A stretch of DNA of 64,000 nucleotides from Marasmitruncus massiliensis (lineage in GTDB: Bacteria; Bacillota; Clostridia; Oscillospirales; Ruminococcaceae), in NCBI RefSeq assembly GCF_900186535.1, contig NZ_FYDE01000003.1, positions 186,001 to 250,000 of the forward strand, in the 5' to 3' direction. The notes beneath the pieces were generated by a model. It was not told where the DNA came from. It did no database searches and worked only from the letters and a program-made list of their open reading frames with translations. Positions 1-64,000 of this stretch are shown piece by piece. The translations under genes were made by a program, and so were the position numbers. Positions within the stretch are counted from its first letter, which is position 1. Each line of letters begins with the position of its first letter.

Positions 1-1
1 G

Positions 2-1144
2 ACCAGTGAAAACCTACTGACCCTATACTCCCTGTTCGCACAAGAAGAATCGCTCAGTATTTCGAAGAACTGCAAAAAAGGCAATCGGATGCGAATGGAA
101 AAAGGTGTCTATGTGTCCTCGAATCCTCCCTACGGTTATCGGCTCATAGAGAATCAGCTTGTAGTCTACGAACCAGAGGTAGAGATTGTCTGCAGGATTT
201 TTACTGAATATCTCGGCGGAAGCAGCATTACACGCATCGCACAGGTATTGATGGAGGATGCAGTCCCGTTTAAAAACGGAAGAATGAAGTGGCGGCATCA
301 AGCCATTTCCAACATTATTAAAAATGAACGTTACGTCGGGGATATGCTCCTGCAAAAGACATATAGCGAAGATGCCTTGCCATACCGCAAATGCAAAAAT
401 AAGGGTGAGCTTCCCAAATACTATGTGAGAAACACCCATGAACCCATTGTAGAGCGCATCCAGTATGAGCTGGCAAATATTCTGCTGAAAGAGCGCGGCG
501 AACATATCAACAGCGAATGTGGAGAATATCCACTCAGCCGCAAAATCAGGTGCAAAGAATGCGACACAGCCTACCGCAGAAAGATCACCAATCAAATCCC
601 ATATTGGGTGTGCCGCCAGCATGACAACAATAAAGCTGACTGTGGTGGTGAACGTCTCAGAGAAGATACTGTGCATGAAGCATTTGTTAGACTATACAAC
701 AAGCTCAAACAGAATTACGCCGGTATCCTTCTGCCAATGCTCTCGGGACTTGAAAAATTGCAGGAGCTAAAAACCAGAAACAATCCCGAGATTAGCACCC
801 TCAACAAACAAATAGCAGAGCTTTCCGAGCAGAATCATGTGATGAATGGACTACTGTCCAAAGGCATCCTTGATTCTGCTCTTTTTATATCCCAAACCGA
901 TGAGCTGAACCGCAAAATCCGGTCGCTCAAGGTGGCAAAGGCAAGACTGCTTTCCGAGCAGGAATCAGATGGTGTGCTGGATAAAACAGAGGATTTGGTG
1001 GAAATCATGGAAAACGGTCCCGACCGCATCAGCGGGATGGAAACCACACTTTTTCATGAGATGGTGGAGAAAATCATTGCTCACGACACTCAAACCGTAG
1101 ATTTTATCTTAATAGGCGGCTTGGTGCTGACAGAAAGGTTGTGA
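2..1144 (+). CDS. Large serine recombinase, first of three (5' end outside window)
   Basis: The frame is open from base 2, so the gene begins before the window and the N-terminal catalytic domain is not visible. The first visible residues (SLFAQEESLSIS) match the segment that follows the resolvase domain in large serine recombinases. A recombinase domain comes next, then a zinc ribbon (CKEC...WVC...ADC, about bases 550-645) and a C-terminal coiled coil rich in Glu, Gln and Leu. Members of this family integrate and excise mobile elements at short att sites. The next recombinase gene starts 4 bases after this stop, so the two are probably translated together. An ATG at base 89 is internal and is not the real start. 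Confidence 0.9.
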   Translation, partial: TSENLLTLYSLFAQEESLSISKNCKKGNRMRMEKGVYVSSNPPYGYRLIENQLVVYEPEVEIVCRIFTEYLGGSSITRIAQVLMEDAVPFKNGRMKWRHQAISNIIKNERYVGDMLLQKTYSEDALPYRKCKNKGELPKYYVRNTHEPIVERIQYELANILLKERGEHINSECGEYPLSRKIRCKECDTAYRRKITNQIPYWVCRQHDNNKADCGGERLREDTVHEAFVRLYNKLKQNYAGILLPMLSGLEKLQELKTRNNPEISTLNKQIAELSEQNHVMNGLLSKGILDSALFISQTDELNRKIRSLKVAKARLLSEQESDGVLDKTEDLVEIMENGPDRISGMETTLFHEMVEKIIAHDTQTVDFILIGGLVLTERL

Positions 1145-1148
1145 AGAT

Positions 1149-2015
1149 ATGGCACAAAACAGATATTTACCTTATGGGTACAAAGTTGAAAACGGTAAAA
1201 TAACCACTCAGCCGCAGGAAGCTGAAATTATCCGCAGGATTTACAGCCGATATGCCGAGGGGCTGTCCTACAAGAAAATCGCAGAGCAGCTCACCGAATC
1301 GGGAGTACGGTATATGCCGGATAAACCGCAGTGGAACAAAAACATGGTGGCTCGTATCCTGCAAAATCAGAACTACCTTGGCACAGAGAAATATCCTGCC
1401 ATCATAGAAAACAGCCTTTCCCATGCGGCGCAGCAGATGGCAAAGCCCTATACCCACACCGAATCGGCAGACATAAAGCTGCTCAAGCCACTGTTTACCT
1501 GCGGCATCTGCGGTGCGCAGGTAAAGCGGCGCCTGAAAACCTCCGGTGAGGAACGGTGGTTCTGTCCCAACGATGGAAAGCATATCGCAGTGGCAATGAC
1601 CGATGAAACACTGCTGGCAGGGATCGAAAAGCTGCAAAATCACCTTACTGCCAACAGGCAGCTTGCAAAAGCTCGGCAGGCTACCCAAGAGCAGGTTGAC
1701 CTCGGGGTGGTGCGGTTGCAGAATCAAATCGACCTTGCGCTGAACCAGCCAGCCCCCAACCTTGCTGAGCTTCAGCAAAGCATCATGGCACTTGCCTCGC
1801 AAAAATATGCCCTCATACAAGACACTCACTGCGATGAAAAGGAACTACAAGCAAAAATCGCACAGCTTTCAGACTCCTTGCTTAACAGCAGACTGCTAAA
1901 GGAAATAACGGCACAGATAAATCTTGCACATACAACAGCAACAGCCCTCATACTTAAAAATGGACAGACCATATCGCTTCCCACAGCGGAGAAAGGAGTG
2001 CAAAATTATGAGTAA
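1149..2015 (+). CDS. Serine-recombinase-like protein without the catalytic domain
   Basis: This 288-residue protein begins directly in the recombinase domain (LPYGYKVENGKI, then QEAEIIRRIYSRYAEG). It continues into a short zinc ribbon (FTCGICG...WFCPNDGKH) and a C-terminal coiled coil. The resolvase-type N-terminal domain, with its catalytic Ser and Arg residues, is absent, and the short intergenic gap leaves no room for it. It cannot cut DNA alone by the known mechanism. I infer an accessory DNA-binding or heteromeric partner of the flanking recombinases. The ATG lies 4 bases after the upstream stop, and the end overlaps the next gene by 8 bases, which indicates translational coupling. Confidence 0.85.
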   Translation: MAQNRYLPYGYKVENGKITTQPQEAEIIRRIYSRYAEGLSYKKIAEQLTESGVRYMPDKPQWNKNMVARILQNQNYLGTEKYPAIIENSLSHAAQQMAKPYTHTESADIKLLKPLFTCGICGAQVKRRLKTSGEERWFCPNDGKHIAVAMTDETLLAGIEKLQNHLTANRQLAKARQATQEQVDLGVVRLQNQIDLALNQPAPNLAELQQSIMALASQKYALIQDTHCDEKELQAKIAQLSDSLLNSRLLKEITAQINLAHTTATALILKNGQTISLPTAEKGVQNYE

Positions 2016-3663
2016 CACAGAAAGAGAAATTATCGTCATACCGGCATCGGAAAGCCTATCGCTGCAAGGGCGAAGAAACCGTCAGATGCGTGTGGCATCC
2101 TACAGCCGTGTGTCCACGGATTTTGAAGAACAGCTCACCAGCTTCCATGCACAGAAAAGCTATTACACCGACCTCATTATGCGCACTCCCCAATGGACAC
2201 TGGCGGGAACATATGCAGACGAGGGTATCTCAGGGGCTTCGGCAGAAAAACGCCCCGATTTTATGAAGATGATTCGCCACTGCAAAAAGGGGAAAATCGA
2301 CCTCATTATTACCAAGTCCATCAGCCGATTTGCAAGAAACACGCTGGACAGTATCGGCTATGTTCGTAAGCTCAAGGCGATGGGTGTGGGCGTTATCTTC
2401 GAAAAGGAAAACATCAATACGCTGGAGGAAAACAGCGAAGTGGTGCTCACGATCCTTGCCAGCCTTGCCCAAGAGGAACTCAACTCCCTCTCTCTCAATG
2501 TCAAAATGGGCAAACGCATGGCGATGCAGGAGGGTAAGGTGTTTTTCCAATATGAGAAGTGCTATGCCTACAAAAAAGGTGCAGACGGTCAGCCGGAGGT
2601 CATCCCCGAGGAAGCTGAGATTATTAAGCGGATTTATACCAGCTACCTTGCAGGCGAAAGCATCGGAGCCATAGCCAAAATCCTTTATGCCGATGGTATC
2701 AAATCTCACTCCAAGAGCGGCGAATGGACAGAAAGCACTCTGAGAGGTATCCTCCAAAACGAGCGTTACTGCGGCGATGTACTGCTGCAAAAAACCTATG
2801 TTACCGACCCAATCAGTAAAAAGGTAAAGAAAAATAACGGTGAGCTGCCCAAAATCCTGATTAAAAACAATCACCCAGCCATCGTCAGCCGAGAGATCTA
2901 TGACCGTGCCCAGCAGGAGCGGTCACGGCGCGGCAGTAAGCGCAAGGTGTCCAAGGCAAGCGTTACCGAGCAGAGCAAGTACAGTGCAAAATATGCGCTG
3001 AGCGAACTTTTAATCTGCGGAGAATGTCTCACGCCCTACAAACGGACAACATGGACCAAGCGCAACGGCGAAAAACAGATTGTATGGCGCTGCATCAGCC
3101 GCCTAGATTACGGCACAAAATACTGCAAAGACTCGGTGACCATAGACGAGAGCAGTCTCCACGAAGCAATCATGCAGGCGATTAACGCCACAAGGGGCAG
3201 CCGCCATGAAATGATCCCATATCTTACCGCACAGCTTACCCAAACCTTTCGGGATAACGCCAAGGGCGACGTGGATGTGGATCAAATAGAAAACCGCATC
3301 GCAGAGCTAAAGGCGCAGACCATGGAGCTGGTAGCGCAGAGTATTGGCAACAACACCGTGGGCGAAAATGAGGGGCGGCTTCGAGCCATGTCAGACGAAA
3401 TCAAAGCGCTCTGCGATATGCTGACAGAATATCGGCAATCGTGCAATACGGAAAACACCATTGAAAATCGGCTGGCAGTTATCACGGAAATCCTCGAAAA
3501 CGAACCGGAGCAAAGTGATATCTACAATGACACCCTCGTCCGCCAGCTCATCGACACCATCAAGGTTATGGGTGAGGATAGGCTGGAAATCATCTTTGAA
3601 TGTGGACTCAACTATGAGCAAAGCATTTTCCCTAAGGTGAAGAAGCTGAACACAGCCTCATAA
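2008..3663 (+). CDS. Large serine recombinase, third of three (complete)
   Basis: This is a full-length large serine recombinase of 551 residues. The N-terminal resolvase domain has the YSRVST motif with the probable nucleophile Ser36, then ADEGISG and the SISRFARNT arginine motif. The recombinase domain (about 190-300) ends in a zinc ribbon (LLICGEC...WRC...YCKD) and a C-terminal coiled coil. The ATG at 2008 follows GAAAGGAG. A longer upstream reading would run through the previous gene and is unlikely. It catalyses strand exchange between att sites of the element that carries it. The three-gene row and the KilAC and DUF1016 neighbours show that this is the integrase end of a mobile element. 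Confidence 0.92.
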   Translation: MSNTEREIIVIPASESLSLQGRRNRQMRVASYSRVSTDFEEQLTSFHAQKSYYTDLIMRTPQWTLAGTYADEGISGASAEKRPDFMKMIRHCKKGKIDLIITKSISRFARNTLDSIGYVRKLKAMGVGVIFEKENINTLEENSEVVLTILASLAQEELNSLSLNVKMGKRMAMQEGKVFFQYEKCYAYKKGADGQPEVIPEEAEIIKRIYTSYLAGESIGAIAKILYADGIKSHSKSGEWTESTLRGILQNERYCGDVLLQKTYVTDPISKKVKKNNGELPKILIKNNHPAIVSREIYDRAQQERSRRGSKRKVSKASVTEQSKYSAKYALSELLICGECLTPYKRTTWTKRNGEKQIVWRCISRLDYGTKYCKDSVTIDESSLHEAIMQAINATRGSRHEMIPYLTAQLTQTFRDNAKGDVDVDQIENRIAELKAQTMELVAQSIGNNTVGENEGRLRAMSDEIKALCDMLTEYRQSCNTENTIENRLAVITEILENEPEQSDIYNDTLVRQLIDTIKVMGEDRLEIIFECGLNYEQSIFPKVKKLNTAS

Positions 3664-3685
3664 CAGCAGAAAGCAGAATTTACAC

Positions 3686-3720
3686 AAGGCAGAGCCAAGA
3701 AAAATGGCTCTGCCTTTACT
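3686..3720 (+). terminator. Hairpin after the recombinase trio
   Basis: A perfect 12-bp stem (AAGGCAGAGCCA and its complement) with a 7-base A-rich loop is followed by TACTTTT. It sits 22 bases after the third recombinase stop and just before the antirepressor gene. Confidence 0.6.
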
Positions 3721-3745
3721 TTTGAAAGAAAAGAGGTAAAACTAT

Positions 3746-4510
3746 ATGAAACTGCAAATCTTTGAAAATAGCGAATTCGGTAAAATTAGAACTACGGTGG
3801 ATGACAGTGGGCATATTCTTTTCTGCGGCAGCGATGTGGCAAAGGCGCTGGGCTATCAGGAGCCGCATAAAGCCGTTCACCGTCATACAAAGGGTGGGAT
3901 GAAACATCCCACCCCTACAGATGGAGGGATGCAGGAGTTGGTATTCATTCCCGAACCAGATGTTTACCGGCTCATCTTCCGCTCCAAGCTTCCATCCGCT
4001 GTCGACTTTGAGGCATGGGTGGTGGAAATTGTATTGCCAACTATCCGCAAGCACGGCGCATACATCACACCGGATACTCTGGATCAACTCATGACTAATC
4101 CCACTTATGCTGCAAAGCTGTTCCATGAGCTAAAGCAACTGGAAACAAAAATCACTGATATGCAGCCAAAGGCTGAATACTACAATGCCTTGGTAGAAAC
4201 CAATGTGCTGACCAACATCCGCCAGACTGCTAAGGAACTGCACATCCCTGAAAAGCTGTTTACTTATCTGTTGGTGGAAATGGGCTTTGCCTACCGCACC
4301 CCCAAAAGGCTGTTGATGCCCTATGCCTTTATGGTAACCAGCGGTTTTGCGGAGTTGAAGGAATATACGAACGGTAAGCACGGCGGTGTCTATATGCTGT
4401 TTACCCCTGTTGGCAGGCTATATCTTTCTAAGAAAATATGCCAGCGGTTAGCAATAAAGCCATCCACAGAGCCGGTACAATCGGAACAGGAACCGAAGAA
4501 TCCAAACTAA
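3746..4510 (+). CDS. Phage antirepressor-like protein (Bro-N plus KilAC)
   Basis: This 254-residue protein has an N-terminal Bro-N domain (about 1-115: FCGSDVAKALGY, PEPDVYRLIFRSKLPSA, FEAWVVEIVLPTIRKHG). A KilAC domain follows (about 130-240: QTAKELHIPEKLFTYLLVEMG, then TPVGRLYLSKK). In phages such proteins bind DNA and relieve repression, or regulate early genes. AAAGAGG lies before the ATG. Its position next to serine recombinases suggests that it controls the element's excision or maintenance genes; that role is inferred. Confidence 0.88.
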   Translation: MKLQIFENSEFGKIRTTVDDSGHILFCGSDVAKALGYQEPHKAVHRHTKGGMKHPTPTDGGMQELVFIPEPDVYRLIFRSKLPSAVDFEAWVVEIVLPTIRKHGAYITPDTLDQLMTNPTYAAKLFHELKQLETKITDMQPKAEYYNALVETNVLTNIRQTAKELHIPEKLFTYLLVEMGFAYRTPKRLLMPYAFMVTSGFAELKEYTNGKHGGVYMLFTPVGRLYLSKKICQRLAIKPSTEPVQSEQEPKNPN

Positions 4511-4613
4511 GAACATTCAAGTGAAATTGGTGCTGATAAGCACTGAATCCCCACCGGCAGAACTTCTGCCGGATACATAAAAAAGCTCATACGAGCTGGA
4601 AAGGAGAAGCCCC

Positions 4614-5402
4614 GTGAAAACACTGAAAAATGAAAGCGCGACTTATGTGGAACAGATCGTATCTGCCATTGAAAGCTGTTACGGAAAAAATGCTGAACCC
4701 ACCAATGCTCAACCCACCAATGCTCAACTGACAGAACTGTACAGCCTGATTGGCAAATGCATCTGTCAGCAAGGTGAAAAAGCATTTGTAGCACATCTGG
4801 CAGAACTACTTGCGGAAAAACTACCGCAGCTCGGCGGCTTCTCAATGCGCAACCTTCGTAGAATGCGTGGTTTTTACCAGACTTATGAAAATCAGCCGGA
4901 GCTGTTGCACAAGGCACAGGCTCTCGGATGGACACAGAACGCTGTAATTTTAGACTGCTGCAACACAGATGAACAGCGGTCTTTTTATATTAAACTGGCT
5001 GCGGAGAAAAAACTCTCCAAGCTGGCTCTTATGAAAGCCATTGCAACAGAAGTCTTTGAAGCGGCAACGCAAGAAACCGTAGCAGAAGAATGCGACCACT
5101 GTCACCCCGCTGTAGGCATCGCAACGCAAGAGGAAGCCGTAGACACCAAGGATGTCCTAGAAACGCAGTGTGGGACATTTGTGACAGTCTGTAAGCCGCT
5201 CCACCAAGGGGATGCTCCATTAATGGGCGATGGGATAAGCAAAGCGTCTCCTGATAATCTGTTTCGTAAGTTGTTGGCAATTCCAACGGCAATTGAGTTC
5301 ACACGAAAGATAAGTGTATATTTGAAGCACCCAAGCTTACAAACACAATTATTCAAGCCACCGCATATGGGACAATCGCCTCCACTTGCAGTTATGGCTT
5401 AA
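4614..5402 (+). CDS. DUF1016 N-terminal domain protein, probably shortened
   Basis: This 262-residue protein has a GTG start behind AAAGGAG. The DUF1016 (YhcG) N-terminal domain spans about residues 35-145 (LYSLIGKCI, then GFSMRNLRRMRGFYQTY). Full YhcG-like proteins carry a PD-(D/E)XK nuclease domain after it. Here the last 110 residues show no such motif and look unstructured, so this is either an N-domain-only form or a decayed copy. A 15-base tandem repeat (CCCACCAATGCTCAA, about 4697-4727) adds residues TNAQP near the N terminus without breaking the frame. DUF1016-N proteins often sit beside KilAC antirepressors in mobile elements. The function is unknown. Confidence 0.75.
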   Translation: MKTLKNESATYVEQIVSAIESCYGKNAEPTNAQPTNAQLTELYSLIGKCICQQGEKAFVAHLAELLAEKLPQLGGFSMRNLRRMRGFYQTYENQPELLHKAQALGWTQNAVILDCCNTDEQRSFYIKLAAEKKLSKLALMKAIATEVFEAATQETVAEECDHCHPAVGIATQEEAVDTKDVLETQCGTFVTVCKPLHQGDAPLMGDGISKASPDNLFRKLLAIPTAIEFTRKISVYLKHPSLQTQLFKPPHMGQSPPLAVMA

Positions 5403-5641
5403 TTGTTTGACTGGAGCATTATATTTTGATATATTGATAGAAATAGGTAGCTTACGCTTTCGTTGGAAAAGGCATTTAAGGAATGAAAGTGAAAGTTCAA
5501 ATCCCAACTAAAAAATTGAGGATATCTTAATACAGCGGGGCTCGCATTGAAAAGACCGTCGATTTTTGTCGACGGTCTTTTTCGTTTACCTAACTTCTTA
5601 AAAACATATTCACGTATAGTCGGCGCTCGAATCATCATACT
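5399..5641 (-). pseudogene. Possible truncated gene start
   Basis: On the minus strand GAGGTGAAAAGT precedes ATGATG, and the first 20 residues (MMIRAPTIREYVFKKLGKRK) read like a real protein start. After that the frame passes through a terminator hairpin and becomes low-quality sequence up to a stop at 5399. This fits a gene cut short by insertion or deletion at the element edge. A short chance reading frame is the alternative. I do not recognise the family. Confidence 0.3.
5550..5584. terminator. Strong hairpin terminator
   Basis: A 13-bp perfect stem (AAAAGACCGTCGA and its complement) around a 6-base loop is followed by TTTTTCG. Both strands carry a T-rich flank, so it may act in both directions. 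It lies inside the possible truncated gene at 5641. Confidence 0.7.
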
Positions 5642-5763
5642 TTTCACCTCACTAATATACTATTCTTTATTTGTCTAAAATATTCACCTACCTTACACTG
5701 AGTATTTTATAAAAATCACCGCATTTTCGACAAAATCCGAAGCAAGTCTATGTTAATCTTAAA

Positions 5764-5790
5764 GTGTCAGCTATGGCTGTGGATTGAAAT
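5764..5790 (+). repeat. Single CRISPR-repeat-like sequence (type I-C-like 3' end)
   Basis: The sequence begins GTGTCAGCTATGGC and ends GTGGATTGAAAT. That ending is the hallmark 3' end of type I-C CRISPR repeats, and the middle holds a small CAGC...GCTG hairpin, as such repeats do. No second copy lies at repeat-spacer distance and no cas gene is in the window. It may be a relic or a chance match. Confidence 0.35.
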
Positions 5791-5823
5791 AGTGTTAGGT
5801 ACGTGAAATTGAACACATTACAA

Positions 5824-5865
5824 ACATACGAAAAGGGAACCCGATCAGGTTCCCTTTTCGTATGT
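5824..5865. terminator. Long palindrome / bidirectional terminator
   Basis: A perfect 18-bp stem (ACATACGAAAAGGGAACC and its complement) surrounds a 6-base loop. The stem includes A and T runs that could serve as terminator tails in both directions. No adjacent gene clearly uses it. Confidence 0.6.
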
Positions 5866-5991
5866 CCTATGCGCTTGCATAATGTACATTCGCCAAAAAA
5901 CAATTTTGTAAATACTACTTATCGATTGCCCACAAACCATTGATATTACTGGGTTTTTCCAAGTCCTATAATTCCACTCGGACCAGACAGG

Positions 5992-6024
5992 ACATAGCTT
6001 TCCGCCAAAAGAAGCTATGTTTTT
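5992..6024 (+). terminator. Hairpin terminator
   Basis: A 9-bp stem (ACATAGCTT and its complement) with an 11-base loop is followed by TTTTA. Confidence 0.5.
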
Positions 6025-6048
6025 ATATGTAAGGGCGTGGATTTGGAA

Positions 6049-6222
6049 TTACTCCTCATCCGCGCCCTTGTCGGTTTCTGCTGATAACCGAATCACTTTG
6101 CAGTCCGGTTCAGATGAGGAAATGTAAAGCTCTTCACATTCCCTCTGCACCGCGATCAGGACATTCACCGCCTGCTCCGATGCCCTGAACATCTTAAAAT
6201 ACAGTTCTTTGTAATCTGGCAT
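6049..6222 (-). CDS. Small mobile-element-associated protein, 57 residues
   Basis: This minus-strand frame starts at ATG 6222 behind GGAGGAAGAGTTT. It encodes an acidic, mostly helical 57-residue protein (MPDYKELYFKMFRASEQAVN, then IAVQRECEELYISS) ending in GADEE. I recognise this as a common small hypothetical protein of Firmicutes prophage and conjugative elements, usually next to regulators. No enzymatic motif is visible and its function is unknown. It diverges from the Arc-type gene at 6335. Confidence 0.75.
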   Translation of the reverse strand: MPDYKELYFKMFRASEQAVNVLIAVQRECEELYISSSEPDCKVIRLSAETDKGADEE

Positions 6223-6334
6223 AAACTCTTCCTCCAGCGGATGCTTTTTGGATATATTTTGTATCTATATCTCACATTATAACATATAAAGGCTTTAAAA
6301 TAAATACATAATATGTTTATTTTGAGGTGGTTTT

Positions 6335-6505
6335 ATGTCTACCAAAAGCCTTTCCATCAGGATTGACGAGGAGTTGCTAAACAAACTGCATGTTGTGGCA
6401 GACTATGAGGGACGTTCAGCAAACAGCCAGATTTTGATTCTCATTCGGAACTGTGTCGATGAATATGAAAAAATACATGGAAAAATAGAACTGAACAGTA
6501 AGTAA
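6335..6505 (+). CDS. Arc/MetJ-type ribbon-helix-helix DNA-binding protein
   Basis: The 56-residue product starts with KSLSIRIDEELLNKLHVVA, the beta-strand plus helix A pattern of ribbon-helix-helix repressors. It continues with GRSANSQILILIRNCVDEYE, which forms helix B. GAGGTGG precedes the ATG. Such proteins dimerise through the strand and bind operators in the major groove. It may regulate itself and the divergent small gene at 6222. No toxin partner is seen next to it, so an antitoxin role is not supported. Confidence 0.8.
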   Translation: MSTKSLSIRIDEELLNKLHVVADYEGRSANSQILILIRNCVDEYEKIHGKIELNSK

Positions 6506-6590
6506 AAAGGAGATATGCTTTGATTTCAAATGCAGATTCCGTGGCATAATGAAACAGGATGAGTGTTTGTAAACCAAAGGGGGGATTTTC

Positions 6591-7298
6591 ATGGATGTTC
6601 AAACAATTTTGAAAGAACTTGAATCATTAGGTACGGAGCGGACGAAAAAAGTATACATGCAGCAGGGTGCGCATGAGCCTCTTTTTGGAGTTGCGACAGG
6701 TGCAATGAAGCCGATCGCCAAGAAAATCAGGATCAATCAGGCGCTTGCGGAGGAGCTTTACGCTACCGGTAATTATGACGCCATGTATCTGGCCGGTATG
6801 GTTGCTGACCCCAAAGCCATGACCGAAGCGGATTTTGACAGGTGGATGGTAAGCGCTTATTTTTATATGATTTCAGATTTTATCGTGGCTGTGACGCTTG
6901 CGGAAACAGAGTATGCGCAGGCTGTTTCGGACAGCTGGATTGCAACCGGCGAAGAATTGTATATGTCCGCCGGATACAGTTGTTATTGCTGGCTGCTGGG
7001 CAGCCGCAAGGATGAGGAGTTTGACAGGGAAAAGCTGAACACGATGCTTGAAACGGTAGAGAAAACGATTCACAGCAGCCCTGACCGCGTTAAATACGCC
7101 ATGAATCATTTCGTTTTGACCGTTGGCGTTTCTTATGTCCCACTGCATGAAAAAGCAGTTTCTGTCGCAAATGCCATTGGTGCCGTAGATGTGTTCAGAG
7201 GCAAGACCAAATGCAGCGTCCCTGTGGCGGCTGACGAAATCCAAAAAGCCGCAGCCAAAGGGCGGCTGGGATTCAAGCGCAGAAATGTCAGATGCTAG
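6591..7298 (+). CDS. DNA alkylation repair enzyme (AlkD-like HEAT repeat)
   Basis: This 235-residue protein has the AlkD family opening (KVYMQQGAHEPLFGVATGAMKPIAKKI) and helical HEAT-like repeats (YDAMYLAGMVADPKAMTEADFDRWM). It also has the late KYAMNHFVLTVGVSYVPLHEKA block. AlkD-family glycosylases remove cationic N3- and N7-alkylated bases without base flipping. Many Firmicutes members of this subfamily have not been tested, so the activity is an inference. A GGGGGG ribosome binding site precedes the ATG. The gene stands alone and ends at a strong terminator. Confidence 0.85.
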   Translation: MDVQTILKELESLGTERTKKVYMQQGAHEPLFGVATGAMKPIAKKIRINQALAEELYATGNYDAMYLAGMVADPKAMTEADFDRWMVSAYFYMISDFIVAVTLAETEYAQAVSDSWIATGEELYMSAGYSCYCWLLGSRKDEEFDREKLNTMLETVEKTIHSSPDRVKYAMNHFVLTVGVSYVPLHEKAVSVANAIGAVDVFRGKTKCSVPVAADEIQKAAAKGRLGFKRRNVRC

Positions 7299-7342
7299 GT
7301 TTCGATTTTTTACGGCGCGATTTCATATGTAAAGTTTTATAG

Positions 7343-7385
7343 AAGCCCGGGCATACGTTCGTATGAACGATGCCCGGGCTTTTCT
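7343..7385 (+). terminator. Terminator after the AlkD-like gene
   Basis: A 12-bp GC-rich stem (AAGCCCGGGCAT and its complement) carries an inner stem (CGTTC/GAACG) and is followed by TTTTCTT. Confidence 0.85.
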
Positions 7386-7406
7386 TACAAATGTTACGAT
7401 ATCCGT

Positions 7407-7637
7407 TCAGCTCATTTGAGAGGCGAAATGCGCCATTGCGGCTTTCACTTCCGCCACATATTGCGGCTTGAGCAGTTTTATAAGGGCCGCTTGAGTTTCA
7501 GCCATATGTTCACGCGTAAATGTTCCGGCCGCTTGCTGCCTGAAATTTTCCTCCATCATCTCTTTTGCGGTATTTTTGTGTTCATCCTGTATGCGCTCCA
7601 TCAGGAAATTGAAGAATTGTTCCTGTCCCGGGTTCAC
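7407..7637 (-). CDS. Small hypothetical protein, 76 residues
   Basis: A GTG start at 7637 lies 7 bases after AGGAGG. An overlapping ATG at 7639 is followed at once by a stop, so GTG is the likely start. The product is helical and charged (EQFFNFLMERIQDEHKNTAKEM, then EVKAAMAHFASQ) with no Cys, signal peptide or membrane segment. I do not recognise the family. The gene stands alone, convergent with the AlkD-like gene. Confidence 0.6.
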   Translation of the reverse strand: MNPGQEQFFNFLMERIQDEHKNTAKEMMEENFRQQAAGTFTREHMAETQAALIKLLKPQYVAEVKAAMAHFASQMS

Positions 7638-7847
7638 ATCAAAACCTCCTTTGAAACTATGGCCGTTTTATCCAATCGCAAAAAGTGGACCGCCATACTA
7701 TAGTTTTTACTGTATAGCATGTTATCATTCAAGTACACCCCTTGCCGGCCATGAAAAAGTTGCTTTCGCGTGACCATGGCCCAAACATGCGGATAGATGT
7801 ATAGAGATGTTTTCCCGCCCACGGCTTGCTCATGGGCGGGATTTTGC

Positions 7848-8552
7848 TTAAATATAATGGATTTCCACGGCGCCCAGCTGCACATTGCCCGTCAGCGTCA
7901 GCGTGGGCGCATTTTCAGGGGGAGTGGCAAACCTGACGTCATTCTCAACCGAGCCAAGGCCTGTGTGGATTTTGTTCGTTACAGACCAATGCTTGGGAAT
8001 ATACAATTTGATTGCACCCAGATTGCAGTCAAGATAGATTTCCGCGCCTTCTGGGTCGAGCTGGACCTGATCAAAAAACAATTCCAGCGCGCCGAAGGAA
8101 ACCACAAACTGCCCGTTTTTCAGCCGGTCGGCATGCAGATACTTGCTGGTTGCCCCGAAGTTTACCTTGGCAGACGGGTTATTGTCATCAACGGTTTCAA
8201 CCGTCTGGTGAAACTGCTCTTTGTCATGATACCAATGTGCCGTCCCGTGCGGATGCTTATGGAAAAGAAAGCTGAAACCCATGCCTGCAAACAGCGCGGC
8301 AGTGATCAGAAGCCATAAAGAGATCTCGATTAAGCCAAGGGGCTTGCGATAGATAACGTAAAGAAATGCCAACGATAAAAATATCCCGAAGAAATTCAGA
8401 TTAGCCAAACTTTGGATCAGGAGCGCCGCCAGCAAGACGGTCGCAAGGATACTCATTACCCCAATCTGAACAAATGCGTTTGTCTGGCTGGCAATGACAA
8501 AGACCGCCGACAGAATAAAGAAAATTCCCCAAAACCAATTCCTAGTTTTCAT
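7848..8552 (-). CDS. LiaF-like membrane protein
   Basis: This 234-residue protein starts at ATG 8552 behind AAAGGAG, where an upstream ATG has no such site. Four membrane segments fill about residues 5-105 (WFWGIFFILSAVFVIAS, VLLAALLIQSL, FFGIFLSLAFLYVIY, SLWLLITAALFAGMGFSFLF). A soluble C-terminal domain of repeating beta strands follows (VNFGATSKYL, GALELFFDQVQL, LDCNLGAIKLYIPKHW), as in LiaF/YvqF-type cell-wall stress proteins. In the LiaFSR system LiaF restrains a histidine kinase. Here no kinase is present and the partner is a LytTR regulator whose gene overlaps by 11 bases, so it may restrain that regulator instead (inference). Confidence 0.8.
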   Translation of the reverse strand: MKTRNWFWGIFFILSAVFVIASQTNAFVQIGVMSILATVLLAALLIQSLANLNFFGIFLSLAFLYVIYRKPLGLIEISLWLLITAALFAGMGFSFLFHKHPHGTAHWYHDKEQFHQTVETVDDNNPSAKVNFGATSKYLHADRLKNGQFVVSFGALELFFDQVQLDPEGAEIYLDCNLGAIKLYIPKHWSVTNKIHTGLGSVENDVRFATPPENAPTLTLTGNVQLGAVEIHYI

Positions 8553-9006
8553 AAGTACTCCTTTCATTGATCCGCTGCCGCAATTCCTGAAAGTAATATC
8601 GCGACGCGTAAACCTGCTTATGGCTGTTAACAAACTGGACCAGACTTGATGCGGTGAGATTACGTGTGATGGAATACACTTTGGTTACATTGACGATCGT
8701 TGATTTTGCCGCCCGCACAAAATACCTTGGAAGAATTTGCTCCAGCTCATACAGGCGGTATTTAATAAGATAGGCATCATTGGCGGTATGCGCATAGATA
8801 TGGTCACCTTCGGTTTCGAAAAACAGAATATCAGTCAGCGGAAAATAAAATTCCTGATTTTCTTTATAGAAAACAATCTTCGCTCCCGACTGCGACTGTT
8901 CCAGAATATACTGGTGAATTTTTTGAATGGCATCATCTACCCGTCTGCACCGGATCAGCACTTCATCCTCCGCTAAATCATTGACCAGTTCGATGCTTAT
9001 CTTCAC
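8542..9006 (-). CDS. LytTR-family DNA-binding regulator
   Basis: The 154-residue protein has an N-terminal alpha/beta region (about 1-50) and a C-terminal LytTR domain (about 50-148: DILFFETEGDHIYAHTANDAYLI, PRYFVRAAKSTIVNV). It lacks a CheY-like receiver, so it is not a classic response regulator. LytTR domains bind tandem 9-bp sites with 12-bp gaps. AGGAGGTGATC precedes the ATG. The stop overlaps the start of the LiaF-like membrane gene, giving a two-gene operon in which the membrane protein probably controls the regulator's activity. Confidence 0.87.
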   Translation of the reverse strand: MKISIELVNDLAEDEVLIRCRRVDDAIQKIHQYILEQSQSGAKIVFYKENQEFYFPLTDILFFETEGDHIYAHTANDAYLIKYRLYELEQILPRYFVRAAKSTIVNVTKVYSITRNLTASSLVQFVNSHKQVYASRYYFQELRQRINERSTYEN

Positions 9007-9140
9007 CGGATCACCTCCTAAGCCCTGAGAACATTATAGCGGGTTTTGGGATGCTGGGAAAGGGCGATTTGTTATCTGGTCGTATAATTCCGGTAACAGG
9101 TGAATCCCGGGGCGCCATCCATTCCCATCATGCAATAAAA

Positions 9141-9184
9141 CAGCAAAATGCGGTGCCGGAAGATCCCGACGCCGCATTTTGCTG
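9141..9184 (-). terminator. Terminator of the ZIP transporter gene
   Basis: A 13-bp stem (CAGCAAAATGCGG and its complement) is followed on the minus strand by TTTTATT. It lies 29 bases past the ZIP stop codon. Confidence 0.7.
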
Positions 9185-9212
9185 ATGAGCATTGACTTAT
9201 GGGAATGAGGAG

Positions 9213-9950
9213 CTAAACTTTTAGTTGCACCGAAATTATGATGCCTGAGATCATACCGAGAATGCTTCCAAGCGAGCCGAATCTGCCGCTGTACATCCGC
9301 TTTGACTCCGGCAGCATATCCGCGAAAATCACATATAACATCGCGCCGCCGGCAATGGCAAGGCACATTGCGATCATTACTTTTGAAGATCTGCCTGCCC
9401 AGGCGCCCGCCATAGCGCCGAACCCCATCGGTAAGCCGGAGAGGAAGGTCAGGAAAAAAGCAAATCGTCTGCTTGTTCCGCCGGCGCGTAACGGAACTGC
9501 GATAGAGGCCCCTTCAGGAATGTCATGCAGCATAATAGCAATTGCCAGAGAAAGCCCGAGAGAGGCTCTTGCTTCATAGCCGGACCCGACCGCAAGCCCT
9601 TCCGGAAAATTATGTAAAGCGATCCCCAGCGCAATGGCGAGGCCGGTATGTTTGACGCTGCTGATGGATTTTGGAGACTGGCAGGTATCCATCCATAAAT
9701 CAGACAAAACCATGATGGCTACTCCGAAAATCAGCCCGAATATAACGCATGGGAGAGACGAAAATTCGAAAGCGCTCGGCAGGAGGTCGAAGCAGACAAT
9801 TGCAACCATCAGCCCCGCGGAATATTCCAAAATGAAACTGTTGATTCGCCGGTTATTTTTCGGAACAAAACAGCCAAAAAACCCTCCGGCTGCGGTGCCC
9901 ACTGTTCCGGCGATAAAACCGTAAATTGTTACGGTCCACAGATCGGACAT
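9213..9950 (-). CDS. ZIP-family metal transporter
   Basis: This 245-residue inner-membrane protein has about eight membrane segments. It carries the two ZIP signature motifs, HNFPEGLAVG and HDIPEGASIA, whose His and Glu residues line the metal path. ZIP proteins of the ZupT/GufA type import Zn and other divalent metals into the cytoplasm. The ATG at 9950 follows CAGGGGTG at good spacing. A longer start at 10022 would add a charged tail without a ribosome binding site. The gene is monocistronic, and no Zur or Mnt operator was recognised upstream. Confidence 0.9.
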   Translation of the reverse strand: MSDLWTVTIYGFIAGTVGTAAGGFFGCFVPKNNRRINSFILEYSAGLMVAIVCFDLLPSAFEFSSLPCVIFGLIFGVAIMVLSDLWMDTCQSPKSISSVKHTGLAIALGIALHNFPEGLAVGSGYEARASLGLSLAIAIMLHDIPEGASIAVPLRAGGTSRRFAFFLTFLSGLPMGFGAMAGAWAGRSSKVMIAMCLAIAGGAMLYVIFADMLPESKRMYSGRFGSLGSILGMISGIIISVQLKV

Positions 9951-10152
9951 TATAATCACACCCCTGTGCAGATAAGAGAGTATATGCGCGCCCGGCCTGC
10001 AATATGAAGCGCAGAATTCCACTGCCTGTTGAAAACATGGTGGAAAACGTGGAAAATCACAAAATACATGTTGAAAACAAAAACAGCCTCTATATATTGG
10101 GATGGATCAAAATCGGGTTTCAGAAGCAAGGAAAATCAGACAGAAAAGAAGT

Positions 10153-10182
10153 AAAAAAGCCGCTTATACAAGCGGTTTTTTT
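10153..10182 (-). terminator. Terminator of the ferredoxin gene
   Basis: A GCCGCTT/AAGCGGT stem with a 4-base loop is followed by TTTTTT on the minus strand. The plus strand also ends in a T run, so it may work in both directions. Confidence 0.75.
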
Positions 10183-10185
10183 ACA

Positions 10186-10377
10186 TTAAGATTCTACAGA
10201 AATAACAGATACGGGACAGCTTTCCTGCGCAGCAATTGCACCGTTTTCTGCCTCTGTGGGGACTGGGTTCTGGTGAACGTCCGCCAGATCATCTGTGCCC
10301 ATGTGAAATACCTCGGGGCAGATCTCAATGCATAATCCACAAGAGATGCAGCCGCTTCGATCAATGTGTGCTTTCAT
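10186..10377 (-). CDS. [4Fe-4S] ferredoxin, single cluster
   Basis: The 63-residue protein has the CxxCxxC...CP pattern at Cys10, 13, 16 and 20, plus a distal Cys54-Pro. That spacing fits one [4Fe-4S] cluster with a possible internal disulfide or spare Cys, as in Thermotoga/Desulfovibrio-type one-cluster ferredoxins. It is a small soluble electron carrier. GAAAGGAAG precedes the ATG. The gene stands alone, so its redox partner cannot be told from context. Confidence 0.9.
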   Translation of the reverse strand: MKAHIDRSGCISCGLCIEICPEVFHMGTDDLADVHQNPVPTEAENGAIAAQESCPVSVISVES

Positions 10378-10504
10378 ATCAAACTTCCTTTCAAACTATG
10401 CGATCAGCATGATCATTCTGAGAAAATTAATCTACCAAGAAATTTATAGAATTATTTTCACATATAATTTCTTATCTTAATTGATTGAGAATTGGTGGTG
10501 CGAA

Positions 10505-10936
10505 ATGAAGTCTATTTTTCGACAGCTGACAAAATACTGCTATCTTTTTCTGTTTGGCGGCCTTGCGTATTATCTCATTGAAGTTCTTTGGCGCGGACAT
10601 TCTCATATGGCAATGGCGGTTGTGGGAGGACTGTGTTTTGTATTGATTGGGCTGATCAATGAAAGCCTTTTGCACAGGGGCATGCCATTGGTTTCGCAGA
10701 TGACAATTGCGGCAGGAATCATTACATTTGTGGAACTTGTTGCCGGCCTGATTCTCAACCGGTGGCTCGGGCTTGCAATCTGGGATTACAGCAACCTGCC
10801 GCTGAATCTTTTGGGGCAGATATGCCCACAGTTTTTCGGTGTGTGGTGGATGCTGTCGCTGATTGGAATTACATTGGATGATTACATACGGTATTGGTTT
10901 TTTAAAGAGGAAAAACCTGAGTATCGGTTCTTTTAA
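10505..10936 (+). CDS. CmpB-type membrane protein (putative ABC transporter permease family)
   Basis: The 143-residue protein has four membrane segments and the family block WLGLAIWDYSNLPLNLLGQICPQF followed by WWMLSLIGITLDDYIRYW. These proteins are named putative ABC permeases in databases, but no ATPase gene lies nearby and the function is not known. The start is uncertain: ATG 10505 gives a clean membrane-protein N terminus, and an in-frame ATG at 10481 adds eight residues. It is divergent from the ferredoxin gene. Confidence 0.7.
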   Translation: MKSIFRQLTKYCYLFLFGGLAYYLIEVLWRGHSHMAMAVVGGLCFVLIGLINESLLHRGMPLVSQMTIAAGIITFVELVAGLILNRWLGLAIWDYSNLPLNLLGQICPQFFGVWWMLSLIGITLDDYIRYWFFKEEKPEYRFF

Positions 10937-10942
10937 TACGAA

Positions 10943-10980
10943 TAAGCAAAAGCCGCTCCTGCCGGGGCGGTTTTTGCTTG
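10943..10980. terminator. Bidirectional terminator between convergent genes
   Basis: AAGCAAAAGCCGCTCC pairs with GGGGCGGTTTTTGCTT, giving T runs on both strands. It separates the CmpB-type gene from the convergent cold-shock gene. Confidence 0.75.
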
Positions 10981-10990
10981 CTGAGCGGAA

Positions 10991-11203
10991 TTATTGGATG
11001 ATTGTTACACGGGTAGCTCTGAGTTTTCCGTTCCTGGGATCAGTTTCCATTTCAAAGGAAACCCGCTGCCCCTCGTTCAGTGTTTTGTAGCCTTGTGAAA
11101 CAATATCGGAAAAGTGGACGAACGCGTCCTCGCCGCCGCTGTCGTCCGAAATAAACCCAAATCCTTTTTCCGCATTGAACCATTTTACTGTGCCGGTACT
11201 CAT
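10991..11203 (-). CDS. Cold-shock domain protein (Csp family)
   Basis: The 70-residue protein is a single cold-shock domain with RNP-1 (KGFGFIS) and RNP-2 (DAFVHF). It binds single-stranded RNA and DNA and acts as an RNA chaperone in the cytoplasm. GGAGGTGATTTAAAG precedes the ATG. The tail ([13 protein letters not shown]) is typical for the family in Clostridia. The 11203-11246 spacer is too short for a classic cold-induced leader. Confidence 0.95.
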
Positions 11204-11246
11204 CTTTAAATCACCTCCGTATTTATTATAGCTTCTTTAAAAAAAT

Positions 11247-11420
11247 TCAGTCATCGCCGCGCAATAAATTTTCCGCATAATCACACAGGCTTTCAAACGT
11301 CTGAACACTGTCGGAACGGGTACTGATATGTTCTCGGACATAGTCGGGAAGGGAATCAAAATATTGCTTTGCCTGCCGATTGCTGTTCAGGAGAGCGTAC
11401 ATATCCGCATATTTTTCCAT
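11247..11420 (-). CDS. Small hypothetical protein, 57 residues
   Basis: ATG 11420 lies behind AGAGGTGATTTT. The product (MEKYADMYALLNSNRQAKQYF, then SLPDYVREHISTR) is a helical acidic protein ending in LLRGDD. The NxxxQxxxYFDSLPxYVRE pattern is familiar from short Clostridia proteins of unknown function. A longer reading that starts at 11549 would overlap the upstream small gene and lacks a binding site. No function can be given. Confidence 0.65.
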   Translation of the reverse strand: MEKYADMYALLNSNRQAKQYFDSLPDYVREHISTRSDSVQTFESLCDYAENLLRGDD

Positions 11421-11436
11421 AAAATCACCTCTTTGG

Positions 11437-11673
11437 TCAGGAATTGGAAGCTTTACCTTTTGGAACATCACAATTGGAAAAATCGGTAATCGGTTCGCCG
11501 GCTTTCGTTTGCGCAATGTCATAAAGTGCCCCGTAAGATTCCGCTTCATCCTCAGTATAGGGGTTAGACGGCATCAGACCGGTGCAGTCCATGCTGGATG
11601 CGACATTTTTTTGATGCAGAAAGTCTTCATTGTCCAACGGAATTCCATATTTATCAGTTTTTCTTTTATCCAT
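11437..11673 (-). CDS. Small hypothetical protein, 78 residues
   Basis: ATG 11673 lies behind AAAGGAG. The hydrophilic product (MDKRKTDKYGIPLDNEDFLH, then DCTGLMPSNPYTEDEAESYG) is Asp/Glu rich and carries two Cys residues. It has no signal or membrane segment. The PSNPYTEDEAESY segment looks conserved in small Clostridia proteins, but I cannot name the family. It ends 17 bases before the next small gene on the same strand, so the two are likely cotranscribed. Confidence 0.65.
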   Translation of the reverse strand: MDKRKTDKYGIPLDNEDFLHQKNVASSMDCTGLMPSNPYTEDEAESYGALYDIAQTKAGEPITDFSNCDVPKGKASNS

Positions 11674-11847
11674 AATAAACTCTCCTTTGCTTTCATAAAA
11701 GTAGTTTAACCACTCATCAGATTTTTAATAATGAAGTTTTTGGGGATTCTTTTGCATGTTAAAATTTGAGAATGTATAAAAGGCATGTTTTCAATAAAAA
11801 TACTCATGAGCAAATAACTACAATTTGAATAAAAGGAGAATTGATTC

Positions 11848-12216
11848 ATGGAACATCGCTTTTCGGAGCAAGGATCTGCTCCAAAGGAATTTTTACGTTG
11901 GCTGGGAAGGATGGTAGTCATTGCAATTGTCTTGGCTGTTGTCTCCTTCCTCACACCGGGTTTTTCAATCAGAGGCTTGTGGTCCTTCCTGATTGCGGCG
12001 GTCGTCATCAGTATTTTGGATTATCTGGTTGAAAGATTTATGAAAGTGGATGCGTCCCCATTTGGCAAAGGGTTGAAAGGATTTCTCATTTCGGCCGTCA
12101 TCATTTATCTGACGCAGTTTTTTGTTCCCAATATGTCGGTATCCATTTTTGGCGCCGTACTGGGAGCGCTGGTTATCGGAATTCTGGACGCGGTTTTCCC
12201 GAGCAGGGTTATGTAA
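11848..12216 (+). CDS. YvlD-type four-helix membrane protein (phage holin 4 family)
   Basis: The 122-residue protein has four membrane segments in the YvlD order (VVIAIVLAVVSFLTPGFSI, LWSFLIAAVVISILDYLVERF, GFLISAVIIYLTQFF, SIFGAVLGALVIGILDAVFP). The family is labelled as phage holin, but chromosomal copies of the YvlD kind are usually linked to envelope stress rather than lysis. AAAAGGAGAATTG precedes the ATG. It is monocistronic, with its own terminator. Confidence 0.82.
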   Translation: MEHRFSEQGSAPKEFLRWLGRMVVIAIVLAVVSFLTPGFSIRGLWSFLIAAVVISILDYLVERFMKVDASPFGKGLKGFLISAVIIYLTQFFVPNMSVSIFGAVLGALVIGILDAVFPSRVM

Positions 12217-12233
12217 GACCAAGAATTTTCTTG

Positions 12234-12283
12234 AAAAATGGGCACAGGAAGGAAGTAACAACTCCTTTCTGCGCCCATTTATA
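12234..12283 (+). terminator. Terminator after the YvlD-type gene
   Basis: AAATGGGC...CAGGAAGGA pairs with TCCTTTCTG...GCCCATTT, and a T-rich tail (TATATTCCTTTTT) follows. Confidence 0.7.
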
Positions 12284-12353
12284 TTCCTTTTTACTTCCTG
12301 TATCATGTCTCTTTGGATTGCGCTTTTTCCGGGGGATTCTTTATAAAAATTTT

Positions 12354-12389
12354 TAGGTCAATTTCACCCTATTGATAATAGGTCAATTT
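12354..12389. promoter_or_regulatory. Direct repeat upstream of the Xre regulator
   Basis: TAGGTCAATTT occurs at 12354-12364 and again at 12379-12389, 25 bases apart, just before the helix-turn-helix gene. The spacing of about two and a half helix turns suggests paired operator half-sites for autoregulation. This is inference. Confidence 0.4.
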
Positions 12390-12407
12390 GCCATAATAAT
12401 TATGGTG

Positions 12408-12635
12408 ATGAAAATGAGCCGCTTGAGGGAACTCCGAAGGGAAAAGGGTTTTACACAGATTAAGATACAAATGCTTACCGGTATTGACCAGAGCGATTAT
12501 TCGAAGATCGAAAACGGCAGCCGGTACATGACGTTTGAACAGTGCAAAAAGCTCGCATTTGCATTGGAGACCAGTATGGATTATTTAGCCGGGCTTACCA
12601 ACGAGAAAAACCCTTATCCAAGAAGCGATCAATAA
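12408..12635 (+). CDS. Xre-family helix-turn-helix regulator
   Basis: The 75-residue protein is almost entirely a Cro/CI-type HTH domain (SRLRELRREKGFTQIKIQMLTGIDQSDYSKIENGSRYMTF). A C-terminal LDYLAGLTNEKNPYPRSD-like tail is typical for stand-alone Xre proteins. Start choice is open between ATG 12402, 12408 and 12414; all keep the domain. It binds DNA, probably at the direct repeat just upstream. Its targets are unknown. Confidence 0.85.
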   Translation: MKMSRLRELRREKGFTQIKIQMLTGIDQSDYSKIENGSRYMTFEQCKKLAFALETSMDYLAGLTNEKNPYPRSDQ

Positions 12636-12637
12636 AT

Positions 12638-12664
12638 ATGCGGGCGCCCAGTGGGCGCCCGCAT
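12638..12664. terminator. GC-rich palindrome between convergent genes
   Basis: ATGCGGGCGCCCA pairs with TGGGCGCCCGCAT around one base. It has short A/T flanks and lies between the Xre gene and the end of putP, so it may end transcription from both. Confidence 0.6.
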
Positions 12665-12677
12665 GCTTTATATCTTG

Positions 12678-14252
12678 TTAAGCCTGATCCCGATAGGTTT
12701 TGGCGTACCGGAATTCCGTAACAATCTCCTGTGAGGGTTTTTCAGTGGAAAGGGAAACGAGGATGATTGCGATGCACGAAAGCACAAAAGCGGGGAACAG
12801 TTCGTAAATGCCAAACACGCCGCCCATCGGTTTCAGCAGCAGCTTCCAGACAAACACCATAATGCCGCCGGTCAGCATACCGGCTACGGCGCCTTTGTGG
12901 TTAATTCTCTCCCAGAACAGGGAGAACAGCAGAACCGGCCCAAAAGTGGCTCCAAAACCTGCCCAGGCAAAAGAAACAATGGTGAAGATCACGCTGTTTT
13001 CGTTCCAGGCGATCACCATCCCCAGCAGCGCAATGGCAATCAGCACAATGCGGGAGACCCGCATGACCTGTTTATCGGAAGCGTCCTTTTTGAGAATCCC
13101 CTCATAAATGTTTTTGGAAAAAGCGGATGCGGCAATCAGCAGGTAAGAATCGGAGGAGCTGATGGTTGCAGCAAGGATACCGGCCATAACGATGCCTGCA
13201 AGCAAGGGAGGCAGCAGCGACTGGGAAAGGGAAATGAATACATTCTCCGCGTGGCTCGCCGTAAGAAGCGCCTGATCCGCCGGAAATACGGCTCTGCCGA
13301 TGATACCGACCGCGACTGCCGTAAACAGCGAAATGAAACACCAGGTAGTAGCGATCCGGCGAGACTGCCGGAGCTCATCCACTCTGCGGATCGCCATAAA
13401 GCGCAGCAAAACCTGCGGCATGCCGAAATAACCAAGCCCCCACGAAAGGGTGGAAATGATGGTGAGAAAGCCGTATTTCCCGGCATTCCCGAACAACGGC
13501 GCGCCGTTGGCAATCTGCTGAACGCCATTTGCGTCGACCTGGGGGACCGCGATTGAAGTCAATGAGAAATAACCGGGGATAGATTTGGCGTTTTCAATCA
13601 CTGCGGCGGCACCTCCCGCGGCGGAAGTGCCGGCGATGACTACGGTGACCAGCGCGAAAATCATGACGACTGCCTGCATAAAATCGGACGCGCTTTCAGC
13701 GAGGAACCCACCCAGAAAGGTGTAGAAGATCACGAACAGGGCGCCCGCGATCATCATCGAATGATAGGAAAATCCGAACAGCGTTCCGAACAGTTTTCCG
13801 CAGGTTACAAAGCAGCTCGCTGCGTAAACGGTAAAAAAAACTAAAATAAACAGTGCCGAAATTGTCATGAGCACTTTTTTCTTCTCGTGGAAACGGTTGC
13901 TGAAAAATTCAGGAATAGTGATCGAGTCGCCGCAGACCGTGGAATACTGGCGTAACCGTTTTGCCACCAAAAGCCAGTTGATATAGGTGCCGACGCCAAG
14001 CCCGATCGCTGTCCAGGCCGCGTCGGAGATGCCGCACCAGTAAGCGACGCCGGGCAGGCCCATCAAAAGCCAGCCGCTCATATCGGAAGCTTCCGCGCTC
14101 ATCGCGGCTACCCATGGGTTCAGCGACCGCCCGCCCAGAAAATAGTTCTCACTGCTGGCCTGCGCCCGCTTGGCAAAAAAGATTCCGATTCCGATCACAA
14201 TCAGCATATAACTGGTCATGGCAATGAAGATTTGCAGCGTTCCGGATGCCAT
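12678..14252 (-). CDS. putP: Sodium/proline symporter
   Basis: The 524-residue protein has the 13-helix layout of the SSS family. It begins with YMLIVIGIGIFFAKRAQASSENYFLGGRSL and carries the MSAEASDMSGWLLMGLPG stretch that includes Na+ and substrate contact residues in PutP. It imports L-proline with Na+ as nutrient or osmoprotectant. GAGGGGTTGATTGA precedes the ATG. The gene is monocistronic and divergent from the dehydrogenase at 14459. OpuE-type osmoregulated proline transporters are close relatives, so nutritional and osmotic roles cannot be separated here. Confidence 0.92.
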   Translation of the reverse strand: MASGTLQIFIAMTSYMLIVIGIGIFFAKRAQASSENYFLGGRSLNPWVAAMSAEASDMSGWLLMGLPGVAYWCGISDAAWTAIGLGVGTYINWLLVAKRLRQYSTVCGDSITIPEFFSNRFHEKKKVLMTISALFILVFFTVYAASCFVTCGKLFGTLFGFSYHSMMIAGALFVIFYTFLGGFLAESASDFMQAVVMIFALVTVVIAGTSAAGGAAAVIENAKSIPGYFSLTSIAVPQVDANGVQQIANGAPLFGNAGKYGFLTIISTLSWGLGYFGMPQVLLRFMAIRRVDELRQSRRIATTWCFISLFTAVAVGIIGRAVFPADQALLTASHAENVFISLSQSLLPPLLAGIVMAGILAATISSSDSYLLIAASAFSKNIYEGILKKDASDKQVMRVSRIVLIAIALLGMVIAWNENSVIFTIVSFAWAGFGATFGPVLLFSLFWERINHKGAVAGMLTGGIMVFVWKLLLKPMGGVFGIYELFPAFVLSCIAIILVSLSTEKPSQEIVTEFRYAKTYRDQA

Positions 14253-14458
14253 TCAATCAACCCCTCAAACACATTTATTTTTCTATAGTAATATAAAAAA
14301 GCGTGAAAGTAAAGGCTTGGCCGCGATTTTTTGAAAAACCGGGCCGCCAGTTGCTTTGAGACTGTTTTGCAGCGGCTGATTATGCTATAATTGCGTTAAA
14401 ATAGATTGTTGGCCGGTCATAGATCGGAAGAAAATAAAGATGCGGGAGTGTGAGACAG

Positions 14459-15346
14459 TTGAAAAGGATCGGGTTTATCGGTGTGGGTGTTATGGGGAAA
14501 AGTATGGTGCGCAACCTGATGAAAAAGGGGTTTGAACTTTCTATTTATTCCCGGACACAATCAAAATGTGAGGACGTTATCCATGAAGGAGCCTTGTGGT
14601 GTGAAACGGTTGAGAAATGTGCCCGGAGTGTGGATGCAGTCATTACCATGGTGGGCTATCCGAAAGATGTGGAGGAGGTCTATTTCGGCAAAGGCGGAAT
14701 CCTCGGCAGTGTGAAACCGGGTACGTATGTGATTGATATGACCACCACAAGCCCGCAGCTCAGTGCCCGGATTTATAAATCGGCGAGGGAAAAGGGTGTG
14801 TTTGCGCTGGATGCGCCGGTGAGCGGCGGGGACATCGGCGCGCAGAAAGGTACCCTTTCGATTATGGTTGGCGGTGACAGAGAAGCGTTTGATGCGTGCA
14901 TACCGTTATTTGACGCGCTGGGAACCAATACTATCTATGAAGGCGGGGCAGGTTTCGGGCAGCATACCAAGATGGCGAACCAGATTGCGCTGTCCGGCAT
15001 AATTGCCGGCGTTTGCGAGGCGCTCGCATATGCAAGGGCGGTCGGGCTGGATGCACAGACGATGCTGGACAGCATCGGCGCAGGGGCCGCCGGCAGCTGG
15101 CAGATGAACAACATGGCCCCCCGGATTTTAAAGGGCGATTTTGCGCCGGGGTTTTTCATCAAACACTATATCAAGGATATGACCATTGCGTCGGAAGAGG
15201 CGGAGTGCGCCGGTATTTCACTCGAAATTCTCAATGATGTCTGCCGGATGTATCAGGACCTTGCACAGCGCGGAATGGGTGACCCTGGGACGCAGGCGCT
15301 GATGCATTATTACGATTGTGAGCATGGAGGAGATAAAAATGGATGA
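14459..15346 (+). CDS. Beta-hydroxyacid dehydrogenase family protein
   Basis: This is an NAD(P)-dependent oxidoreductase of 295 residues. The N-terminal Rossmann motif reads IGFIGVGVMGKSMVRNL. The family signature DAPVSGGDIGAQKGTLSIMVGG follows, and the catalytic Lys sits in GQHTKMANQI. Relatives oxidise 3-hydroxyisobutyrate, tartronate semialdehyde or similar acids; the substrate is not clear. A TTG at 14459 is preferred because GGGAG lies 10 bases before it; the GTG at 14450 is too close to that site. The next gene overlaps the end by 8 bases, so they form an operon. Confidence 0.85.
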   Translation: MKRIGFIGVGVMGKSMVRNLMKKGFELSIYSRTQSKCEDVIHEGALWCETVEKCARSVDAVITMVGYPKDVEEVYFGKGGILGSVKPGTYVIDMTTTSPQLSARIYKSAREKGVFALDAPVSGGDIGAQKGTLSIMVGGDREAFDACIPLFDALGTNTIYEGGAGFGQHTKMANQIALSGIIAGVCEALAYARAVGLDAQTMLDSIGAGAAGSWQMNNMAPRILKGDFAPGFFIKHYIKDMTIASEEAECAGISLEILNDVCRMYQDLAQRGMGDPGTQALMHYYDCEHGGDKNG

Positions 15347-15791
15347 TCTCGAGACAAAATCTCAGCAGATGCCGGACGACAGCTTTCCGGTTTCGGAACT
15401 GCTGCGGCGGATAGAGGAAAATACCGCCGAACAGAAACGCTCCGCGCGAAAACAGCTTTTATGGGTGCAATTCTGCGCGGTAATGGCTGCTGTTCTGACT
15501 CTGGCGACGTTTGCCGCCGGCGCGGTGCTGCTGCCCCGGATTTACGCGACGCTGACGCGTGCCGACAGTGTTCTGCAAAATCTGGAGACGGTTACCGATG
15601 ATCTGGCGGACGGCGATCTGTTTAAAAATATGGACCTTTTTATGGCCGAAGGCGGGTCTGCCGTTACGGAAACACTGGAAGAGGCGAAAAGCGCGCTGGA
15701 GGCGCTGAAGAGCGTGGATATCGCAGGGCTGAACAAAGCGATTCAGGACCTTCAGGCCGTTGTGGAGCCGCTTGCAAGGCTGTTTCGGTAA
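15339..15791 (+). CDS. Small membrane-anchored coiled-coil protein
   Basis: ATG 15339 lies behind GGAGGAG and overlaps the upstream dehydrogenase by 8 bases. The 150-residue product has a charged N-terminal helix (SELLRRIEENTAEQKRSARK) and one membrane segment (about 35-60: FCAVMAAVLTLATFAAGAVLL). An extracellular or periplasm-side coiled coil with a regular LETVTDDL and ALEALKSVD pattern follows. It resembles DUF948-like or septum-associated coiled-coil proteins only in layout. I do not recognise the family. Confidence 0.7.
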   Translation: MDDLETKSQQMPDDSFPVSELLRRIEENTAEQKRSARKQLLWVQFCAVMAAVLTLATFAAGAVLLPRIYATLTRADSVLQNLETVTDDLADGDLFKNMDLFMAEGGSAVTETLEEAKSALEALKSVDIAGLNKAIQDLQAVVEPLARLFR

Positions 15792-15849
15792 AAGCGCTGT
15801 TTGAATGTTTCCCCATTTTATGGTAAACTATAAAAAAGGGGCTGAAATC

Positions 15850-16155
15850 ATGAAGAAAAGTTATCGGGTTTTAAAGGTGGCCACCGTCTTTTTTGCGGGT
15901 TTGGCCATGGTTATTTTGGCGCTTCAGGCGGCGCTGAAGGCGTTTTTCATCTATTCTCTGCGCGGGCAGTTGAATATCACTGCCGGAAACGAGGCGGCCT
16001 CCATCGGGATTATCGGCGGCGCGGACGGGCCGACCGCGATCTTCGTGGCGGCACAATACTCGTGGGGGAATCCTTATATTTGGGCGGGCGTCTGTGCTTT
16101 TCTGGCAGCGGCCGGATTTATCACATTGCTGGTCCTGAAAAAACGCGCGAAATAA
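15850..16155 (+). CDS. Mini-protein with the OadB-type GIIGGADGPT motif
   Basis: The 101-residue protein starts at ATG 15850 behind AAAGGGG. It has an N-terminal membrane helix (ATVFFAGLAMVILALQAAL), the segment SIGIIGGADGPTAIFVAA, and a C-terminal helix (IWAGVCAFLAAAGFITLLVL). The middle motif is the Na+-binding signature of the beta subunit of Na+-pumping decarboxylases (OadB, MmdB, GcdB). Those proteins are about 370-430 residues long with nine or more helices, so this is far too short to be one. Short OadB-motif proteins occur elsewhere in Clostridia without known function. Confidence 0.75.
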   Translation: MKKSYRVLKVATVFFAGLAMVILALQAALKAFFIYSLRGQLNITAGNEAASIGIIGGADGPTAIFVAAQYSWGNPYIWAGVCAFLAAAGFITLLVLKKRAK

Positions 16156-16167
16156 AATCAATTCCTA

Positions 16168-16217
16168 AACGCATAAGCTCTGCCGGCTGCATGGGGCGGG
16201 CAGGGCTTTTATTTTGA
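16168..16217 (+). terminator. Terminator before tex
   Basis: AAGCTCTGCC pairs with GGGCAGGGCTT (one wobble pair) and is followed by TTATTTT. Confidence 0.65.
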
Positions 16218-16236
16218 TAAAACAGGTGGGTTCAAC

Positions 16237-18402
16237 ATGGAATTTTCCGCAATCCTTTCAAACGAATTCGGTATCGCACAAAATCTGGTAGAGAACATCA
16301 TCGCGCTGATTGACGAGGGCAATACCATCCCGTTTATCGCCCGCTACCGCAAGGAAAGAACAGGCTCCTGTGACGACCAGGTGCTGCGGGAGCTGGCTGA
16401 CCGGCTGACCTATCTGCGCAGCCTCCAAAAGCGCAAAGAGGAAATCACCTCCTCTATTGCGGAACAGGGAAAGCTGACCGAAGAGCTTTCCGCCGACATT
16501 GCCGCGGCGGAGACACTTGCGCGGCTGGAGGATATCTACAGGCCCTATAAGCAGAAGCGCCGCACCCGCGCCACTGTTGCGAAGGAACGGGGGCTGGAGC
16601 CCCTCGCGCAGAAGATTTTCGCGCAGGACTTAAAGACCGGCAGCCTGGAAGAGCTTGCGGTTCCGTTTATTGACGCGGAAAAAGAGGTGTTAACGGCGGA
16701 GGATGCGATCGCCGGGGCGTGCGACATTATCGCCGAGGAAATCTCGGACAGCGCACAGGGCAGGCTGCTGCTGCGTGAATACTATCAGAAAAACGCCGTT
16801 CTCCACAGTGTGAAGGCAAAAGAGGAAGAATCGGTCTACTCGATGTACTATGAATACACGGAACCGGTATCGAAAATCCCGAGCCACCGTGTTTTGGCGA
16901 TCAACCGCGGGGAAAAGGAAGAATTCCTCAAGGTTACTATTGACGTTGACGCCAATTTCGCCTGCGGTCTGCTGGGCGGGCTATTTGTAAAAAAAGGCAG
17001 TTTGACCACCGATACCGTGAGAACTGCGCTGGAGGACGGCTATAAGCGGCTGATTCACCCGTCGCTGGAGCGGGAAATCCGTTCGGACCTGACCGATATG
17101 GCAAATGAGCAGGCAATTAAGAACTTCGGTATCAACCTGAAAGCGCTGCTGATGCAGCCGCCGGTCAAGGGTAAAACTGTTCTGGCCATTGACCCCGCCT
17201 ACCGGACAGGCTGTAAAATTGCCGTGGTAGACCCCACCGGAAAGGTGCTTGCGACAACGGTCATCTACCCGACGCCGCCCCAGAACAAGGTGGAAGAGGC
17301 CAAAAAGACTCTGAAGGTGCTGATCAGGGAGCACGGTGTACAGGTGCTTTCGATCGGGAACGGCACCGCGAGTAAAGAAAGCGAAATCTTTGCGGCGGAG
17401 CTGATCCGCGAGATGGACTGTGGGCTGTCCTACATGATGGTCAACGAGGCGGGCGCGTCGGTTTATTCCGCGTCCAAGCTGGGCGCGGAGGAATTTCCCG
17501 AATTTGATGTTTCCCTGCGCAGCGCGGTTTCGATTGCCCGCCGTTTGCAGGACCCTCTGGCGGAACTGGTCAAAATCGACCCCAAATCGGTGGGGGTCGG
17601 GCAGTATCAGCACGACATGCCTGCGAAACGGCTGGATGAAACGCTCACCGGTGTGGTGGAAGACTGTGTAAACCGTGTGGGGGTGGACCTGAATACAGCG
17701 TCTGCCGCACTTCTTGGCTATGTTTCGGGGTTATCGGCTGCCGTTGCAAAAAATATTGTTGCCTACCGTGAGGAAAATGGGGAGTTCTCCGGACGCGCGC
17801 AGCTCAAAAAAGTGTCGAAACTGGGGCCCAAGGCGTTTGAGCAGTGCGCCGGCTTCCTGCGCATTCCGCACGCGAAAAATGTGCTCGACCAGACGGGCGT
17901 GCACCCGGAATCCTATGAAGCCGCGAAGAATGTGCTCGAGCTTTTTTCCTATACATTGGACGATGTTTCCGCGGACAGGCTTTCCGGCCTGTCCGATAAG
18001 ATCGCTGTCGAAGGAGAAAACAACGTGGCGCAGCGCTGCGGCATCGGCGTGCCGACCCTGCGCGATATCGTCGCCGATCTGATGAAGCCCGGGCGGGACC
18101 TGCGCGACGAACTTCCGTCTCCGATGCTGCGCAGCGACATCATGGAAATGAAAGACCTGAAAGAGGGCATGGAACTGAAGGGAACGGTGCGCAACGTCAT
18201 CGACTTTGGTGTGTTTGTGGATATCGGCGTCCATCAGGATGGCCTCGTGCATATCTCGCAGATTACCAACCGTTTTATCAGGCATCCGAGCGAGGTGCTC
18301 AAGGTGGGAGATATCGTGACGGTCTGGATATTGGGCGTGGATACGGCGAAAAAACGGATTTCGCTGACGATGAAACAGCCCAAAAATCAGAATCAGCCCT
18401 AA
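16237..18402 (+). CDS. tex: Tex-family transcription accessory protein
   Basis: The 721-residue protein matches the usual Tex length. It has an N-terminal helical region (TIPFIARYRKERTG), a YqgF/RNase H-like domain (about 320-440: VLAIDPAYRTGCKIAVVDPTGK), and helix-hairpin-helix repeats (about 490-560: VGVDLNTASAALLGYVSGL). An S1 RNA-binding domain forms the C terminus (about 645-715: LKGTVRNVIDFGVFVDIGVHQDGLVHISQ). Tex binds RNA and affects transcription and, in Clostridia, toxin or stress genes. AAAACAGGTGGG lies before the ATG. The stop is 37 bases from the start of the radical SAM gene. Confidence 0.95.
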   Translation: MEFSAILSNEFGIAQNLVENIIALIDEGNTIPFIARYRKERTGSCDDQVLRELADRLTYLRSLQKRKEEITSSIAEQGKLTEELSADIAAAETLARLEDIYRPYKQKRRTRATVAKERGLEPLAQKIFAQDLKTGSLEELAVPFIDAEKEVLTAEDAIAGACDIIAEEISDSAQGRLLLREYYQKNAVLHSVKAKEEESVYSMYYEYTEPVSKIPSHRVLAINRGEKEEFLKVTIDVDANFACGLLGGLFVKKGSLTTDTVRTALEDGYKRLIHPSLEREIRSDLTDMANEQAIKNFGINLKALLMQPPVKGKTVLAIDPAYRTGCKIAVVDPTGKVLATTVIYPTPPQNKVEEAKKTLKVLIREHGVQVLSIGNGTASKESEIFAAELIREMDCGLSYMMVNEAGASVYSASKLGAEEFPEFDVSLRSAVSIARRLQDPLAELVKIDPKSVGVGQYQHDMPAKRLDETLTGVVEDCVNRVGVDLNTASAALLGYVSGLSAAVAKNIVAYREENGEFSGRAQLKKVSKLGPKAFEQCAGFLRIPHAKNVLDQTGVHPESYEAAKNVLELFSYTLDDVSADRLSGLSDKIAVEGENNVAQRCGIGVPTLRDIVADLMKPGRDLRDELPSPMLRSDIMEMKDLKEGMELKGTVRNVIDFGVFVDIGVHQDGLVHISQITNRFIRHPSEVLKVGDIVTVWILGVDTAKKRISLTMKQPKNQNQP

Positions 18403-18439
18403 AACGAGCGTGAGTTTTAAACAGAAAGGAGGCGTACGG

Positions 18440-20062
18440 TTGAAAACTCTGCTGGTCGCAGTCAACGCGAAATTTTCCCACACCAATCTGGCTGTGCGCT
18501 CTCTGAAAAAAGCGCTGGATGCCGCGGAAATCCCTGCTGAATTCGCGGAATTCACCATCAACCAGACACCGGATGAAATCCTGCGGGGAATAGCGGCCTT
18601 TGCGCCCGACAGGGTACTGTTCTCCTGCTATATCTGGAATATCGCGGTGGTGCGGCGCGTCGGTGCGGATTTGCGCCTGCTGTTTCCCGAAGCATCCATC
18701 CTGCTCGGCGGGCCGGAGGTCAGCTTTGACGCGGAAAAGCAATTGCAGTCCATGCAGTGGGCGGACGGTATCCTTTGCGGCGAGGGGGAAGGGCAGATCG
18801 CGCGTGTGCTGGGCGAAGACCGTCCGCGCGGCGTGTTCTGCGCGGACGGATTCATTAATTTAGATACGCTGCCGTTTCCCTACGAGGATCTGGATGCCCT
18901 GCAAAACCGGGTGATTTATTATGAGTCCACGAGGGGATGTCCGTTTGGCTGCAGCTACTGCCTGTCCTCCGCAGACCGCGCGACACGGGCTCGTTCGCTG
19001 CCGCTGGTCTTTGAAGACTTGCAGCGGCTGCTGGACGCCAGAGTGATGCAGGTCAAATTTGTCGACCGCACCTTCAATCTCGATGCAAAACGCGCCCTGC
19101 GGATTTGGCGTTACCTTGCGGAGCATGATAACCGGATTACCTGTTTTCAGATGGAGCTTGGCGGCGACCTGCTCACAGAGGAACAGCTCGCGTTTCTGAA
19201 AACGGTGCGGCCCGGTCTGTTCCAGTTCGAAATCGGCGTGCAGAGCACCTGTGGTGAAACAATGGAGACCGTCTGCCGAAAGACGGATTTTGCAAAATTG
19301 CGGGAGAATGTTTTGGCGGTCAAATCCGCCGGGAACATCCACCAGCATCTGGATTTGATCGCAGGGCTTCCCGGAGAGGGCTTTGCGCGGTTCGGGCAGT
19401 CGTTCGACGAGGTGTTCGCGCTGCGTCCGGAACAGCTGCAGCTGGGGTTTTTGAAGCTGCTGCGCGGTTCCCGGCTGTATGCGCAGCGCGGAGCATACGG
19501 GCTCGTACACAGCGATTACCCGCCCTATGAAATTCTGTGCACGCGGGAGCTTTCCTTTTCCGAGCTGACCCGCTTGAAACTGGTGGAGGAGATGACCGAG
19601 GTTTACTACAACAGCGGCCGGTTCGAGAAGACGCTGGAGTATCTGTTCCGGTTCTGCCCATCCCCGTTTGAGGCGTTTCTGGCATTGGGAGAGCGGATGC
19701 CAAGGCAGCGCAGTGTGGGAAAATATGAATATTATGACCTGCTGTTTGCGTTTGCGGCGGAGCGGGGCTGCGACCCGGAGGTAATTCGCTGGCTAATCCG
19801 TTTTGACCTGCTTCGCAAGGAACGCCCCAGGAAATTGCCGGCTTGCTGCGGGGAAAGCCTGACCGGGAATTACCGCAGGGAGATTGCGCAGCTTCACCTG
19901 CCCAAAAATCAGACGGCGGAGGTCTTCCCGTTCGATGTCACCGCTCCGGAACACACGCCCGGTGTCGTCGCGGTTGTCTGCGATTACGAAGCAAGAGACG
20001 CGCTCGGGCGTACCGCCTATAAGAAACTGCCGCTATCAAGAAAAGAGCCCTGTTTCGATTGA
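18440..20062 (+). CDS. B12-binding radical SAM protein with DUF4080
   Basis: The 540-residue protein has an N-terminal cobalamin-binding-like domain (about 1-130: VLFSCYIWNIAVVRRV, ILLGGPEVSFDAE). The radical SAM core follows, with the cluster motif CPFGCSYC (about 173-180) and ELGGDLL and GLPGEGF motifs. The C-terminal part matches DUF4080 (LQLGFLKLLRGSRL...). It likely carries out a radical methylation or related reaction on an unknown substrate. A TTG start at 18440 lies 7 bases after AGGAGG; longer upstream readings have no binding site. The stop codon lies in the loop of the terminator. Confidence 0.9.
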   Translation: MKTLLVAVNAKFSHTNLAVRSLKKALDAAEIPAEFAEFTINQTPDEILRGIAAFAPDRVLFSCYIWNIAVVRRVGADLRLLFPEASILLGGPEVSFDAEKQLQSMQWADGILCGEGEGQIARVLGEDRPRGVFCADGFINLDTLPFPYEDLDALQNRVIYYESTRGCPFGCSYCLSSADRATRARSLPLVFEDLQRLLDARVMQVKFVDRTFNLDAKRALRIWRYLAEHDNRITCFQMELGGDLLTEEQLAFLKTVRPGLFQFEIGVQSTCGETMETVCRKTDFAKLRENVLAVKSAGNIHQHLDLIAGLPGEGFARFGQSFDEVFALRPEQLQLGFLKLLRGSRLYAQRGAYGLVHSDYPPYEILCTRELSFSELTRLKLVEEMTEVYYNSGRFEKTLEYLFRFCPSPFEAFLALGERMPRQRSVGKYEYYDLLFAFAAERGCDPEVIRWLIRFDLLRKERPRKLPACCGESLTGNYRREIAQLHLPKNQTAEVFPFDVTAPEHTPGVVAVVCDYEARDALGRTAYKKLPLSRKEPCFD

Positions 20063-20078
20063 GAAACAGGGCTCTTTT
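20041..20078. terminator. Bidirectional terminator overlapping the gene end
   Basis: AAAAGAGCCCTGTTTC pairs perfectly with GAAACAGGGCTCTTTT around a 6-base loop. The TGA of the radical SAM gene falls at the loop. It also ends the convergent VanZ-family gene. Confidence 0.9.
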
Positions 20079-20081
20079 CGA

Positions 20082-20672
20082 TTACGTTTTTTGGCTGAAT
20101 TTTTGTGTCCAGCGGGGCACCAGCCTGCTTAACCATTTGTACACCGCATACCCCATCACAGCTCCCAGCGTATTGAGCCATAAATCGTCCACGTCAGACC
20201 CTCTTGCGATCAGCAGCTGAAGCGACTCAATCAATAAGGATATGCAAAATCCCAGAAAGGCGGCTTGCTTGAGTTTTACTTTTTTCCAAAGCAAAGGGGG
20301 AAAGAAGCCAATGGGCATAAACATAACCAGATTGCCTAAAAAATTGATGATTAGATAATTCCAATTCCCATTGGTGAAAACTTCGTAAAAAGTATCTGAG
20401 AAAACCTGAAACAGTCGAAGATTGATCCCGCCAATCCCCACCGATGCAATTTGAAAACCAGCTGTTCCGATTTCAAATCTGGGCAGGATTGTTTGAGAAG
20501 CCAGCCCGACCAGGAACATTGCGAAGAGATAAAAAGCTGCTTCATGATAGAAATTGATCCTTTTCCATTTTTTTGTCCGTTTCCTGTATAATAACCTTAA
20601 AATAAAAAGAAACGGGAAAGAAAACAGAAAATAAGGAAGAATATGTAAGCAGTATTCCAGAATTCTTTGCAT
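20082..20672 (-). CDS. VanZ-family membrane protein
   Basis: The 196-residue protein has five or so membrane segments. It shows the VanZ pattern NFLGNLVMFMPIGFFPPLLW, then ESLQLLIARGSDVDDLWLNTLGAVMGYAVYKW. VanZ gives low-level teicoplanin resistance in Tn1546, but most chromosomal relatives have no tested role. The gene is alone and convergent with the radical SAM gene. No vanHAX genes are nearby, so glycopeptide resistance is not implied. The ribosome binding site before ATG 20672 is weak. Confidence 0.85.
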   Translation of the reverse strand: MQRILEYCLHILPYFLFSFPFLFILRLLYRKRTKKWKRINFYHEAAFYLFAMFLVGLASQTILPRFEIGTAGFQIASVGIGGINLRLFQVFSDTFYEVFTNGNWNYLIINFLGNLVMFMPIGFFPPLLWKKVKLKQAAFLGFCISLLIESLQLLIARGSDVDDLWLNTLGAVMGYAVYKWLSRLVPRWTQKFSQKT

Positions 20673-20744
20673 GACAGATCACTTCCCAACATTCTGGAAG
20701 GACACTTCTTTACAAAGTGCCGATTTCGCCTTTTGAGCGGCTGT

Positions 20745-21632
20745 TTAATCGATTACTTTCATCGAATAGCCAACCTGGAAACTCGTGCCGGGCTCCAGGA
20801 TTCTGACATAGGGCTTATCCTCAAAGTTGCCGGTTTCCCCCTGATAGGCAGGCAGTCCGCACCAGGGCTCCAGGCAGACATAGGGGGCGTTCTTGTTGGG
20901 GGCCGACCAGATGCCGAGCGCGTCAAATTTATGGAAATCAAATTCCAGGCCTTTGCCGGTTTTAGCGTTGATCAGCTTCACAACGCGGGATTTGGGGCCG
21001 GCGAAGATCAGCGCGTCACGCGGGTCGAACAGGCTGTGCTTGAGGGCAAGCGTATCGGTATCAGTGAATTCAGGCAGCCATTCGGTGCCGGTGATGCAGC
21101 CGCCGTTGGGCGCAAGGGTGTTCTCGGTGTGCTCCACACATTCGAATTTCAGTACATAGTCCTCGAAGAATTCCCCGTCGCGGATCGGGCAGTTGAAGCC
21201 GGGATGGCCGCCGATGCACATGGGCATGCGCCTGTCCGATTGATTCTCCACCAAAAAATCGGTGCGGAATCCGTCTTCGCAGATCGTATGGGTGACATGC
21301 AGGGTAAACTCGAACGGATACTGCTTGAGCAGATCGGGATTGGAGCTCAGGGTGTACTCCACAAAGTCCTCGCCGTGTTTGCCCGGCTGGAATTCCAGCT
21401 TACGGGTGAAGCCGTGCTTCTGAATGTCATATTCTTTGCCTGCGATTTTGACTTTGCCGTCGATGGTGGTGCCGACCACGGGGAAAAGCACGGGGGAATG
21501 GCTTGCCCAGACTGCGGGGTCGCCGCCCCAGATATATTCCCTGCCGTTTGCGGCTACGTAGGAAGCAAGCTCGCCTCCGATGGAATTGACGGCTGCGGTT
21601 GCTTTTCCATATTTGAGCTGATACTGTGACAT
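20745..21632 (-). CDS. Aldose 1-epimerase family protein (LacX-like)
   Basis: The 295-residue protein has the galactose mutarotase beta-sandwich signatures of the LacX/YeaD branch: NSIGGELASY, PVLFPVVGTT, KHGFTRKLEF (with a catalytic His), and GGHPGFNCP. The acid is in CLEPWCGLP. It interconverts anomers of a sugar or sugar phosphate. GGAGGACCATCCTATG precedes the start. It is the third gene after the YfhO and glycosyltransferase genes on the same strand, with a 14-base gap, so it may share their transcript. Confidence 0.88.
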   Translation of the reverse strand: MSQYQLKYGKATAAVNSIGGELASYVAANGREYIWGGDPAVWASHSPVLFPVVGTTIDGKVKIAGKEYDIQKHGFTRKLEFQPGKHGEDFVEYTLSSNPDLLKQYPFEFTLHVTHTICEDGFRTDFLVENQSDRRMPMCIGGHPGFNCPIRDGEFFEDYVLKFECVEHTENTLAPNGGCITGTEWLPEFTDTDTLALKHSLFDPRDALIFAGPKSRVVKLINAKTGKGLEFDFHKFDALGIWSAPNKNAPYVCLEPWCGLPAYQGETGNFEDKPYVRILEPGTSFQVGYSMKVID

Positions 21633-21646
21633 AGGATGGTCCTCCT

Positions 21647-22600
21647 CTATTTTTGGTTTAAAAAGCGGTCCACGAGAAAACGCGGACGGTGCTTCACCTC
21701 AATATAAATTTTGCCGATATACTCGCCGATCACGCCCAGACAGAGCAGCTGGATGCCTCCGATGGCCCAGATGGAACCCATCAGGGTTGTCCAGCCTGTT
21801 ACGGTATACCCAAACAGCTTCAGCAGCAGCAGTGTGAGCAGGGCGATGACGCTGCCGGCGAAAATCAGCATCCCGAGAGCGGTGATAAACCGGATGGGCT
21901 TCACCGAAAAGGAAGTGATGCCGTCGATGGCGAAAGCCAGCATCTTTTTGAGCGGGTATTTAGATTCTCCCGCGAACCGCTCGCTGCGTTCGTAGGTAAC
22001 GATGGAAGTACGGAAACCGATGAGCGGCACAATACCGCGCAGAAATAAATTCACTTCGTCGTACTGCATCAGCGCTTCCAGCGCGCGGCGGCTCATCAGC
22101 CGGTAATCCGCGTGATTTTCAACGATCTCGACGCCCATCAGCTTAAGAAATTTGTAGTAACCGAGCGCTGTGGAACGCTTAAAAACAGTGTCCTTGGCGC
22201 GCGACGAACGCACGCCGTACACGATGTCACAGCCGCCGTAATATTCGCTGACGAATTTGTCAATCGCGTCCACGTCGTCCTGCAGGTCGGCATCCAGCGA
22301 GATTGCCATGTCGCAGTAATCCTTGGCCATGGTCAGCCCCGCCACAAGCGCGTTCTGATGCCCGCGGTTGTGCGCCAGCTTCAGTCCGGAAAACAGATGG
22401 GGCTGCTTTTTATGCAGGTCGGCAATGATGGCCCAGGTGGTGTCCCGGCTGCCGTCATCCACGAACAGGACCCGGCTGTTTTCCGACACAACCCCTTTGT
22501 CCATCATGCCGCCCAGCTTTGCCGCAAGGCGCCTGGAGGTTTCCGGCAGCACCTCCTGTTCGTTGTAACAGGGGATGACGAGGTATAGGGTTTCGTTCAT
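21647..22600 (-). CDS. Family 2 glycosyltransferase, GtrB/DPM1-like
   Basis: The 317-residue enzyme starts at ATG 22600 behind AGGAGGCTCAC. It has a GT-A fold with YLVIPCYNEQEVLP, VDDGSRDTTW, DADLQDD (the DxD motif) and HADYRLMSRRALEAL. Two membrane helices follow at the C terminus (about 235-300: ITALGMLIFAGSVIALLTLLLL). Relatives attach glucose or another sugar to undecaprenyl phosphate. The next gene upstream is a YfhO-type protein, which in Bacillota transfers such lipid-linked sugars, so the two probably work together in wall or teichoic acid decoration. Confidence 0.9.
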   Translation of the reverse strand: MNETLYLVIPCYNEQEVLPETSRRLAAKLGGMMDKGVVSENSRVLFVDDGSRDTTWAIIADLHKKQPHLFSGLKLAHNRGHQNALVAGLTMAKDYCDMAISLDADLQDDVDAIDKFVSEYYGGCDIVYGVRSSRAKDTVFKRSTALGYYKFLKLMGVEIVENHADYRLMSRRALEALMQYDEVNLFLRGIVPLIGFRTSIVTYERSERFAGESKYPLKKMLAFAIDGITSFSVKPIRFITALGMLIFAGSVIALLTLLLLKLFGYTVTGWTTLMGSIWAIGGIQLLCLGVIGEYIGKIYIEVKHRPRFLVDRFLNQK

Positions 22601-22620
22601 TGTGAGCCTCCTTCTGAAAG

Positions 22621-25110
22621 TCAACGGTCGTTATTTTCCGGCGCATCGGGCGAATCAAACCATTCTTCGGGCGGTTTTGGAAGTTCGTCCTCGCTTTTGT
22701 CGTTTTCCGGGGTGTCCAGCCACTCCGCCTGCGGTTCGTTTTCGGGATAGAAGACGTCGGACTCCTCACATTCAACAGGCCGCTCTTTTTCAGGGGCGGC
22801 TTTTCTAAAACGCTTCCAAAGCAGCAGATAGATAAGCAACAGTACCAGTCCCCCGGCGCTTGCGGCAATGCCGGCGTACAGCCCGGGCGGGGTGTACGTA
22901 AAGCGGATGGTATTCTGTCCCGCTGGCGCGCGGACCGCCATGAAACCGATGGAGACTTTCTGGATTTCAGCCGGTTCCCCGTTTACCGTGGCAGACCAGC
23001 CCTTATCATGAGGAACCGAATAAAAGACAAGGTTTTCACGCGGCAGATTGATTTCGGAGGTAAAACCGCGCCGGTCGATGACGAATGAGTCACCGGCGGT
23101 TGCGCGCCGGTTTTGGCAGTCGGTGAAATAATCCTCTTCACCGAGATCCTCATAATATTCCTGCGGCATCCGTTCGAGGATGTCGGTGTAATCCAGACTG
23201 TCGTCGTCCGGCAGGATTAATGCGCGCAGGAGCACAGCCGCCCGTTTTTCTTCCGGGATTTTTTCAAAATCACGCTCATTGATATAATAATCATAGGTGA
23301 AACCCATCGGGATAAAATTCTGGTTTTCATAGATATGGTAGCCAAGCTGCGTGGACTGCAGTTCCCATCCGGGCATCAGATCTTGATTTTCTTCATCTTC
23401 CTTGACGAACAGCCAGCGCACGGAGAGCAGGGGACGCAGCTGATAATATTTTGTCTCCGGCTTGGAGGAAACGTCGCGCTTGACGCCGACTTTGGGGTAA
23501 AAATCCATAATGGAGACAGGGATAATGCTGTGGAAAGCCTGAATATTCGGCAGATGCCAGTACATACCCAGGTTGTCCATGCCATTATAGATATCTGACC
23601 GCGCAAAAGTATCACTATCCGGAAGCTGGAGCTGATAGCGCCCTTTCAGGGCTACGTCGCGGATGAAATCGGTGTCATCCGAATGGGTTTTGCCCATGCC
23701 GATAAAGGTGCCGGTATAAGCGACAATGATAAAGCACAGGCAGCCGCAGAGCATGCGGAAAAACAGTTTGGATTCGCGGTAGCGCCGAAGGAGGATCCCC
23801 AGAGCAATCAGCCCCGCCAAAGCGATGGCGGCGATGGCAAGGAAGCGTTCGGGATATTTGGTAAGCCCCCAGGTTACCTTTCCGGCGGAATCGATAATGG
23901 GCGTAAACGCCAGAATCGCAGAGGTTGCAGCGGTGATGACCATCGTCCAGCGGAATCCGCGCTTCAGATCGATCGAGCGGTTTTCCAGCGCGCGGATGGT
24001 GGCAAGCGCCATCAGCAGCACCGGCATATAGTACCAGCGCGCATAGTAGGAACCGTTAAACAGGATGAACATGCTGTTCAGGCCCGGAACCAGCGCAAAC
24101 AGGAAGCTGATCAGCAGGATTCTGCGCAGCCAGTCGCGCTTGCACTGCAGGTAGGCAATCACGCCGGACATGCTGAAAAACGGCAGCCAGGCCGAAAGCG
24201 AAGCCCATTTTGCCCCGCGGTCGGGGAACAGGTTGGGGCGCGAGGGCAGGTCGGGCGGAAAAAAGGCAGAAGCGCCGATTGCGGGATAGAGCTGGCAGTG
24301 CCAGTACAGCCAGAAATTCCAGCCGTCGAGCAGCTCGGTGATGCCGGTTCTGGGGTTGCCCATAATCGCAAGCACCGAGGGCAGCAGAAGGCACATCGAC
24401 AGCAGAACGCCGATGACCGATTCGAACGCTGTCCGGAAAAACTTGCGGAAGCTCATCTTCCAGTCGGGCGACAATGAGCGGATGATAAAATAGAGAATGA
24501 CGAACACCACTTCGCCGATGAAAAACCAGTAATTGATAAACGCGTTGATTGCCACCGAAAGCGCAAACAGACCGCGCCGGTCGTTGACGATCAGTTCCTC
24601 AAGCCCTACCAGCAGCAAAGGGAAACAGATAATCGCCTCATGAAAGTGGTTGAAAAAGATATTGTAAACCGTAAACCCGGAAAACGCGTAGAGCACCCCC
24701 CCGAGAACGGCGTAATTCGGCGTGCGGACAAACCGCTTCAAATAAAGCGTACCGGTGAATGCGGCGCAGGCATGCTTGAGAATCAACAGCGGCGCCATCA
24801 GGTGGGGAACAAATTCCGTGGGGAACGGCAGCGTCAGCCAAAAGAAGGGGCTGCCGATCAAATAAAAGCTGTAGGAACCAATAAAGTTTGCGCCGAGGTC
24901 GGTGTACCAGTTCCAGAAAACAGCCCCGCTGCGCACCGCCTCATGAGCCAGCTTATAAAAAGGAATCTGCTGGACGTTGAAATCTCCGAAAAAGAAAAAA
25001 TATCCCTTGTCCCAAATCATAAACGGGATAAAAATGACAGACGCTGTCAACAGGGCAATACAAAAAGCCTTGCGGCATGGCCTTGACGTTGTGTTTTGCT
25101 GCAATTCCAT
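22621..25110 (-). CDS. YfhO-family membrane protein
   Basis: The 829-residue protein starts at ATG 25110 behind CGGAGG. It has more than ten membrane segments and the GT-C-like opening (IPFMIWDKGYFFFFGDFNVQQIPFY). A large extracellular domain follows (about 470-730), then a last helix (GIAASAGGLVLLLIYLLLW). The cytoplasmic tail is acidic and rich in Pro and Glu. YfhO proteins add sugars to lipoteichoic acid. The glycosyltransferase partner starts 21 bases after the stop. The upstream in-frame ATG at 25167 lacks a binding site. Confidence 0.88.
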   Translation of the reverse strand: MELQQNTTSRPCRKAFCIALLTASVIFIPFMIWDKGYFFFFGDFNVQQIPFYKLAHEAVRSGAVFWNWYTDLGANFIGSYSFYLIGSPFFWLTLPFPTEFVPHLMAPLLILKHACAAFTGTLYLKRFVRTPNYAVLGGVLYAFSGFTVYNIFFNHFHEAIICFPLLLVGLEELIVNDRRGLFALSVAINAFINYWFFIGEVVFVILYFIIRSLSPDWKMSFRKFFRTAFESVIGVLLSMCLLLPSVLAIMGNPRTGITELLDGWNFWLYWHCQLYPAIGASAFFPPDLPSRPNLFPDRGAKWASLSAWLPFFSMSGVIAYLQCKRDWLRRILLISFLFALVPGLNSMFILFNGSYYARWYYMPVLLMALATIRALENRSIDLKRGFRWTMVITAATSAILAFTPIIDSAGKVTWGLTKYPERFLAIAAIALAGLIALGILLRRYRESKLFFRMLCGCLCFIIVAYTGTFIGMGKTHSDDTDFIRDVALKGRYQLQLPDSDTFARSDIYNGMDNLGMYWHLPNIQAFHSIIPVSIMDFYPKVGVKRDVSSKPETKYYQLRPLLSVRWLFVKEDEENQDLMPGWELQSTQLGYHIYENQNFIPMGFTYDYYINERDFEKIPEEKRAAVLLRALILPDDDSLDYTDILERMPQEYYEDLGEEDYFTDCQNRRATAGDSFVIDRRGFTSEINLPRENLVFYSVPHDKGWSATVNGEPAEIQKVSIGFMAVRAPAGQNTIRFTYTPPGLYAGIAASAGGLVLLLIYLLLWKRFRKAAPEKERPVECEESDVFYPENEPQAEWLDTPENDKSEDELPKPPEEWFDSPDAPENNDR

Positions 25111-25240
25111 GATAAACCTCCGCGACGCGATAACAAAGATAGTTAAATTATACCACAATAAATGCATTTTAAAAGCGCGTCTTTTAAAATGTGTAAATTT
25201 CTGATATGATGGTATCCGACAGTAAAAAGGAGCGGATGAA

Positions 25241-25807
25241 ATGAAGAGTTACAGTTTTTTTGCGCTGCTTTCGCGCATGAAATATATCAACCGCTGGGGG
25301 CTGATGCGCAACGCAAGACAGGAAAACCTGAGTGAGCATACGCTGGAAGTCGCGTATATCGCACATGCTTTGGCGTTGATGTCGGGGATAGAGCCGTCCC
25401 GCGCGGTGTTCTGTGCGCTGTACCATGACTGCAGTGAAATCATCACGGGGGATCTTCCGACACCGATTAAATATGACAACCCCGAAATCCGCAAAAACTA
25501 CCGGCAGATTGAGCGGGCGGCGGCAGAACGGCTGCTGTCCGCCCTTCCGAAAGAATTATCCGCACAGTATGAACCGTGTTTTTTTGAAGAGGACGAGCAG
25601 GTTCGAAAGCTGGTAAAAGCAGCGGATAAGCTTTCCGCGCTGCTGAAATGTGTCGAGGAAATCCAGATGGGCAACCGTGATTTCTGCAGCGCAAAAGAAG
25701 CGCAGCTCGCCGCACTCAAGGCGATGAAGCTTCCCGCTGTGGATACGTTTCTGGAACAGTTTCTGCCATTCTATGAGCGGACTCTGGACGAACTGCAGGC
25801 CGAATAA
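25241..25807 (+). CDS. HD-domain 5'-nucleotidase, YfbR-like
   Basis: The 188-residue protein has the YfbR order. FALLSRMKYINRWGLMRN is followed by the metal ligands in SEHTLEVAYIAHA and YHDCSEIITGD, and a later Asp in KAADKLSALLKC. YfbR removes the phosphate from deoxyribonucleoside 5'-monophosphates and so helps balance nucleotide pools. AAAGGAGCGGATG precedes the start. The gene is monocistronic, divergent from YfhO, and ends at a strong terminator. Confidence 0.88.
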   Translation: MKSYSFFALLSRMKYINRWGLMRNARQENLSEHTLEVAYIAHALALMSGIEPSRAVFCALYHDCSEIITGDLPTPIKYDNPEIRKNYRQIERAAAERLLSALPKELSAQYEPCFFEEDEQVRKLVKAADKLSALLKCVEEIQMGNRDFCSAKEAQLAALKAMKLPAVDTFLEQFLPFYERTLDELQAE

Positions 25808-25814
25808 ACCGTGG

Positions 25815-25851
25815 AAAACGGCATGCCCCTATCGGGCATGCCGTTTTTTAA
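25815..25851. terminator. Bidirectional terminator
   Basis: AAAACGGCATGCCC pairs perfectly with its complement around CTATC, and T or A runs lie on each side. It serves the YfbR-like gene and the end of the convergent GGDEF/EAL gene. Confidence 0.9.
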
Positions 25852-28800
25852 AACTGCGCGGCAAGCTTATTCAGAAATGCCTCTACCGGCAGCGGTTTGG
25901 AATACAAGTAGCCCTGTGCGAGGTCACAGCCCGCAGATTTGAGAAATTCAGCCTGTTCGGCAGTCTCCACGCCTTCGGACAGCACTACAATGTCAAGCGA
26001 TTTCGCCATATGGATCACGCTGGAAATCACCGCCTGCTCCTTTTGGGTGGCATGCCCGGAGCTTAAAAATTCCCGGTCCAGCTTGAGCACGTCAATGGGC
26101 AGGCGCCGCAGGAGATTCAGGGAAGAATATCCCGAGCCAAAGTCGTCTATGGAGAACAGCATGCCCATTGCGCGAAGGCGGTTGATAGATTCTATCAGCG
26201 TATCGGTTGTGTCGAGAAACACGCTTTCGGTCAGCTCGAGTTCGATCAACTCCGGAGGAAGCTGATATTTTTTCAGTGAGGTTTCGAAAAACGGGATGAA
26301 CCGGTCGTCCAAAATATCGACGCGGGAAATATTGACGGAAATTGGAATCAGAGGCTTCCCTTCATCCAGACATTTCCGCAGCAACTGAAACACCTGATCA
26401 TGAATATAAAAATCGAGCTGCTTGATAAAACTGTTTTTTTCGAACAGCGGAATAAATTCTGATGGCATTACCATCTGCCCAAAATCCCTGTGCCAGCGCA
26501 CAAGCGCTTCCGCCCCCACGATTTTCCCGGTTTTGAGGTCGATTTTCGGCTGAAAGAACGCTACGAATTCGTTGTTCTTTAAGGCTCCGGACATCAAAAG
26601 TTCGATTTCCTTTTCGCGGGTAGTCTTGAGGTGAAGCGCATGGTCGTAAATTGCAAAACTGTTTGCCTGAGGCCCCTTAATGGATTTGCGGGCAATGTTG
26701 GCACGGTCCACAATCGTAATAAAATCGCTGGGGCCGTCAGGTTCCACAAAGCAAACGCCGCCGGAAATGGAGATCGTAAGACCCTGCGTGATGTCGCGCA
26801 CACTCTCCGCCATTTTCGATTGAAGGTTTTGAAGACGGATTCCCAGTTCCCCTCTGTCGTCATAGCGCAAAAGAGTGAGAAACATATCCGAAGTATACCG
26901 GCAGGCCAATTCTCCGGGATGCAGGGAAGAAAGCAAAACCCGGGAGAAAGCGATCAGGACCTGGTCGCCGGTATGGTAACCGCAGGCTTCGTTGATATAC
27001 TTAAATTTGTTGAAATCCATATACACCAGCGCGTAATTGGATCTGCCGCGCCGTTTGAGCAGGGAGAGCGCGTCGGTTTCAAATTCAGTCATATTGGAAA
27101 GGCCGGTCAGGGAATCGGTGGTCATAATGCGGCGGCGGAAGCTGGTGATATTGGAAAAGCAAACCACAATGGCGTCCTCGTTGCCGTCCATGGAAATCCG
27201 CGAAGAGGTCGTGTTGACCCACCACCCAAGATGGCTGTTATAATATTCCGAAATTCCCCCGTTTTCCGGCTTCATCGGACAATGCATGCACGGGAAGCTG
27301 CCAAAGCGGAAAGCCTGATAGCATAGGTCGCCGGGGTTGGCATCCGGATAAAGCTGCTGCATCCCCGGGTCAATAAAAAGCAATTTGTATGTATTGGGGC
27401 GAACTGCATAGGAATAGAGGTTCGGGTTGTGCGCGGCGGCTTCCAAAAGCAGGTTACGGCCGCTGAACTGCTCTTTCGCGCGGGAATCCAACAGCCGTGC
27501 GCTGATTACTTTTGCCAAAGCGGAAAGCGCATCGATTTCATCGCAGGACCATTCATGCACCCGGTCACAGATATCAAAGCAGACCGCCCCATGAGGTGTT
27601 TTGGAATCCCCGATCAGATACTGGATCTGTGCGCGCGTTGAAAAACGGGCATAGATCACGCGAATGGATTCCGGAAGGCGAAGCATGCGGGCATCGGCGC
27701 ACACCAGAATGCCGCTGCGGAAATAGGGTATGAACCCGTTCTGCCATTCCGAAACAGAAATTTTTTGCAGGCTGCCCCTTGTGGAAGGGGCACCTTTACC
27801 GCACCACTCGTTGACAACACGCATCCCGCCGGAATTTCCCGCCGGCTCAAGAAGCACAACCCTCGACAGATTGAGCAGCCTGCCCGTTCCTGCGAGAAGC
27901 TGCTGGATTGTGACATCCGGATCGGCGGCGCAGTCAAGCAGTTCCCGGAGCGCCTGCTGGAATCCCGGCATGGCCAAAGCTGTTTCATCCGGCGGCGCGA
28001 GGCTGGTATCCGATAATGCGCCGTCGGTCAGCTCGATTTCGCTGGAATAAAGCATATAGCAGTCTTTGCCCCGCCGCTTGGCGCCGTACAGCGCGGCGTC
28101 AGCCTTGACGAACAGCTCATCAAAGCTTTCGCCGTCATTCGGGTACAGGGCCACCCCGACGCTGCCGGAAATCGGGCGGCTGTTCCGCCCGATTCGGGTG
28201 CCGCGAAAAATATCGCAGATTTCCTGTGCCTTGCGGCGGATTGCCCTCACCGAGCCGATATTTTTTAAAAAGATCAGGAATTCGTCTCCGCCCATGCGCC
28301 CCACGATATCCGTATCGCGCATGATGGAACGCAGCTGCCCCGACACCTCGGTAAGGACTGAATCTCCGGTCATGTGCCCGAGCGTGTCGTTGATGTCTTT
28401 GAAGCGGTCCAGGTCGGCGATAATGAACGCGTGCTGCCGGTTGGGCTCCTGGGCAATTATCTGCCCGATCAGCGTTTCGGCTGTGCCGCGGTTATAAAGG
28501 CCGGTCAAAGTGTCAAACTGGGCTTTTTCAATCAGCCCTTCAATTTCCCGCTTTTGTGCGTCGATATTGGAAATCAGCCCGATCGCCTTAACCGGTTCGC
28601 CCAGTTCGCCGCAGATGGTTTTCCCCTGCACACGCGTCCAGCCGTACTGGTCGGTCAGAAGGCTGCACCGCAGCTCGAAAGTAAATTCACTCACGCCGTT
28701 TTCCAGATGGTCGCAAAGCTGCTGAAAGACGGGAAGGTCTTCAGAAAAGACCGCGTTTTTTTCGAGCATCGCATCCCGAAAGGAAGGAAAATACCGTTCG

Positions 28801-30173
28801 GACCGCTGCATCCCTGCTCCTGAATTAAAATAGCATAGGGAACCGGTTGCAATGTCATATTCAAACAAAAGATCTTTGCTGAAACCGGCGACAATACGGT
28901 AGCGCTCTTTTTCGATCTCAAGCGCCTGCTGTACGGATTTCAGATTTGTAATATCCATGAATACACAAAGCATGACAGGGAATCCGCTTTGTTCGTCAAT
29001 TTTGCTTGCATTGAGTGCCAGCCAGATATTTTTTCCGTCGACCGAGCGGACCCGGCATTCCGTATGTGCCATTTCATTACGGATGATCCGATTATGCAGC
29101 AGCTTCTGCAGGCCGGGAAGATCGTCAGGGTGCACAGACTCACCAAGCCGATAGCTGTTATTTTGGCTGTCATCATTGGGAAATCCTATCAGATTGAAAA
29201 AGCGGTCATTGGCATAGAGCAGGGAAAGCCCTTCGTCCAAAAGCACGGCGGCAACACCGCCGGGAATGGAATCGGTGAGCTGCCGGAGCTCACGGTTGGT
29301 CCGTTCAAGGTTTTGCTGCGTTTTTTTCTGTTCGGTCAGATCCACAAAAACGCCCTGAAACACCGGACGCCCGCCCTGCATTTCCAGAAATGTGATCCGC
29401 AGGTAGATCCACGCCATGGTTCCGTCGTGTTTGTAGATGCGAATTTCTTTGGAAAGCGTCTCATTGGTATCGGCGGTTCCATGAAGAGCCGCCAGCAGTT
29501 CCCGGTAATCGTCCGGATGAATTGCCTGCGCGAGTCTGCCCTGATTCAGGGCGTCTTCACACTGTACACGGGTCCGCCCGCTTAGCTGGAAAAACCCGTC
29601 ATTCGCGTAAAGCAGCGTGAACCGATCTGTATCCAGCCGGATTTTCGCCACCCCTCCTGAAATACCGTTGGCGAGAGCCTCCATTTCCCGGGTTTTCTTG
29701 CTCATTTGACGAACAAGTGTCTCGTAAGAGCGCCGCGAAATACATGCGGGGAAAAATGCCCCGCTCTCCTGCAAATCGCTTGGCACGGAGGTGTGAAAAT
29801 GGATGATTTTGAATTCGGTCTCCGGGTCCCGGCGGATAACGGCGGTAAATCGGATTGGGAAAAGCGCAAGATCCTCCCTGCCTCCCGGAGCGCAGGCAAT
29901 GATGAAACCAACTACCAGCCAAACCCCGTTTCCAAGACTGATCGGATGATAGCGTTCGCGCAGAATATCCAGAGTGCTGGAATCTTTACTCAGTTCACGG
30001 CGCACGGCGGCCAGAGCTTCCTCCGAAGAGAGAAAAAACTCATCTTTCCCGGTTCCTATCCAACTGAGTTGTTCATCGAAATGCGGAAGAAGGAAGGTGT
30101 TATCCCTGTCTACCAGATAGGAATGCCAGATCTTTTTTGCAAAAGATAAAACATTGTTGTTTTCCGGTTCCAA
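25848..30173 (-). CDS. PAS/GGDEF/EAL cyclic-di-GMP protein with a second degenerate GGDEF
   Basis: The 1441-residue protein is soluble, with no clear membrane helix. Order: an N-terminal SnoaL-like sensory domain (about 5-150), three PAS domains (about 165-540, each with YANDxFFxL-type cores), and GGDEF with intact GGDEF at residues 628-632. A GAF-like region (about 740-930) and a Cys-containing PAS-like domain (about 930-1035) follow. A second GGDEF domain has YTSDM at 1093-1097 in place of GGDEF, and a C-terminal EAL domain has EAL at 1222-1224 and DDFGSGYSS near 1342. The first GGDEF looks able to make c-di-GMP and the EAL to break it. The second GGDEF is likely a regulatory fold only. AAAGGATGTGCC precedes the start. 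Confidence 0.93.
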   Translation of the reverse strand: MEPENNNVLSFAKKIWHSYLVDRDNTFLLPHFDEQLSWIGTGKDEFFLSSEEALAAVRRELSKDSSTLDILRERYHPISLGNGVWLVVGFIIACAPGGREDLALFPIRFTAVIRRDPETEFKIIHFHTSVPSDLQESGAFFPACISRRSYETLVRQMSKKTREMEALANGISGGVAKIRLDTDRFTLLYANDGFFQLSGRTRVQCEDALNQGRLAQAIHPDDYRELLAALHGTADTNETLSKEIRIYKHDGTMAWIYLRITFLEMQGGRPVFQGVFVDLTEQKKTQQNLERTNRELRQLTDSIPGGVAAVLLDEGLSLLYANDRFFNLIGFPNDDSQNNSYRLGESVHPDDLPGLQKLLHNRIIRNEMAHTECRVRSVDGKNIWLALNASKIDEQSGFPVMLCVFMDITNLKSVQQALEIEKERYRIVAGFSKDLLFEYDIATGSLCYFNSGAGMQRSERYFPSFRDAMLEKNAVFSEDLPVFQQLCDHLENGVSEFTFELRCSLLTDQYGWTRVQGKTICGELGEPVKAIGLISNIDAQKREIEGLIEKAQFDTLTGLYNRGTAETLIGQIIAQEPNRQHAFIIADLDRFKDINDTLGHMTGDSVLTEVSGQLRSIMRDTDIVGRMGGDEFLIFLKNIGSVRAIRRKAQEICDIFRGTRIGRNSRPISGSVGVALYPNDGESFDELFVKADAALYGAKRRGKDCYMLYSSEIELTDGALSDTSLAPPDETALAMPGFQQALRELLDCAADPDVTIQQLLAGTGRLLNLSRVVLLEPAGNSGGMRVVNEWCGKGAPSTRGSLQKISVSEWQNGFIPYFRSGILVCADARMLRLPESIRVIYARFSTRAQIQYLIGDSKTPHGAVCFDICDRVHEWSCDEIDALSALAKVISARLLDSRAKEQFSGRNLLLEAAAHNPNLYSYAVRPNTYKLLFIDPGMQQLYPDANPGDLCYQAFRFGSFPCMHCPMKPENGGISEYYNSHLGWWVNTTSSRISMDGNEDAIVVCFSNITSFRRRIMTTDSLTGLSNMTEFETDALSLLKRRGRSNYALVYMDFNKFKYINEACGYHTGDQVLIAFSRVLLSSLHPGELACRYTSDMFLTLLRYDDRGELGIRLQNLQSKMAESVRDITQGLTISISGGVCFVEPDGPSDFITIVDRANIARKSIKGPQANSFAIYDHALHLKTTREKEIELLMSGALKNNEFVAFFQPKIDLKTGKIVGAEALVRWHRDFGQMVMPSEFIPLFEKNSFIKQLDFYIHDQVFQLLRKCLDEGKPLIPISVNISRVDILDDRFIPFFETSLKKYQLPPELIELELTESVFLDTTDTLIESINRLRAMGMLFSIDDFGSGYSSLNLLRRLPIDVLKLDREFLSSGHATQKEQAVISSVIHMAKSLDIVVLSEGVETAEQAEFLKSAGCDLAQGYLYSKPLPVEAFLNKLAAQF

Positions 30174-30215
30174 TTTGGCACATCCTTTCTCAAATCCGAG
30201 GAGCGCTGAACGGGA

Positions 30216-31862
30216 TTATATTTTGAAACTGTCCTTTAAAGTAACAACGCGGTTAAAAGTCCCGCTGTTGCGGCTGTCGGCGCAGAAATAGCCCATCCTG
30301 ACAAACTGGAACCGGTCGCCCGGCTTTGCCTGCGCAAGCGAAGCTTCGAGCTTGCAGTTTTTGAGAACCGTAAGCGAGTCAGGGCTCAGAAAGTCCAGAT
30401 AATTGGTGCCTTCCGGAACATCCCCCACGTTTTCCAGCGTAAACAGGTTGTCGTAGAGCATGATCTGAGCGTCCACGGCGTGCCGGGAAGAAACCCAGTG
30501 GATGGTGCCGCGCACCTTGCGCCCGTCTGCGGGGACGCCGTTTTTGGTTTCCAGGTCGGCGGTACAGCGAAGTTCTTTGATCTCGCCGTTTTCATCCCGC
30601 ACGATCTCGTTGCAGCGGATAATATAAGCGCCCATCAGGCGGACCTCGCCGTCCGGCTTGAGACGTTGGTATTTCGGCGGGGGAACCTCCGCAAAGTCGG
30701 ACTGCTCGATATAAAGCTCCTCCGAAAAAGCAACCTGGCGGGAACCCGCTTCGGGGTCGACAGGATTGTTTGCCACCTCGAAAAACTCCGTCTGCCCGGC
30801 GGGATAATTGGTAATTACGACCTTAAGCGGTTCGGTAACCGCCATACGGCGGGGCGCGGACGCGTTAAGCTCTTCGCGGATGCAGTATTCCAGCAATTTG
30901 ATATCCACAAGGCTGTTGGCTTTTGCCACCCCCGCGCGTTTAACAAACTCAAAGATGGAACTCGGGGTGTAGCCGCGGCGGCGCAGGGCGCAGAGCGTCG
31001 GCATGCGCGGGTCGTCCCAGCCGTCCACTTTGCCCGTTTCCACCAGTTCACGCAGATAACGCTTGGACATGACAGTGTGCGTGATGTTGAGCCGCGCGAA
31101 TTCCCGCTGTTTGGGCTTTTTGGCAAAGTCAATATTGTCGACCACCCACTCATAGAGCGGACGGTGGTTCTCAAACTCCAGCGAGCAGAGGGAATGGGTA
31201 ATCCCCTCAATTGCGTCCTGAATCGGGTGTGCGTAATCATAAAGAGGATAGATGCACCATTTGTCGCCCTGACGGTGGTGATGAGCGCGCACAATCCGGT
31301 AGATCGCGGGGTCGCGCATGTTCATGTTCGGCGAAGCCATATCAATTTTCGCGCGCAGCGTCTTGCTGCCGTCGGGGAATTCGCCGTTCTTCATCCGCTC
31401 AAACAGGTCGAGGTTTTCCTCGACGGAACGGCTGCGATAGGGGCTTTCCCTGCCCGGCTCTTTCAAAGTGCCGCGGTATTCGCGCATTTCGTCCGGCGTG
31501 AGATCGCAGACGTATGCCTTCCCGTCCTTGATTAGTTGGACAGCGTAGGCGTAGCACTGGTCAAAATAATCGGAACCGTAATAGATACCGTCGGGGACCG
31601 CGCCCAGCCAGCGGAGGTCCTCTTCAATGGATTCCACATATTCGGTATCCTCTTTGACAGGGTTGGTGTCGTCAAAGCGCAGGTTAAACAGGCCGTTATA
31701 TTTTTTAGCGGTGCTGTAATTAATCCAGATCGCTTTTGCACTGCCAATATGCAGATAGCCGTTCGGCTCCGGCGGAAAACGGGTATGAATGCGCTCTTTG
31801 AGCCCGTTTGCAATATCTTCATCAATGACTTCATGGATAAAATTAGAGGCGGTTTCGCCCAT
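30216..31862 (-). CDS. glnS: Glutamine--tRNA ligase
   Basis: The 548-residue class I enzyme has [15 protein letters not shown] (the HIGH site) and VMSKRYL (the KMSKS loop). The GlnRS-specific [22 protein letters not shown], the C-terminal anticodon-binding beta barrels and the usual length are also present. It charges tRNA-Gln directly. Its presence suggests that the transamidation route is not the only source of Gln-tRNA here, which is common for species that acquired glnS. It lies 21 bases after gltX on the same strand. Confidence 0.97.
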
Positions 31863-31883
31863 TGATCATCACTCTCCAAATAT

Positions 31884-33527
31884 TCAGTTTTCAGCCGCTT
31901 TGCGCAGGCGCTCCAGAACCTTTTTCTGCCCGAGCACCTGCATCACATCGTACATGTCGGGGGAATTTTGCCGCCCGGTCACCGCCACGCGGATGACCAT
32001 GCTGATATCGGCCACGCTTCCCCGGTACGCTTCTGGATTCTTTTTATAGTCTTTCATGTTGGAGGCATACCCCAGCTTGTCCGCCAGCGCTTTGATGCGC
32101 TCAAACCACTGGCCGCTGTCGTCGGCGGGATCATAGACCCCGGCATAGTCGTTCAGAATTTGTCGGACATCGCCGAGGGTGTTTTCAGGGTACGCCGTAT
32201 AATCCGGCTGGAACAGCTCGTCGAAGAAAAAGTCCATATAAGCTTTCGCTTCGCTCCAGACCGCAAGGTCCTTGCGGGGCTTTTTGCCGCCGCGGCCGAT
32301 TGCCAGGATGGCTTTTGCATAGTCCGGGTCGCGGGTAAGCAGCGCATAAAACAGCTCGTCAAACTGCTTTGCCCATGCGGACAGCAGGGTATAGACCTCT
32401 TCCGCGGTCATCCGGGAAATGACGTTTTTGGAAACGTCGTTGAGCTTTTCAATGTCAAACAGCGCGCCGGAAACGCCCATCTTTTTGGTGGTGAACACAA
32501 AGTCCTCCATCGGCGCGTCGGGGTTGGCAAGGCGCCAATCCTCAAAATTGGAATTCAGCAATGTGAGGATATATTCCTTGACCGCCGGTACGCAATATCC
32601 CTGCCGCTGATAGAAATCAAGCGCTAGTTCGGGATCCTTGCGTTTGGAAAGCTTGCGCTTGGATTCGCCGTCCATCTTCATCAGCTGGGCGGTGTGGATA
32701 TATTTCGGCGGCTTCCAGCCCATGGCCTGGAACAGCTGCAGATGAATCGGTAGCGTGGCAAGCCATTCCTCGCCGCGCACGACGTGGGTGGTGCCCATCA
32801 GGTGGTCATCCACCACATGCGCGAAATGATAGGTCGGGATGCCGTCAGATTTTAGCAGGACAACGTCCTGGTCGTTTTCGGGGAATTCCATGGCGCCTTT
32901 GACCAGATCGTTGAATTTTACACGGTGTTCAAGGCTGCCTTCACTGCGAAAACGCAGTACGAACGGCTCGCCGCCGTCCACCCGTTTCTCTATTTCATCA
33001 AAAGGCATATCGCGGTGAACCGCCCATTTGCCGTAATAGCCGAAATTTTCTTTTTGCTCCGCCTGCTTTTCATGAATGGCGGCAAGCTCTTCCTCGGTAC
33101 AAAAGCACGGATAGGCCTTGCCCTGCTGTACCAGCCATTTGGCGTAGGTCTGGTAAATCTGCGCACGCTGTCGCTGTCGATACGGGCCGTAGCGTCCGTT
33201 GTCGCCGTCGAGGACGGCCCCTTCGTCAAAGTTCAGTTCATAGTCGCGGAAAACGTTCAGAATCGTTTCCACGCTGCCCGCCACCTCGCGCTTCTGATCG
33301 GTGTCTTCGATGCGCAGATAGAAGATACCGCCGCTCTGGTGGGCGAGACGCTCGTCCGCAATGGCCCCGAACAGGTTCCCCAGATGCATAAAGCCGGTGG
33401 GGCTGGGGGCGATGCGGGTTACTTTGGCTCCTTCCGGGAGCTGCCGCGGCGGGTAGCCGGCTTCAATGTCGGCTGGAACCGTGGTAATCCGGGGGAACAG
33501 CAGGTCTGCAAGTGCGTTGTAATCCAT
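31884..33527 (-). CDS. gltX: Glutamate--tRNA ligase
   Basis: The 547-residue protein has RIAPSPTGFMHLGNLFGA (the HIGH site), FYLRIEDTDQKREV, and KRKLSKRKDPE (the KMSKS loop). It also has a Cys-containing region (KAYPCFCTEEEL). The sequence is somewhat longer than the typical 470-500 residues, with extra residues between DQKREV and the catalytic lid; this form is common in Clostridia. It charges tRNA-Glu. gltX and glnS form a neighbouring pair and probably share a transcript with ruvX upstream. AAAGGAGCACAATC precedes the ATG. Confidence 0.96.
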   Translation of the reverse strand: MDYNALADLLFPRITTVPADIEAGYPPRQLPEGAKVTRIAPSPTGFMHLGNLFGAIADERLAHQSGGIFYLRIEDTDQKREVAGSVETILNVFRDYELNFDEGAVLDGDNGRYGPYRQRQRAQIYQTYAKWLVQQGKAYPCFCTEEELAAIHEKQAEQKENFGYYGKWAVHRDMPFDEIEKRVDGGEPFVLRFRSEGSLEHRVKFNDLVKGAMEFPENDQDVVLLKSDGIPTYHFAHVVDDHLMGTTHVVRGEEWLATLPIHLQLFQAMGWKPPKYIHTAQLMKMDGESKRKLSKRKDPELALDFYQRQGYCVPAVKEYILTLLNSNFEDWRLANPDAPMEDFVFTTKKMGVSGALFDIEKLNDVSKNVISRMTAEEVYTLLSAWAKQFDELFYALLTRDPDYAKAILAIGRGGKKPRKDLAVWSEAKAYMDFFFDELFQPDYTAYPENTLGDVRQILNDYAGVYDPADDSGQWFERIKALADKLGYASNMKDYKKNPEAYRGSVADISMVIRVAVTGRQNSPDMYDVMQVLGQKKVLERLRKAAEN

Positions 33528-33561
33528 GATTGTGCTCCTTTGCTTGAATCTTCTCCAAAAC

Positions 33562-34017
33562 CTATTTTACTACGCCGCTGTCGGAATTTCCACTCATTTC
33601 CACATGGTTTTTACGATAATTAAGGAAGCTCTCCAAAATAATCGTTGCTGCGACAGCATCCACCACTTCTTTGCGCTTTTTTCCGCGCGTATCCGTTTCG
33701 TTGAGATAGCCGATGGCGGATACGGTGGTGCCGCGTTCGTCCCAAAGCCGGACAGGGACGCCGACCAGCTCGCCGAGCTTCTCCGCAAAGCTCTCGCACA
33801 GCTTTGCCCGCGGGCCGGCGGAACCGTTCATATTGAGCGGGTGACCGACCACCACCATGCCGACGTCAAATTCGACGACTGCCGCCGCCACTTTGCGCAG
33901 GATGCTGTCAAACGTGCGGTCGTGGATAACGCCGACGGGCGAAGCCAGATATTCCGTGCGGTCGCAGACAGCCAGCCCGGTGCGGGCGTCTCCGTAATCA
34001 ACAGCCATAATTTTCAT
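33562..34017 (-). CDS. ruvX: RuvX/YqgF Holliday junction resolvase-like protein
   Basis: The 151-residue protein has the RNase H-like fold: AVDYGDARTGLAVCD at the start, GHPLNMNGSAGP in the middle, then LWDERGTTV and VDAVAATIILESFL carrying acidic residues. It is proposed to cut Holliday junctions or process 16S rRNA. ATG 34017 follows AAAAGGAG. The start overlaps the end of the histidine phosphatase gene by 4 bases (ATGA), so the two are translationally coupled. A longer reading to 34071 lies inside that gene. Confidence 0.92.
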   Translation of the reverse strand: MKIMAVDYGDARTGLAVCDRTEYLASPVGVIHDRTFDSILRKVAAAVVEFDVGMVVVGHPLNMNGSAGPRAKLCESFAEKLGELVGVPVRLWDERGTTVSAIGYLNETDTRGKKRKEVVDAVAATIILESFLNYRKNHVEMSGNSDSGVVK

Positions 34018-34709
34018 ACGATTTCTCCTTTTGCAGGTTCTTCTTTGGGCAGTTCCGGAACCTTTTTCCACCAGTTCTGCGTTGCAAAGGTGGACTGCTC
34101 TTCCGGCAGATGCCCGGAATCGTTCAGATAAATCAGTTTTGGAAGAAACTGATGGTCATATACAAGCTTGCTGACCGCGGTATTATCGCACCACGGCATA
34201 TAGCGCAGTTTTTCGATTCCCCAGCCGCTGGCGTAGCACAAATAACAGCGGATTGCGCAGCCGTGGGAGACAACCGCAAGGGTCTTGCCGGCATTTTCCC
34301 GCGCAATCCCGTCGACGGCGGATTTCATGCGGGCGTAAACCTCCGCCATGGGTTCCCCTTCCGGAGGGACGCAAAGCTCGGGATGTTCCTCCCAGTGCCC
34401 GAATGCTTCCGGAAACCGCTGCGGCAGTTCGCAGAAGGGAACGCCCTCAAACGCGCCGCCGTTGATTTCCATTAATTCGGGGCGAATGATGATGGGAACG
34501 CCTTGATTGACAGCCTGGGCAGTCTGGACGGCGCGGGCGAGGGGGCTTGCGTAGACTGCGTCAAAGCGGATGTTCTGCATGCGGTGAGAAAGGGAAGTAA
34601 GCTGCTGATATCCCACATCGCTGACTTCGGCATCGGTATGCCCCTGAAACAGCCGCTTCCAGTTGCCTTCCGCCTGCGCGTGGCGAATGAGGTAAATCGT
34701 AGTCTCCAT
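34014..34709 (-). CDS. Histidine phosphatase family protein
   Basis: The 231-residue protein has the phosphoglycerate mutase-like catalytic motif LIRHAQAEGNWKRLFQGHTD (RHA in place of the common RHG). YASPLARAVQTAQ, EINGGAFEG and the second His in VVSHGCAIRC follow. It hydrolyses or transfers phosphate from small molecules; the substrate is unknown. GGAGGGACTT precedes the ATG. It is followed by ruvX with a 4-base overlap and sits 37 bases after pyrD. Confidence 0.9.
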   Translation of the reverse strand: METTIYLIRHAQAEGNWKRLFQGHTDAEVSDVGYQQLTSLSHRMQNIRFDAVYASPLARAVQTAQAVNQGVPIIIRPELMEINGGAFEGVPFCELPQRFPEAFGHWEEHPELCVPPEGEPMAEVYARMKSAVDGIARENAGKTLAVVSHGCAIRCYLCYASGWGIEKLRYMPWCDNTAVSKLVYDHQFLPKLIYLNDSGHLPEEQSTFATQNWWKKVPELPKEEPAKGEIV

Positions 34710-34746
34710 AAGTCCCTCCGAGAATCAGATTTTTCCGGTCAGCCGC

Positions 34747-35658
34747 CTACCACGGCCTGACCGTGCCGACAATCTCGTTGATGTCGGCAATGCCGTTTTC
34801 ATCGAGCCACTGCTCCATTCCCGCCAAAACCTTGAGCGGGGCGTAAGGGTCGCTGAACAAAGCGGCGCCGATCTGAATTGCGCGTGCGCCCGCCATCATC
34901 ATTTCGATGGCGTCCTGCCACTTTTCGATGCCGCCCAGCCCCACAACGGGAATCTGAACGGCGTTTGCCACCTGCCAGACCATCCGCACAGCCACCGGAA
35001 AGACGGCCGGGCCGGAAAGCCCGCCCACATTGTTGTGCAGGATGGGGCGGCGGGTTTTAAGGTCGATGCGCATGCCAAGCAGAGTGTTGATCAGCGAAAC
35101 GGCATCGGCGCCTGCCCCCTCCACCGCCTTGGCAATTGAAACGATGTCTGTCACATTCGGCGACAGCTTGACCATCATCGGCTTGGTGGTATAGCGGCGC
35201 ATGCCGGCGATGACGCCTGCGGCGGTTTCGCAGGAGGTGCCGAAAGCCGCACCGCCCTCCTTGACATTGGGACAGGAGATGTTGACCTCCAGCATATCAA
35301 CTTCACTGTCGTCCAGAAGCTCGGCAATGGCGCAGTAATCCTCCGGTGTGGAACCGGCAACGTTGGCGATGATCACAGTATCCCGACCGGCAAGCGCGGG
35401 CAGCTCCTTTTTGAGTAATACCTCTGCGCCCGGATTTTGCAGTCCCACGGAATTCAGCATGCCGGACGGCGTTTCGGCGATGCGGCAGGGAGGGTTGCCC
35501 TGCCGTTCCAGCAGGGTGGTTCCTTTCAACGAAAGGCCGCCCAGTTTTTCCACGGGATAGAGTTTATCATATTCGCGTCCGAAGCCGCAGCAGCCGGACG
35601 CCAGAATCACAGGATTTTTGAACGCGACGCCCGCAACGTTTACCTTCAGGCTGCTCAT
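34747..35658 (-). CDS. pyrD: Dihydroorotate dehydrogenase, type 1B catalytic subunit
   Basis: The 303-residue TIM-barrel flavoprotein has VNVAGVAFKNPVILASGCCG, LEVNISCPNVKEGG with the catalytic Cys, MVKLSPNVTDI, and NNVGGLSGPAVFP with the FMN-binding loop. It oxidises dihydroorotate to orotate and passes electrons to PyrK, then NAD+. The upstream pyrK gene overlaps by 4 bases. The other pyr genes are not in the window, so this is a split pyrimidine pathway locus. Confidence 0.96.
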   Translation of the reverse strand: MSSLKVNVAGVAFKNPVILASGCCGFGREYDKLYPVEKLGGLSLKGTTLLERQGNPPCRIAETPSGMLNSVGLQNPGAEVLLKKELPALAGRDTVIIANVAGSTPEDYCAIAELLDDSEVDMLEVNISCPNVKEGGAAFGTSCETAAGVIAGMRRYTTKPMMVKLSPNVTDIVSIAKAVEGAGADAVSLINTLLGMRIDLKTRRPILHNNVGGLSGPAVFPVAVRMVWQVANAVQIPVVGLGGIEKWQDAIEMMMAGARAIQIGAALFSDPYAPLKVLAGMEQWLDENGIADINEIVGTVRPW

Positions 35659-36428
35659 TCAAAGACCACGTCCTTTCCGTCGAATACCGGGCCGTCCTTG
35701 CAGACGTGGGAAAAGACCTCGCGGCCGTCCCTTACGGTTTTGCAGGCGCAGACCAGGCAGGCGCCCACGCCGCACCCCATGCGTTCCTCCAGAGAGACCT
35801 GGGTGGGAATTCCATGCGCCTGCGCCATTGCGACAACGCCGCGCAGCATCGGCATCGGGCCGCAGGCGCAGATCAGGTCCGCGCTGCCCTCCGCCAGCCG
35901 CTGCTCCAGCAGGCCGGTCACAAAGCCATGATAACCGGCCGAACCATCGTCGGTCGCAAGCCGGGTGTCGCAGCCGAGCCGTTTGAAGTCGTCTTCGAGG
36001 ATAACGGCTTTACTGTTGCGGAATCCTATGATAGCGGTGGTATCTCCGCCGAAGCGTCTGGCGGTTTCGAGCATGGGCGGCACGCCGATGCCGCCGCCTG
36101 CCACGATCAGCTTCTGGCCGGGCTCTGGAAGGGTAAACCCGTTGCCAAGCGGCCCGAGAAGGTCCATCGTACCGTTTTCGCCGGTTTGGGCCAGTTTTTC
36201 CGTACCGGCCCCGCGCGCCTCAAAGACAATGCGGATGGTGCCGGCCGACGGGTCGGTCTCGCAGATGGAGATCGGCCGGCGCAGCGAAAAACCGTCCACG
36301 CGGATATGAACAAATTGTCCGGGCTGTGCCTGCTCGGCAATGGACGGGCAGCAGATTGTGTAATCGTAAATTCCGCGGGCGGATTCCCGCTTTTTTGCCA
36401 CGGGATAGGTTCCCTGCAGGTATGCCAT
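35655..36428 (-). CDS. pyrK: Dihydroorotate dehydrogenase electron transfer subunit
   Basis: The 257-residue protein has FAD-binding (about 1-100: FVHIRVDGFSLRRPISI) and NAD-binding domains (GGGIGVPPMLETA). A [2Fe-2S] cluster motif is at the C terminus (MGCGVGACLVCACKT, then VCKDGPVF). It links PyrD to NAD+. It starts the pyrK-pyrD-phosphatase-ruvX-gltX-glnS run. GGAGGTCATCACG precedes the ATG. A pyrimidine attenuator leader was not seen in the short upstream gap. Confidence 0.95.
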   Translation of the reverse strand: MAYLQGTYPVAKKRESARGIYDYTICCPSIAEQAQPGQFVHIRVDGFSLRRPISICETDPSAGTIRIVFEARGAGTEKLAQTGENGTMDLLGPLGNGFTLPEPGQKLIVAGGGIGVPPMLETARRFGGDTTAIIGFRNSKAVILEDDFKRLGCDTRLATDDGSAGYHGFVTGLLEQRLAEGSADLICACGPMPMLRGVVAMAQAHGIPTQVSLEERMGCGVGACLVCACKTVRDGREVFSHVCKDGPVFDGKDVVFE

Positions 36429-36514
36429 GCGTGATGACCTCCGATTGCGATTAAATTACCCATTATTATACTATAAAACCGTCATAATAACAATCTGCAG
36501 TTGCATTTTTTACA

Positions 36515-36629
36515 GATTTGCAGTACAATTATTGTGCCGTTTTACACAAACGGTGGTCAGTCGGAAATTCCTGACCTTAAAACAAACTAGGGTGCGCGAA
36601 CGGTTTTTGCAGCGCCTACGAAAGGAAAA
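36515..36629 (+). promoter_or_regulatory. Structured 5' leader of queT, possible preQ1 riboswitch
   Basis: The leader can form hairpins CCGTTT/AAACGG and GGTCAG/CTGACC. A TTAAAACAAACTAGGG tail like the A-rich tail of preQ1 aptamers follows, then a third stem (TAGG...GCGC/GCGC...CCTA) close to the AAAGGA ribosome binding site. QueT genes are commonly controlled by preQ1 riboswitches. The loop of the second hairpin does not match the preQ1-I consensus, so the class is not settled. Confidence 0.4.
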
Positions 36630-37163
36630 TTGAATATGAAAACAACCAATGTCAGAAAGCTGGCGGTCTGCTCGATGATCGCCGCGCTTTATACCGCTGT
36701 CAGCCTTGCGCTGGCGCCGCTGACGTTCGGCGTTGTCCAGATGCGCATTTCGGAAGCGCTTGGGCTGCTCGCCGTTCTGTCGCCGGCGGGTGTCTGGGGC
36801 GTGACGCTGGGATGCCTGATCTCGAACGCAGTCGGCGTCGTGATGGGGGCGACTATGCCGCCGGATATCGTGTTCGGCACGCTGGCAACGCTGATTGCTT
36901 CGCTGCTGTCTTACCGGCTGCGGAATGTCCGCATCAAAAACATTCCGTTCTGGTCCGCGGTTCCGCCGATTCTGGTGAACGCCGTAATCATCGGGCTGGA
37001 GCTGACCTATTTCTTTTCGGGAGGATTTACCATGAAAATCTTCCTGATCAACGCTTTGAGCGTGGGAATCGGCCAGATCGTCCCCTGCGCGGTGCTCGGG
37101 CTGCTTCTGGTTTACACACTGGAGAAGACCGGGCTGGACAAAAAGCTGTTTCAGAACATATAA
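36630..37163 (+). CDS. queT: Queuosine precursor transporter QueT
   Basis: The 177-residue protein has six membrane segments in the QueT (COG4708) order: MIAALYTAVSLALAPLTFG, MRISEALGLLAVLSP, GCLISNAVGVVMGATMPPDIVFGT, a middle helix LVNAVIIGLELTYFF, and a last helix IGQIVPCAVLGLLLVYTLE. It is the substrate-binding S component of an ECF transporter that takes up preQ1 or related bases. The ATG at 36636 is an alternative start, two codons in. No que biosynthesis genes are in the window. Confidence 0.9.
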   Translation: MNMKTTNVRKLAVCSMIAALYTAVSLALAPLTFGVVQMRISEALGLLAVLSPAGVWGVTLGCLISNAVGVVMGATMPPDIVFGTLATLIASLLSYRLRNVRIKNIPFWSAVPPILVNAVIIGLELTYFFSGGFTMKIFLINALSVGIGQIVPCAVLGLLLVYTLEKTGLDKKLFQNI

Positions 37164-37165
37164 AG

Positions 37166-37196
37166 AAAAATGCCGCTTGCAAAAGCGGCATTTTTT
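37166..37196. terminator. Bidirectional terminator after queT
   Basis: TGCCGCTT pairs with AAGCGGCA, with A and T runs outside the stem. It lies between queT and the convergent YesL-like gene. Confidence 0.85.
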
Positions 37197-37197
37197 A

Positions 37198-37887
37198 TCA
37201 GGATTCCTTTTCAGAGATCACGTATTTCCGGATACCGTAATAGGCGCAGAAAGTGGTGATAAAATTCATCAGTGCAAACCATAAAAACGGGAACAGCAAA
37301 AGGGTAACCGGAAGCAATGCCGCGGCAAACAGGGTCAGCCCTGCGGTAATCACCAGCGCCAGAAGGTTATAGTGCAGGCAGACGAAAGTCAGCAGGAACG
37401 CGTTCCGGATGATTTTCTGCAAAGGGAGGTCCACCAGCGCAATCATGGGGAAAACATAAAATCCCATTATCGTCAGCACCAGTACAATCAGGCAGGAAAG
37501 GGCCAGCGGAAGATAGAAAAACGGGCTGGCAGTGAGCATTTTGCTGTAAAACCATGCCCCGAACACTCCTGCCCCGATGCCAAGAAAAACCAGGGCCCCG
37601 GCGCCTGTGGATTTTTTAAAATCGGCCTTGAACTCCGCCCAGAAATCAGCCCATAAAAAATGATTCCGGTCGCGCACCATGGTGACTGTGATTTTGCTCA
37701 TGGCGGTGCAGGCGGCGGGAATTGTGATCACCGGCACACAAAAGGCACAGAACAAAAGGTTCAGCTTTACGAGTTCAAAAAATTCGCGGAACAAAATATC
37801 CCAAAACAGGGCCAGCCCCTTTTTGGACGGGGCATCTTTTGGAATGCCGGGCCCGGGACGGTTCATGCGATTGCCGAAAATACCCAT
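37198..37887 (-). CDS. YesL-like membrane protein (DUF624)
   Basis: The 229-residue protein has six or so membrane segments and the family start FGNRMNRPGPGIPKDAPSKKGLALFWDILFREFFELVKLN. It continues with VPVITIPAACTAMSKIT and a C-terminal helix ending ISEKES. DUF624 proteins usually sit beside carbohydrate ABC transporter genes; here an MsmX-type ATPase lies about 130 bases upstream on the same strand. The molecular role is unknown. ATG 37887 follows GGGGGATTC. Confidence 0.87.
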   Translation of the reverse strand: MGIFGNRMNRPGPGIPKDAPSKKGLALFWDILFREFFELVKLNLLFCAFCVPVITIPAACTAMSKITVTMVRDRNHFLWADFWAEFKADFKKSTGAGALVFLGIGAGVFGAWFYSKMLTASPFFYLPLALSCLIVLVLTIMGFYVFPMIALVDLPLQKIIRNAFLLTFVCLHYNLLALVITAGLTLFAAALLPVTLLLFPFLWFALMNFITTFCAYYGIRKYVISEKES

Positions 37888-38014
37888 CAGAATCCCCCGT
37901 TTGACAAACAAATCTCGATTGTATTCATCATATCATGAACAAAGCGGAAAATGCAAATCCGACAGCGCGCAAACTCGCTGCCGGATTTGGAAGGAAGAAA
38001 ATGAAAAGCAAAAA

Positions 38015-39127
38015 TCAGTTGCAGATGGTCGCTTCTGTCTCTTTATCGAACAGATGAATTTTTGTACAGTCAATGGCAATTTTAATGGTATCCCCATCCT
38101 TCGCGCTGCTGCGGGGCGGAACCTTGGCAACGAGCTTGGCATCGCAGCTGGTCATGTACAGGAAGATTTCGGAGCCCATCAGTTCGGCGAGGTCGACATT
38201 TGCCTCGATCATACTGGCGGTAGCAATATTGGTGTAGGCCTCTTCATCATGCAGGTTTTCAGGACGGATTCCCAGTGCGACCACTTTCCCGACATAGGGC
38301 GCGAGAACTTCCGGGGAGGCTTTTCCGGCGGGAATTGTGATTTCGGAATTGCCGAACATACCAACAAAGCCGCTGCCTTTTTTCTCAATGGTAACATCCA
38401 GAAAGTTCATCTGCGGGGAACCGATGAAGCCCGCTACAAACATATTGCAGGGTTTGTCGTACAGGTTTTGCGGGGTATCTACCTGCTGGATAAAGCCGTC
38501 TTTCATGACAACAATGCGGTCGCCCATGGTCATCGCTTCGGTCTGATCATGGGTAACATAGACGAAGGTGGTGCCCAGACGTTTATGCAGCTTGGTGATT
38601 TCCGATCTCATTGCGGTACGCAGCTTTGCGTCCAGATTGGAAAGGGGCTCGTCGAGCAGGAAAACGGCTGGGTCGCGCACCATGGCGCGCCCAAGGGCGA
38701 CACGCTGTCTCTGGCCGCCGGACAGAGCCTTGGGCTTTCTGTTGAGCAGGTGCTCAATATCGAGAATTTTTGCGGCCTCTTCCACCTTCTGCTTGATCTC
38801 GTCCTTGGGAGTCTTGCGCAGCTGAAGGCCGAAAGCCATGTTCTTAAACACAGTCATGTGCGGATAAAGCGCATAGTTCTGGAACACCATCGCGATATCG
38901 CGGTCTTTTGGGGCAACGTCGTTGACAAGGCGGTCGCCGATGTAAAGCTCGCCCTTGGAGATTTCCTCCAGTCCGGCGATCATGCGCAGCGTGGTGGATT
39001 TTCCGCAGCCGGAAGGCCCAACCAGAATGATAAATTCTTTATCCTGAATTTCCAGATTGAAATCATGAACAGCGGTGACATCGCCGGGGTAAATCTTATA
39101 GATATTTTTCAGGGTAATGTTTGCCAT
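38015..39127 (-). CDS. Carbohydrate ABC transporter ATPase, MsmX/UgpC type
   Basis: The 370-residue ATPase has Walker [11 protein letters not shown]-loop [12 protein letters not shown], signature [14 protein letters not shown], Walker [17 protein letters not shown] and the H-loop [17 protein letters not shown]-terminal regulatory OB-type domain (about 240-370) is present. MsmX-like ATPases serve many sugar importers at once, which fits the lack of permease or binding-protein genes here. AGGAGGCAGAAAG precedes the ATG. It is divergent from an AraC-type regulator. Confidence 0.93.
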
Positions 39128-39263
39128 CTTTCTGCCTCCTGTGGTAATTTATTGATTTTTTTGTTTTTGGTGCTATACTGATAATATTCGCTCATGCAGT
39201 TATTATAACAACAAAATCGCACTCCAACAAGGGTAATATCTTGATTAACAGGGTGAAAAGTTG

Positions 39264-40139
39264 ATGTTTTGCACAGATGATATGGAATATGGCGCTTTCC
39301 CAATAGATTTTCCGGTCCCCGAAAACTTTACATGGGTTTATCCGACGAGGTGCGGTTTTCAGGCGGCAGAAAAATCCCCCGCCGCAGTCAGCGGAGAACA
39401 CAGCGCGCTGTTTCTCTATCTGCTGAGCGGCGAGGGAGAAGCGGAATTCGAAGGCCGGAAATGCGGATATCTTGCAGACTGCATCATTACGGTTCCGGAT
39501 GCCTCCGGGCTTTTGCTGTATCCGATGGAGAAAACCCAATACCTCTATCTGCTGCTGGAAAATGGGGAAGACCTGCTTGGCCGCATCGGCTATTTTCAGC
39601 CTATCGGAAGCGGCAGCAGGATAGACCGGCTGCTGGGGTACATCTGCCATCACGCCCGCAGCCGGATGCCAAAAAATATTTATACGGCATCGGCCGAAGT
39701 CTATGCGCTGCTGATGGAGGCGCTTTCAAGCTGCGCGGATAAGAAGACCGAATACAGCCCGCTTGTGCGGGACGCAATCGCGGTCATGCGGGAGGAATTT
39801 GCTTTTCTGGGAGGCGTGGAGGAGCTGGCGCAGCGACTGGGCGTTACAAAAAGCCACCTTATCCGCATGTTTACGGCCGATACCGGAGAAAGCCCGGGCA
39901 AGTTTTTGCAGTCGGTCAAGCTGGACAACGCCAAACTCATGCTCCAGAACCGGGATTACAGCATTGAAATGGTGGCGGACATGGCCGGTTACTCAGGCGC
40001 CAACTATTTTTGCAAAGTCTTCCGCCGCGCGACAGGGGAATCGCCGGGAGAATACCGGGCGCGCAATCTTGCGCCCGCCGCGCTGGATTTGGAAAATCAG
40101 CGCAGGCTCCGGGAACTGGAAGCAATCTATCATGTCTGA
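39264..40139 (+). CDS. AraC-family transcription regulator
   Basis: The 291-residue protein has an N-terminal cupin-like effector domain (about 30-110: GEHSALFLYLLSGEGEAEFEG) and a C-terminal AraC HTH pair (about 185-280: GGVEELAQRLGVTKSHLIRMFTADTG, IEMVADMAGYSGANYFCKVFRRATGESPGEYR). It binds a small molecule, probably a sugar, and activates transcription. It is divergent from the MsmX-type ATPase gene, whose control it may share. GGGTGAAAAG precedes ATG 39264; an overlapping TTG at 39261 is also possible. Confidence 0.9.
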   Translation: MFCTDDMEYGAFPIDFPVPENFTWVYPTRCGFQAAEKSPAAVSGEHSALFLYLLSGEGEAEFEGRKCGYLADCIITVPDASGLLLYPMEKTQYLYLLLENGEDLLGRIGYFQPIGSGSRIDRLLGYICHHARSRMPKNIYTASAEVYALLMEALSSCADKKTEYSPLVRDAIAVMREEFAFLGGVEELAQRLGVTKSHLIRMFTADTGESPGKFLQSVKLDNAKLMLQNRDYSIEMVADMAGYSGANYFCKVFRRATGESPGEYRARNLAPAALDLENQRRLRELEAIYHV

Positions 40140-40158
40140 TGTATCAAACCATAAAAAA

Positions 40159-40644
40159 TCAAGCCAAATTCAGCGACCGGACCCATTCAATTGTTTTTTG
40201 CCTGTTTTCTTCAGGATTCCGCACAAGTGGGTCAACCAGGGAGAGTTCCCCCAAGAATTTGCAGCCCGGCAGATTTTTTTTGAAATCCTCAAAACATTTT
40301 TTAGTGCCGCCGCCCTTGTGGCAAGCAAACAAAGCAATTTTCTTGCCTTCGAGTTTTTGGGTTTTCAAAAAGGTGTTGACTGGGGCTGCAAACGACCCCG
40401 CCCAGACTGGCGTGCCGATCAAAACGGTATCATACTCCGCAAAATCCGGAAACTCATTTTCCAGGTCCGGCTGTTCACGAAACACAACACTTTTCCCGCC
40501 CCAAAAGAACTTCCGGAAACCCTTCTTTGGGATTTCCTGCTTTGGTCTAAGCTCCAGTAAATCCGCTTCAGTTTCTTTTGCGATAGCTTGGGCAATCATG
40601 CGGGTATTGCCTTCCAGAGAATAAAAAACCACAATGCTTTTCAT
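40159..40644 (-). CDS. Flavodoxin-family protein
   Basis: The 161-residue protein has the FMN phosphate-binding loop SLEGNTRMIAQAI. TPVWAGSFAAPVNTFL is the typical WAGxxAxP segment of flavodoxin-like proteins, and FACHKGGGTKKCFEDF follows. It is a small FMN electron carrier or reductase. GAGGAGGATTTTT precedes ATG 40644. It follows the Crp/Fnr gene on the same strand with a 48-base gap, so that regulator may control it under redox or oxygen stress (inference). Confidence 0.88.
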   Translation of the reverse strand: MKSIVVFYSLEGNTRMIAQAIAKETEADLLELRPKQEIPKKGFRKFFWGGKSVVFREQPDLENEFPDFAEYDTVLIGTPVWAGSFAAPVNTFLKTQKLEGKKIALFACHKGGGTKKCFEDFKKNLPGCKFLGELSLVDPLVRNPEENRQKTIEWVRSLNLA

Positions 40645-40692
40645 AAAAATCCTCCTCAAGATTTCTTCATCAGCTTATAAAAACGGCTTGTG

Positions 40693-41367
40693 TCAGATCA
40701 TCTGCCGGAGCTTTTTGCGGTCCAAAACGCGGATTCCTCCCCGGGACAGCTGTACGATCCCTTCATCAGCGAAATATTTCAGCATCCGTGACACCACCTC
40801 GCGGGCGCTGCCTATATATTTTGCTACCTGTTCGTGGGTCAGCCGGATGGTGTCATCCTGTGATTTGGAAAGTTCATCCGATAGAAAAACAGCGAGCCGT
40901 TTGTCAAAGCTCATAAACAGAATCTGCTGCATGGTCCACATGACATCGGAAAAACGGTCGGTTGCAAGCCGGTAGGAAAAATTTTCAACAAAAACATTGG
41001 TACGGGAAAGCTCAGAAAAAACCGGTGTGCTGATTTGGAGCGTTTCGCAGTCGGACTCGGCGTCTATGTGGACTTCAAAGGTAATGCTTTTGAGAATGCA
41101 GGAGGCGGAAAGGATGCAGACATCCCCTTTATAAAGGCGATAAAGCGTAATTTCCCGCCCTTCCTCCGAGAGCATATAGGTGCGCAGAATGCCGCTTTTG
41201 ATTAAAAGAACACCGATACAGTCCTGATCACCGCTATGGATGTTTGTCCCCTTCGGATATTTGACCGTCATGACGTTTTGCAGCAGACGTTCCTGCTCCT
41301 GTGCGGAAAGATGGTCCCAAAATGGAAACTGCGTTTGAAGGATTGCCCTGTCTTCCGGACGGTTCAT
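40693..41367 (-). CDS. Crp/Fnr-family transcription regulator
   Basis: The 224-residue protein has an N-terminal cyclic-nucleotide-binding-like beta barrel (about 20-130: GVLLIKSGILRTYMLSEEGREITLYRLYKGDVCIL). A C-terminal winged helix-turn-helix follows (about 165-222: TIRLTHEQVAKYIGSAREVVSRMLKYFADEGIVQLSRGGIRVLD). The N-terminal Cys cluster of Fnr is absent, but Cys residues occur in the barrel, so redox sensing is possible. The ligand is unknown. ATG 41367 is preferred over longer readings; the GGGGGACC stretch upstream is a fair binding site. Confidence 0.88.
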   Translation of the reverse strand: MNRPEDRAILQTQFPFWDHLSAQEQERLLQNVMTVKYPKGTNIHSGDQDCIGVLLIKSGILRTYMLSEEGREITLYRLYKGDVCILSASCILKSITFEVHIDAESDCETLQISTPVFSELSRTNVFVENFSYRLATDRFSDVMWTMQQILFMSFDKRLAVFLSDELSKSQDDTIRLTHEQVAKYIGSAREVVSRMLKYFADEGIVQLSRGGIRVLDRKKLRQMI

Positions 41368-41510
41368 TCCTATGGTCCCCCTTTTCTCTATGCGGCGGTT
41401 TAAATAAAGGCTTCTAAAAACCATCATTATAACTAGTATACAATGATTTTCGCTGAAAAAATAGAAGGGTTTGTAAATTTTTTTCATGGACATTTATAAA
41501 GAAAGGGGCG

Positions 41511-42422
41511 GTGAACTTGTTAGATATTTGTCTGCCGGGAACGGGCGGTGTGATTCCGCTGGAGAACCGCTGGCTGGCCTGCTGCTGGATGGACTATCAG
41601 GGCAGCGCGCTTCTGATTGACTGCGGCGAGGGTACCCAGATCGCGCTGAAAAAATCCGGCTGCAAACTGCGCCGTCTTGATACACTGCTGATTACCCATT
41701 TTCACGCGGATCATATTGCCGGGCTGCCTGGGCTGTTGCTTACGCTTGGCAACAGCGGAAAAACGACGCCCCTGACGATCATTGGGCCGGCAGGGCTGAA
41801 GCAGGTTGTCGGCTCACTGATGATCATCGCTCCGGTGCTGCCGTACCCGCTCCGAATCGGGGAGCTTGAAACGGATCAAAGCGGAATGGTTGAAATGGAT
41901 GGGCTGCAAATTTCTTATCTGCCGCTGAGCCATGGGATACCGTGCTTTGGCTATGGCGTTGCGGTGAAACGCAAACCGGTGTTCAACCCGTTTAAAGCGG
42001 AACAGCTTGGAATACCGAAGCCTCTGTACAGAACCCTGCATGCCGGGCAGCCGGTCCGGCTGGAGGACGGGCGCGTGATAGAACCGCCGATGGTTCTGGA
42101 CGGCGAACGGAAACCGCTTTTCGTCTGCTATTGCACCGATACCCAGCCGATTGCCTCGATTGCGGAATTTGCACACGGCGCCGACCTGCTGATCTGCGAA
42201 GGAATGTATGGCGGCGACGAACTGCATGAAAAAATGGAGGAGCGGGGGCATATGGTGTTTTCAGACAGCGCCGGGCTTGCAAAAAAAGCGGGCGTGAAAC
42301 AGCTTTGGCTGACCCATTTCAGCCCAGCGTGCTTAAATCCGGAGGAATCTATCGATGCCGCCCGCCGGATTTTCCCGAACACACAGGCGGCATACGATGG
42401 AATCCGCCTGACCCTGCCATGA
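41511..42422 (+). CDS. Metallo-beta-lactamase fold hydrolase, RNase Z-like
   Basis: The 303-residue protein has the motif HFHADHIAGLPG (motif II), LSHGIPCFGYGV, CYCTDTQP and THFSPA, in the RNase Z/ElaC order. GTQIALKKSGCKL, with the exosite-type insertion, also fits RNase Z. RNase Z trims the 3' ends of tRNA precursors. A GTG at 41511 is close to AAAGGGG; a TTG at 41517 has better spacing and would remove two residues. It is monocistronic with a strong terminator. Confidence 0.85.
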   Translation: MNLLDICLPGTGGVIPLENRWLACCWMDYQGSALLIDCGEGTQIALKKSGCKLRRLDTLLITHFHADHIAGLPGLLLTLGNSGKTTPLTIIGPAGLKQVVGSLMIIAPVLPYPLRIGELETDQSGMVEMDGLQISYLPLSHGIPCFGYGVAVKRKPVFNPFKAEQLGIPKPLYRTLHAGQPVRLEDGRVIEPPMVLDGERKPLFVCYCTDTQPIASIAEFAHGADLLICEGMYGGDELHEKMEERGHMVFSDSAGLAKKAGVKQLWLTHFSPACLNPEESIDAARRIFPNTQAAYDGIRLTLP

Positions 42423-42423
42423 A

Positions 42424-42460
42424 GAAAGCCCGCCGGCAGCGACCGGCGGGCTTTCTTTTT
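42424..42460 (+). terminator. Terminator after the RNase Z-like gene
   Basis: GAAAGCCCGCCGG pairs perfectly with its complement around CAGCGA and is followed by TTTTT. Confidence 0.9.
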
Positions 42461-42602
42461 AAATGACATGCTGCGGAACAGTTTTCCGCGTTTTTACAAA
42501 TTGTCGCAGATTACCCCAAAAATTTTAAAGCAATTTCGAATTCTTATAAACAGAATATTATGAATAGTCAGGTACATTTTCTGGAAAGGGGGTAACCGGA
42601 CG

Positions 42603-42866
42603 GTGCCATATATTCCAACCTATACGATCAAAGAGCACAGCCGCCAGTATCTCCTTGTTCGGAAGCTTGCAACATTTGAGCGCCATTTCTATCGGCCGGA
42701 AGATTATCTGTATGACGGCTCCGGTTTCTGGCTTGTTCTGGATTCCTCCGACGATCAGTGCCCGGTTGAATTGAAACTTCGGGATTTGCTGGAAACCGCA
42801 GAAAAGTATGCGGAATCGGAAGGACTTGACGTTATCGAGCCCGGATGGAATCTTTCATCTCTCTGA
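42603..42866 (+). CDS. Small hypothetical protein, 87 residues
   Basis: A GTG at 42603 follows AAAGGGGG at about 12 bases. The product (IPTYTIKEHSRQYLLVRKLAT, then FERHFYRPEDYLYDG) is soluble and rich in aromatic and charged residues, with codon use like its neighbours. The last 35 bases overlap the 3' end of trpA on the other strand. I do not recognise the family. Confidence 0.5.
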   Translation: MPYIPTYTIKEHSRQYLLVRKLATFERHFYRPEDYLYDGSGFWLVLDSSDDQCPVELKLRDLLETAEKYAESEGLDVIEPGWNLSSL

Positions 42867-43608
42867 CATAAGCGGAAAGATGACCGCCCGCATTCTCTCC
42901 GTATTGTTCAATGAGTTTCACAATTGCGCTGCCCACAATGACGCCGTCGGCAAGCTTGGATAATTTATGGGCCTGCTCCGGCGTGTTGATCCCGAAGCCC
43001 ACAGCCACAGGAATTTTGCTCACAGACCTGGCCGTTTCGATGATGGAGGCCAGGTCTGTTTTAATTTCGCTGCGCATGCCTGTGACCCCCATGGAAGATA
43101 CAATGTACAGGAACCCCTTGGCTTCCGCCGCTATTTTTCTGATTCTGTCCGCTGAGGTGGGCGCGATCAGGGAAATCACGTCCACATGGTGCGATTCCGC
43201 GATACCGGACAGCTCGCCTTTTTCCTCAAAGGGAAGGTCGGGAATAATGATTCCGTCCAGTCCCACACTTTCACAGCGTGAGAAGAACCGCTCGTAGCCA
43301 TACTTAAATACGGGATTTAAATAGGTTAAAAAGACAAGGGGAGTATCAGTCTGTTTGCGTACGGTTTCCACGATGCGAAACATCGCTTCGGTGTCCGCGC
43401 CGGCCGACAGAGCGCGGATGTTGGCCTCCTGAATAACGGGGCCCTCCGCAATCGGGTCGGAAAAGGGAATCCCGATTTCGATGAGGTCCGCGCCGCTTTC
43501 CGCCATATCCAGAATCAGTTCGCAGCTTTTTTCAATGGACGGGTCTCCGCCGGTGACAAATCCGATAAACGCCTTTCCGTTCTCAAACGCCTTTTGAATC
43601 TTACTCAT
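42832..43608 (-). CDS. trpA: Tryptophan synthase alpha chain
   Basis: The 258-residue TIM barrel has [16 protein letters not shown], the catalytic pair in [19 protein letters not shown] (Glu) and [12 protein letters not shown] (Asp), and SMGVTGMR for phosphate binding. It cleaves indole-3-glycerol phosphate to indole and glyceraldehyde 3-phosphate. ATG 43608 follows GGGAGGG. It overlaps trpB by 8 bases and is the last gene of the operon. Confidence 0.96.
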
Positions 43609-44785
43609 GGATATCCCTCCCTCTGTATCTTGCGATTGCCGCAACATCCTTGTCGCCCCGCCCGGACAGGCAGACAATGACGATCTCGTCTTTCTTCATT
43701 TTAGGCGCTGTTTTCATGGCATGATAAACCGCATGCGCGCTTTCAATGGCGCAGATGATGCCTTCCGTCCGCGCCAGATACTCGAATGCCTCGACCGCTT
43801 CGTCGTCGGTCACAGGGACATATTCAGCTCTGCCGATATCGTGCAGGTGTGCGTGTTCCGGCCCCATTCCCGGATAGTCCAGACCCGCGGATATCGAATA
43901 AACCGGCGCGATCTGGCCGTTTTCATCCTGGCAGAAATAGGACTTCATGCCGTGAAAAACGCCAGGAGTGCCTTTTGCGATGGTTGCGGCGTGTTTGTCG
44001 GTATCAACCCCGCGTCCCGCCGCCTCGCAGCCGATCAGCTTTACACCGGTATCGTTGATGAAATGATAAAACATGCCCATGGCATTGGAACCGCCGCCCA
44101 CGCAGGCCATTACCACAGAGGGAAGCTTTCCCTCGCGTTCCAGAATCTGTTCTCTTGCCTCACAGCTGATGACGCTCTGAAAATCCCGCACCATCATCGG
44201 GAACGGATGCGGCCCCATAACCGAGCCGAGTACATAATGGGTATCGTGCACACGGTTGGTCCACTCCCGCATGGTTTCGTTGACTGCGTCCTTGAGCGTC
44301 ATGGTGCCGCTGGTGACCGGATGCACCGTTGCCCCGAGGAGCTCCATGCGGTATACGTTAAGCGCCTGCCGCTCCGTATCCTCTTTGCCCATAAAGATTT
44401 CGCATTCCATGCCGAGCAGGGCGGCGGCGGTCGCGGTTGCGACCCCGTGCTGTCCTGCGCCCGTCTCCGCAATGACACGGGTCTTACCCATTTTTTTTGC
44501 CAGCAGCGCCTGCCCCAGCACGTTGTTGATCTTGTGGGAGCCGGTATGGTTAAGGTCCTCGCGTTTGAGATAAACTTTCGCGCCCCCCAGGTCTTTTGTC
44601 ATCTTCTCCGCGTAATACAGCAGAGACGGCCTGCCCGCATACTCTTTCAAAAGCGTATCAAGCTCCGCGTTGAAAGACGGATCGTTTTTATAAAATTCGT
44701 ATGCGGCTTCAAGCCGGATGATTTCGTTCATCAGCGTTTCGGGGATATACTGCCCGCCGTGGACGCCGTATCTTCCTTTTGACAT
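43601..44785 (-). CDS. trpB: Tryptophan synthase beta chain
   Basis: The 394-residue PLP enzyme has [17 protein letters not shown] with the Schiff-base Lys, [12 protein letters not shown], and [12 protein letters not shown] for cofactor phosphate binding. It joins indole and serine to make tryptophan. ATG 44785 follows GGGAGGTCACCAAT. The first gene of the TrpAB pair, it lies 14 bases after the DAHP synthase stop. This is the TrpB1-type that works with TrpA. Confidence 0.97.
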
Positions 44786-44799
44786 ATTGGTGACCTCCC

Positions 44800-45813
44800 T
44801 TATATGAGTTTCTTTTCTACCGTTGCCCGGGTTTTTAAAGTTTCCATCAGGCCGGCAAACTGTCCCGGGTCCAGCGATTGCCCGCCGTCGCACAGCGCGT
44901 GGGCGGGATCGTTATGGACTTCCACCAGCAGGCCGTCCGCGCCGACCGCCAATACCGCTTTGGAAAGCGGCGCGACAAGGCTCCGGATTCCGGTTGCGTG
45001 GCTGGGGTCGACGATGACCGGCAGATGGGATTTCTGCTTCAGGAGCACCACCGCCGAAAGGTCGAGGGTGTTCCGCGTCATCGTTTCAAAGGTGCGGATT
45101 CCCCGTTCGCAGAGGATGATTTGATCGTTGCCTTCCGACATGATGTATTCCGCGCTCATGAGAAGCTCTTCAATGGAATTGGCAAGCCCTCTTTTCAGAA
45201 GCACCGGCTTTTTCAGCTGGCCGACCGCTTTGAGCAGGTCGAAATTCTGCATGTTCCTGGCACCGATCTGAATGACGTCGATGTCCTCGAACAGCGGAAT
45301 CTGGGTCTGGTTCATGATCTCGGACACAATGGGCAGTCCGGTGGCCTTCTTTGCTTCCAGCAGCAGGTTCAGCCCGTCGGCGCCGATGCCCTGAAAGGAA
45401 TAAGGGGAGGTTCTGGGTTTGAACGCCCCGCCCCGCAGCAGCTTCGCCCCGCTTGCTTTCACCGACTCGGCCACCTTGATGATCTGCTCTTCGGATTCCA
45501 CCGAGCATGGCCCGGCGATGACCGTAAAGCTGCCCTCGCCAATGACGGCGTTCCCGACGGGAATCAGCGTATCGTCCGTGTGCACGGTGCGGTTGACGGC
45601 TTTATACTGCTCGGTGACACGCCGCCCGTATTCCACGATTCCGCTTGTCTGCACCACATGCTCCAGATCGACCGCGGCGGTGTTTCCCAGCAGACAAACC
45701 GCCGTATGCTCGGTTCCCACGCTGAGAATGGTGGAAAAGCCCTTTGCCTCCCAGCTCCTGATAAAACAGTCTATTTTTTCCTGCGAAACGCCGGGCTTTA
45801 AAATAAATACCAT
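44800..45813 (-). CDS. aroF: DAHP synthase (3-deoxy-7-phosphoheptulonate synthase), type I beta
   Basis: The 337-residue protein has an N-terminal ferredoxin/ACT-like regulatory domain (about 1-75) and a C-terminal TIM barrel. Key motifs are [35 protein letters not shown] and DPSHATG. It joins phosphoenolpyruvate and erythrose 4-phosphate in the first step of aromatic amino acid synthesis. Its place between trpF and trpB, under the Trp T-box, means that this copy answers to tryptophan. The N-terminal domain may give feedback inhibition by an aromatic amino acid. Confidence 0.95.
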
Positions 45814-45815
45814 AT

Positions 45816-46409
45816 CTAGATCTCCCTAACTTCGCGGACGAGCCGCAGAATCTTATTTTTATCCTTCACGCCGCCCGTTTCCGCGCCGCTGCTGATATCG
45901 ACGCAGTAGGGATGCATGCGGACGGCTGCCCGGATATTGGTTTCGTTAATCCCGCCTGCCAGAAAATACGGCTGGCTGACAGCGGGGATCTGTCCCCAGT
46001 CAAAGGCTTTTCCCGTGCCGCCTTTGCCGCTGTCCAGAAGCAGGAAATCCGCCTTGGATGGGAGCATACGTTGTGTGTTGGCCGCATCCATGCGTACCGC
46101 CTTGATCACAGGGACACCGGTCCGGCTTTTCAAAGCTTTGATATAGAGGTCGTCCTCCTGCCCGTGAAGCTGGACCATTTCGATAATGTGTTCTGCGCAG
46201 AGACGGAGAATCTCCTCCTGCTCTGCGTTGACGAACACGCCGACCGGGACAATCCCGGGATGCAGGCGGTTTCGCAGGAGCTTGGAGGTTTCGGCGCTGA
46301 CCTGCCTTGGGCTTTTGGCAAATACAAAACCGATATAGTCCGGCATCGCCTCGTTGACATAATCGATATCGCATTCCCGGAACAGGCCGCAGATTTTCAC
46401 CTTGGTCAT
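45816..46409 (-). CDS. trpF: Phosphoribosylanthranilate isomerase
   Basis: The 197-residue TIM barrel has VKICGLFRECDI with the catalytic Cys, PDYIGFVFAKSPRQVS, VQLHGQED and the Asp in FLLDSGKGGTGKAFDW. It carries out the Amadori rearrangement in tryptophan synthesis. It overlaps trpC by 4 bases. It is a stand-alone enzyme rather than a TrpCF fusion. Confidence 0.95.
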   Translation of the reverse strand: MTKVKICGLFRECDIDYVNEAMPDYIGFVFAKSPRQVSAETSKLLRNRLHPGIVPVGVFVNAEQEEILRLCAEHIIEMVQLHGQEDDLYIKALKSRTGVPVIKAVRMDAANTQRMLPSKADFLLLDSGKGGTGKAFDWGQIPAVSQPYFLAGGINETNIRAAVRMHPYCVDISSGAETGGVKDKNKILRLVREVREI

Positions 46410-47191
46410 CGCCGGATTCTCCGCAGTTCGTCAAGCGCGGCTTTTTTGTCGGGGGTTCTCATCAGTGTTTCACCGATCAGCACGCCGCTGACATTCGCGC
46501 GGCGGAGTTCCTCTACATCCTGCGCGGTTTTGATCCCGCTTTCCGCCACAAACAGGACATTGTCCGGAACTATCGACCGGAGCCGGATACCGGTATGGAT
46601 ATCCACCGTGAAATCCTTGAGGTTCCGGTTGTTTACACCTATGACCCTTGCGCCCGCGCGCAGGGCAGAGTCGATTTCCGCTTCATCATGCGCCTCCACC
46701 AGCGCGGAAAGCCCGAGGCTGTCGGCAATGCAAAGGTATTCCGCCAGCGTTTCTGTGTCGAGCAGGGAACAGATCAGCAGCACTGCCGACGCGCCCAGCA
46801 CTTTTGCTTCGTAAATCTGATAGGCGTCCACCGTGAAATCCTTGCGCAGGACGGGGATGGTGACCGTTTGTGCGATTTCCCGCAGATAACGGTCGCTGCC
46901 CTGAAAATAATACGGCTCTGTCAGCACGGAAATCGCTGCGGCGCCTGCCGCCTCATAGTCCCGCGCAATCTGGAGATACGGAAAATCCTCTGCAATGACA
47001 CCTTTTGAGGGTGATGCCTTTTTTACCTCGCAGATGAACGAAATACCCTCTTTTGCAAGCGCCTGCTCAAACGGGAACTCCCGACTGGCTGGCAGTGACT
47101 TTGCTTCGGATATTAAAACAGCAATACTTTTTGCTTTTTTCGCCTGCGCGACCCGACTTCGGGTTTTCTCCGCGATTTCCTGCAAAATCAT
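46406..47191 (-). CDS. trpC: Indole-3-glycerol phosphate synthase
   Basis: The 261-residue TIM barrel has [46 protein letters not shown], and [13 protein letters not shown]. The catalytic Lys and Glu lie in these segments. It closes the indole ring. It overlaps trpD and trpF by 4 bases each, so the three are tightly coupled. Confidence 0.96.
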
Positions 47192-48204
47192 GCGGCCACC
47201 TCATTGGACAGACGGATCAGGTCATTCAGCTTTTGCATTGCTTTGCCGCTGTCAATCAATTCCGCCGCCATGCCTACGCCGTCTTGAAGTGAGGATACTT
47301 TACCCGCGATGTAAAGCCCTGCCCCCGCGTTCAGCAAAACGGCGTCCCGCTTCGGGCCTTTTTCTCCTTTGAGAATTGAAAGCGTGATCTGTGCGTTCTG
47401 TGCCGGCGTACCGCCGACCAGATCGGATTTGCTGCATCTGGCGAGACCGAATTCTTCCGGAGTAATACTATACGTTTTGTATTGACTGTCCCGAAATTCA
47501 CAGATGGTAGTAGGACTGCTCATGGAGATTTCATCCAGCTTATCCTGCCCGAACACCACCATGCCGCGTTTCACGCCGAGGCTGGAAAGCACATGCGCGA
47601 GCGGTTCCACTAGTTTTTCCGAGTAAACGCCCAGAACCTGCAGCTTTGCCGACGCGGGATTGGTGAGGGGCCCCAGAATGTTGAAGATCGTCCGCACGCC
47701 GAGCTCTTTTCTCACCGGTCCGACATATTTCATGGATGTGTGGTATTTCTGGGCGAAGAAGAAACAGATGCCGATTTTCTGCAGCAGTTTCCGGCACTGC
47801 TCGGGCTCCAGCGAGATGTTTACGCCGAGCGCCTCCAGCACATCCGCGGCCCCGCTTGCGGAGGATGCGGCGCGGTTTCCGTGCTTCGCGACGAGCACGC
47901 CCGCCGCGGCGATGACGATAGAGGCGGTCGTGGAAATATTGAAGGATTTTGCGCCGTCTCCTCCGGTCCCCACAATTTCCAGAAGCTCCATGTTATGTTC
48001 GAGCTTCAGGGCGTGCGCGCGCATACCGGCCGCGCAGGCGGCTATTTCCTCATCGGTTTCCCCCTTGGTGCTCAGGGCTGCGAGAAAAGCCGCGGTCTGC
48101 ACCTGAGAGGTATTTCCGCTCATGATTTCGTCCATTACGGTATTGGCTTCCTCATAAGAGAGATTTTGTCTCTCAATCAATTTTGCCGTTGCTTCTCTGA
48201 TCAT
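47188..48204 (-). CDS. trpD: Anthranilate phosphoribosyltransferase
   Basis: The 338-residue protein has the PRPP-binding [35 protein letters not shown] and NPA elements of class III nucleoside phosphorylase folds. It attaches phosphoribosyl to anthranilate. It overlaps the end of trpG by 32 bases and trpC by 4 bases. Confidence 0.96.
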
Positions 48205-48775
48205 CTTCGCTGCCTCCTATAAAATTTTTCAAAATGACTCTGCCGTGCGGCGTCAGGATAGATTCCGGATGAAACTGAACGCCGTATATTTTATAATCAC
48301 GATGCCTGACCGCCATGATTTCTCCGTCATCCGTCCGCGCCGTAACAACCAGCTCCTCCGGCATGCTATTTTCCAGCACCGCAAGGGAATGGTACCGCGC
48401 GCCTTTGATCGTAGCGGGCAGGCCCCTGAAGATGGGGCATTCGGGGTCGATGCGGATCTCCGACTGCTTGCCGTGCATGAGCCGTTTGGCGTAGGAAACG
48501 GTTGCGCCATAGGCTTCACAGATCGCCTGATGGCCGAGGCAAACGCCCAGCACCGGAACTTTCCCGGCGAAGTAGCTCGCCGCTTCCACGCAGACCCCCG
48601 CGTCCGCGGGTTTTCCGGGGCCGGGGGAGAGGATGATCCGGCCGGGACGGAGCGCCTCGATTTCCTGAACCGTCAGTTCGTCGTTCCGGATCACACGGAC
48701 ATCCGGATGGATTTCCCCCACCAGCTGGTAAAGGTTGTAGGAGAAGCTGTCATAATTGTCAATCAACAGAATCAT
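48173..48775 (-). CDS. trpG: Anthranilate synthase, glutamine amidotransferase subunit
   Basis: The 200-residue class I glutaminase has [24 protein letters not shown], the nucleophile Cys in [12 protein letters not shown] and the His/Glu pair in VQFHPESIL. It supplies ammonia to TrpE. ATG 48775 overlaps the trpE stop by 4 bases (ATGA). Confidence 0.95.
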
Positions 48776-50241
48776 TTGTCCATTCCTCCTTCGGCAGACT
48801 CCAGTGCGCTGACAACCGCTTTTGCCTTGTTGATGCACTCTCTGAACTCGTTTTCGGGGACGCTGTCCGCCACAATGCCCGCGCCCGAACGGACAAATAC
48901 TTTTCCGTTTTTCTTAAACGCAATCCGGATGGCGATGCAGGTGTCCATATTTCCGGTGAAGTCAATATAGCCGATCGCGCCGCCGTAAATGCCGCGCTTG
49001 TTGTTTTCCAGCTCGTTGATGATTTCACAGGCGCGGATTTTCGGCGCGCCGGAAAGCGTTCCCGCGGGGAGCACCGCGCCAATGGCGTCCAGCGCCGTTT
49101 TATCTTCCCGGATAGTGCCGTGCACGGTGGAGCCGATATGCATCACATGGGAGAACCGCTCAACCGACAGATACTTTTCCACTTCAACGGTACCGAACCG
49201 GCTGATCCTGCCGAGATCGTTGCGCCCAAGGTCGACCAGCATGTTGTGTTCCGCAAGTTCCTTGGGGTCTTCCAGCAGTTCCTGTTCCAGCTGTTTGTCC
49301 TGTGCGTTGTCCGCGCCGCGCGGCCTTGTGCCCGCAAGGGGAAAGGTGTACAGATTACCGTCCTGAAGCTTCACCAGTGTTTCAGGGGACGCGCCCGCGA
49401 TTTCAAGATCATCACTGGAAAAGTAGAACATGTAGGGCGACGGGTTGGTAGTCCGCAGAACCCGATAGGTGTCGAACAGGCTTCCTTCCGCGTCCGCCTC
49501 CAGACGGTTTGACAAAACCACCTGAAAGATATCGCCCTCGTAAATATACCGCTTTGCTTTTTCCACCATGGCACAGTAGGCGTTTTCATCAAACAGGGGG
49601 CGGAATTCGCTGTTCAGTTTCAACGGCTGGATATCCGCCGGCCGTCCGTTTTTGATCAGCCGTTCCATGCTGTCCAGCTCCAGCAGGGCTTTGCCGTAAT
49701 TTTCCTCCAGGGCTTCTGTCTTGATATTCACGATCAGTGTGATCTTCTGCTTGAGATGATCAAACGCGATGACCTTGTCGAACAGCATCAGATCGAGATC
49801 CTTGAAGCCCTCCTGATCCTCTGCGTCAAGCTTCAGGCCCGGTTCGCTGTACTTGATGTAGTCGTAGGAAAAATATCCGACCAGCCCTCCCGTAAAGGGC
49901 GGGAGGCCGTCAAAACGCGGGCTTTTGTTGTCGTCGATAATCTGCCGGATATATTGCGCGGGATTGCTGCATTCCATGGTAATTTTTGTCCCGGCGTTGA
50001 TGCTGACCATGCCGTTCTGGCAGGTAATCTCCATCTGCGGGTCGTATCCGAGAAAGGTATAACGTCCCCATTTTGATGCGTCTTCGAGGCTCTCCAGCAG
50101 GTAGCAATGCCGGCTGACGCCTTTTAAAATGCGTAAAATTTCGATTGGCGTGCAGAAATCCGCATACAGCGTACGGCTGATCGGGATTGTCAGAAATTTC
50201 CCCGCCAACTCTTTTGCCTCTTTCAAGCTTGGTTTGCACAT
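48772..50241 (-). CDS. trpE: Anthranilate synthase component I
   Basis: The 489-residue chorismate-using enzyme has the LLES tryptophan feedback motif (residues 48-51), then GDIFQVVLSNRL, FAGASPETLVKL-like IAGASPETLV, PLAGTRPRG, AEHNMLVDLGRNDLGR, AGTLSGAPKIRA and GGAIGYIDF. It makes anthranilate from chorismate with TrpG. It is the first gene after the T-box. AAAGGAGTGTGACG precedes the ATG. Confidence 0.96.
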   Translation of the reverse strand: MCKPSLKEAKELAGKFLTIPISRTLYADFCTPIEILRILKGVSRHCYLLESLEDASKWGRYTFLGYDPQMEITCQNGMVSINAGTKITMECSNPAQYIRQIIDDNKSPRFDGLPPFTGGLVGYFSYDYIKYSEPGLKLDAEDQEGFKDLDLMLFDKVIAFDHLKQKITLIVNIKTEALEENYGKALLELDSMERLIKNGRPADIQPLKLNSEFRPLFDENAYCAMVEKAKRYIYEGDIFQVVLSNRLEADAEGSLFDTYRVLRTTNPSPYMFYFSSDDLEIAGASPETLVKLQDGNLYTFPLAGTRPRGADNAQDKQLEQELLEDPKELAEHNMLVDLGRNDLGRISRFGTVEVEKYLSVERFSHVMHIGSTVHGTIREDKTALDAIGAVLPAGTLSGAPKIRACEIINELENNKRGIYGGAIGYIDFTGNMDTCIAIRIAFKKNGKVFVRSGAGIVADSVPENEFRECINKAKAVVSALESAEGGMDK

Positions 50242-50266
50242 GGCAACGTCACACTCCTTTGAAAAT

Positions 50267-50545
50267 AAAAAAAATCCGCCCTCGACAAACTAAATTGTCA
50301 AGGGCGGATTGAATCGTTCATCCGCGGTGCCACCTTGATTTGAGAGAGGATAGACCGTCTCTCACACTCGTCGGGATACCAACATATCCCCGGCAACTCA
50401 CGTATGCCTCACGTCGCGGAATACTCAGCACAAAGCCTTTGACCGCGCCCTCCGTGGTCCATTTAACAATCTGCGTTCTGCCGGCTTCTCAGCACCCCGG
50501 CTCTCTGTAAGTGCACGAACTGTTTTTATCTCCACTTCAACGGTT
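50267..50545 (-). promoter_or_regulatory. Tryptophan T-box leader
   Basis: On the minus strand the leader has Stem I (GTTGAAGTGGAG near 50545, CAGAGAGCCGG distal part), a specifier loop with TGG at 50461-50459 followed by ACC, and the T-box bulge motif AAGGTGGCACCGCGGA at 50336-50321. The terminator follows (AATCCGCCCTTGACA pairs with TGTCGAGGGCGGATT, then eight T). Uncharged tRNA-Trp would favour the antiterminator and turn on the trp genes. Confidence 0.95.
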
Positions 50546-50571
50546 TATCTGGATAATATGAAATTTTTTAT

Positions 50572-50600
50572 ATTATATGCCGCCCGACGCGGTTTGTCAA
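50572..50600 (-). promoter_or_regulatory. Consensus sigma-A promoter of the trp operon
   Basis: On the minus strand TTGACA (50600-50595) and TATAAT (50577-50572) are separated by exactly 17 bases. Transcription would start near 50565 and run into the T-box leader. Confidence 0.85.
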
Positions 50601-50850
50601 TAGTGCTTTTGCGAAAAATACAGCCTTAAAATGACGCCGATTACATCATCTTTATACAGAAATGCTTGTAAAATCATGTTTTGGGGACAAAAAATTTTGA
50701 ATAATAATTATGTCAATTATTTTTAAGTATAGAAATGACTGATAATCAGGTTATGCGGATAATAAGGTTTCTGTGAACAGAATATTTAAATACATAACAG
50801 AAAAACTATATGATGAGTCGAAAGACTTATTTAAATAAAGGAGTGATATA

Positions 50851-51411
50851 ATGGCTGATAAAAGCCTTGAAGAAGCAAAAAAACTGAATCAGAAATCCCA
50901 GCAAAGCAGCTCCGGTTCCTCCTCCTCTTCCGGTAGCCAAAGCAGTTCCGGCAGCAATTGGAACCAAAATCTCCAGCAGGCAAAACAGCTCAACCAGCAG
51001 TCCGCCAGTTCCTCTTCCGGACAGAGCGCATTTGGCAGCAGCTATCTGAATTCCGTGAACAACGGCAGCCAGGATCTGCAGCAGGCCAAACAGGCAAACC
51101 AGCAGTATTCGAGCTCTGTGTCCGGACAGAGCGCATTTGGCAGCAGCTATCTGAATTCCGTGAACAACGGCAGCCAGGACCTGCAGCAGGCCAAACAGGC
51201 AAACCAGCAGTATTCGAGTTCTATGTCCGGACAGAGCGGGTTTGGCAGCAGCTATCTGAATTCCGTGAACAACGGCAGCCAGGACCTGCAGCAGGCCAAA
51301 CAGGCAAATCAGCAGTCCGCCAGTGGTTCTTCGTTTACAACGGGTTCCGGTTCAAATCTGGATTCGGTAAAAAAGGAAAATCAAAAATCACAGCAAAACA
51401 AAGGGAAGTAA
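50851..51411 (+). CDS. Repeat-expanded gamma-type SASP-like protein
   Basis: The 186-residue protein is rich in Gln, Ser, Asn and Gly. It contains three near-identical 35-residue repeats (SGQSAFGSSYLNSVNNGSQD, then LQQAKQANQQ...) starting at 51016, 51121 and 51226. The pattern QQAKQxNQQ...GQSxFGSSY matches the gamma-type small acid-soluble spore protein layout (QQVRKQNQQS...GQFGTEF). Gamma SASPs store amino acids in Bacillus spores. The DNA repeats differ at only a few bases, which indicates recent expansion. AAAGGAGTGATATA precedes the ATG. No clear sigma-G promoter was identified. Confidence 0.75.
   Translation: MADKSLEEAKKLNQKSQQSSSGSSSSSGSQSSSGSNWNQNLQQAKQLNQQSASSSSGQSAFGSSYLNSVNNGSQDLQQAKQANQQYSSSVSGQSAFGSSYLNSVNNGSQDLQQAKQANQQYSSSMSGQSGFGSSYLNSVNNGSQDLQQAKQANQQSASGSSFTTGSGSNLDSVKKENQKSQQNKGK
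51016..51330 (+). repeat. Three tandem 105-bp repeats inside the SASP-like gene
   Basis: Units start at 51016, 51121 and 51226, exactly 105 bases apart, in frame. Copies one and two are nearly identical; copy three has a few changes (for example AGCGCA to AGCGGG). Confidence 0.9.
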
Positions 51412-51423
51412 CCTGAAATCATG

Positions 51424-51452
51424 AAAGGACGCCATTTGACGTCCTTTTACTT
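51424..51452. terminator. Small bidirectional terminator
   Basis: AAAGGACG pairs with CGTCCTTT and is followed by TACTTTT. It lies between the SASP-like gene and the end of the convergent DtxR-family gene. Confidence 0.6.
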
Positions 51453-51863
51453 TTCGTCTAAAAAACGTGCAATATTACAAATAGTACGTTCATCTATGAA
51501 GTGTTCAATCCGTTCCACCTGTTCCAGTTCGTCATCCGAACCGTTAATACGGCAAAGAAACCGGTTGAGCAGGTTGTGCCGGTAAAGCAGATAATTTCCG
51601 GCTGCCAGCCCCGATTCGGTGGGCGTAATGCAGCCGTACTTTTCCGAACGGACAAGAGAAAGCGTTCTCAGATTATCCACCATCTTGGAAGCGGATGATG
51701 GTTTTACATTCAGGCACTGCGATAAAATATGAATGCGTGTATATCCGTTTTTTTCCGAAAGACGACAGATCATTTCCAGATAATCCTCCATAGCGGCGGT
51801 TATTCCGGCTTTTGCGGCTAATTCGTAGCCTTTTTGCGTATGAAAATCATAGGGACTATACAT
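51447..51863 (-). CDS. DtxR/MntR-family metal regulator
   Basis: The 138-residue protein has the DtxR winged helix (about 20-80: AMEDYLEMICRLSEKNGYTRIHILSQCLNVKPSSASKMVDNL). The dimerisation and metal-binding part follows (LLYRHNLLNRFLCRINGSDDELEQVERIEHFID). It lacks the C-terminal SH3-like domain, as MntR does. It senses Fe or Mn and represses uptake genes. It is divergent from feoA-feoB, which it likely controls. ATG 51863 follows AAAGGAG. Confidence 0.9.
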   Translation of the reverse strand: MYSPYDFHTQKGYELAAKAGITAAMEDYLEMICRLSEKNGYTRIHILSQCLNVKPSSASKMVDNLRTLSLVRSEKYGCITPTESGLAAGNYLLYRHNLLNRFLCRINGSDDELEQVERIEHFIDERTICNIARFLDEK

Positions 51864-51907
51864 TTTGATTTCTCCTTTCCGGGAACACAATGCTTTTTTC
51901 TCACATA

Positions 51908-51945
51908 TATTAGCATCAAGAAAAAAAGTTTCCCTTGACTAATAC
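51908..51945. promoter_or_regulatory. Candidate metal-regulator operator between dtxR-like and feoA
   Basis: The spacer holds an imperfect inverted repeat, TTAGCATCAAG ... CTTGACTAA, with a 13-base middle. Both divergent promoters must lie here. A DtxR-family site is expected, but the sequence is not close to the known IdeR or MntR consensus. Confidence 0.35.
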
Positions 51946-51967
51946 TTATTTTAAGGAGAAGACACTT

Positions 51968-52201
51968 ATGAATGAGAAAACTTTTTTGTCCAGCTTGAAA
52001 GTCGGACAAAAGGCAAAAGTTACATCTTTACTGTCGGAAGGAAGCATGAGGAGGAGGCTGCAGGATATCGGGCTGATTGAGGGCACGGAGATAGAGTGTA
52101 TCCAGAAAAGTCCTGCGGGTGACCCGGTGGCCTACCTGATTCGCGGCGCGCTGATTGCGCTGAGGTCAGAAGATTCCGCAATGGTACTCATAGCCTGCTG
52201 A
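51968..52201 (+). CDS. feoA: FeoA-family ferrous iron transport accessory protein
   Basis: The 77-residue SH3-like protein has SLKVGQKAKVTSLL, RRRLQDIGLIEGTEI and DPVAYLIRGALIALR, the FeoA pattern. It supports FeoB at the membrane. AAGGAGAAGACACTT precedes ATG 51968; an earlier in-frame start at 51935 has no binding site. feoB follows after 68 bases. Confidence 0.92.
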   Translation: MNEKTFLSSLKVGQKAKVTSLLSEGSMRRRLQDIGLIEGTEIECIQKSPAGDPVAYLIRGALIALRSEDSAMVLIAC

Positions 52202-52269
52202 GCGAGAGGCGTCGGGGACAGGGCATGGCCTCTTCCCCGACTCACATATTTTAAACTGAGGTGATCATT

Positions 52270-54414
52270 TTGGGTTTAACTAGCGACTCCACCGGCGTCA
52301 AGGCTGTAGATGTGGGCTTGACCGTGAAGAAACAAAATCAGGATGATATCGTAGTGGCTTTGGCGGGAAATCCAAATGTCGGAAAATCAACGGTTTTCAA
52401 TGCGCTGACGGGAATGAATCAGCATACCGGAAACTGGCCCGGCAAGACGGTTGCCAATGCCCAGGGCCTTTGTACATATCGGGACCATCATTTCATCATG
52501 GTGGACATTCCGGGAAGCTATTCGCTGATGGCCCATTCCGCGGAAGAGGAAGTGGCCAGGGATTTTATCTGCTTTGGAAATCCCGATGCCGTAGTGGTGG
52601 TATGCGACGCTACCTGCCTGGAACGAAACCTCAATCTGGTGCTCCAGACCCTTGAAATCACCGATCATGTTGTGGTTTGCGTCAACCTGATGGACGAAGC
52701 GGAACGTAAGGGGATTCGGCTGGATCTGGAGAGTATCTCAAAGCAGCTTGGGATTCCTGTTGTACCGGCGGCCGCCCGGAGCGGCAGGGGATTGGATGAA
52801 TTGATGCAGGCTGTCTGCGATTTACGGGATTGTGAAAAGGAAACCCGTCCGCTTTCCATAAAGTATATCAATCCCATTGAAGAGGCGATAGCGATCCTCG
52901 AACCAGCTGTCGAAGCCGTGTGCGGCAGCCGTATCCCCCCGCGCTGGCTGTCGATCAAGCTTCTGGATTATGATGAATCGCTGATCCATTCTGTCAACGA
53001 GTACTTGGGGCTTCCCATATTGGATCACAGTGAAATCGTGCAGAAGCTGGAGGAAGCGAAGGCCCATCTGCAAAGCAGGGGAATCTCCATGCAGGAGCTG
53101 CGGGATAAAATGATCTCGTGTATTATCTTATGTGCAGAGGGGATTTGTGCCGATACGGTTCGTTTTGAACTGTCGGAGCGAGACAGAAGGGACCGCAGAA
53201 TTGACCGCCTCCTCACCAGCAAGTGGACCGGGTTTCCGATCATGATGCTGATGCTGATTATCATTTTCTGGCTGACGATTACAGGGGCAAACTATCCTTC
53301 GCAATTGCTGTCCAGCGGACTGTTTTGGCTGCAGGACCGTCTGCTGGAATTCTTTCACTGGCTGGGGACTCCCGCATGGGTAGGAGGCGTCCTGGTCGAA
53401 GGGGTCTATCGTGTCCTGGCATGGGTAGTCAGTGTAATGCTGCCGCCAATGGCTATCTTTTTCCCACTGTTTACCCTGCTGGAAGACATCGGATATCTGC
53501 CGCGTGTGGCGTTTAATCTCGATAAGTATTTTAAAAAATGCTGCGCATGCGGCAAACAGGCACTCACCATGTGCATGGGGTTCGGATGCAATGCCGCGGG
53601 AATTGTGGGCTGCCGCATTATTGATTCCCCGAGAGAGCGCCTGATCGCAATGCTCACAAACAATTTTGTACCTTGCAACGGGCGGTTTCCGACTCTGATT
53701 GCAATTTTAACAATGTTTTTTGTCGGTACCGCAGCAGGTCCGTTTCAGTCGGTGCTGTCGGCTGTTTTTCTGACAGGCGTTATTGTGATTGGCGTTTTTA
53801 TGACATTTGTTGTTTCCAAACTGCTTTCCCAGACAATCCTGAAAGGTATTCCATCCTCCTTTACGCTGGAACTTCCGCCCTATCGGAAGCCGCAGATTGG
53901 GAAAGTGATCATTCGTTCCATTTTTGACCGTACACTGTTTGTACTTGGAAGGGCAGTCGTCATTGCGGCCCCTGCGGGACTGGTCATCTGGGTGGCCGCA
54001 AACATAACGGTTGGAAACGCGACGATTCTGTCCCATTGCTCCAGCTTTCTTGACCCGCTTGCGCGCCTGCTCGGAATGGACGGAGTCATTCTGATGGCAT
54101 TTATATTGGGGATTCCTGCCAACGAAATTGTGGTACCGATCATCATTATGTCCTATATGGCAACCGGAAGCCTTCTGGAGCTGGAGGATTTGTCAGAGCT
54201 GAGGCAGCTTTTGGTTAACAACGGATGGACATGGATCACCGCTGTCAGTACGATGCTGTTTTCGCTGATGCATTGGCCCTGCTCCACTACCTGCCTGACT
54301 ATCAGAAAGGAAACACAAAGCTGGAAATGGACCGCAGTCTCTTTTCTGATCCCTACGGCTATGGGAATACTGGTTTGTTTCCTTTTTACAACTTTTGCAA
54401 GAATACTCTTTTAA
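52270..54414 (+). CDS. feoB: Ferrous iron transporter FeoB
   Basis: The 714-residue protein has an N-terminal G domain: G1 GNPNVGKST (residues 33-41), G3 VDIPGSYSL and G4 NLMDEAE. The membrane domain carries the FeoB core: MPPMAIFFPLFTLLEDIGYLPRVAF, then CACGKQALTMCMGFGCNAAG with Cys residues, and GIPANEIVVPI. It imports Fe2+. The TTG at 52270 follows GAGGTGATCA at good spacing; the GTG at 52261 would lie inside that binding site. It uses the same transcript as feoA. Confidence 0.93.
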   Translation: MGLTSDSTGVKAVDVGLTVKKQNQDDIVVALAGNPNVGKSTVFNALTGMNQHTGNWPGKTVANAQGLCTYRDHHFIMVDIPGSYSLMAHSAEEEVARDFICFGNPDAVVVVCDATCLERNLNLVLQTLEITDHVVVCVNLMDEAERKGIRLDLESISKQLGIPVVPAAARSGRGLDELMQAVCDLRDCEKETRPLSIKYINPIEEAIAILEPAVEAVCGSRIPPRWLSIKLLDYDESLIHSVNEYLGLPILDHSEIVQKLEEAKAHLQSRGISMQELRDKMISCIILCAEGICADTVRFELSERDRRDRRIDRLLTSKWTGFPIMMLMLIIIFWLTITGANYPSQLLSSGLFWLQDRLLEFFHWLGTPAWVGGVLVEGVYRVLAWVVSVMLPPMAIFFPLFTLLEDIGYLPRVAFNLDKYFKKCCACGKQALTMCMGFGCNAAGIVGCRIIDSPRERLIAMLTNNFVPCNGRFPTLIAILTMFFVGTAAGPFQSVLSAVFLTGVIVIGVFMTFVVSKLLSQTILKGIPSSFTLELPPYRKPQIGKVIIRSIFDRTLFVLGRAVVIAAPAGLVIWVAANITVGNATILSHCSSFLDPLARLLGMDGVILMAFILGIPANEIVVPIIIMSYMATGSLLELEDLSELRQLLVNNGWTWITAVSTMLFSLMHWPCSTTCLTIRKETQSWKWTAVSFLIPTAMGILVCFLFTTFARILF

Positions 54415-54454
54415 TATTGACTTACGATCTTCGCTGCTCATTCAGGTAATAAAA

Positions 54455-54500
54455 AGAGCCCCTGTCATTCAGCATAAACCGCTGAATAACAGGGGCGTTT
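54455..54500 (+). terminator. Terminator after feoB
   Basis: GCCCCTGT...TTCAGC pairs with GCTGAAT...ACAGGGGC and is followed by GTTTATT. Confidence 0.75.
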
Positions 54501-54569
54501 ATTGTCGTACGAAAACTCCCGGCTGTGCCGGGAGTTCAAAAAAGCTTTAGCGATGAGTATAGCAAAAAA

Positions 54570-54630
54570 CCTCCTTTTGATATAATGAAGCTGCGGTCTG
54601 CCAACTGCAACGAGACATATCAAAAGGAGG
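54570..54630 (+). promoter_or_regulatory. Hairpin that would hide the tnpA ribosome binding site
   Basis: CCTCCTTTTGATAT (54570-54583) is complementary to ATATCAAAAGGAGG (54617-54630), which contains the tnpA ribosome binding site. IS200 elements are known to keep transposase translation low by such a 5' stem. Confidence 0.65.
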
Positions 54631-55131
54631 AACATTCGACATGAAGACGAATGATATAGATAGTTTAAATCATACGAGCTGAAATTGCAAATACCATATA
54701 GTGTTTGCCCCAAAGTATCGAAGAAAAGTAACATACGGAAATATGCGGGCTGAGATAGGAAAAATACTGAGGGAGTTATGTAACTGGAAACAGGTGGAGA
54801 TCATAGAAGCGGAGGTGTGTCCGGACCATATACACATGTTGGTGAAAATACCACCAAAGATGAGCGTTTCCGGATTCGTAGGATTTCTCAAAGGAAAGAG
54901 TACCTTGCTGATATTTGAGCGGCATGCGAATTTGAAATACAAGTATGGAAACCGGACATTCTGGTGCAGGGGCTATTTTGTGGATACGGCAGGGAAGAAT
55001 GATAAAGCAATAGCCCAATATATCAAAAATCAACTGGAAGAAGATCAGGTTGAAGACCAGATGACACTCAAGGAGTACGTAAACCCGTTTACGGGTAGCA
55101 AGTAACAAACTTTTGCAATTGGCAGACCGTA
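54592..55131. repeat. Inverted repeat flanking tnpA
   Basis: TGCGGTCTGCCAACTGCAA (54592-54610) is matched by TTGCAATTGGCAGACCGTA (55113-55131) in inverted form, 17 of 19 bases. It lies inside the end hairpins of the IS. Confidence 0.6.
54641..55105 (+). pseudogene. tnpA: IS200-type transposase TnpA with an in-frame TGA
   Basis: The frame starts at ATG 54641 (MKTNDIDSLNHTS) and meets TGA at 54680-54682. It then continues as NCKYHIVFAPKYRRK to a stop at 55105. IS200 TnpA proteins have Trp at this place (HTKWNCKYHIVF), so TGG probably became TGA. The rest is intact, with the HUH pair in PDHIHMLVKIPP and the Tyr in AIAQYIKNQL. Without readthrough or a restart the protein would be missing part of the N terminus. 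It is most simply an inactive copy. Confidence 0.85.
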
Positions 55132-55299
55132 CCAGCGCCTTGAGGCGCAGCTAGTAAAACAGGGCTTTGCCCGCATATGGAGAACCCCCGGCTTTGCCGG
55201 GGGGTAACTATTTGCGAGCCAGTCTGTGAAGACAGCCGTTTTTATAATCAAGAATAAAATATTTTATTATAAAAACAACAAGAATCTTGATATTTACAA

Positions 55300-55328
55300 T
55301 TGACACGAACATTTGTTCGTGATACAAT
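55300..55328 (+). promoter_or_regulatory. LexA-controlled promoter
   Basis: TTGACA (55300-55305) and TACAAT (55323-55328) are 17 bases apart. The spacer is filled by the DinR-type LexA box CGAACATTTGTTCG (55306-55319), which matches the Gram-positive SOS consensus CGAAC-N4-GTTCG. LexA bound here would block polymerase, so the promoter should be induced by DNA damage. Confidence 0.85.
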
Positions 55329-55382
55329 AGGAGTACAAAGTTAAACGAAAGACAAATACTTGCGGATTGCGGGGGAAAGCCA

Positions 55383-55544
55383 ATGATAAAAAACGGCTGG
55401 TATTATTGCGATTTCTGCGGCAAAAAGTCCTTTCCGGTGTTAAAGGATACCAGGATCTATAGAATGCCCTTCCAATGTAAGAATCACCTCTGTCCGCAAA
55501 GAGAACAGTTGATCACAATTGAACAGAAGACACAGTGCCGATGA
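55383..55544 (+). CDS. Cysteine-rich KTR-like small protein
   Basis: The 53-residue protein has Cys9-x2-Cys12 and Cys32...Cys37 (CDFCGKK, then CKNHLC), fitting a zinc ribbon. The ending IEQKTQCR resembles the KTQ(S/C)R tail of the cysteine-rich KTR family of small proteins from conjugative elements and prophages. GGGGGAAAGCC precedes the ATG. It is the first gene after the LexA-controlled promoter, and a terminator follows 15 bases after the stop. Its molecular role is unknown. Confidence 0.7.
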   Translation: MIKNGWYYCDFCGKKSFPVLKDTRIYRMPFQCKNHLCPQREQLITIEQKTQCR

Positions 55545-55558
55545 GCCTTGAGCCGATG

Positions 55559-55600
55559 AGCCGATGTACCTGTTTTATGACGGGTACATCGGCTTTTTCT
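55559..55600 (+). terminator. Terminator after the Cys-rich gene
   Basis: AGCCGATGTACC pairs perfectly with GGTACATCGGCT and is followed by TTTTTCT. Confidence 0.85.
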
Positions 55601-55756
55601 ATAGCAAATCAATCGGAGGGGGGATAGAAAACAAGCTCACCTCGCTGTTTCACAATATGCAGGACCAATTCTCGAAAGGGGGGATAAGATTTGGTGTAAA
55701 TACGGAAAAGGACCGTTTCAAAACCTGATAGAAGATTAAGCGGAAGGAGATGTGCG

Positions 55757-56122
55757 ATGGACACAGCAGAACTGGTACAGGCTGTTCTGTACCTGCTTAC
55801 GGTGGTGTTTGGCGGTTTTGCCCTCTGGTATCGGAGCAGCGCCGGTATCAATCGAAGGGTATCGGCGCTGATTGCCGAGGCGGAAAACCGGTATCAGGAT
55901 TTCACAAAGGCCGGCGGCATCAAATTTGAATGGGTGGTAACCCGGCTGTACGAGCTGATTCCGGCGGCGGTCCGGCCATTCGTTCCCCAGACGATGATCC
56001 GGACGCTGGTGCAGGCGACCTTCGACGCCATTGCCGGTTACGCAAAACTGCAGCTTGACAGGCTTGCGGAAAAGAGTAAACAGACAGCAGACATGGGGGA
56101 TACACCATGCCTCCGGAAATAG
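55757..56122 (+). CDS. Phage holin-like protein
   Basis: The 121-residue protein has one N-terminal membrane helix (LVQAVLYLLTVVFGGFALWY). A soluble part follows (INRRVSALIAEAENRYQDF, then KFEWVVTRLYELIPAAVRPFV), a layout like LL-H-type phage holins. GGAAGGAG precedes the ATG. It overlaps the next gene by 16 bases. No endolysin follows. Confidence 0.65.
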   Translation: MDTAELVQAVLYLLTVVFGGFALWYRSSAGINRRVSALIAEAENRYQDFTKAGGIKFEWVVTRLYELIPAAVRPFVPQTMIRTLVQATFDAIAGYAKLQLDRLAEKSKQTADMGDTPCLRK

Positions 56123-56340
56123 TGGTTGCGCTGCTTTCCTGCGCCGGTACAGTGGCAGGTGCGTTCCTGGGTGTTGTCACTAGCCAGAAGCTGACGGATT
56201 TCCGGCTGAAGAGTCTAGAGGAAAAGGTGAGCAGGCATAACAGCATCATGGAACGAACCTTTGTATTGGAAGAAAAAATGAAGGTTGCAAACCACAGGAT
56301 TGAAGATCTGGAGGAGGGGTTGCGGTATGGCGGAGATTAG
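56107..56340 (+). CDS. Small phage membrane protein, XhlA-like layout
   Basis: The 77-residue protein has an N-terminal membrane helix (IVVALLSCAGTVAGAFLGVV). A coiled coil follows (FRLKSLEEKVSRHNSIMERTFVLEEKMKVANHRIEDLEE). Proteins of this layout sit in phage lysis modules next to holins and amidases. ATG 56107 overlaps the holin-like gene, so they are coupled. Confidence 0.65.
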   Translation: MPPEIVVALLSCAGTVAGAFLGVVTSQKLTDFRLKSLEEKVSRHNSIMERTFVLEEKMKVANHRIEDLEEGLRYGGD

Positions 56341-56749
56341 GAAAAAAGGATTGCACTCCCAATGCGCAGGGAGGCAATCCATGGGCAGCGTGTAAAAGCA
56401 TCTGGCCAGTAATTTTACATTACTCCGCGTCGGCATCCAATTCGTCTGGCAGGGCATTCGGAGCAGACAGAGCGGGAGAATGTGGCGAAGTAAAGGCGGC
56501 CGGGGCGCCGTTCGGTATCCGCCGCTGTTCCCGGCCGGAAGAGCGAAGTTTATCGCCTTGTTAGATCATCCGGCCTGAACAATGAAAAAGCGGGGAGCCG
56601 CCCAATACAGGGCGGCTCCCCGCTCTTTTACACGATTTGAAGCTTGCATAATGATTCCCTTTATTTTACTATGGATTTAGACAATGAAGTTCAAGCACCA
56701 TCCTACATTTTGAGAAACGATGGCTTTACTTTCTGAAGGAGGAGATACC
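56341..56749. other. Region without a clear gene after the holin-like pair
   Basis: No coding frame with a good start is seen in these 409 bases. A strong terminator lies at 56588-56630. The region is where an endolysin would be expected in a phage lysis module, but no amidase or lysozyme fragment was recognised. Confidence 0.5.
56588..56630 (+). terminator. Strong terminator
   Basis: GCGGGGAGCCGCC pairs with GGCGGCTCCCCGC around an 8-base loop, followed by TCTTTTA. Confidence 0.85.
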
Positions 56750-57676
56750 ATGGAAAAACGTCTGTTGGACTGTTATGCGTCGGACTTTGCCGCCTGCTCC
56801 AAACAAGACCTGCTGACGGCGATTGCCGCGAGCGAGGGCCGTACGCTATTGTGCGAAACAATCGGCGCGGCAATGCCGATTCTGGGTGATGTCACCAACG
56901 CCGAGCTTGCTGCGTCTATGGGTGCGGACATTCTGCTGCTGAATTTGTTTGATGTAAATGAGCCGGTCATCAATGCTTTGCCGGAAGTTGCCCCGCAGGA
57001 AATCATACGGGAGATCAAACGGCTTACCGGGCGCCCGGTTGGCATCAATCTTGAGCCGGCGCTGCCGGTTGAGCGTGATAAAAAACAGCAGGCGGTCTGG
57101 TCGCTTACAGAGGGGCGGCGCGCCACGCTTGAAAATGCGCGGAAAGCATACGAAATGGGGACAGACATGCTGGTGCTGACAGGCAACCCGGGCGTAGGGG
57201 TCAGCAACGAAGCAATTGTGGAAACGCTGAAGCTTTTTCACGAAAATCTTGGTAACAAAATCATTCTTGCCGCGGGCAAAATGCACGCTTCCGGCATTCT
57301 TAGCGAGGGCGGAGAGAATATTATCAAGAAGCAGGACGTCAGGGAGTTCCGGGACGCGGGCGCCGATATCATTTTAATGCCCGCGCCGGGAACCGTTCCC
57401 GGCATCACCATGGAATACATCCGCTCTTTGGTCGCATATGCACACAGTCTGGGTGCGCTTACGATAACCGCTGTGGGAACCTCGCAGGAGGGGACGGACA
57501 CAGCTACAATCAAACAGATTGCTTTGATGTGTAAAATGACAGGGACCGATCTGCATCATCTGGGGGATTCCGGCTATCTTGGGATTGCCCTGCCGGAAAA
57601 TATTCTGGCCTACTCTGCCGCCATACGGGGCGTACGCCATACCTACCGGCGCATGGCGGCTTCCATCAACCGCTGA
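56750..57676 (+). CDS. DUF7916-like TIM-barrel protein
   Basis: The 308-residue protein starts at ATG 56750 behind GGAGGAGATACC. It has a TIM-barrel pattern: EGRTLLCETIGAAMP, DVTNAELAASMGADILLLNLFDV, GRPVGINLEP, DMLVLTGNPGVGV, IILAAGKMHASGIL and LHHLGDSGYLGIALPENI. It resembles the DUF7916 family, formerly annotated near PEP phosphonomutase. Such genes often lie near PTS or sugar loci. Here it stands alone with its own terminator. The reaction is not known. Confidence 0.7.
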   Translation: MEKRLLDCYASDFAACSKQDLLTAIAASEGRTLLCETIGAAMPILGDVTNAELAASMGADILLLNLFDVNEPVINALPEVAPQEIIREIKRLTGRPVGINLEPALPVERDKKQQAVWSLTEGRRATLENARKAYEMGTDMLVLTGNPGVGVSNEAIVETLKLFHENLGNKIILAAGKMHASGILSEGGENIIKKQDVREFRDAGADIILMPAPGTVPGITMEYIRSLVAYAHSLGALTITAVGTSQEGTDTATIKQIALMCKMTGTDLHHLGDSGYLGIALPENILAYSAAIRGVRHTYRRMAASINR

Positions 57677-57702
57677 TTCCCCAAAGTGCTATTGAGTTTT
57701 GT

Positions 57703-57758
57703 AATAAGGCAGGCCCTGTGAAAACGCCCCGGCGTATCGCATGGCCCGCCTTATTTTT
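57703..57758 (+). terminator. Terminator after the TIM-barrel gene
   Basis: AATAAGGCAGGCC pairs with GGCCCGCCTTATT (one mismatch) and is followed by TTTTTT. Confidence 0.7.
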
Positions 57759-57932
57759 TGCTTTGAAAAAATGATTGAGACATTTTTGGGATAAGCGGCA
57801 GTCCAGTGTAAAACCTTAGGCGAGTTGTGTAATATGTTTGTAAAATGAATTGAATTTTGGTGATTTTAGATATAGTATGAGGGCAAGGAGAAAATTGCCA
57901 AATTTAAAAATGTAATGGAGGGTATTCAGAAC

Positions 57933-59438
57933 ATGAAAAAAAGGTTGATAGCCTTAACAATTGCGGCATTGGTTATCGGAACCGCCGGAACCGCCCTGGC
58001 GGCTACCGAGCACTGGAACGATGCTTCCGCACAGCCGGGGGCAAGGACCGCGACTTACCTTTCGAATGCAACGAGTTTTGAAACATGGAAAAACAATTGG
58101 GAGCATACGAAGCAGGATTATCAGCAAATCTCATTAAGCCCGGGCAGAAATGAGACCGAACTGAATTTCGGATGGTACTCAAAAAAATCGGGGTTTGCTA
58201 AAATCCGCATTTCAAAATCAGGCTCAATGGCGGATTATAAAGAGTTTAGCGGGACATCTAAAAAGGGCACTGTCGTTGATGGCGTACAGTATTATACAAA
58301 TAAAGTAACCGTCACCGGGCTGGAACCCAATACAAGCTACTACTACCAGTACCTGCTCAATGGATTCTGGCAGGACAAAGCAAAATACCAGTCTCAGGGA
58401 ACCGACAGCTTTTCCATGCTGTTGGTAGGGGACCCGCAGGTCGGCGCTTCCGTCAGTCAGGTTCCGAAAAACGGGGACGGAACTGCGCAAAGCGCTGAGA
58501 TTGCCGCCAGGAATGATTCTTACAACTGGAACGTTACCTTAAATTCCGCACTGAAAGCACATCCGGATGTCAGTATGATTTTATCGGCGGGCGACCAGAT
58601 TAACGAAACCGTCAAGGACGGCTCTGCAGAAAAATTGCTTGAGCAGGAACGCGAATATGCGGGATTCCTGTCCCCGCAAGTTTTGAAATCGGTGCCGCTG
58701 GCAACTACCATTGGCAACCATGATTCACTGACCGCCGGATATCAGAACCATTTTAATATTCCGAACCCGTATACGCAGGAAAAAGGCGCAACAGCAGCCG
58801 GAAACGGGTATTACTACCGTTACGGAAACGCGCTGTTCATTGTAATCAATACCAATAACTATAATGCTGCCGATCATAAAGCCCTGATTGACAAGGCCGT
58901 AAAATCCTTCCCCAACGCGAAGTGGAAAATTTTGATGTTCCATCAGGATATCTACGGATCGGGACTGGACCATTCCGATTCCGACGGGATTATCCTCCGT
59001 ACGCAGCTGACGCCTATTATCGACGAATATCAGATTGATGTTGTGCTTCAGGGGCATGACCATACTTACTCAAGAACTTATCAGCTGACCGGGGATGCGA
59101 AAGCACATGCCAAATATGACAAAAGCGTTGACCTGGACGACAGCGCGGTCAAAGCGGCTTTCCTGGCGCAGAATCAGTGCTATCAGATTGTAGAGACCGG
59201 AAACGGCACCATTACGAATCCCGAAGGAACGGTCTATTTTGCCACCAACTCCGCTACAGGTTCGAAATACTATGAACTGATCCCCATGCAGCAGGATTAT
59301 ATCGCGGCGCGCAGCCAGACATGGACGCCAACCTATTCCCTGATCCAGATCGATCAGAATCAATTCACAATCAATACCTATGAGGCGGCGACAGGCAAAC
59401 CCATTGATCAGAGCTATACCATCGTTAAAACCAAATAG
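57933..59438 (+). CDS. Secreted metallophosphoesterase with purple acid phosphatase-like N domain
   Basis: The 501-residue protein has a Sec signal peptide (KKRLIALTIAALVIGTAGTALA, cleavage near 24). A fibronectin-like purple acid phosphatase N domain follows (about 60-170), then the metallophosphoesterase core: VGDPQVG, AGDQINE, TIGNHDS, MFHQD and LQGHDHTYSR. It cleaves phosphate esters outside the cell. GGAGGG lies 10 bases before ATG 57933. A YibE/F membrane gene follows on the same strand. Confidence 0.9.
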   Translation: MKKRLIALTIAALVIGTAGTALAATEHWNDASAQPGARTATYLSNATSFETWKNNWEHTKQDYQQISLSPGRNETELNFGWYSKKSGFAKIRISKSGSMADYKEFSGTSKKGTVVDGVQYYTNKVTVTGLEPNTSYYYQYLLNGFWQDKAKYQSQGTDSFSMLLVGDPQVGASVSQVPKNGDGTAQSAEIAARNDSYNWNVTLNSALKAHPDVSMILSAGDQINETVKDGSAEKLLEQEREYAGFLSPQVLKSVPLATTIGNHDSLTAGYQNHFNIPNPYTQEKGATAAGNGYYYRYGNALFIVINTNNYNAADHKALIDKAVKSFPNAKWKILMFHQDIYGSGLDHSDSDGIILRTQLTPIIDEYQIDVVLQGHDHTYSRTYQLTGDAKAHAKYDKSVDLDDSAVKAAFLAQNQCYQIVETGNGTITNPEGTVYFATNSATGSKYYELIPMQQDYIAARSQTWTPTYSLIQIDQNQFTINTYEAATGKPIDQSYTIVKTK

Positions 59439-59451
59439 TACGCCTTTCGCA

Positions 59452-59485
59452 GATGCCGGAACCGATGGCTTTCGGTTCCGGCATC
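59452..59485 (+). other. Hairpin between the phosphoesterase and YibE/F genes
   Basis: GATGCCGGAACCGA pairs perfectly with TCGGTTCCGGCATC. There is no T run after it, so it may protect or tune the transcript rather than end it. Confidence 0.5.
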
Positions 59486-59515
59486 CGTGCGTCTGCTATA
59501 AAGAGGAGATACCGG

Positions 59516-60670
59516 ATGAATGCCATTGGGTTTTCGGATAAGCGGCTTCTATTCAAAAGGGCGGCAGTCGCCCTTTTGGCACTTTTGTTTTTGATATTCC
59601 TTTATTTTTTGAATCAGGTCAAAAAACCGGAGCTTGTAAATACATACGGAAGAACGTTTGAAAAAGCAACCGTAGCAGAAATATTGCAGGATAATCTGCA
59701 GGAAGACGGATCGCGTGTCGGGAATCAGGTCGTGCTGCTTAAAATGCGCTCCGGGCAGTTGAAAGGGCAGCTTTTGGAAGCGACCAGCGCAAATGGGTAT
59801 CTGTTTGGCGCAAACTGTAAACCCGGCATGCGCGTGATTGTTCTTTCCAGCGTTTCAGGTGATACCCAGGTCCTGTCGGTTTATACGGCAGACCGCGAAT
59901 GGGCCGTATACCTGTTTGCGGCCGTCTTTTTTCTGGTCCTGTGCCTTGTGGGAGGGAAAAGAGGGATAAAATCAGCCGCCGGCTTGGGCTTTACAATCCT
60001 TTGCATTATATATTTGTATCTTCCCATGATTTATAAAGGGGCCTCCCCGTTTTGGTCCGCCATTTTAATCGTGATCATTACAACCATTGTGACCATCTAT
60101 CTGATTTCGGGCGTCACGGTCAAGGGCATTTGCGCGGTTTTGGGCACCATTTTCGGCGTGCTGGTTTCCGGAATCTTTGCGACCCTGTTTGGCTGGCTTG
60201 CCAATATAAACGGTTATAATGTGTCTAACATCGAATCGCTTCTCTTTATAGGGCAGGTGACGGATGTTCAAATTGGCGGGCTCCTGTTTTCAGGTATTTT
60301 AATTTCCTCCCTGGGGGCGGTAATGGATGTCGCCATGTCGGTTGCATCCACCTTATGCGAACTTTATGAAAACAATCCGCAGATGACACGCTTAAAATTG
60401 TTCCGGAGCGGCATCAATGTGGGGCGGGATATGATGGGCACGATGTCCAATACGTTGATTCTCGCATTTGCAGGCAATTCGCTGAGCGTTCTGGTCCTCA
60501 ATTACGCATATGCGCTTCCTTATGCACAGATTGTCAATTCTTACGCCATTGGGATCGAAATCATGCAGGGCGTTTCCGGAAGCATCGGCATCATTCTGAC
60601 TGTGCCGCTTGTATCCATGATCTCCGCGGCCCTTTTAACCGCTCGCAAAAAGGAGGCAGCATCGGTTTAG
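59516..60670 (+). CDS. YibE/F-family membrane protein
   Basis: The 384-residue protein starts at ATG 59516 behind AGAGGAG. It has an N-terminal helix (AAVALLALLFLIFLYFL), an extracellular beta-rich domain (about 35-135), and seven or so helices in the YibE/F domain (LLFIGQVTDVQIGGLLFSGILISSLGAVMDVAMSVAST, SNTLILAFAGNSL). The family has no proven role. It follows the secreted phosphoesterase, with which it may be cotranscribed. Confidence 0.88.
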   Translation: MNAIGFSDKRLLFKRAAVALLALLFLIFLYFLNQVKKPELVNTYGRTFEKATVAEILQDNLQEDGSRVGNQVVLLKMRSGQLKGQLLEATSANGYLFGANCKPGMRVIVLSSVSGDTQVLSVYTADREWAVYLFAAVFFLVLCLVGGKRGIKSAAGLGFTILCIIYLYLPMIYKGASPFWSAILIVIITTIVTIYLISGVTVKGICAVLGTIFGVLVSGIFATLFGWLANINGYNVSNIESLLFIGQVTDVQIGGLLFSGILISSLGAVMDVAMSVASTLCELYENNPQMTRLKLFRSGINVGRDMMGTMSNTLILAFAGNSLSVLVLNYAYALPYAQIVNSYAIGIEIMQGVSGSIGIILTVPLVSMISAALLTARKKEAASV

Positions 60671-60748
60671 GCCAATTGCGTTCTTGAAGAAGCCGAACAT
60701 GGCTTACAAAAGCAGGTGATACCGGCGAGGGTACCGGCAAATGAAAAC

Positions 60749-61450
60749 CTAACGTTTTATCCAGCCTTTATCAGCCCAATACTGATTATCCGCCGATAAA
60801 GTTTGTTCTTTCCCGGCAATTGCCTGATGCATCCTTTTCGTAATGGCAAACAGCAGGTGAACTTTTATTCCCTTATGCGTATGCGCTGTATAACCATTTT
60901 TATATTTTTTTGCGATCATTTTTGTTTTGCTGATAATCATTTTACGCCGTTTATCGGACAGTTCATTCCAGATAACGCCTTCCAATAACCCAATTCCCAG
61001 TTTTCTGATGTCAGAAACACCCAGCCACATCAGGCTGGTGGCAATATCCTTTTGAGCGCCGCTGTAAAATACCCCAATGGCATTCGTCAGAATTACAGCT
61101 TTTTTGCCAAACATTCTGTCATCAGGCCTGTGCACCATCCAATGGACACACAAATGGTCAAGTAAAGATTTTAGCTGTGCTGTCGCTCTCAGCGCATATA
61201 CGGGTGAAGCAAATACGAGCAGGTCAGAATCCAACATGGCATTCCAAATAGGCATGACGTATTCGGCGTGAGGGCAAAGCCGCTCACTTTTGAAGAAGCA
61301 ATTTTTACAGCCACAACAAAAATACGGTAAATCTTTAGGCAAATAAAACTCCACGATTTCATGATCATCACGCAGAGTCTCTAAAAAGCTCTCTTTTATA
61401 TGATAGGTACAACCCTTTACTTCTGTGCCATTTATTACTGTTATTTTCAT
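60749..61450 (-). CDS. NAD(P)H-dependent FMN reductase-like protein
   Basis: The 233-residue protein has a flavodoxin-like fold: ITVINGTEVKGCTYHIKESFLETL at the FMN loop, and SDLLVFASPVYALRATAQLKSLLDHLC. The Cys-rich part FCCGCKNCFFKSERLCPHAEY matches iron-sulfur flavoproteins or related reductases. It reduces flavin or an unknown substrate. ATG 61450 follows GGGTGAAG; the upstream reading to 61543 is not supported. Confidence 0.85.
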   Translation of the reverse strand: MKITVINGTEVKGCTYHIKESFLETLRDDHEIVEFYLPKDLPYFCCGCKNCFFKSERLCPHAEYVMPIWNAMLDSDLLVFASPVYALRATAQLKSLLDHLCVHWMVHRPDDRMFGKKAVILTNAIGVFYSGAQKDIATSLMWLGVSDIRKLGIGLLEGVIWNELSDKRRKMIISKTKMIAKKYKNGYTAHTHKGIKVHLLFAITKRMHQAIAGKEQTLSADNQYWADKGWIKR

Positions 61451-61552
61451 AATCTTCACCCGCATTACAACTTCCGGTTTATGTGCATTTTTATAAATTC
61501 TTGAATTATTATAAGTGTACCATAAATTATTTCTATCAAGCAATAGAATAAC

Positions 61553-61588
61553 AAAAAGAGGATGTCACTGCAGTGGCATCCTCTTTTT
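61553..61588. terminator. Bidirectional terminator
   Basis: AAAAAGAGGATGTCACTG pairs with CAGTGGCATCCTCTTTTT (one wobble). It would end transcription of the MetE-like gene on the minus strand. Confidence 0.75.
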
Positions 61589-61792
61589 GGAGAAAGATAG
61601 ATGAATGATTTTAATATGGGGCTGTCCCCGGTCGAAGCTATGCTTTTCTGTACAGCAAGCAGCATCCGGAACCCTCTTTCCTTTGCCGTATACTGTGTGT
61701 GATCAGTGGCAGGCCTGTTACCCTACACATACTGGCAGGTCTCCAGAACAAGGGGCTGCAGTGCGCTTTATATCGAATATATGGAAATGTAT

Positions 61793-62923
61793 TTATCCCC
61801 ACACCTGCTCTGCGATTTCCTTGACCAGACGGATTTTTGCCCACTGGTCCTCTTCTGTCAGGATATTGCCCTCTTCCGTAGAGGCAAAGCCGCATTGCGG
61901 GCTTAGGCACAGACGGTCGAGCGGAACATAGGCGGAAGCCTCGTGAATACGGGCAATGATTTTTTCTCTGTCCTCCAGTTTGGGATATTTGGAAGTAATC
62001 AGTCCCAACACTACCAGCTTTTCCCCCGATATTTTTGCCAGAGGCGCAAAATCACCGGAGCGGTCGTCGTCAAATTCCAGATAGTATGCGCTGACATTTT
62101 CGCCGCCAAACAGCGTTTCCGAAACCGGTTCATAACCGCCGCTTGTCGCCCATGTGGAGTGATAGTTGCCGCGGCAGACATGTGTTGTCACCGTCAGATC
62201 GTCAGGTAAATTTGCAATGGCATCATTATTGAGACGCAGATAAAGCTTTTGCAGGGCTTGGGGATTGTATCCTTCGCCCGCCATGCCGCGCCAGAAATTC
62301 TGATCGCAGAGCATCCCCCAGGTGCAGTCATCCAGCTGCAGGCTTCGGCAGCCGGCATCGTATAAAGCCAGAATAAAATCATGATATGCCGTGGACAAAT
62401 CCCGGTACAGCGCTTCACGGTCAGGATAGACCGCGTTGAGGTACTGCTCGTTTTCTCCGCGGACCAGTTCGGCGAAGCACTGGGCGGGCGCGGGGATGGT
62501 CTGTTTGGCAATGGCACGGCTTGCTGCGATTTTCTTTAAGAACTTATAATGGTCAATAAACGGATGGCTTGAAAATTTGATTTTTCCGCAGACACGAGCC
62601 GAGTCGGCTCTGGTTTCCTCCCCATGGAAAAAATAGCCGTGATCCAGCTCAACATGGTCTATGCCATCAAGTCCCCACATGAAATCCAGATGCCAGTAGC
62701 TTCGGCGGAATTCACCGTCTGTGACAGAGTGAAGACCGAGTTCAATTTCCTTTTCGACAAGGGCGCGGATGCAGTCATCCTCAACAGCGGTAAGCTGTGC
62801 CTGCGTTAATGTCCCTTTGTGGAATGCTTCTCTTGCCTGCTTTAAAGCTTGGGGACGCAAAAAGCTGCCAACGACATCATAGCGGAAGGGTGCGGCGGTG
62901 CGGGCGGTAAATTGTGTATTCAT
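61793..62923 (-). CDS. Cobalamin-independent methionine synthase-like protein (YxjG/YxjH type)
   Basis: The 376-residue TIM-barrel protein resembles the C-terminal half of MetE: VVGSFLRP, SVTDGEFRRSYWHLDFMWGLDG, QLDDCTWGMLC, VTTHVCRGNYHSTW and LSPQCGFAS with Zn ligands. YxjG/YxjH-type proteins lack the N-terminal half and probably move a methyl group to homocysteine from another donor. GGAGAGCTGATCT precedes the ATG. A LysR regulator lies just upstream on the same strand. Confidence 0.88.
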   Translation of the reverse strand: MNTQFTARTAAPFRYDVVGSFLRPQALKQAREAFHKGTLTQAQLTAVEDDCIRALVEKEIELGLHSVTDGEFRRSYWHLDFMWGLDGIDHVELDHGYFFHGEETRADSARVCGKIKFSSHPFIDHYKFLKKIAASRAIAKQTIPAPAQCFAELVRGENEQYLNAVYPDREALYRDLSTAYHDFILALYDAGCRSLQLDDCTWGMLCDQNFWRGMAGEGYNPQALQKLYLRLNNDAIANLPDDLTVTTHVCRGNYHSTWATSGGYEPVSETLFGGENVSAYYLEFDDDRSGDFAPLAKISGEKLVVLGLITSKYPKLEDREKIIARIHEASAYVPLDRLCLSPQCGFASTEEGNILTEEDQWAKIRLVKEIAEQVWG

Positions 62924-62977
62924 AGATCAGCTCTCCTTATGTGAATCACTTGCCTATATTATACACAAGATGTTTCG

Positions 62978-63011
62978 TTATGCGTTAATACATAATTTCG
63001 ATCATTATCGA
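62978..63011 (-). promoter_or_regulatory. Candidate LysR-type sites upstream of the MetE-like gene
   Basis: The gap holds two palindromes: TTATGTATTAACGCATAA (62995-62978) and TCGATAATGATCGA (63011-62998) on the minus strand. Two close palindromes before a target gene fit LysR recognition and activation sites. A TATAAT lies downstream of them. Confidence 0.45.
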
Positions 63012-63014
63012 TAG

Positions 63015-63935
63015 CTAAAAGTTATCACTATAATAAGAAGAAATGTAATCCTGCAGCAGAGTGATATACCGCATACTGATCGAACTAATCGGATGGCATG
63101 CTTCGTAAAGATACCCGATTTCCATCCTCTCTGAGCTTTCCAGCGGAATGGACACAATCTCATCGCCATTCAGATCACTGCTTAGGATACCGGAAGATAT
63201 GGTGTATCCATCCAGGCCGATCAACAGGTTAAACAGCGTTGCCCTGTCGGTAACTACGATACTCTTCGGACTGAACTCCACGCTGTGCAGTTCTTCAGAA
63301 AAATAAAAGGCGTTGTGGATGCCCTGTTCATAGGTGAGACGCGGATATGGCAGCAAATCCTCCAGCGTTACGGAGGACTTTCCGACCAGCGGATTTTTCC
63401 TGCTGACAAATACATGAGGACGGGCAATAAACAACGGTACAAAACGCAGCTCATGATTCTGGATGATGCGTAAAATAACATCCTTATTGAACTGGCTTAA
63501 ATACAAAATGCCAAGCTCGCTTCTTCGCGTACGGACATCTTCAATGATGTCATAGGTGCGCGACTCACGCAGGGAAAACTCATATTGGGTCTTGCCGTAT
63601 TCCCGAACCAGCGATACAAATGCATTCACAACAAATGCGTAATGCTGGGATGAGATGGCGAAAACCCTTCGCAATGGCGCATTGTGTTTATATTGCTGCT
63701 CCAGAAGTTCGGCCTGTTCCATTACTTGACGTGCGTATGACAGGAATTTTGTCCCGTCCTCCGTCAAGGTAACGCCCCGGTTGCTGCGGCCAAAGATGGA
63801 GATTCCCATCTCTTTTTCCAGTTCGCCGATCGATTTTGAAAGACTGGGCTGTGAAATAAAAAGCTTTTGCGCCGCAGTATGGAAGGATCCCGACTGCGCT
63901 GTCTGTATCACATATCGAAGTTGTTGTAGCGTCAT
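63015..63935 (-). CDS. LysR-family transcription regulator
   Basis: The 306-residue protein has the LysR HTH at the N terminus (TLQQLRYVIQTAQSGSFHTAAQKLFISQPSLSKSIGELEKEMG) and the effector domain from about residue 90. ATG 63935 follows CAGGGTGATAAA; an ATG at 63953 adds six residues. It probably controls the MetE-like gene, which lies next on the same strand, perhaps in response to a sulfur or methionine metabolite (inference from context). The start of its own promoter region lies at the window edge. Confidence 0.92.
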   Translation of the reverse strand: MTLQQLRYVIQTAQSGSFHTAAQKLFISQPSLSKSIGELEKEMGISIFGRSNRGVTLTEDGTKFLSYARQVMEQAELLEQQYKHNAPLRRVFAISSQHYAFVVNAFVSLVREYGKTQYEFSLRESRTYDIIEDVRTRRSELGILYLSQFNKDVILRIIQNHELRFVPLFIARPHVFVSRKNPLVGKSSVTLEDLLPYPRLTYEQGIHNAFYFSEELHSVEFSPKSIVVTDRATLFNLLIGLDGYTISSGILSSDLNGDEIVSIPLESSERMEIGYLYEACHPISSISMRYITLLQDYISSYYSDNF

Positions 63936-64000
63936 TTTATCACCCTGTTTCATGCGTTTGTTTTGATCACCTTTTATGGTAGATACCGCTGGAATCTCTG

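Follow-up and report, generated by a model that had tools for sequence, protein, structure and literature searches.

The window analysed here, a stretch of 64,000 nucleotides from the genome of Marasmitruncus massiliensis, contains on its plus strand at positions 50851 to 51411 an open reading frame of 186 codons, starting with ATG, that on reading of its sequence encodes a gamma-SASP-like repeat protein. The frame stands alone on this strand and is flanked by trpE and by the gene of a DtxR-like regulator, both on the minus strand. It is preceded by a ribosome-binding site (AAGGAGTG, containing AAGGAG; 50838 to 50845, plus strand) and followed directly 3' of its stop by an intrinsic terminator-like hairpin (51422 to 51449, plus strand), latter suggesting a transcript of one gene. 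The encoded protein has a predicted pI of 9.5, contains no cysteine and carries a core of the form [SND]-L-[EQD]-[EQS]-[AV]-K-x-x-N-Q-[QK]-[SY] in six copies. The patterns QQAKQxNQQ and GQSxFG, by which the original prediction had likened it to gamma-type SASPs, are both present as described. Other elements were found in the surroundings. Upstream of trpE, a perfect TTGACA-17-TATAAT promoter (50600 to 50572, minus strand) precedes a T-box leader (50273 to 50600, minus strand), which matches RF00230 at 50297 to 50549 with 83.7 bits and an E-value of 1.3e-18, without reaching the gathering score of 93, and which is followed by a strong terminator-like hairpin (50310 to 50273, minus strand). Just downstream of feoB lies an IS200-like element (54514 to 55105, plus strand) with an open reading frame for a Y1 transposase (54701 to 55105, plus strand; PF01797, E 8.9e-35), preceded by a match to the Rfam family STnc490 (54514 to 54626).

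Within the frame, Tandem Repeats Finder delineates an array at 50974 to 51316 with a period of 105 bp, 3.3 copies, 92% matches and a score of 565, the two remaining arrays of the window scoring 73 and 60. The array opens with a partial, more diverged copy (50974 to 51018), which is followed by three 105-bp units at 51019 to 51123, 51124 to 51228 and 51229 to 51333 (all on the plus strand), and all units are in frame. The predicted reading frame and its 105-bp repeats are confirmed. Units 1 and 2 are identical at 102 of 105 positions, leaving three differences, while unit 3 is identical to unit 2 at 92 of 105 positions. Since 10 of these 13 differences fall within the last 17 bases, the first 88 bases of unit 3 are near-identical to those of unit 2 and only its tail is divergent. 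The initial description of three almost identical units thus applies to units 1 and 2 and the first 88 bases of unit 3, but not to the end of latter, and the proposed recent expansion of the repeats is supported by these base comparisons. Changes in repeat number might provide a length marker between strains; our sample comprised one genome per species.

In scans of Pfam and NCBIfam the protein showed no match at E<=10, and consequently none to the alpha/beta-type SASP family PF00269 in Pfam or to the curated gamma-SASP models PF04259 and TIGR01442, which in this respect do not endorse the assignment originally made. Relatives were recovered in a scan of GTDB species contigs, which identified two proteins of 81 and 88 amino acids in a metagenome-assembled genome of Syntrophomonas sp. 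UBA5288 (L002) and in Clostridium thailandense (L003), respectively. Each contains three copies of a core resembling LEEAKKLNQQS, and both terminate in QNKK, the window protein in QNKGK. With a profile built from these three sequences we detected the family at E<=0.1 in 49 of 146 genomes, distributed over 15 of 46 genera, of a taxonomic family (that of G338) that we read as Clostridiaceae because one of its genomes (G535) encodes the sequence of the C. thailandense protein; 47 of the 49 genomes are positive at E<=0.001. Reading of the loci revealed a small open reading frame of the family type in each of the 49 genomes. The homologues in Clostridia that the original prediction had advised to search for thus exist, and the family can be defined as small proteins rich in serine, asparagine and glutamine with two to six copies of the core x-L-[QE]-E-[AT]-[KR]-x-L-N-x-Q-S. 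Cysteine is nearly absent from its members, with a single residue found in L042, and a terminator-like hairpin within 90 nucleotides of the stop follows the genes of 19 of 40 homologues, compared to 6 of 120 shuffles. In one member (L029, 1327 to 1734) an internal duplication of 56 residues, identical at 163 of 168 bases and missing in the congeners L027 and L034, is an independent recent repeat expansion.

The set of homologues was compiled with a script pattern that recovered 41 of 54 loci; among the 13 that it missed, 10 turned out to be members on reading and three (L014 to L016) were attributed to chance. Latter, from the genomes G115, G353 and G210, were dropped with matches located within open frames of 284, 331 and 793 amino acids, of which the frame of L014 alone was read as the matched protein. 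Statistics refer to 40 distinct proteins (L020 duplicates L003), with the 10 members added late being inspected visually and searched for the GPR site only. Outside the Clostridiaceae the family is sparse, as judged by profile searches whose sensitivity is generally lowered by the short, low-complexity motifs. Within the taxonomic family of the window organism, only its own genome (G000) was positive among 297, and a search of the class returned at E<=0.1 6 of 391 genomes, namely G000, two Clostridiaceae and three judged to be chance matches. A search of the phylum with a profile of 15 homologues and the window protein (A2) returned 3 of 398 genomes, comprising G000, G955 and G888, the last of which (L093) was dropped as chance after reading of its 441-residue open frame. 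A protein search of the window genome and 60 relatives, which may be blunted by low complexity and short motifs, found the window protein itself only. In the 10 other genomes of the genus, the best matches of the DtxR-like neighbour are 26 to 35% identical. Among 99 pattern matches in viral contigs there was no relative, and plasmids contained no match to the window protein or its homologue from C. thailandense. A literature search by title and start of abstract, which mostly excluded subscription journals, retrieved among the papers listed neither a description of the family nor a clostridial counterpart of gamma-SASPs, and the family carries no name.

The remaining match of the phylum search, in G955 (E 0.02), is an SspE-type protein (MAKQPNQSQAGTNIQQVRQQNAQSAQGGKGQYGTEFASETNAQEVRQQNQQAEARKGQNSGQQR), a gamma-SASP that passes the cut-off of PF04259. 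Proteins of this type are present in all 61 genomes of the taxonomic family of G955, presumably Bacillaceae, from which we took 30 gamma-SASPs as comparison set. An hhalign comparison of 15 homologues, with the window protein left out, to 12 gamma-SASPs yielded a probability of 93.6% and an E-value of 2.2e-7 over 81 columns, and its score of 42.2 was reached by none of 200 column shuffles of the gamma-SASPs (mean 8.8, maximum 17.4), with the reversed alignment scoring 8.8. A hidden Markov model of the 40 homologues without the window protein, which assigns 61.1 bits to latter, gave at least 12 bits to 16 of 30 gamma-SASPs compared to 0 of 6200 shuffles. In the opposite direction, a gamma-SASP model gave at least 8 bits to 19 of 41 proteins (the 40 homologues and the window protein) compared to 7 of 8200 shuffles. 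The window protein is not among these 19 and obtains 5.8 bits after a composition correction of 56.4 bits, with none of its 200 shuffles being reported. When applied to the 146 Clostridiaceae genomes, the gamma-SASP profile matched at 14 places at E<=1. By coordinates, 11 of these coincide with loci of the family, while those in G516, G463 and G543 fall elsewhere. SASP_gamma is also the library family matched most often, by 11 of 15 homologues, with best E-values of 2.3e-5 in NCBIfam and 1.1e-4 in Pfam. The curated cut-offs are 28.4 bits for PF04259 and 30.65 bits for TIGR01442, and the only score printed for the 15 homologues, that of L003, amounts to 11.9 bits in NCBIfam, below the cut-off of 30.65, with no SASP_gamma match in Pfam. 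Over the 61 genomes comprising the window genome and its relatives, PF04259 had seven matches at E<=1, none above the cut-off and none on the window frame. The likeness to gamma-type SASPs that had been proposed from the repeat patterns is thus supported by profile alignment, shuffles, models in both directions and library matches.

The shared features are also evident on inspection. SspE contains the tandem core x-x-Q-E-[AV]-[KR]-Q-x-N-[AQ]-Q-S, and tandem glutamine- and asparagine-rich repeats of the QEVRQQNAQS form are found in six units in the window protein. SspE itself is an abundant, acid-soluble core protein of dormant spores that leaves DNA unbound and is cleaved by GPR upon germination. 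Like SspE, members of the window family are small, hydrophilic, nearly cysteine-free repeat proteins with mostly high pI, and repeat number varies in both, with the 30 gamma-SASPs ranging from 60 to 241 amino acids. Differences concern core positions 2 and 8, which are leucine in the homologues but alanine or isoleucine and glutamine in gamma-SASPs, the linkers, which are rich in serine, asparagine and methionine instead of glutamine, alanine and glycine, and the overall composition (Ser 20%, Leu 6% and Met 5% compared to Gln 22%, Ala 16% and Gly 12%). Judged by the profile tests in both directions, the similarity of the family to SspE is one that goes beyond composition, and the window protein is gamma-SASP-like and probably homologous to SspE, with the caveat that short repeats rich in glutamine and asparagine can converge. 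We have refrained from filing it as gamma-type SASP because it lacks the GPR site and does not reach the curated cut-offs.

The protease GPR, which the original prediction had connected to the protein, is encoded in the window genome (E 3.7e-67), with its gene being followed by a SpoIIP-like open reading frame, named by eye. The same genome contains a single alpha/beta SASP (E 9e-30, at C3:1588946), the sole match to PF00269 at E<=0.001, whose GPR-type stretch MEAASEV has no equivalent in the window protein. GPR was found in 136 of the 146 Clostridiaceae genomes, including all 49 that are positive for the family, while none of the 10 GPR-negative genomes contains a member (Fisher p 0.014), a co-occurrence that is only suggestive given the relatedness of the genomes. 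The repeats of SspE contain the site (T)E-F-A-S-E, but neither the window protein nor any of 50 homologues carries a cleavage site for GPR, so that the GPR-site check proposed with the original prediction did not come out in its favour. The pattern E-x-[AGST]-[SGT]-[EDQ] occurs in 30 of 30 gamma-SASPs, whereas it was found in none of the 40 homologues, in none of the 10 added late and not in the window protein. A comparison of the window repeat GQSAFGSSYLNSVN with the gamma-SASP example GQGQFGTEFASETN shows that aromatic positions are kept whereas acidic residues are lost. In the linkers of the 40 homologues, a few of which are one residue long due to double-counted units, a hydrophobic residue directly precedes [TSA][SGN] in 94 of 107 cases, while shuffles reach 57.8 on average and 72 at most. 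The motif [MF]T[SNG] is found in 44 of 107 linkers, compared to a shuffle average of 9.5 (maximum 19). This enriched linker motif might constitute a relaxed cleavage site.

Upstream of the frame we identified a forespore-type promoter motif of the sigma-F/sigma-G class (GAATAT - 13 nt - AGAAAAACTA, 50780 to 50808, plus strand), where the two factors were treated jointly, following those parts of PMC3789822 that were accessible. The motif (nnATAT-N13-GGgtAAaaTA) was learned by Gibbs sampling from 30 upstream regions of homologues, obtained from 40 by thinning on shared 8-mers and excluding the window, from which the last 22 bases were removed because an earlier run had settled on the ribosome-binding site. 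It reached a log-likelihood of 312.5, the highest among eight spacings that were each restarted six times, whereas six single-base shuffle sets, run with four restarts at that spacing, gave 184 to 194. The site at 50780, located 71 nucleotides before the frame, ranks first when both strands of the window are scanned (127,944 positions). Its score was reached in 10 of 5000 cases when the 200-bp region upstream of the frame, whose AT-richness (24.5% G+C compared to 51% in the window) favours the motif, was shuffled by dinucleotides. A motif of the same form precedes sspE genes, where the best site is found at -50 to -52 in 28 of 30 cases with spacings of 12 to 15 (exceptions are L118 and L120), and where a score of at least 6 is attained before 20 of 30 genes compared to 7.3% of single-base shuffles, although these 30 genes are related and do not represent 30 independent tests. 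With a plain sigma-F/sigma-G consensus score the upstream regions were not separated from shuffles (3 of 41 at 0.05), a separation that the learned motif alone achieved. A sigma-G promoter had been suggested as a feature to look for, and the sequence motif found agrees with it at the level of the sigma-F/sigma-G class, within which the two are not told apart; use of the putative promoter at 50780 by either factor is plausible. For the alpha/beta SASP gene of the window genome a similar promoter geometry can be placed (TGATAA-13-GCCCATACTA at -87), where this expected site (CATACTA, -87) ranks 10th of 6286 in its locus and is surpassed, within 250 bp of the start, by a site at -211. In four homologues of one genus (L052, L053, L055 and L059), and more weakly in L065, the leader between promoter and start contains an imperfect palindromic sequence (type GCACTGAATATGTACAGTGTAA), which in the four leaders possibly forms a hairpin.

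An AlphaFold2 model based on a 16-row alignment (mean pLDDT 60.7, pTM 0.23) places helices on the core repeats and leaves the linkers loose, a low-confidence prediction supporting no more than that the protein is probably disordered. Other explanations were weighed. The protein could be an unrelated disordered forespore protein of the hydrophilin or LEA type, guarding the spore core against desiccation or crowding, that has converged on similar repeats rich in glutamine, asparagine, serine and alanine and that is not degraded at germination, as might be suspected from the GPR site missing in all 50 homologues, the composition unlike that of gamma-SASPs and the failure of curated models to call the window protein. 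We consider this scenario unlikely, as the similarity is not reproduced by shuffles that preserve composition or permute columns, the alignment to gamma-SASPs over 81 columns is nearly full-length, genome-wide searches from the family to SspE and from SspE to the family meet, and the promoter motif is common to the family and sspE genes.

Repeat-rich proteins with serine, glycine and asparagine and of variable length are common in the outer layers of spores, which would be compatible with a protein of the coat, the exosporium or another mother-cell structure containing disordered repeats. Such a role appears very improbable in light of an upstream motif of the forespore class that matches the regions preceding sspE, and of the absence of cysteine in the window protein and its near absence in homologues; mother-cell promoters of C. 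difficile, moreover, possess their own elements according to the portion of PMC3789822 available to us. Finally, a low-complexity sequence lacking a name in Pfam and NCBIfam might be a chance open reading frame or encode a vegetative disordered protein without any role in spores. To this account we attach hardly any credence, since core and ends are conserved across 15 genera of one family, the gene has its own promoter motif and a terminator-like hairpin, and the family is found in 0 of 10 GPR-negative genomes.

We thus favour as likely explanation that the window gene encodes a forespore-expressed, SspE-related amino-acid store of the spore core, which is transcribed from its own sigma-F/sigma-G promoter and degraded at germination, and whose array has recently expanded. 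Computation shows the existence of the family and its kinship to SspE, the promoter motif, a GPR gene in the genome and the lack of a GPR site, whereas expression, storage function and route of degradation of the window protein are what we infer. Of the original interpretation, the likeness to gamma-SASPs, the promoter motif, the GPR gene, the homologues and the expansion are supported, while the GPR site proposed as a test is missing and the curated models do not call the protein. In the proposed mechanism, RNA polymerase containing sigma-F or sigma-G would transcribe the gene while the spore develops, using a promoter of its own and giving rise to a soluble, largely disordered protein of the spore core. 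This protein belongs to a family that occurs in Clostridiaceae and rarely elsewhere (in the window genome and one Syntrophomonas) and that is probably related to the SspE of Bacilli. Its modules rich in glutamine, asparagine and serine, held on flexible linkers, would serve as the amino-acid store of the dormant core, and the recent tandem duplication would have enlarged the array to provide more such modules. At germination the modules would be broken down, in analogy to SspE, for which a storage role is described, as is rapid degradation of SASPs at germination, in the accessible text of PMC8452069 and PMC7649253. Because the site used in Bacillus (TEFASE) is missing, we propose release at a relaxed linker site composed of a hydrophobic residue, a small residue and then serine, glycine or asparagine, most often M-S-S or M-T-S, which might be cut by GPR or by another spore protease.

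In the parts of PMC3533761, PMC8452069 and PMC7985256 that we could access, gamma-type SASPs are said to be missing in clostridia or, in case of PMC7985256, to be known from Bacillus alone, bearing out the published view on which the original prediction had drawn, whereas the window family occurs in Clostridia. An SspE-related family in 49 of 146 Clostridiaceae genomes would correct this reported absence. It is possible, albeit somewhat more doubtful than probable, that Clostridia possess their own widespread gamma-SASP-like stores, which were missed by curated models and low-complexity filters and which are mobilised without a canonical GPR site, either at a relaxed linker site of the M-[TS]-S type or by a different protease. 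If true, the two classes would rely on the same amino-acid store for outgrowth but on a different chemistry for its release. Such a family would also be a candidate reserve of amino acids for the outgrowth of clostridia and would raise the testable question of how this reserve is broken down without a GPR site.
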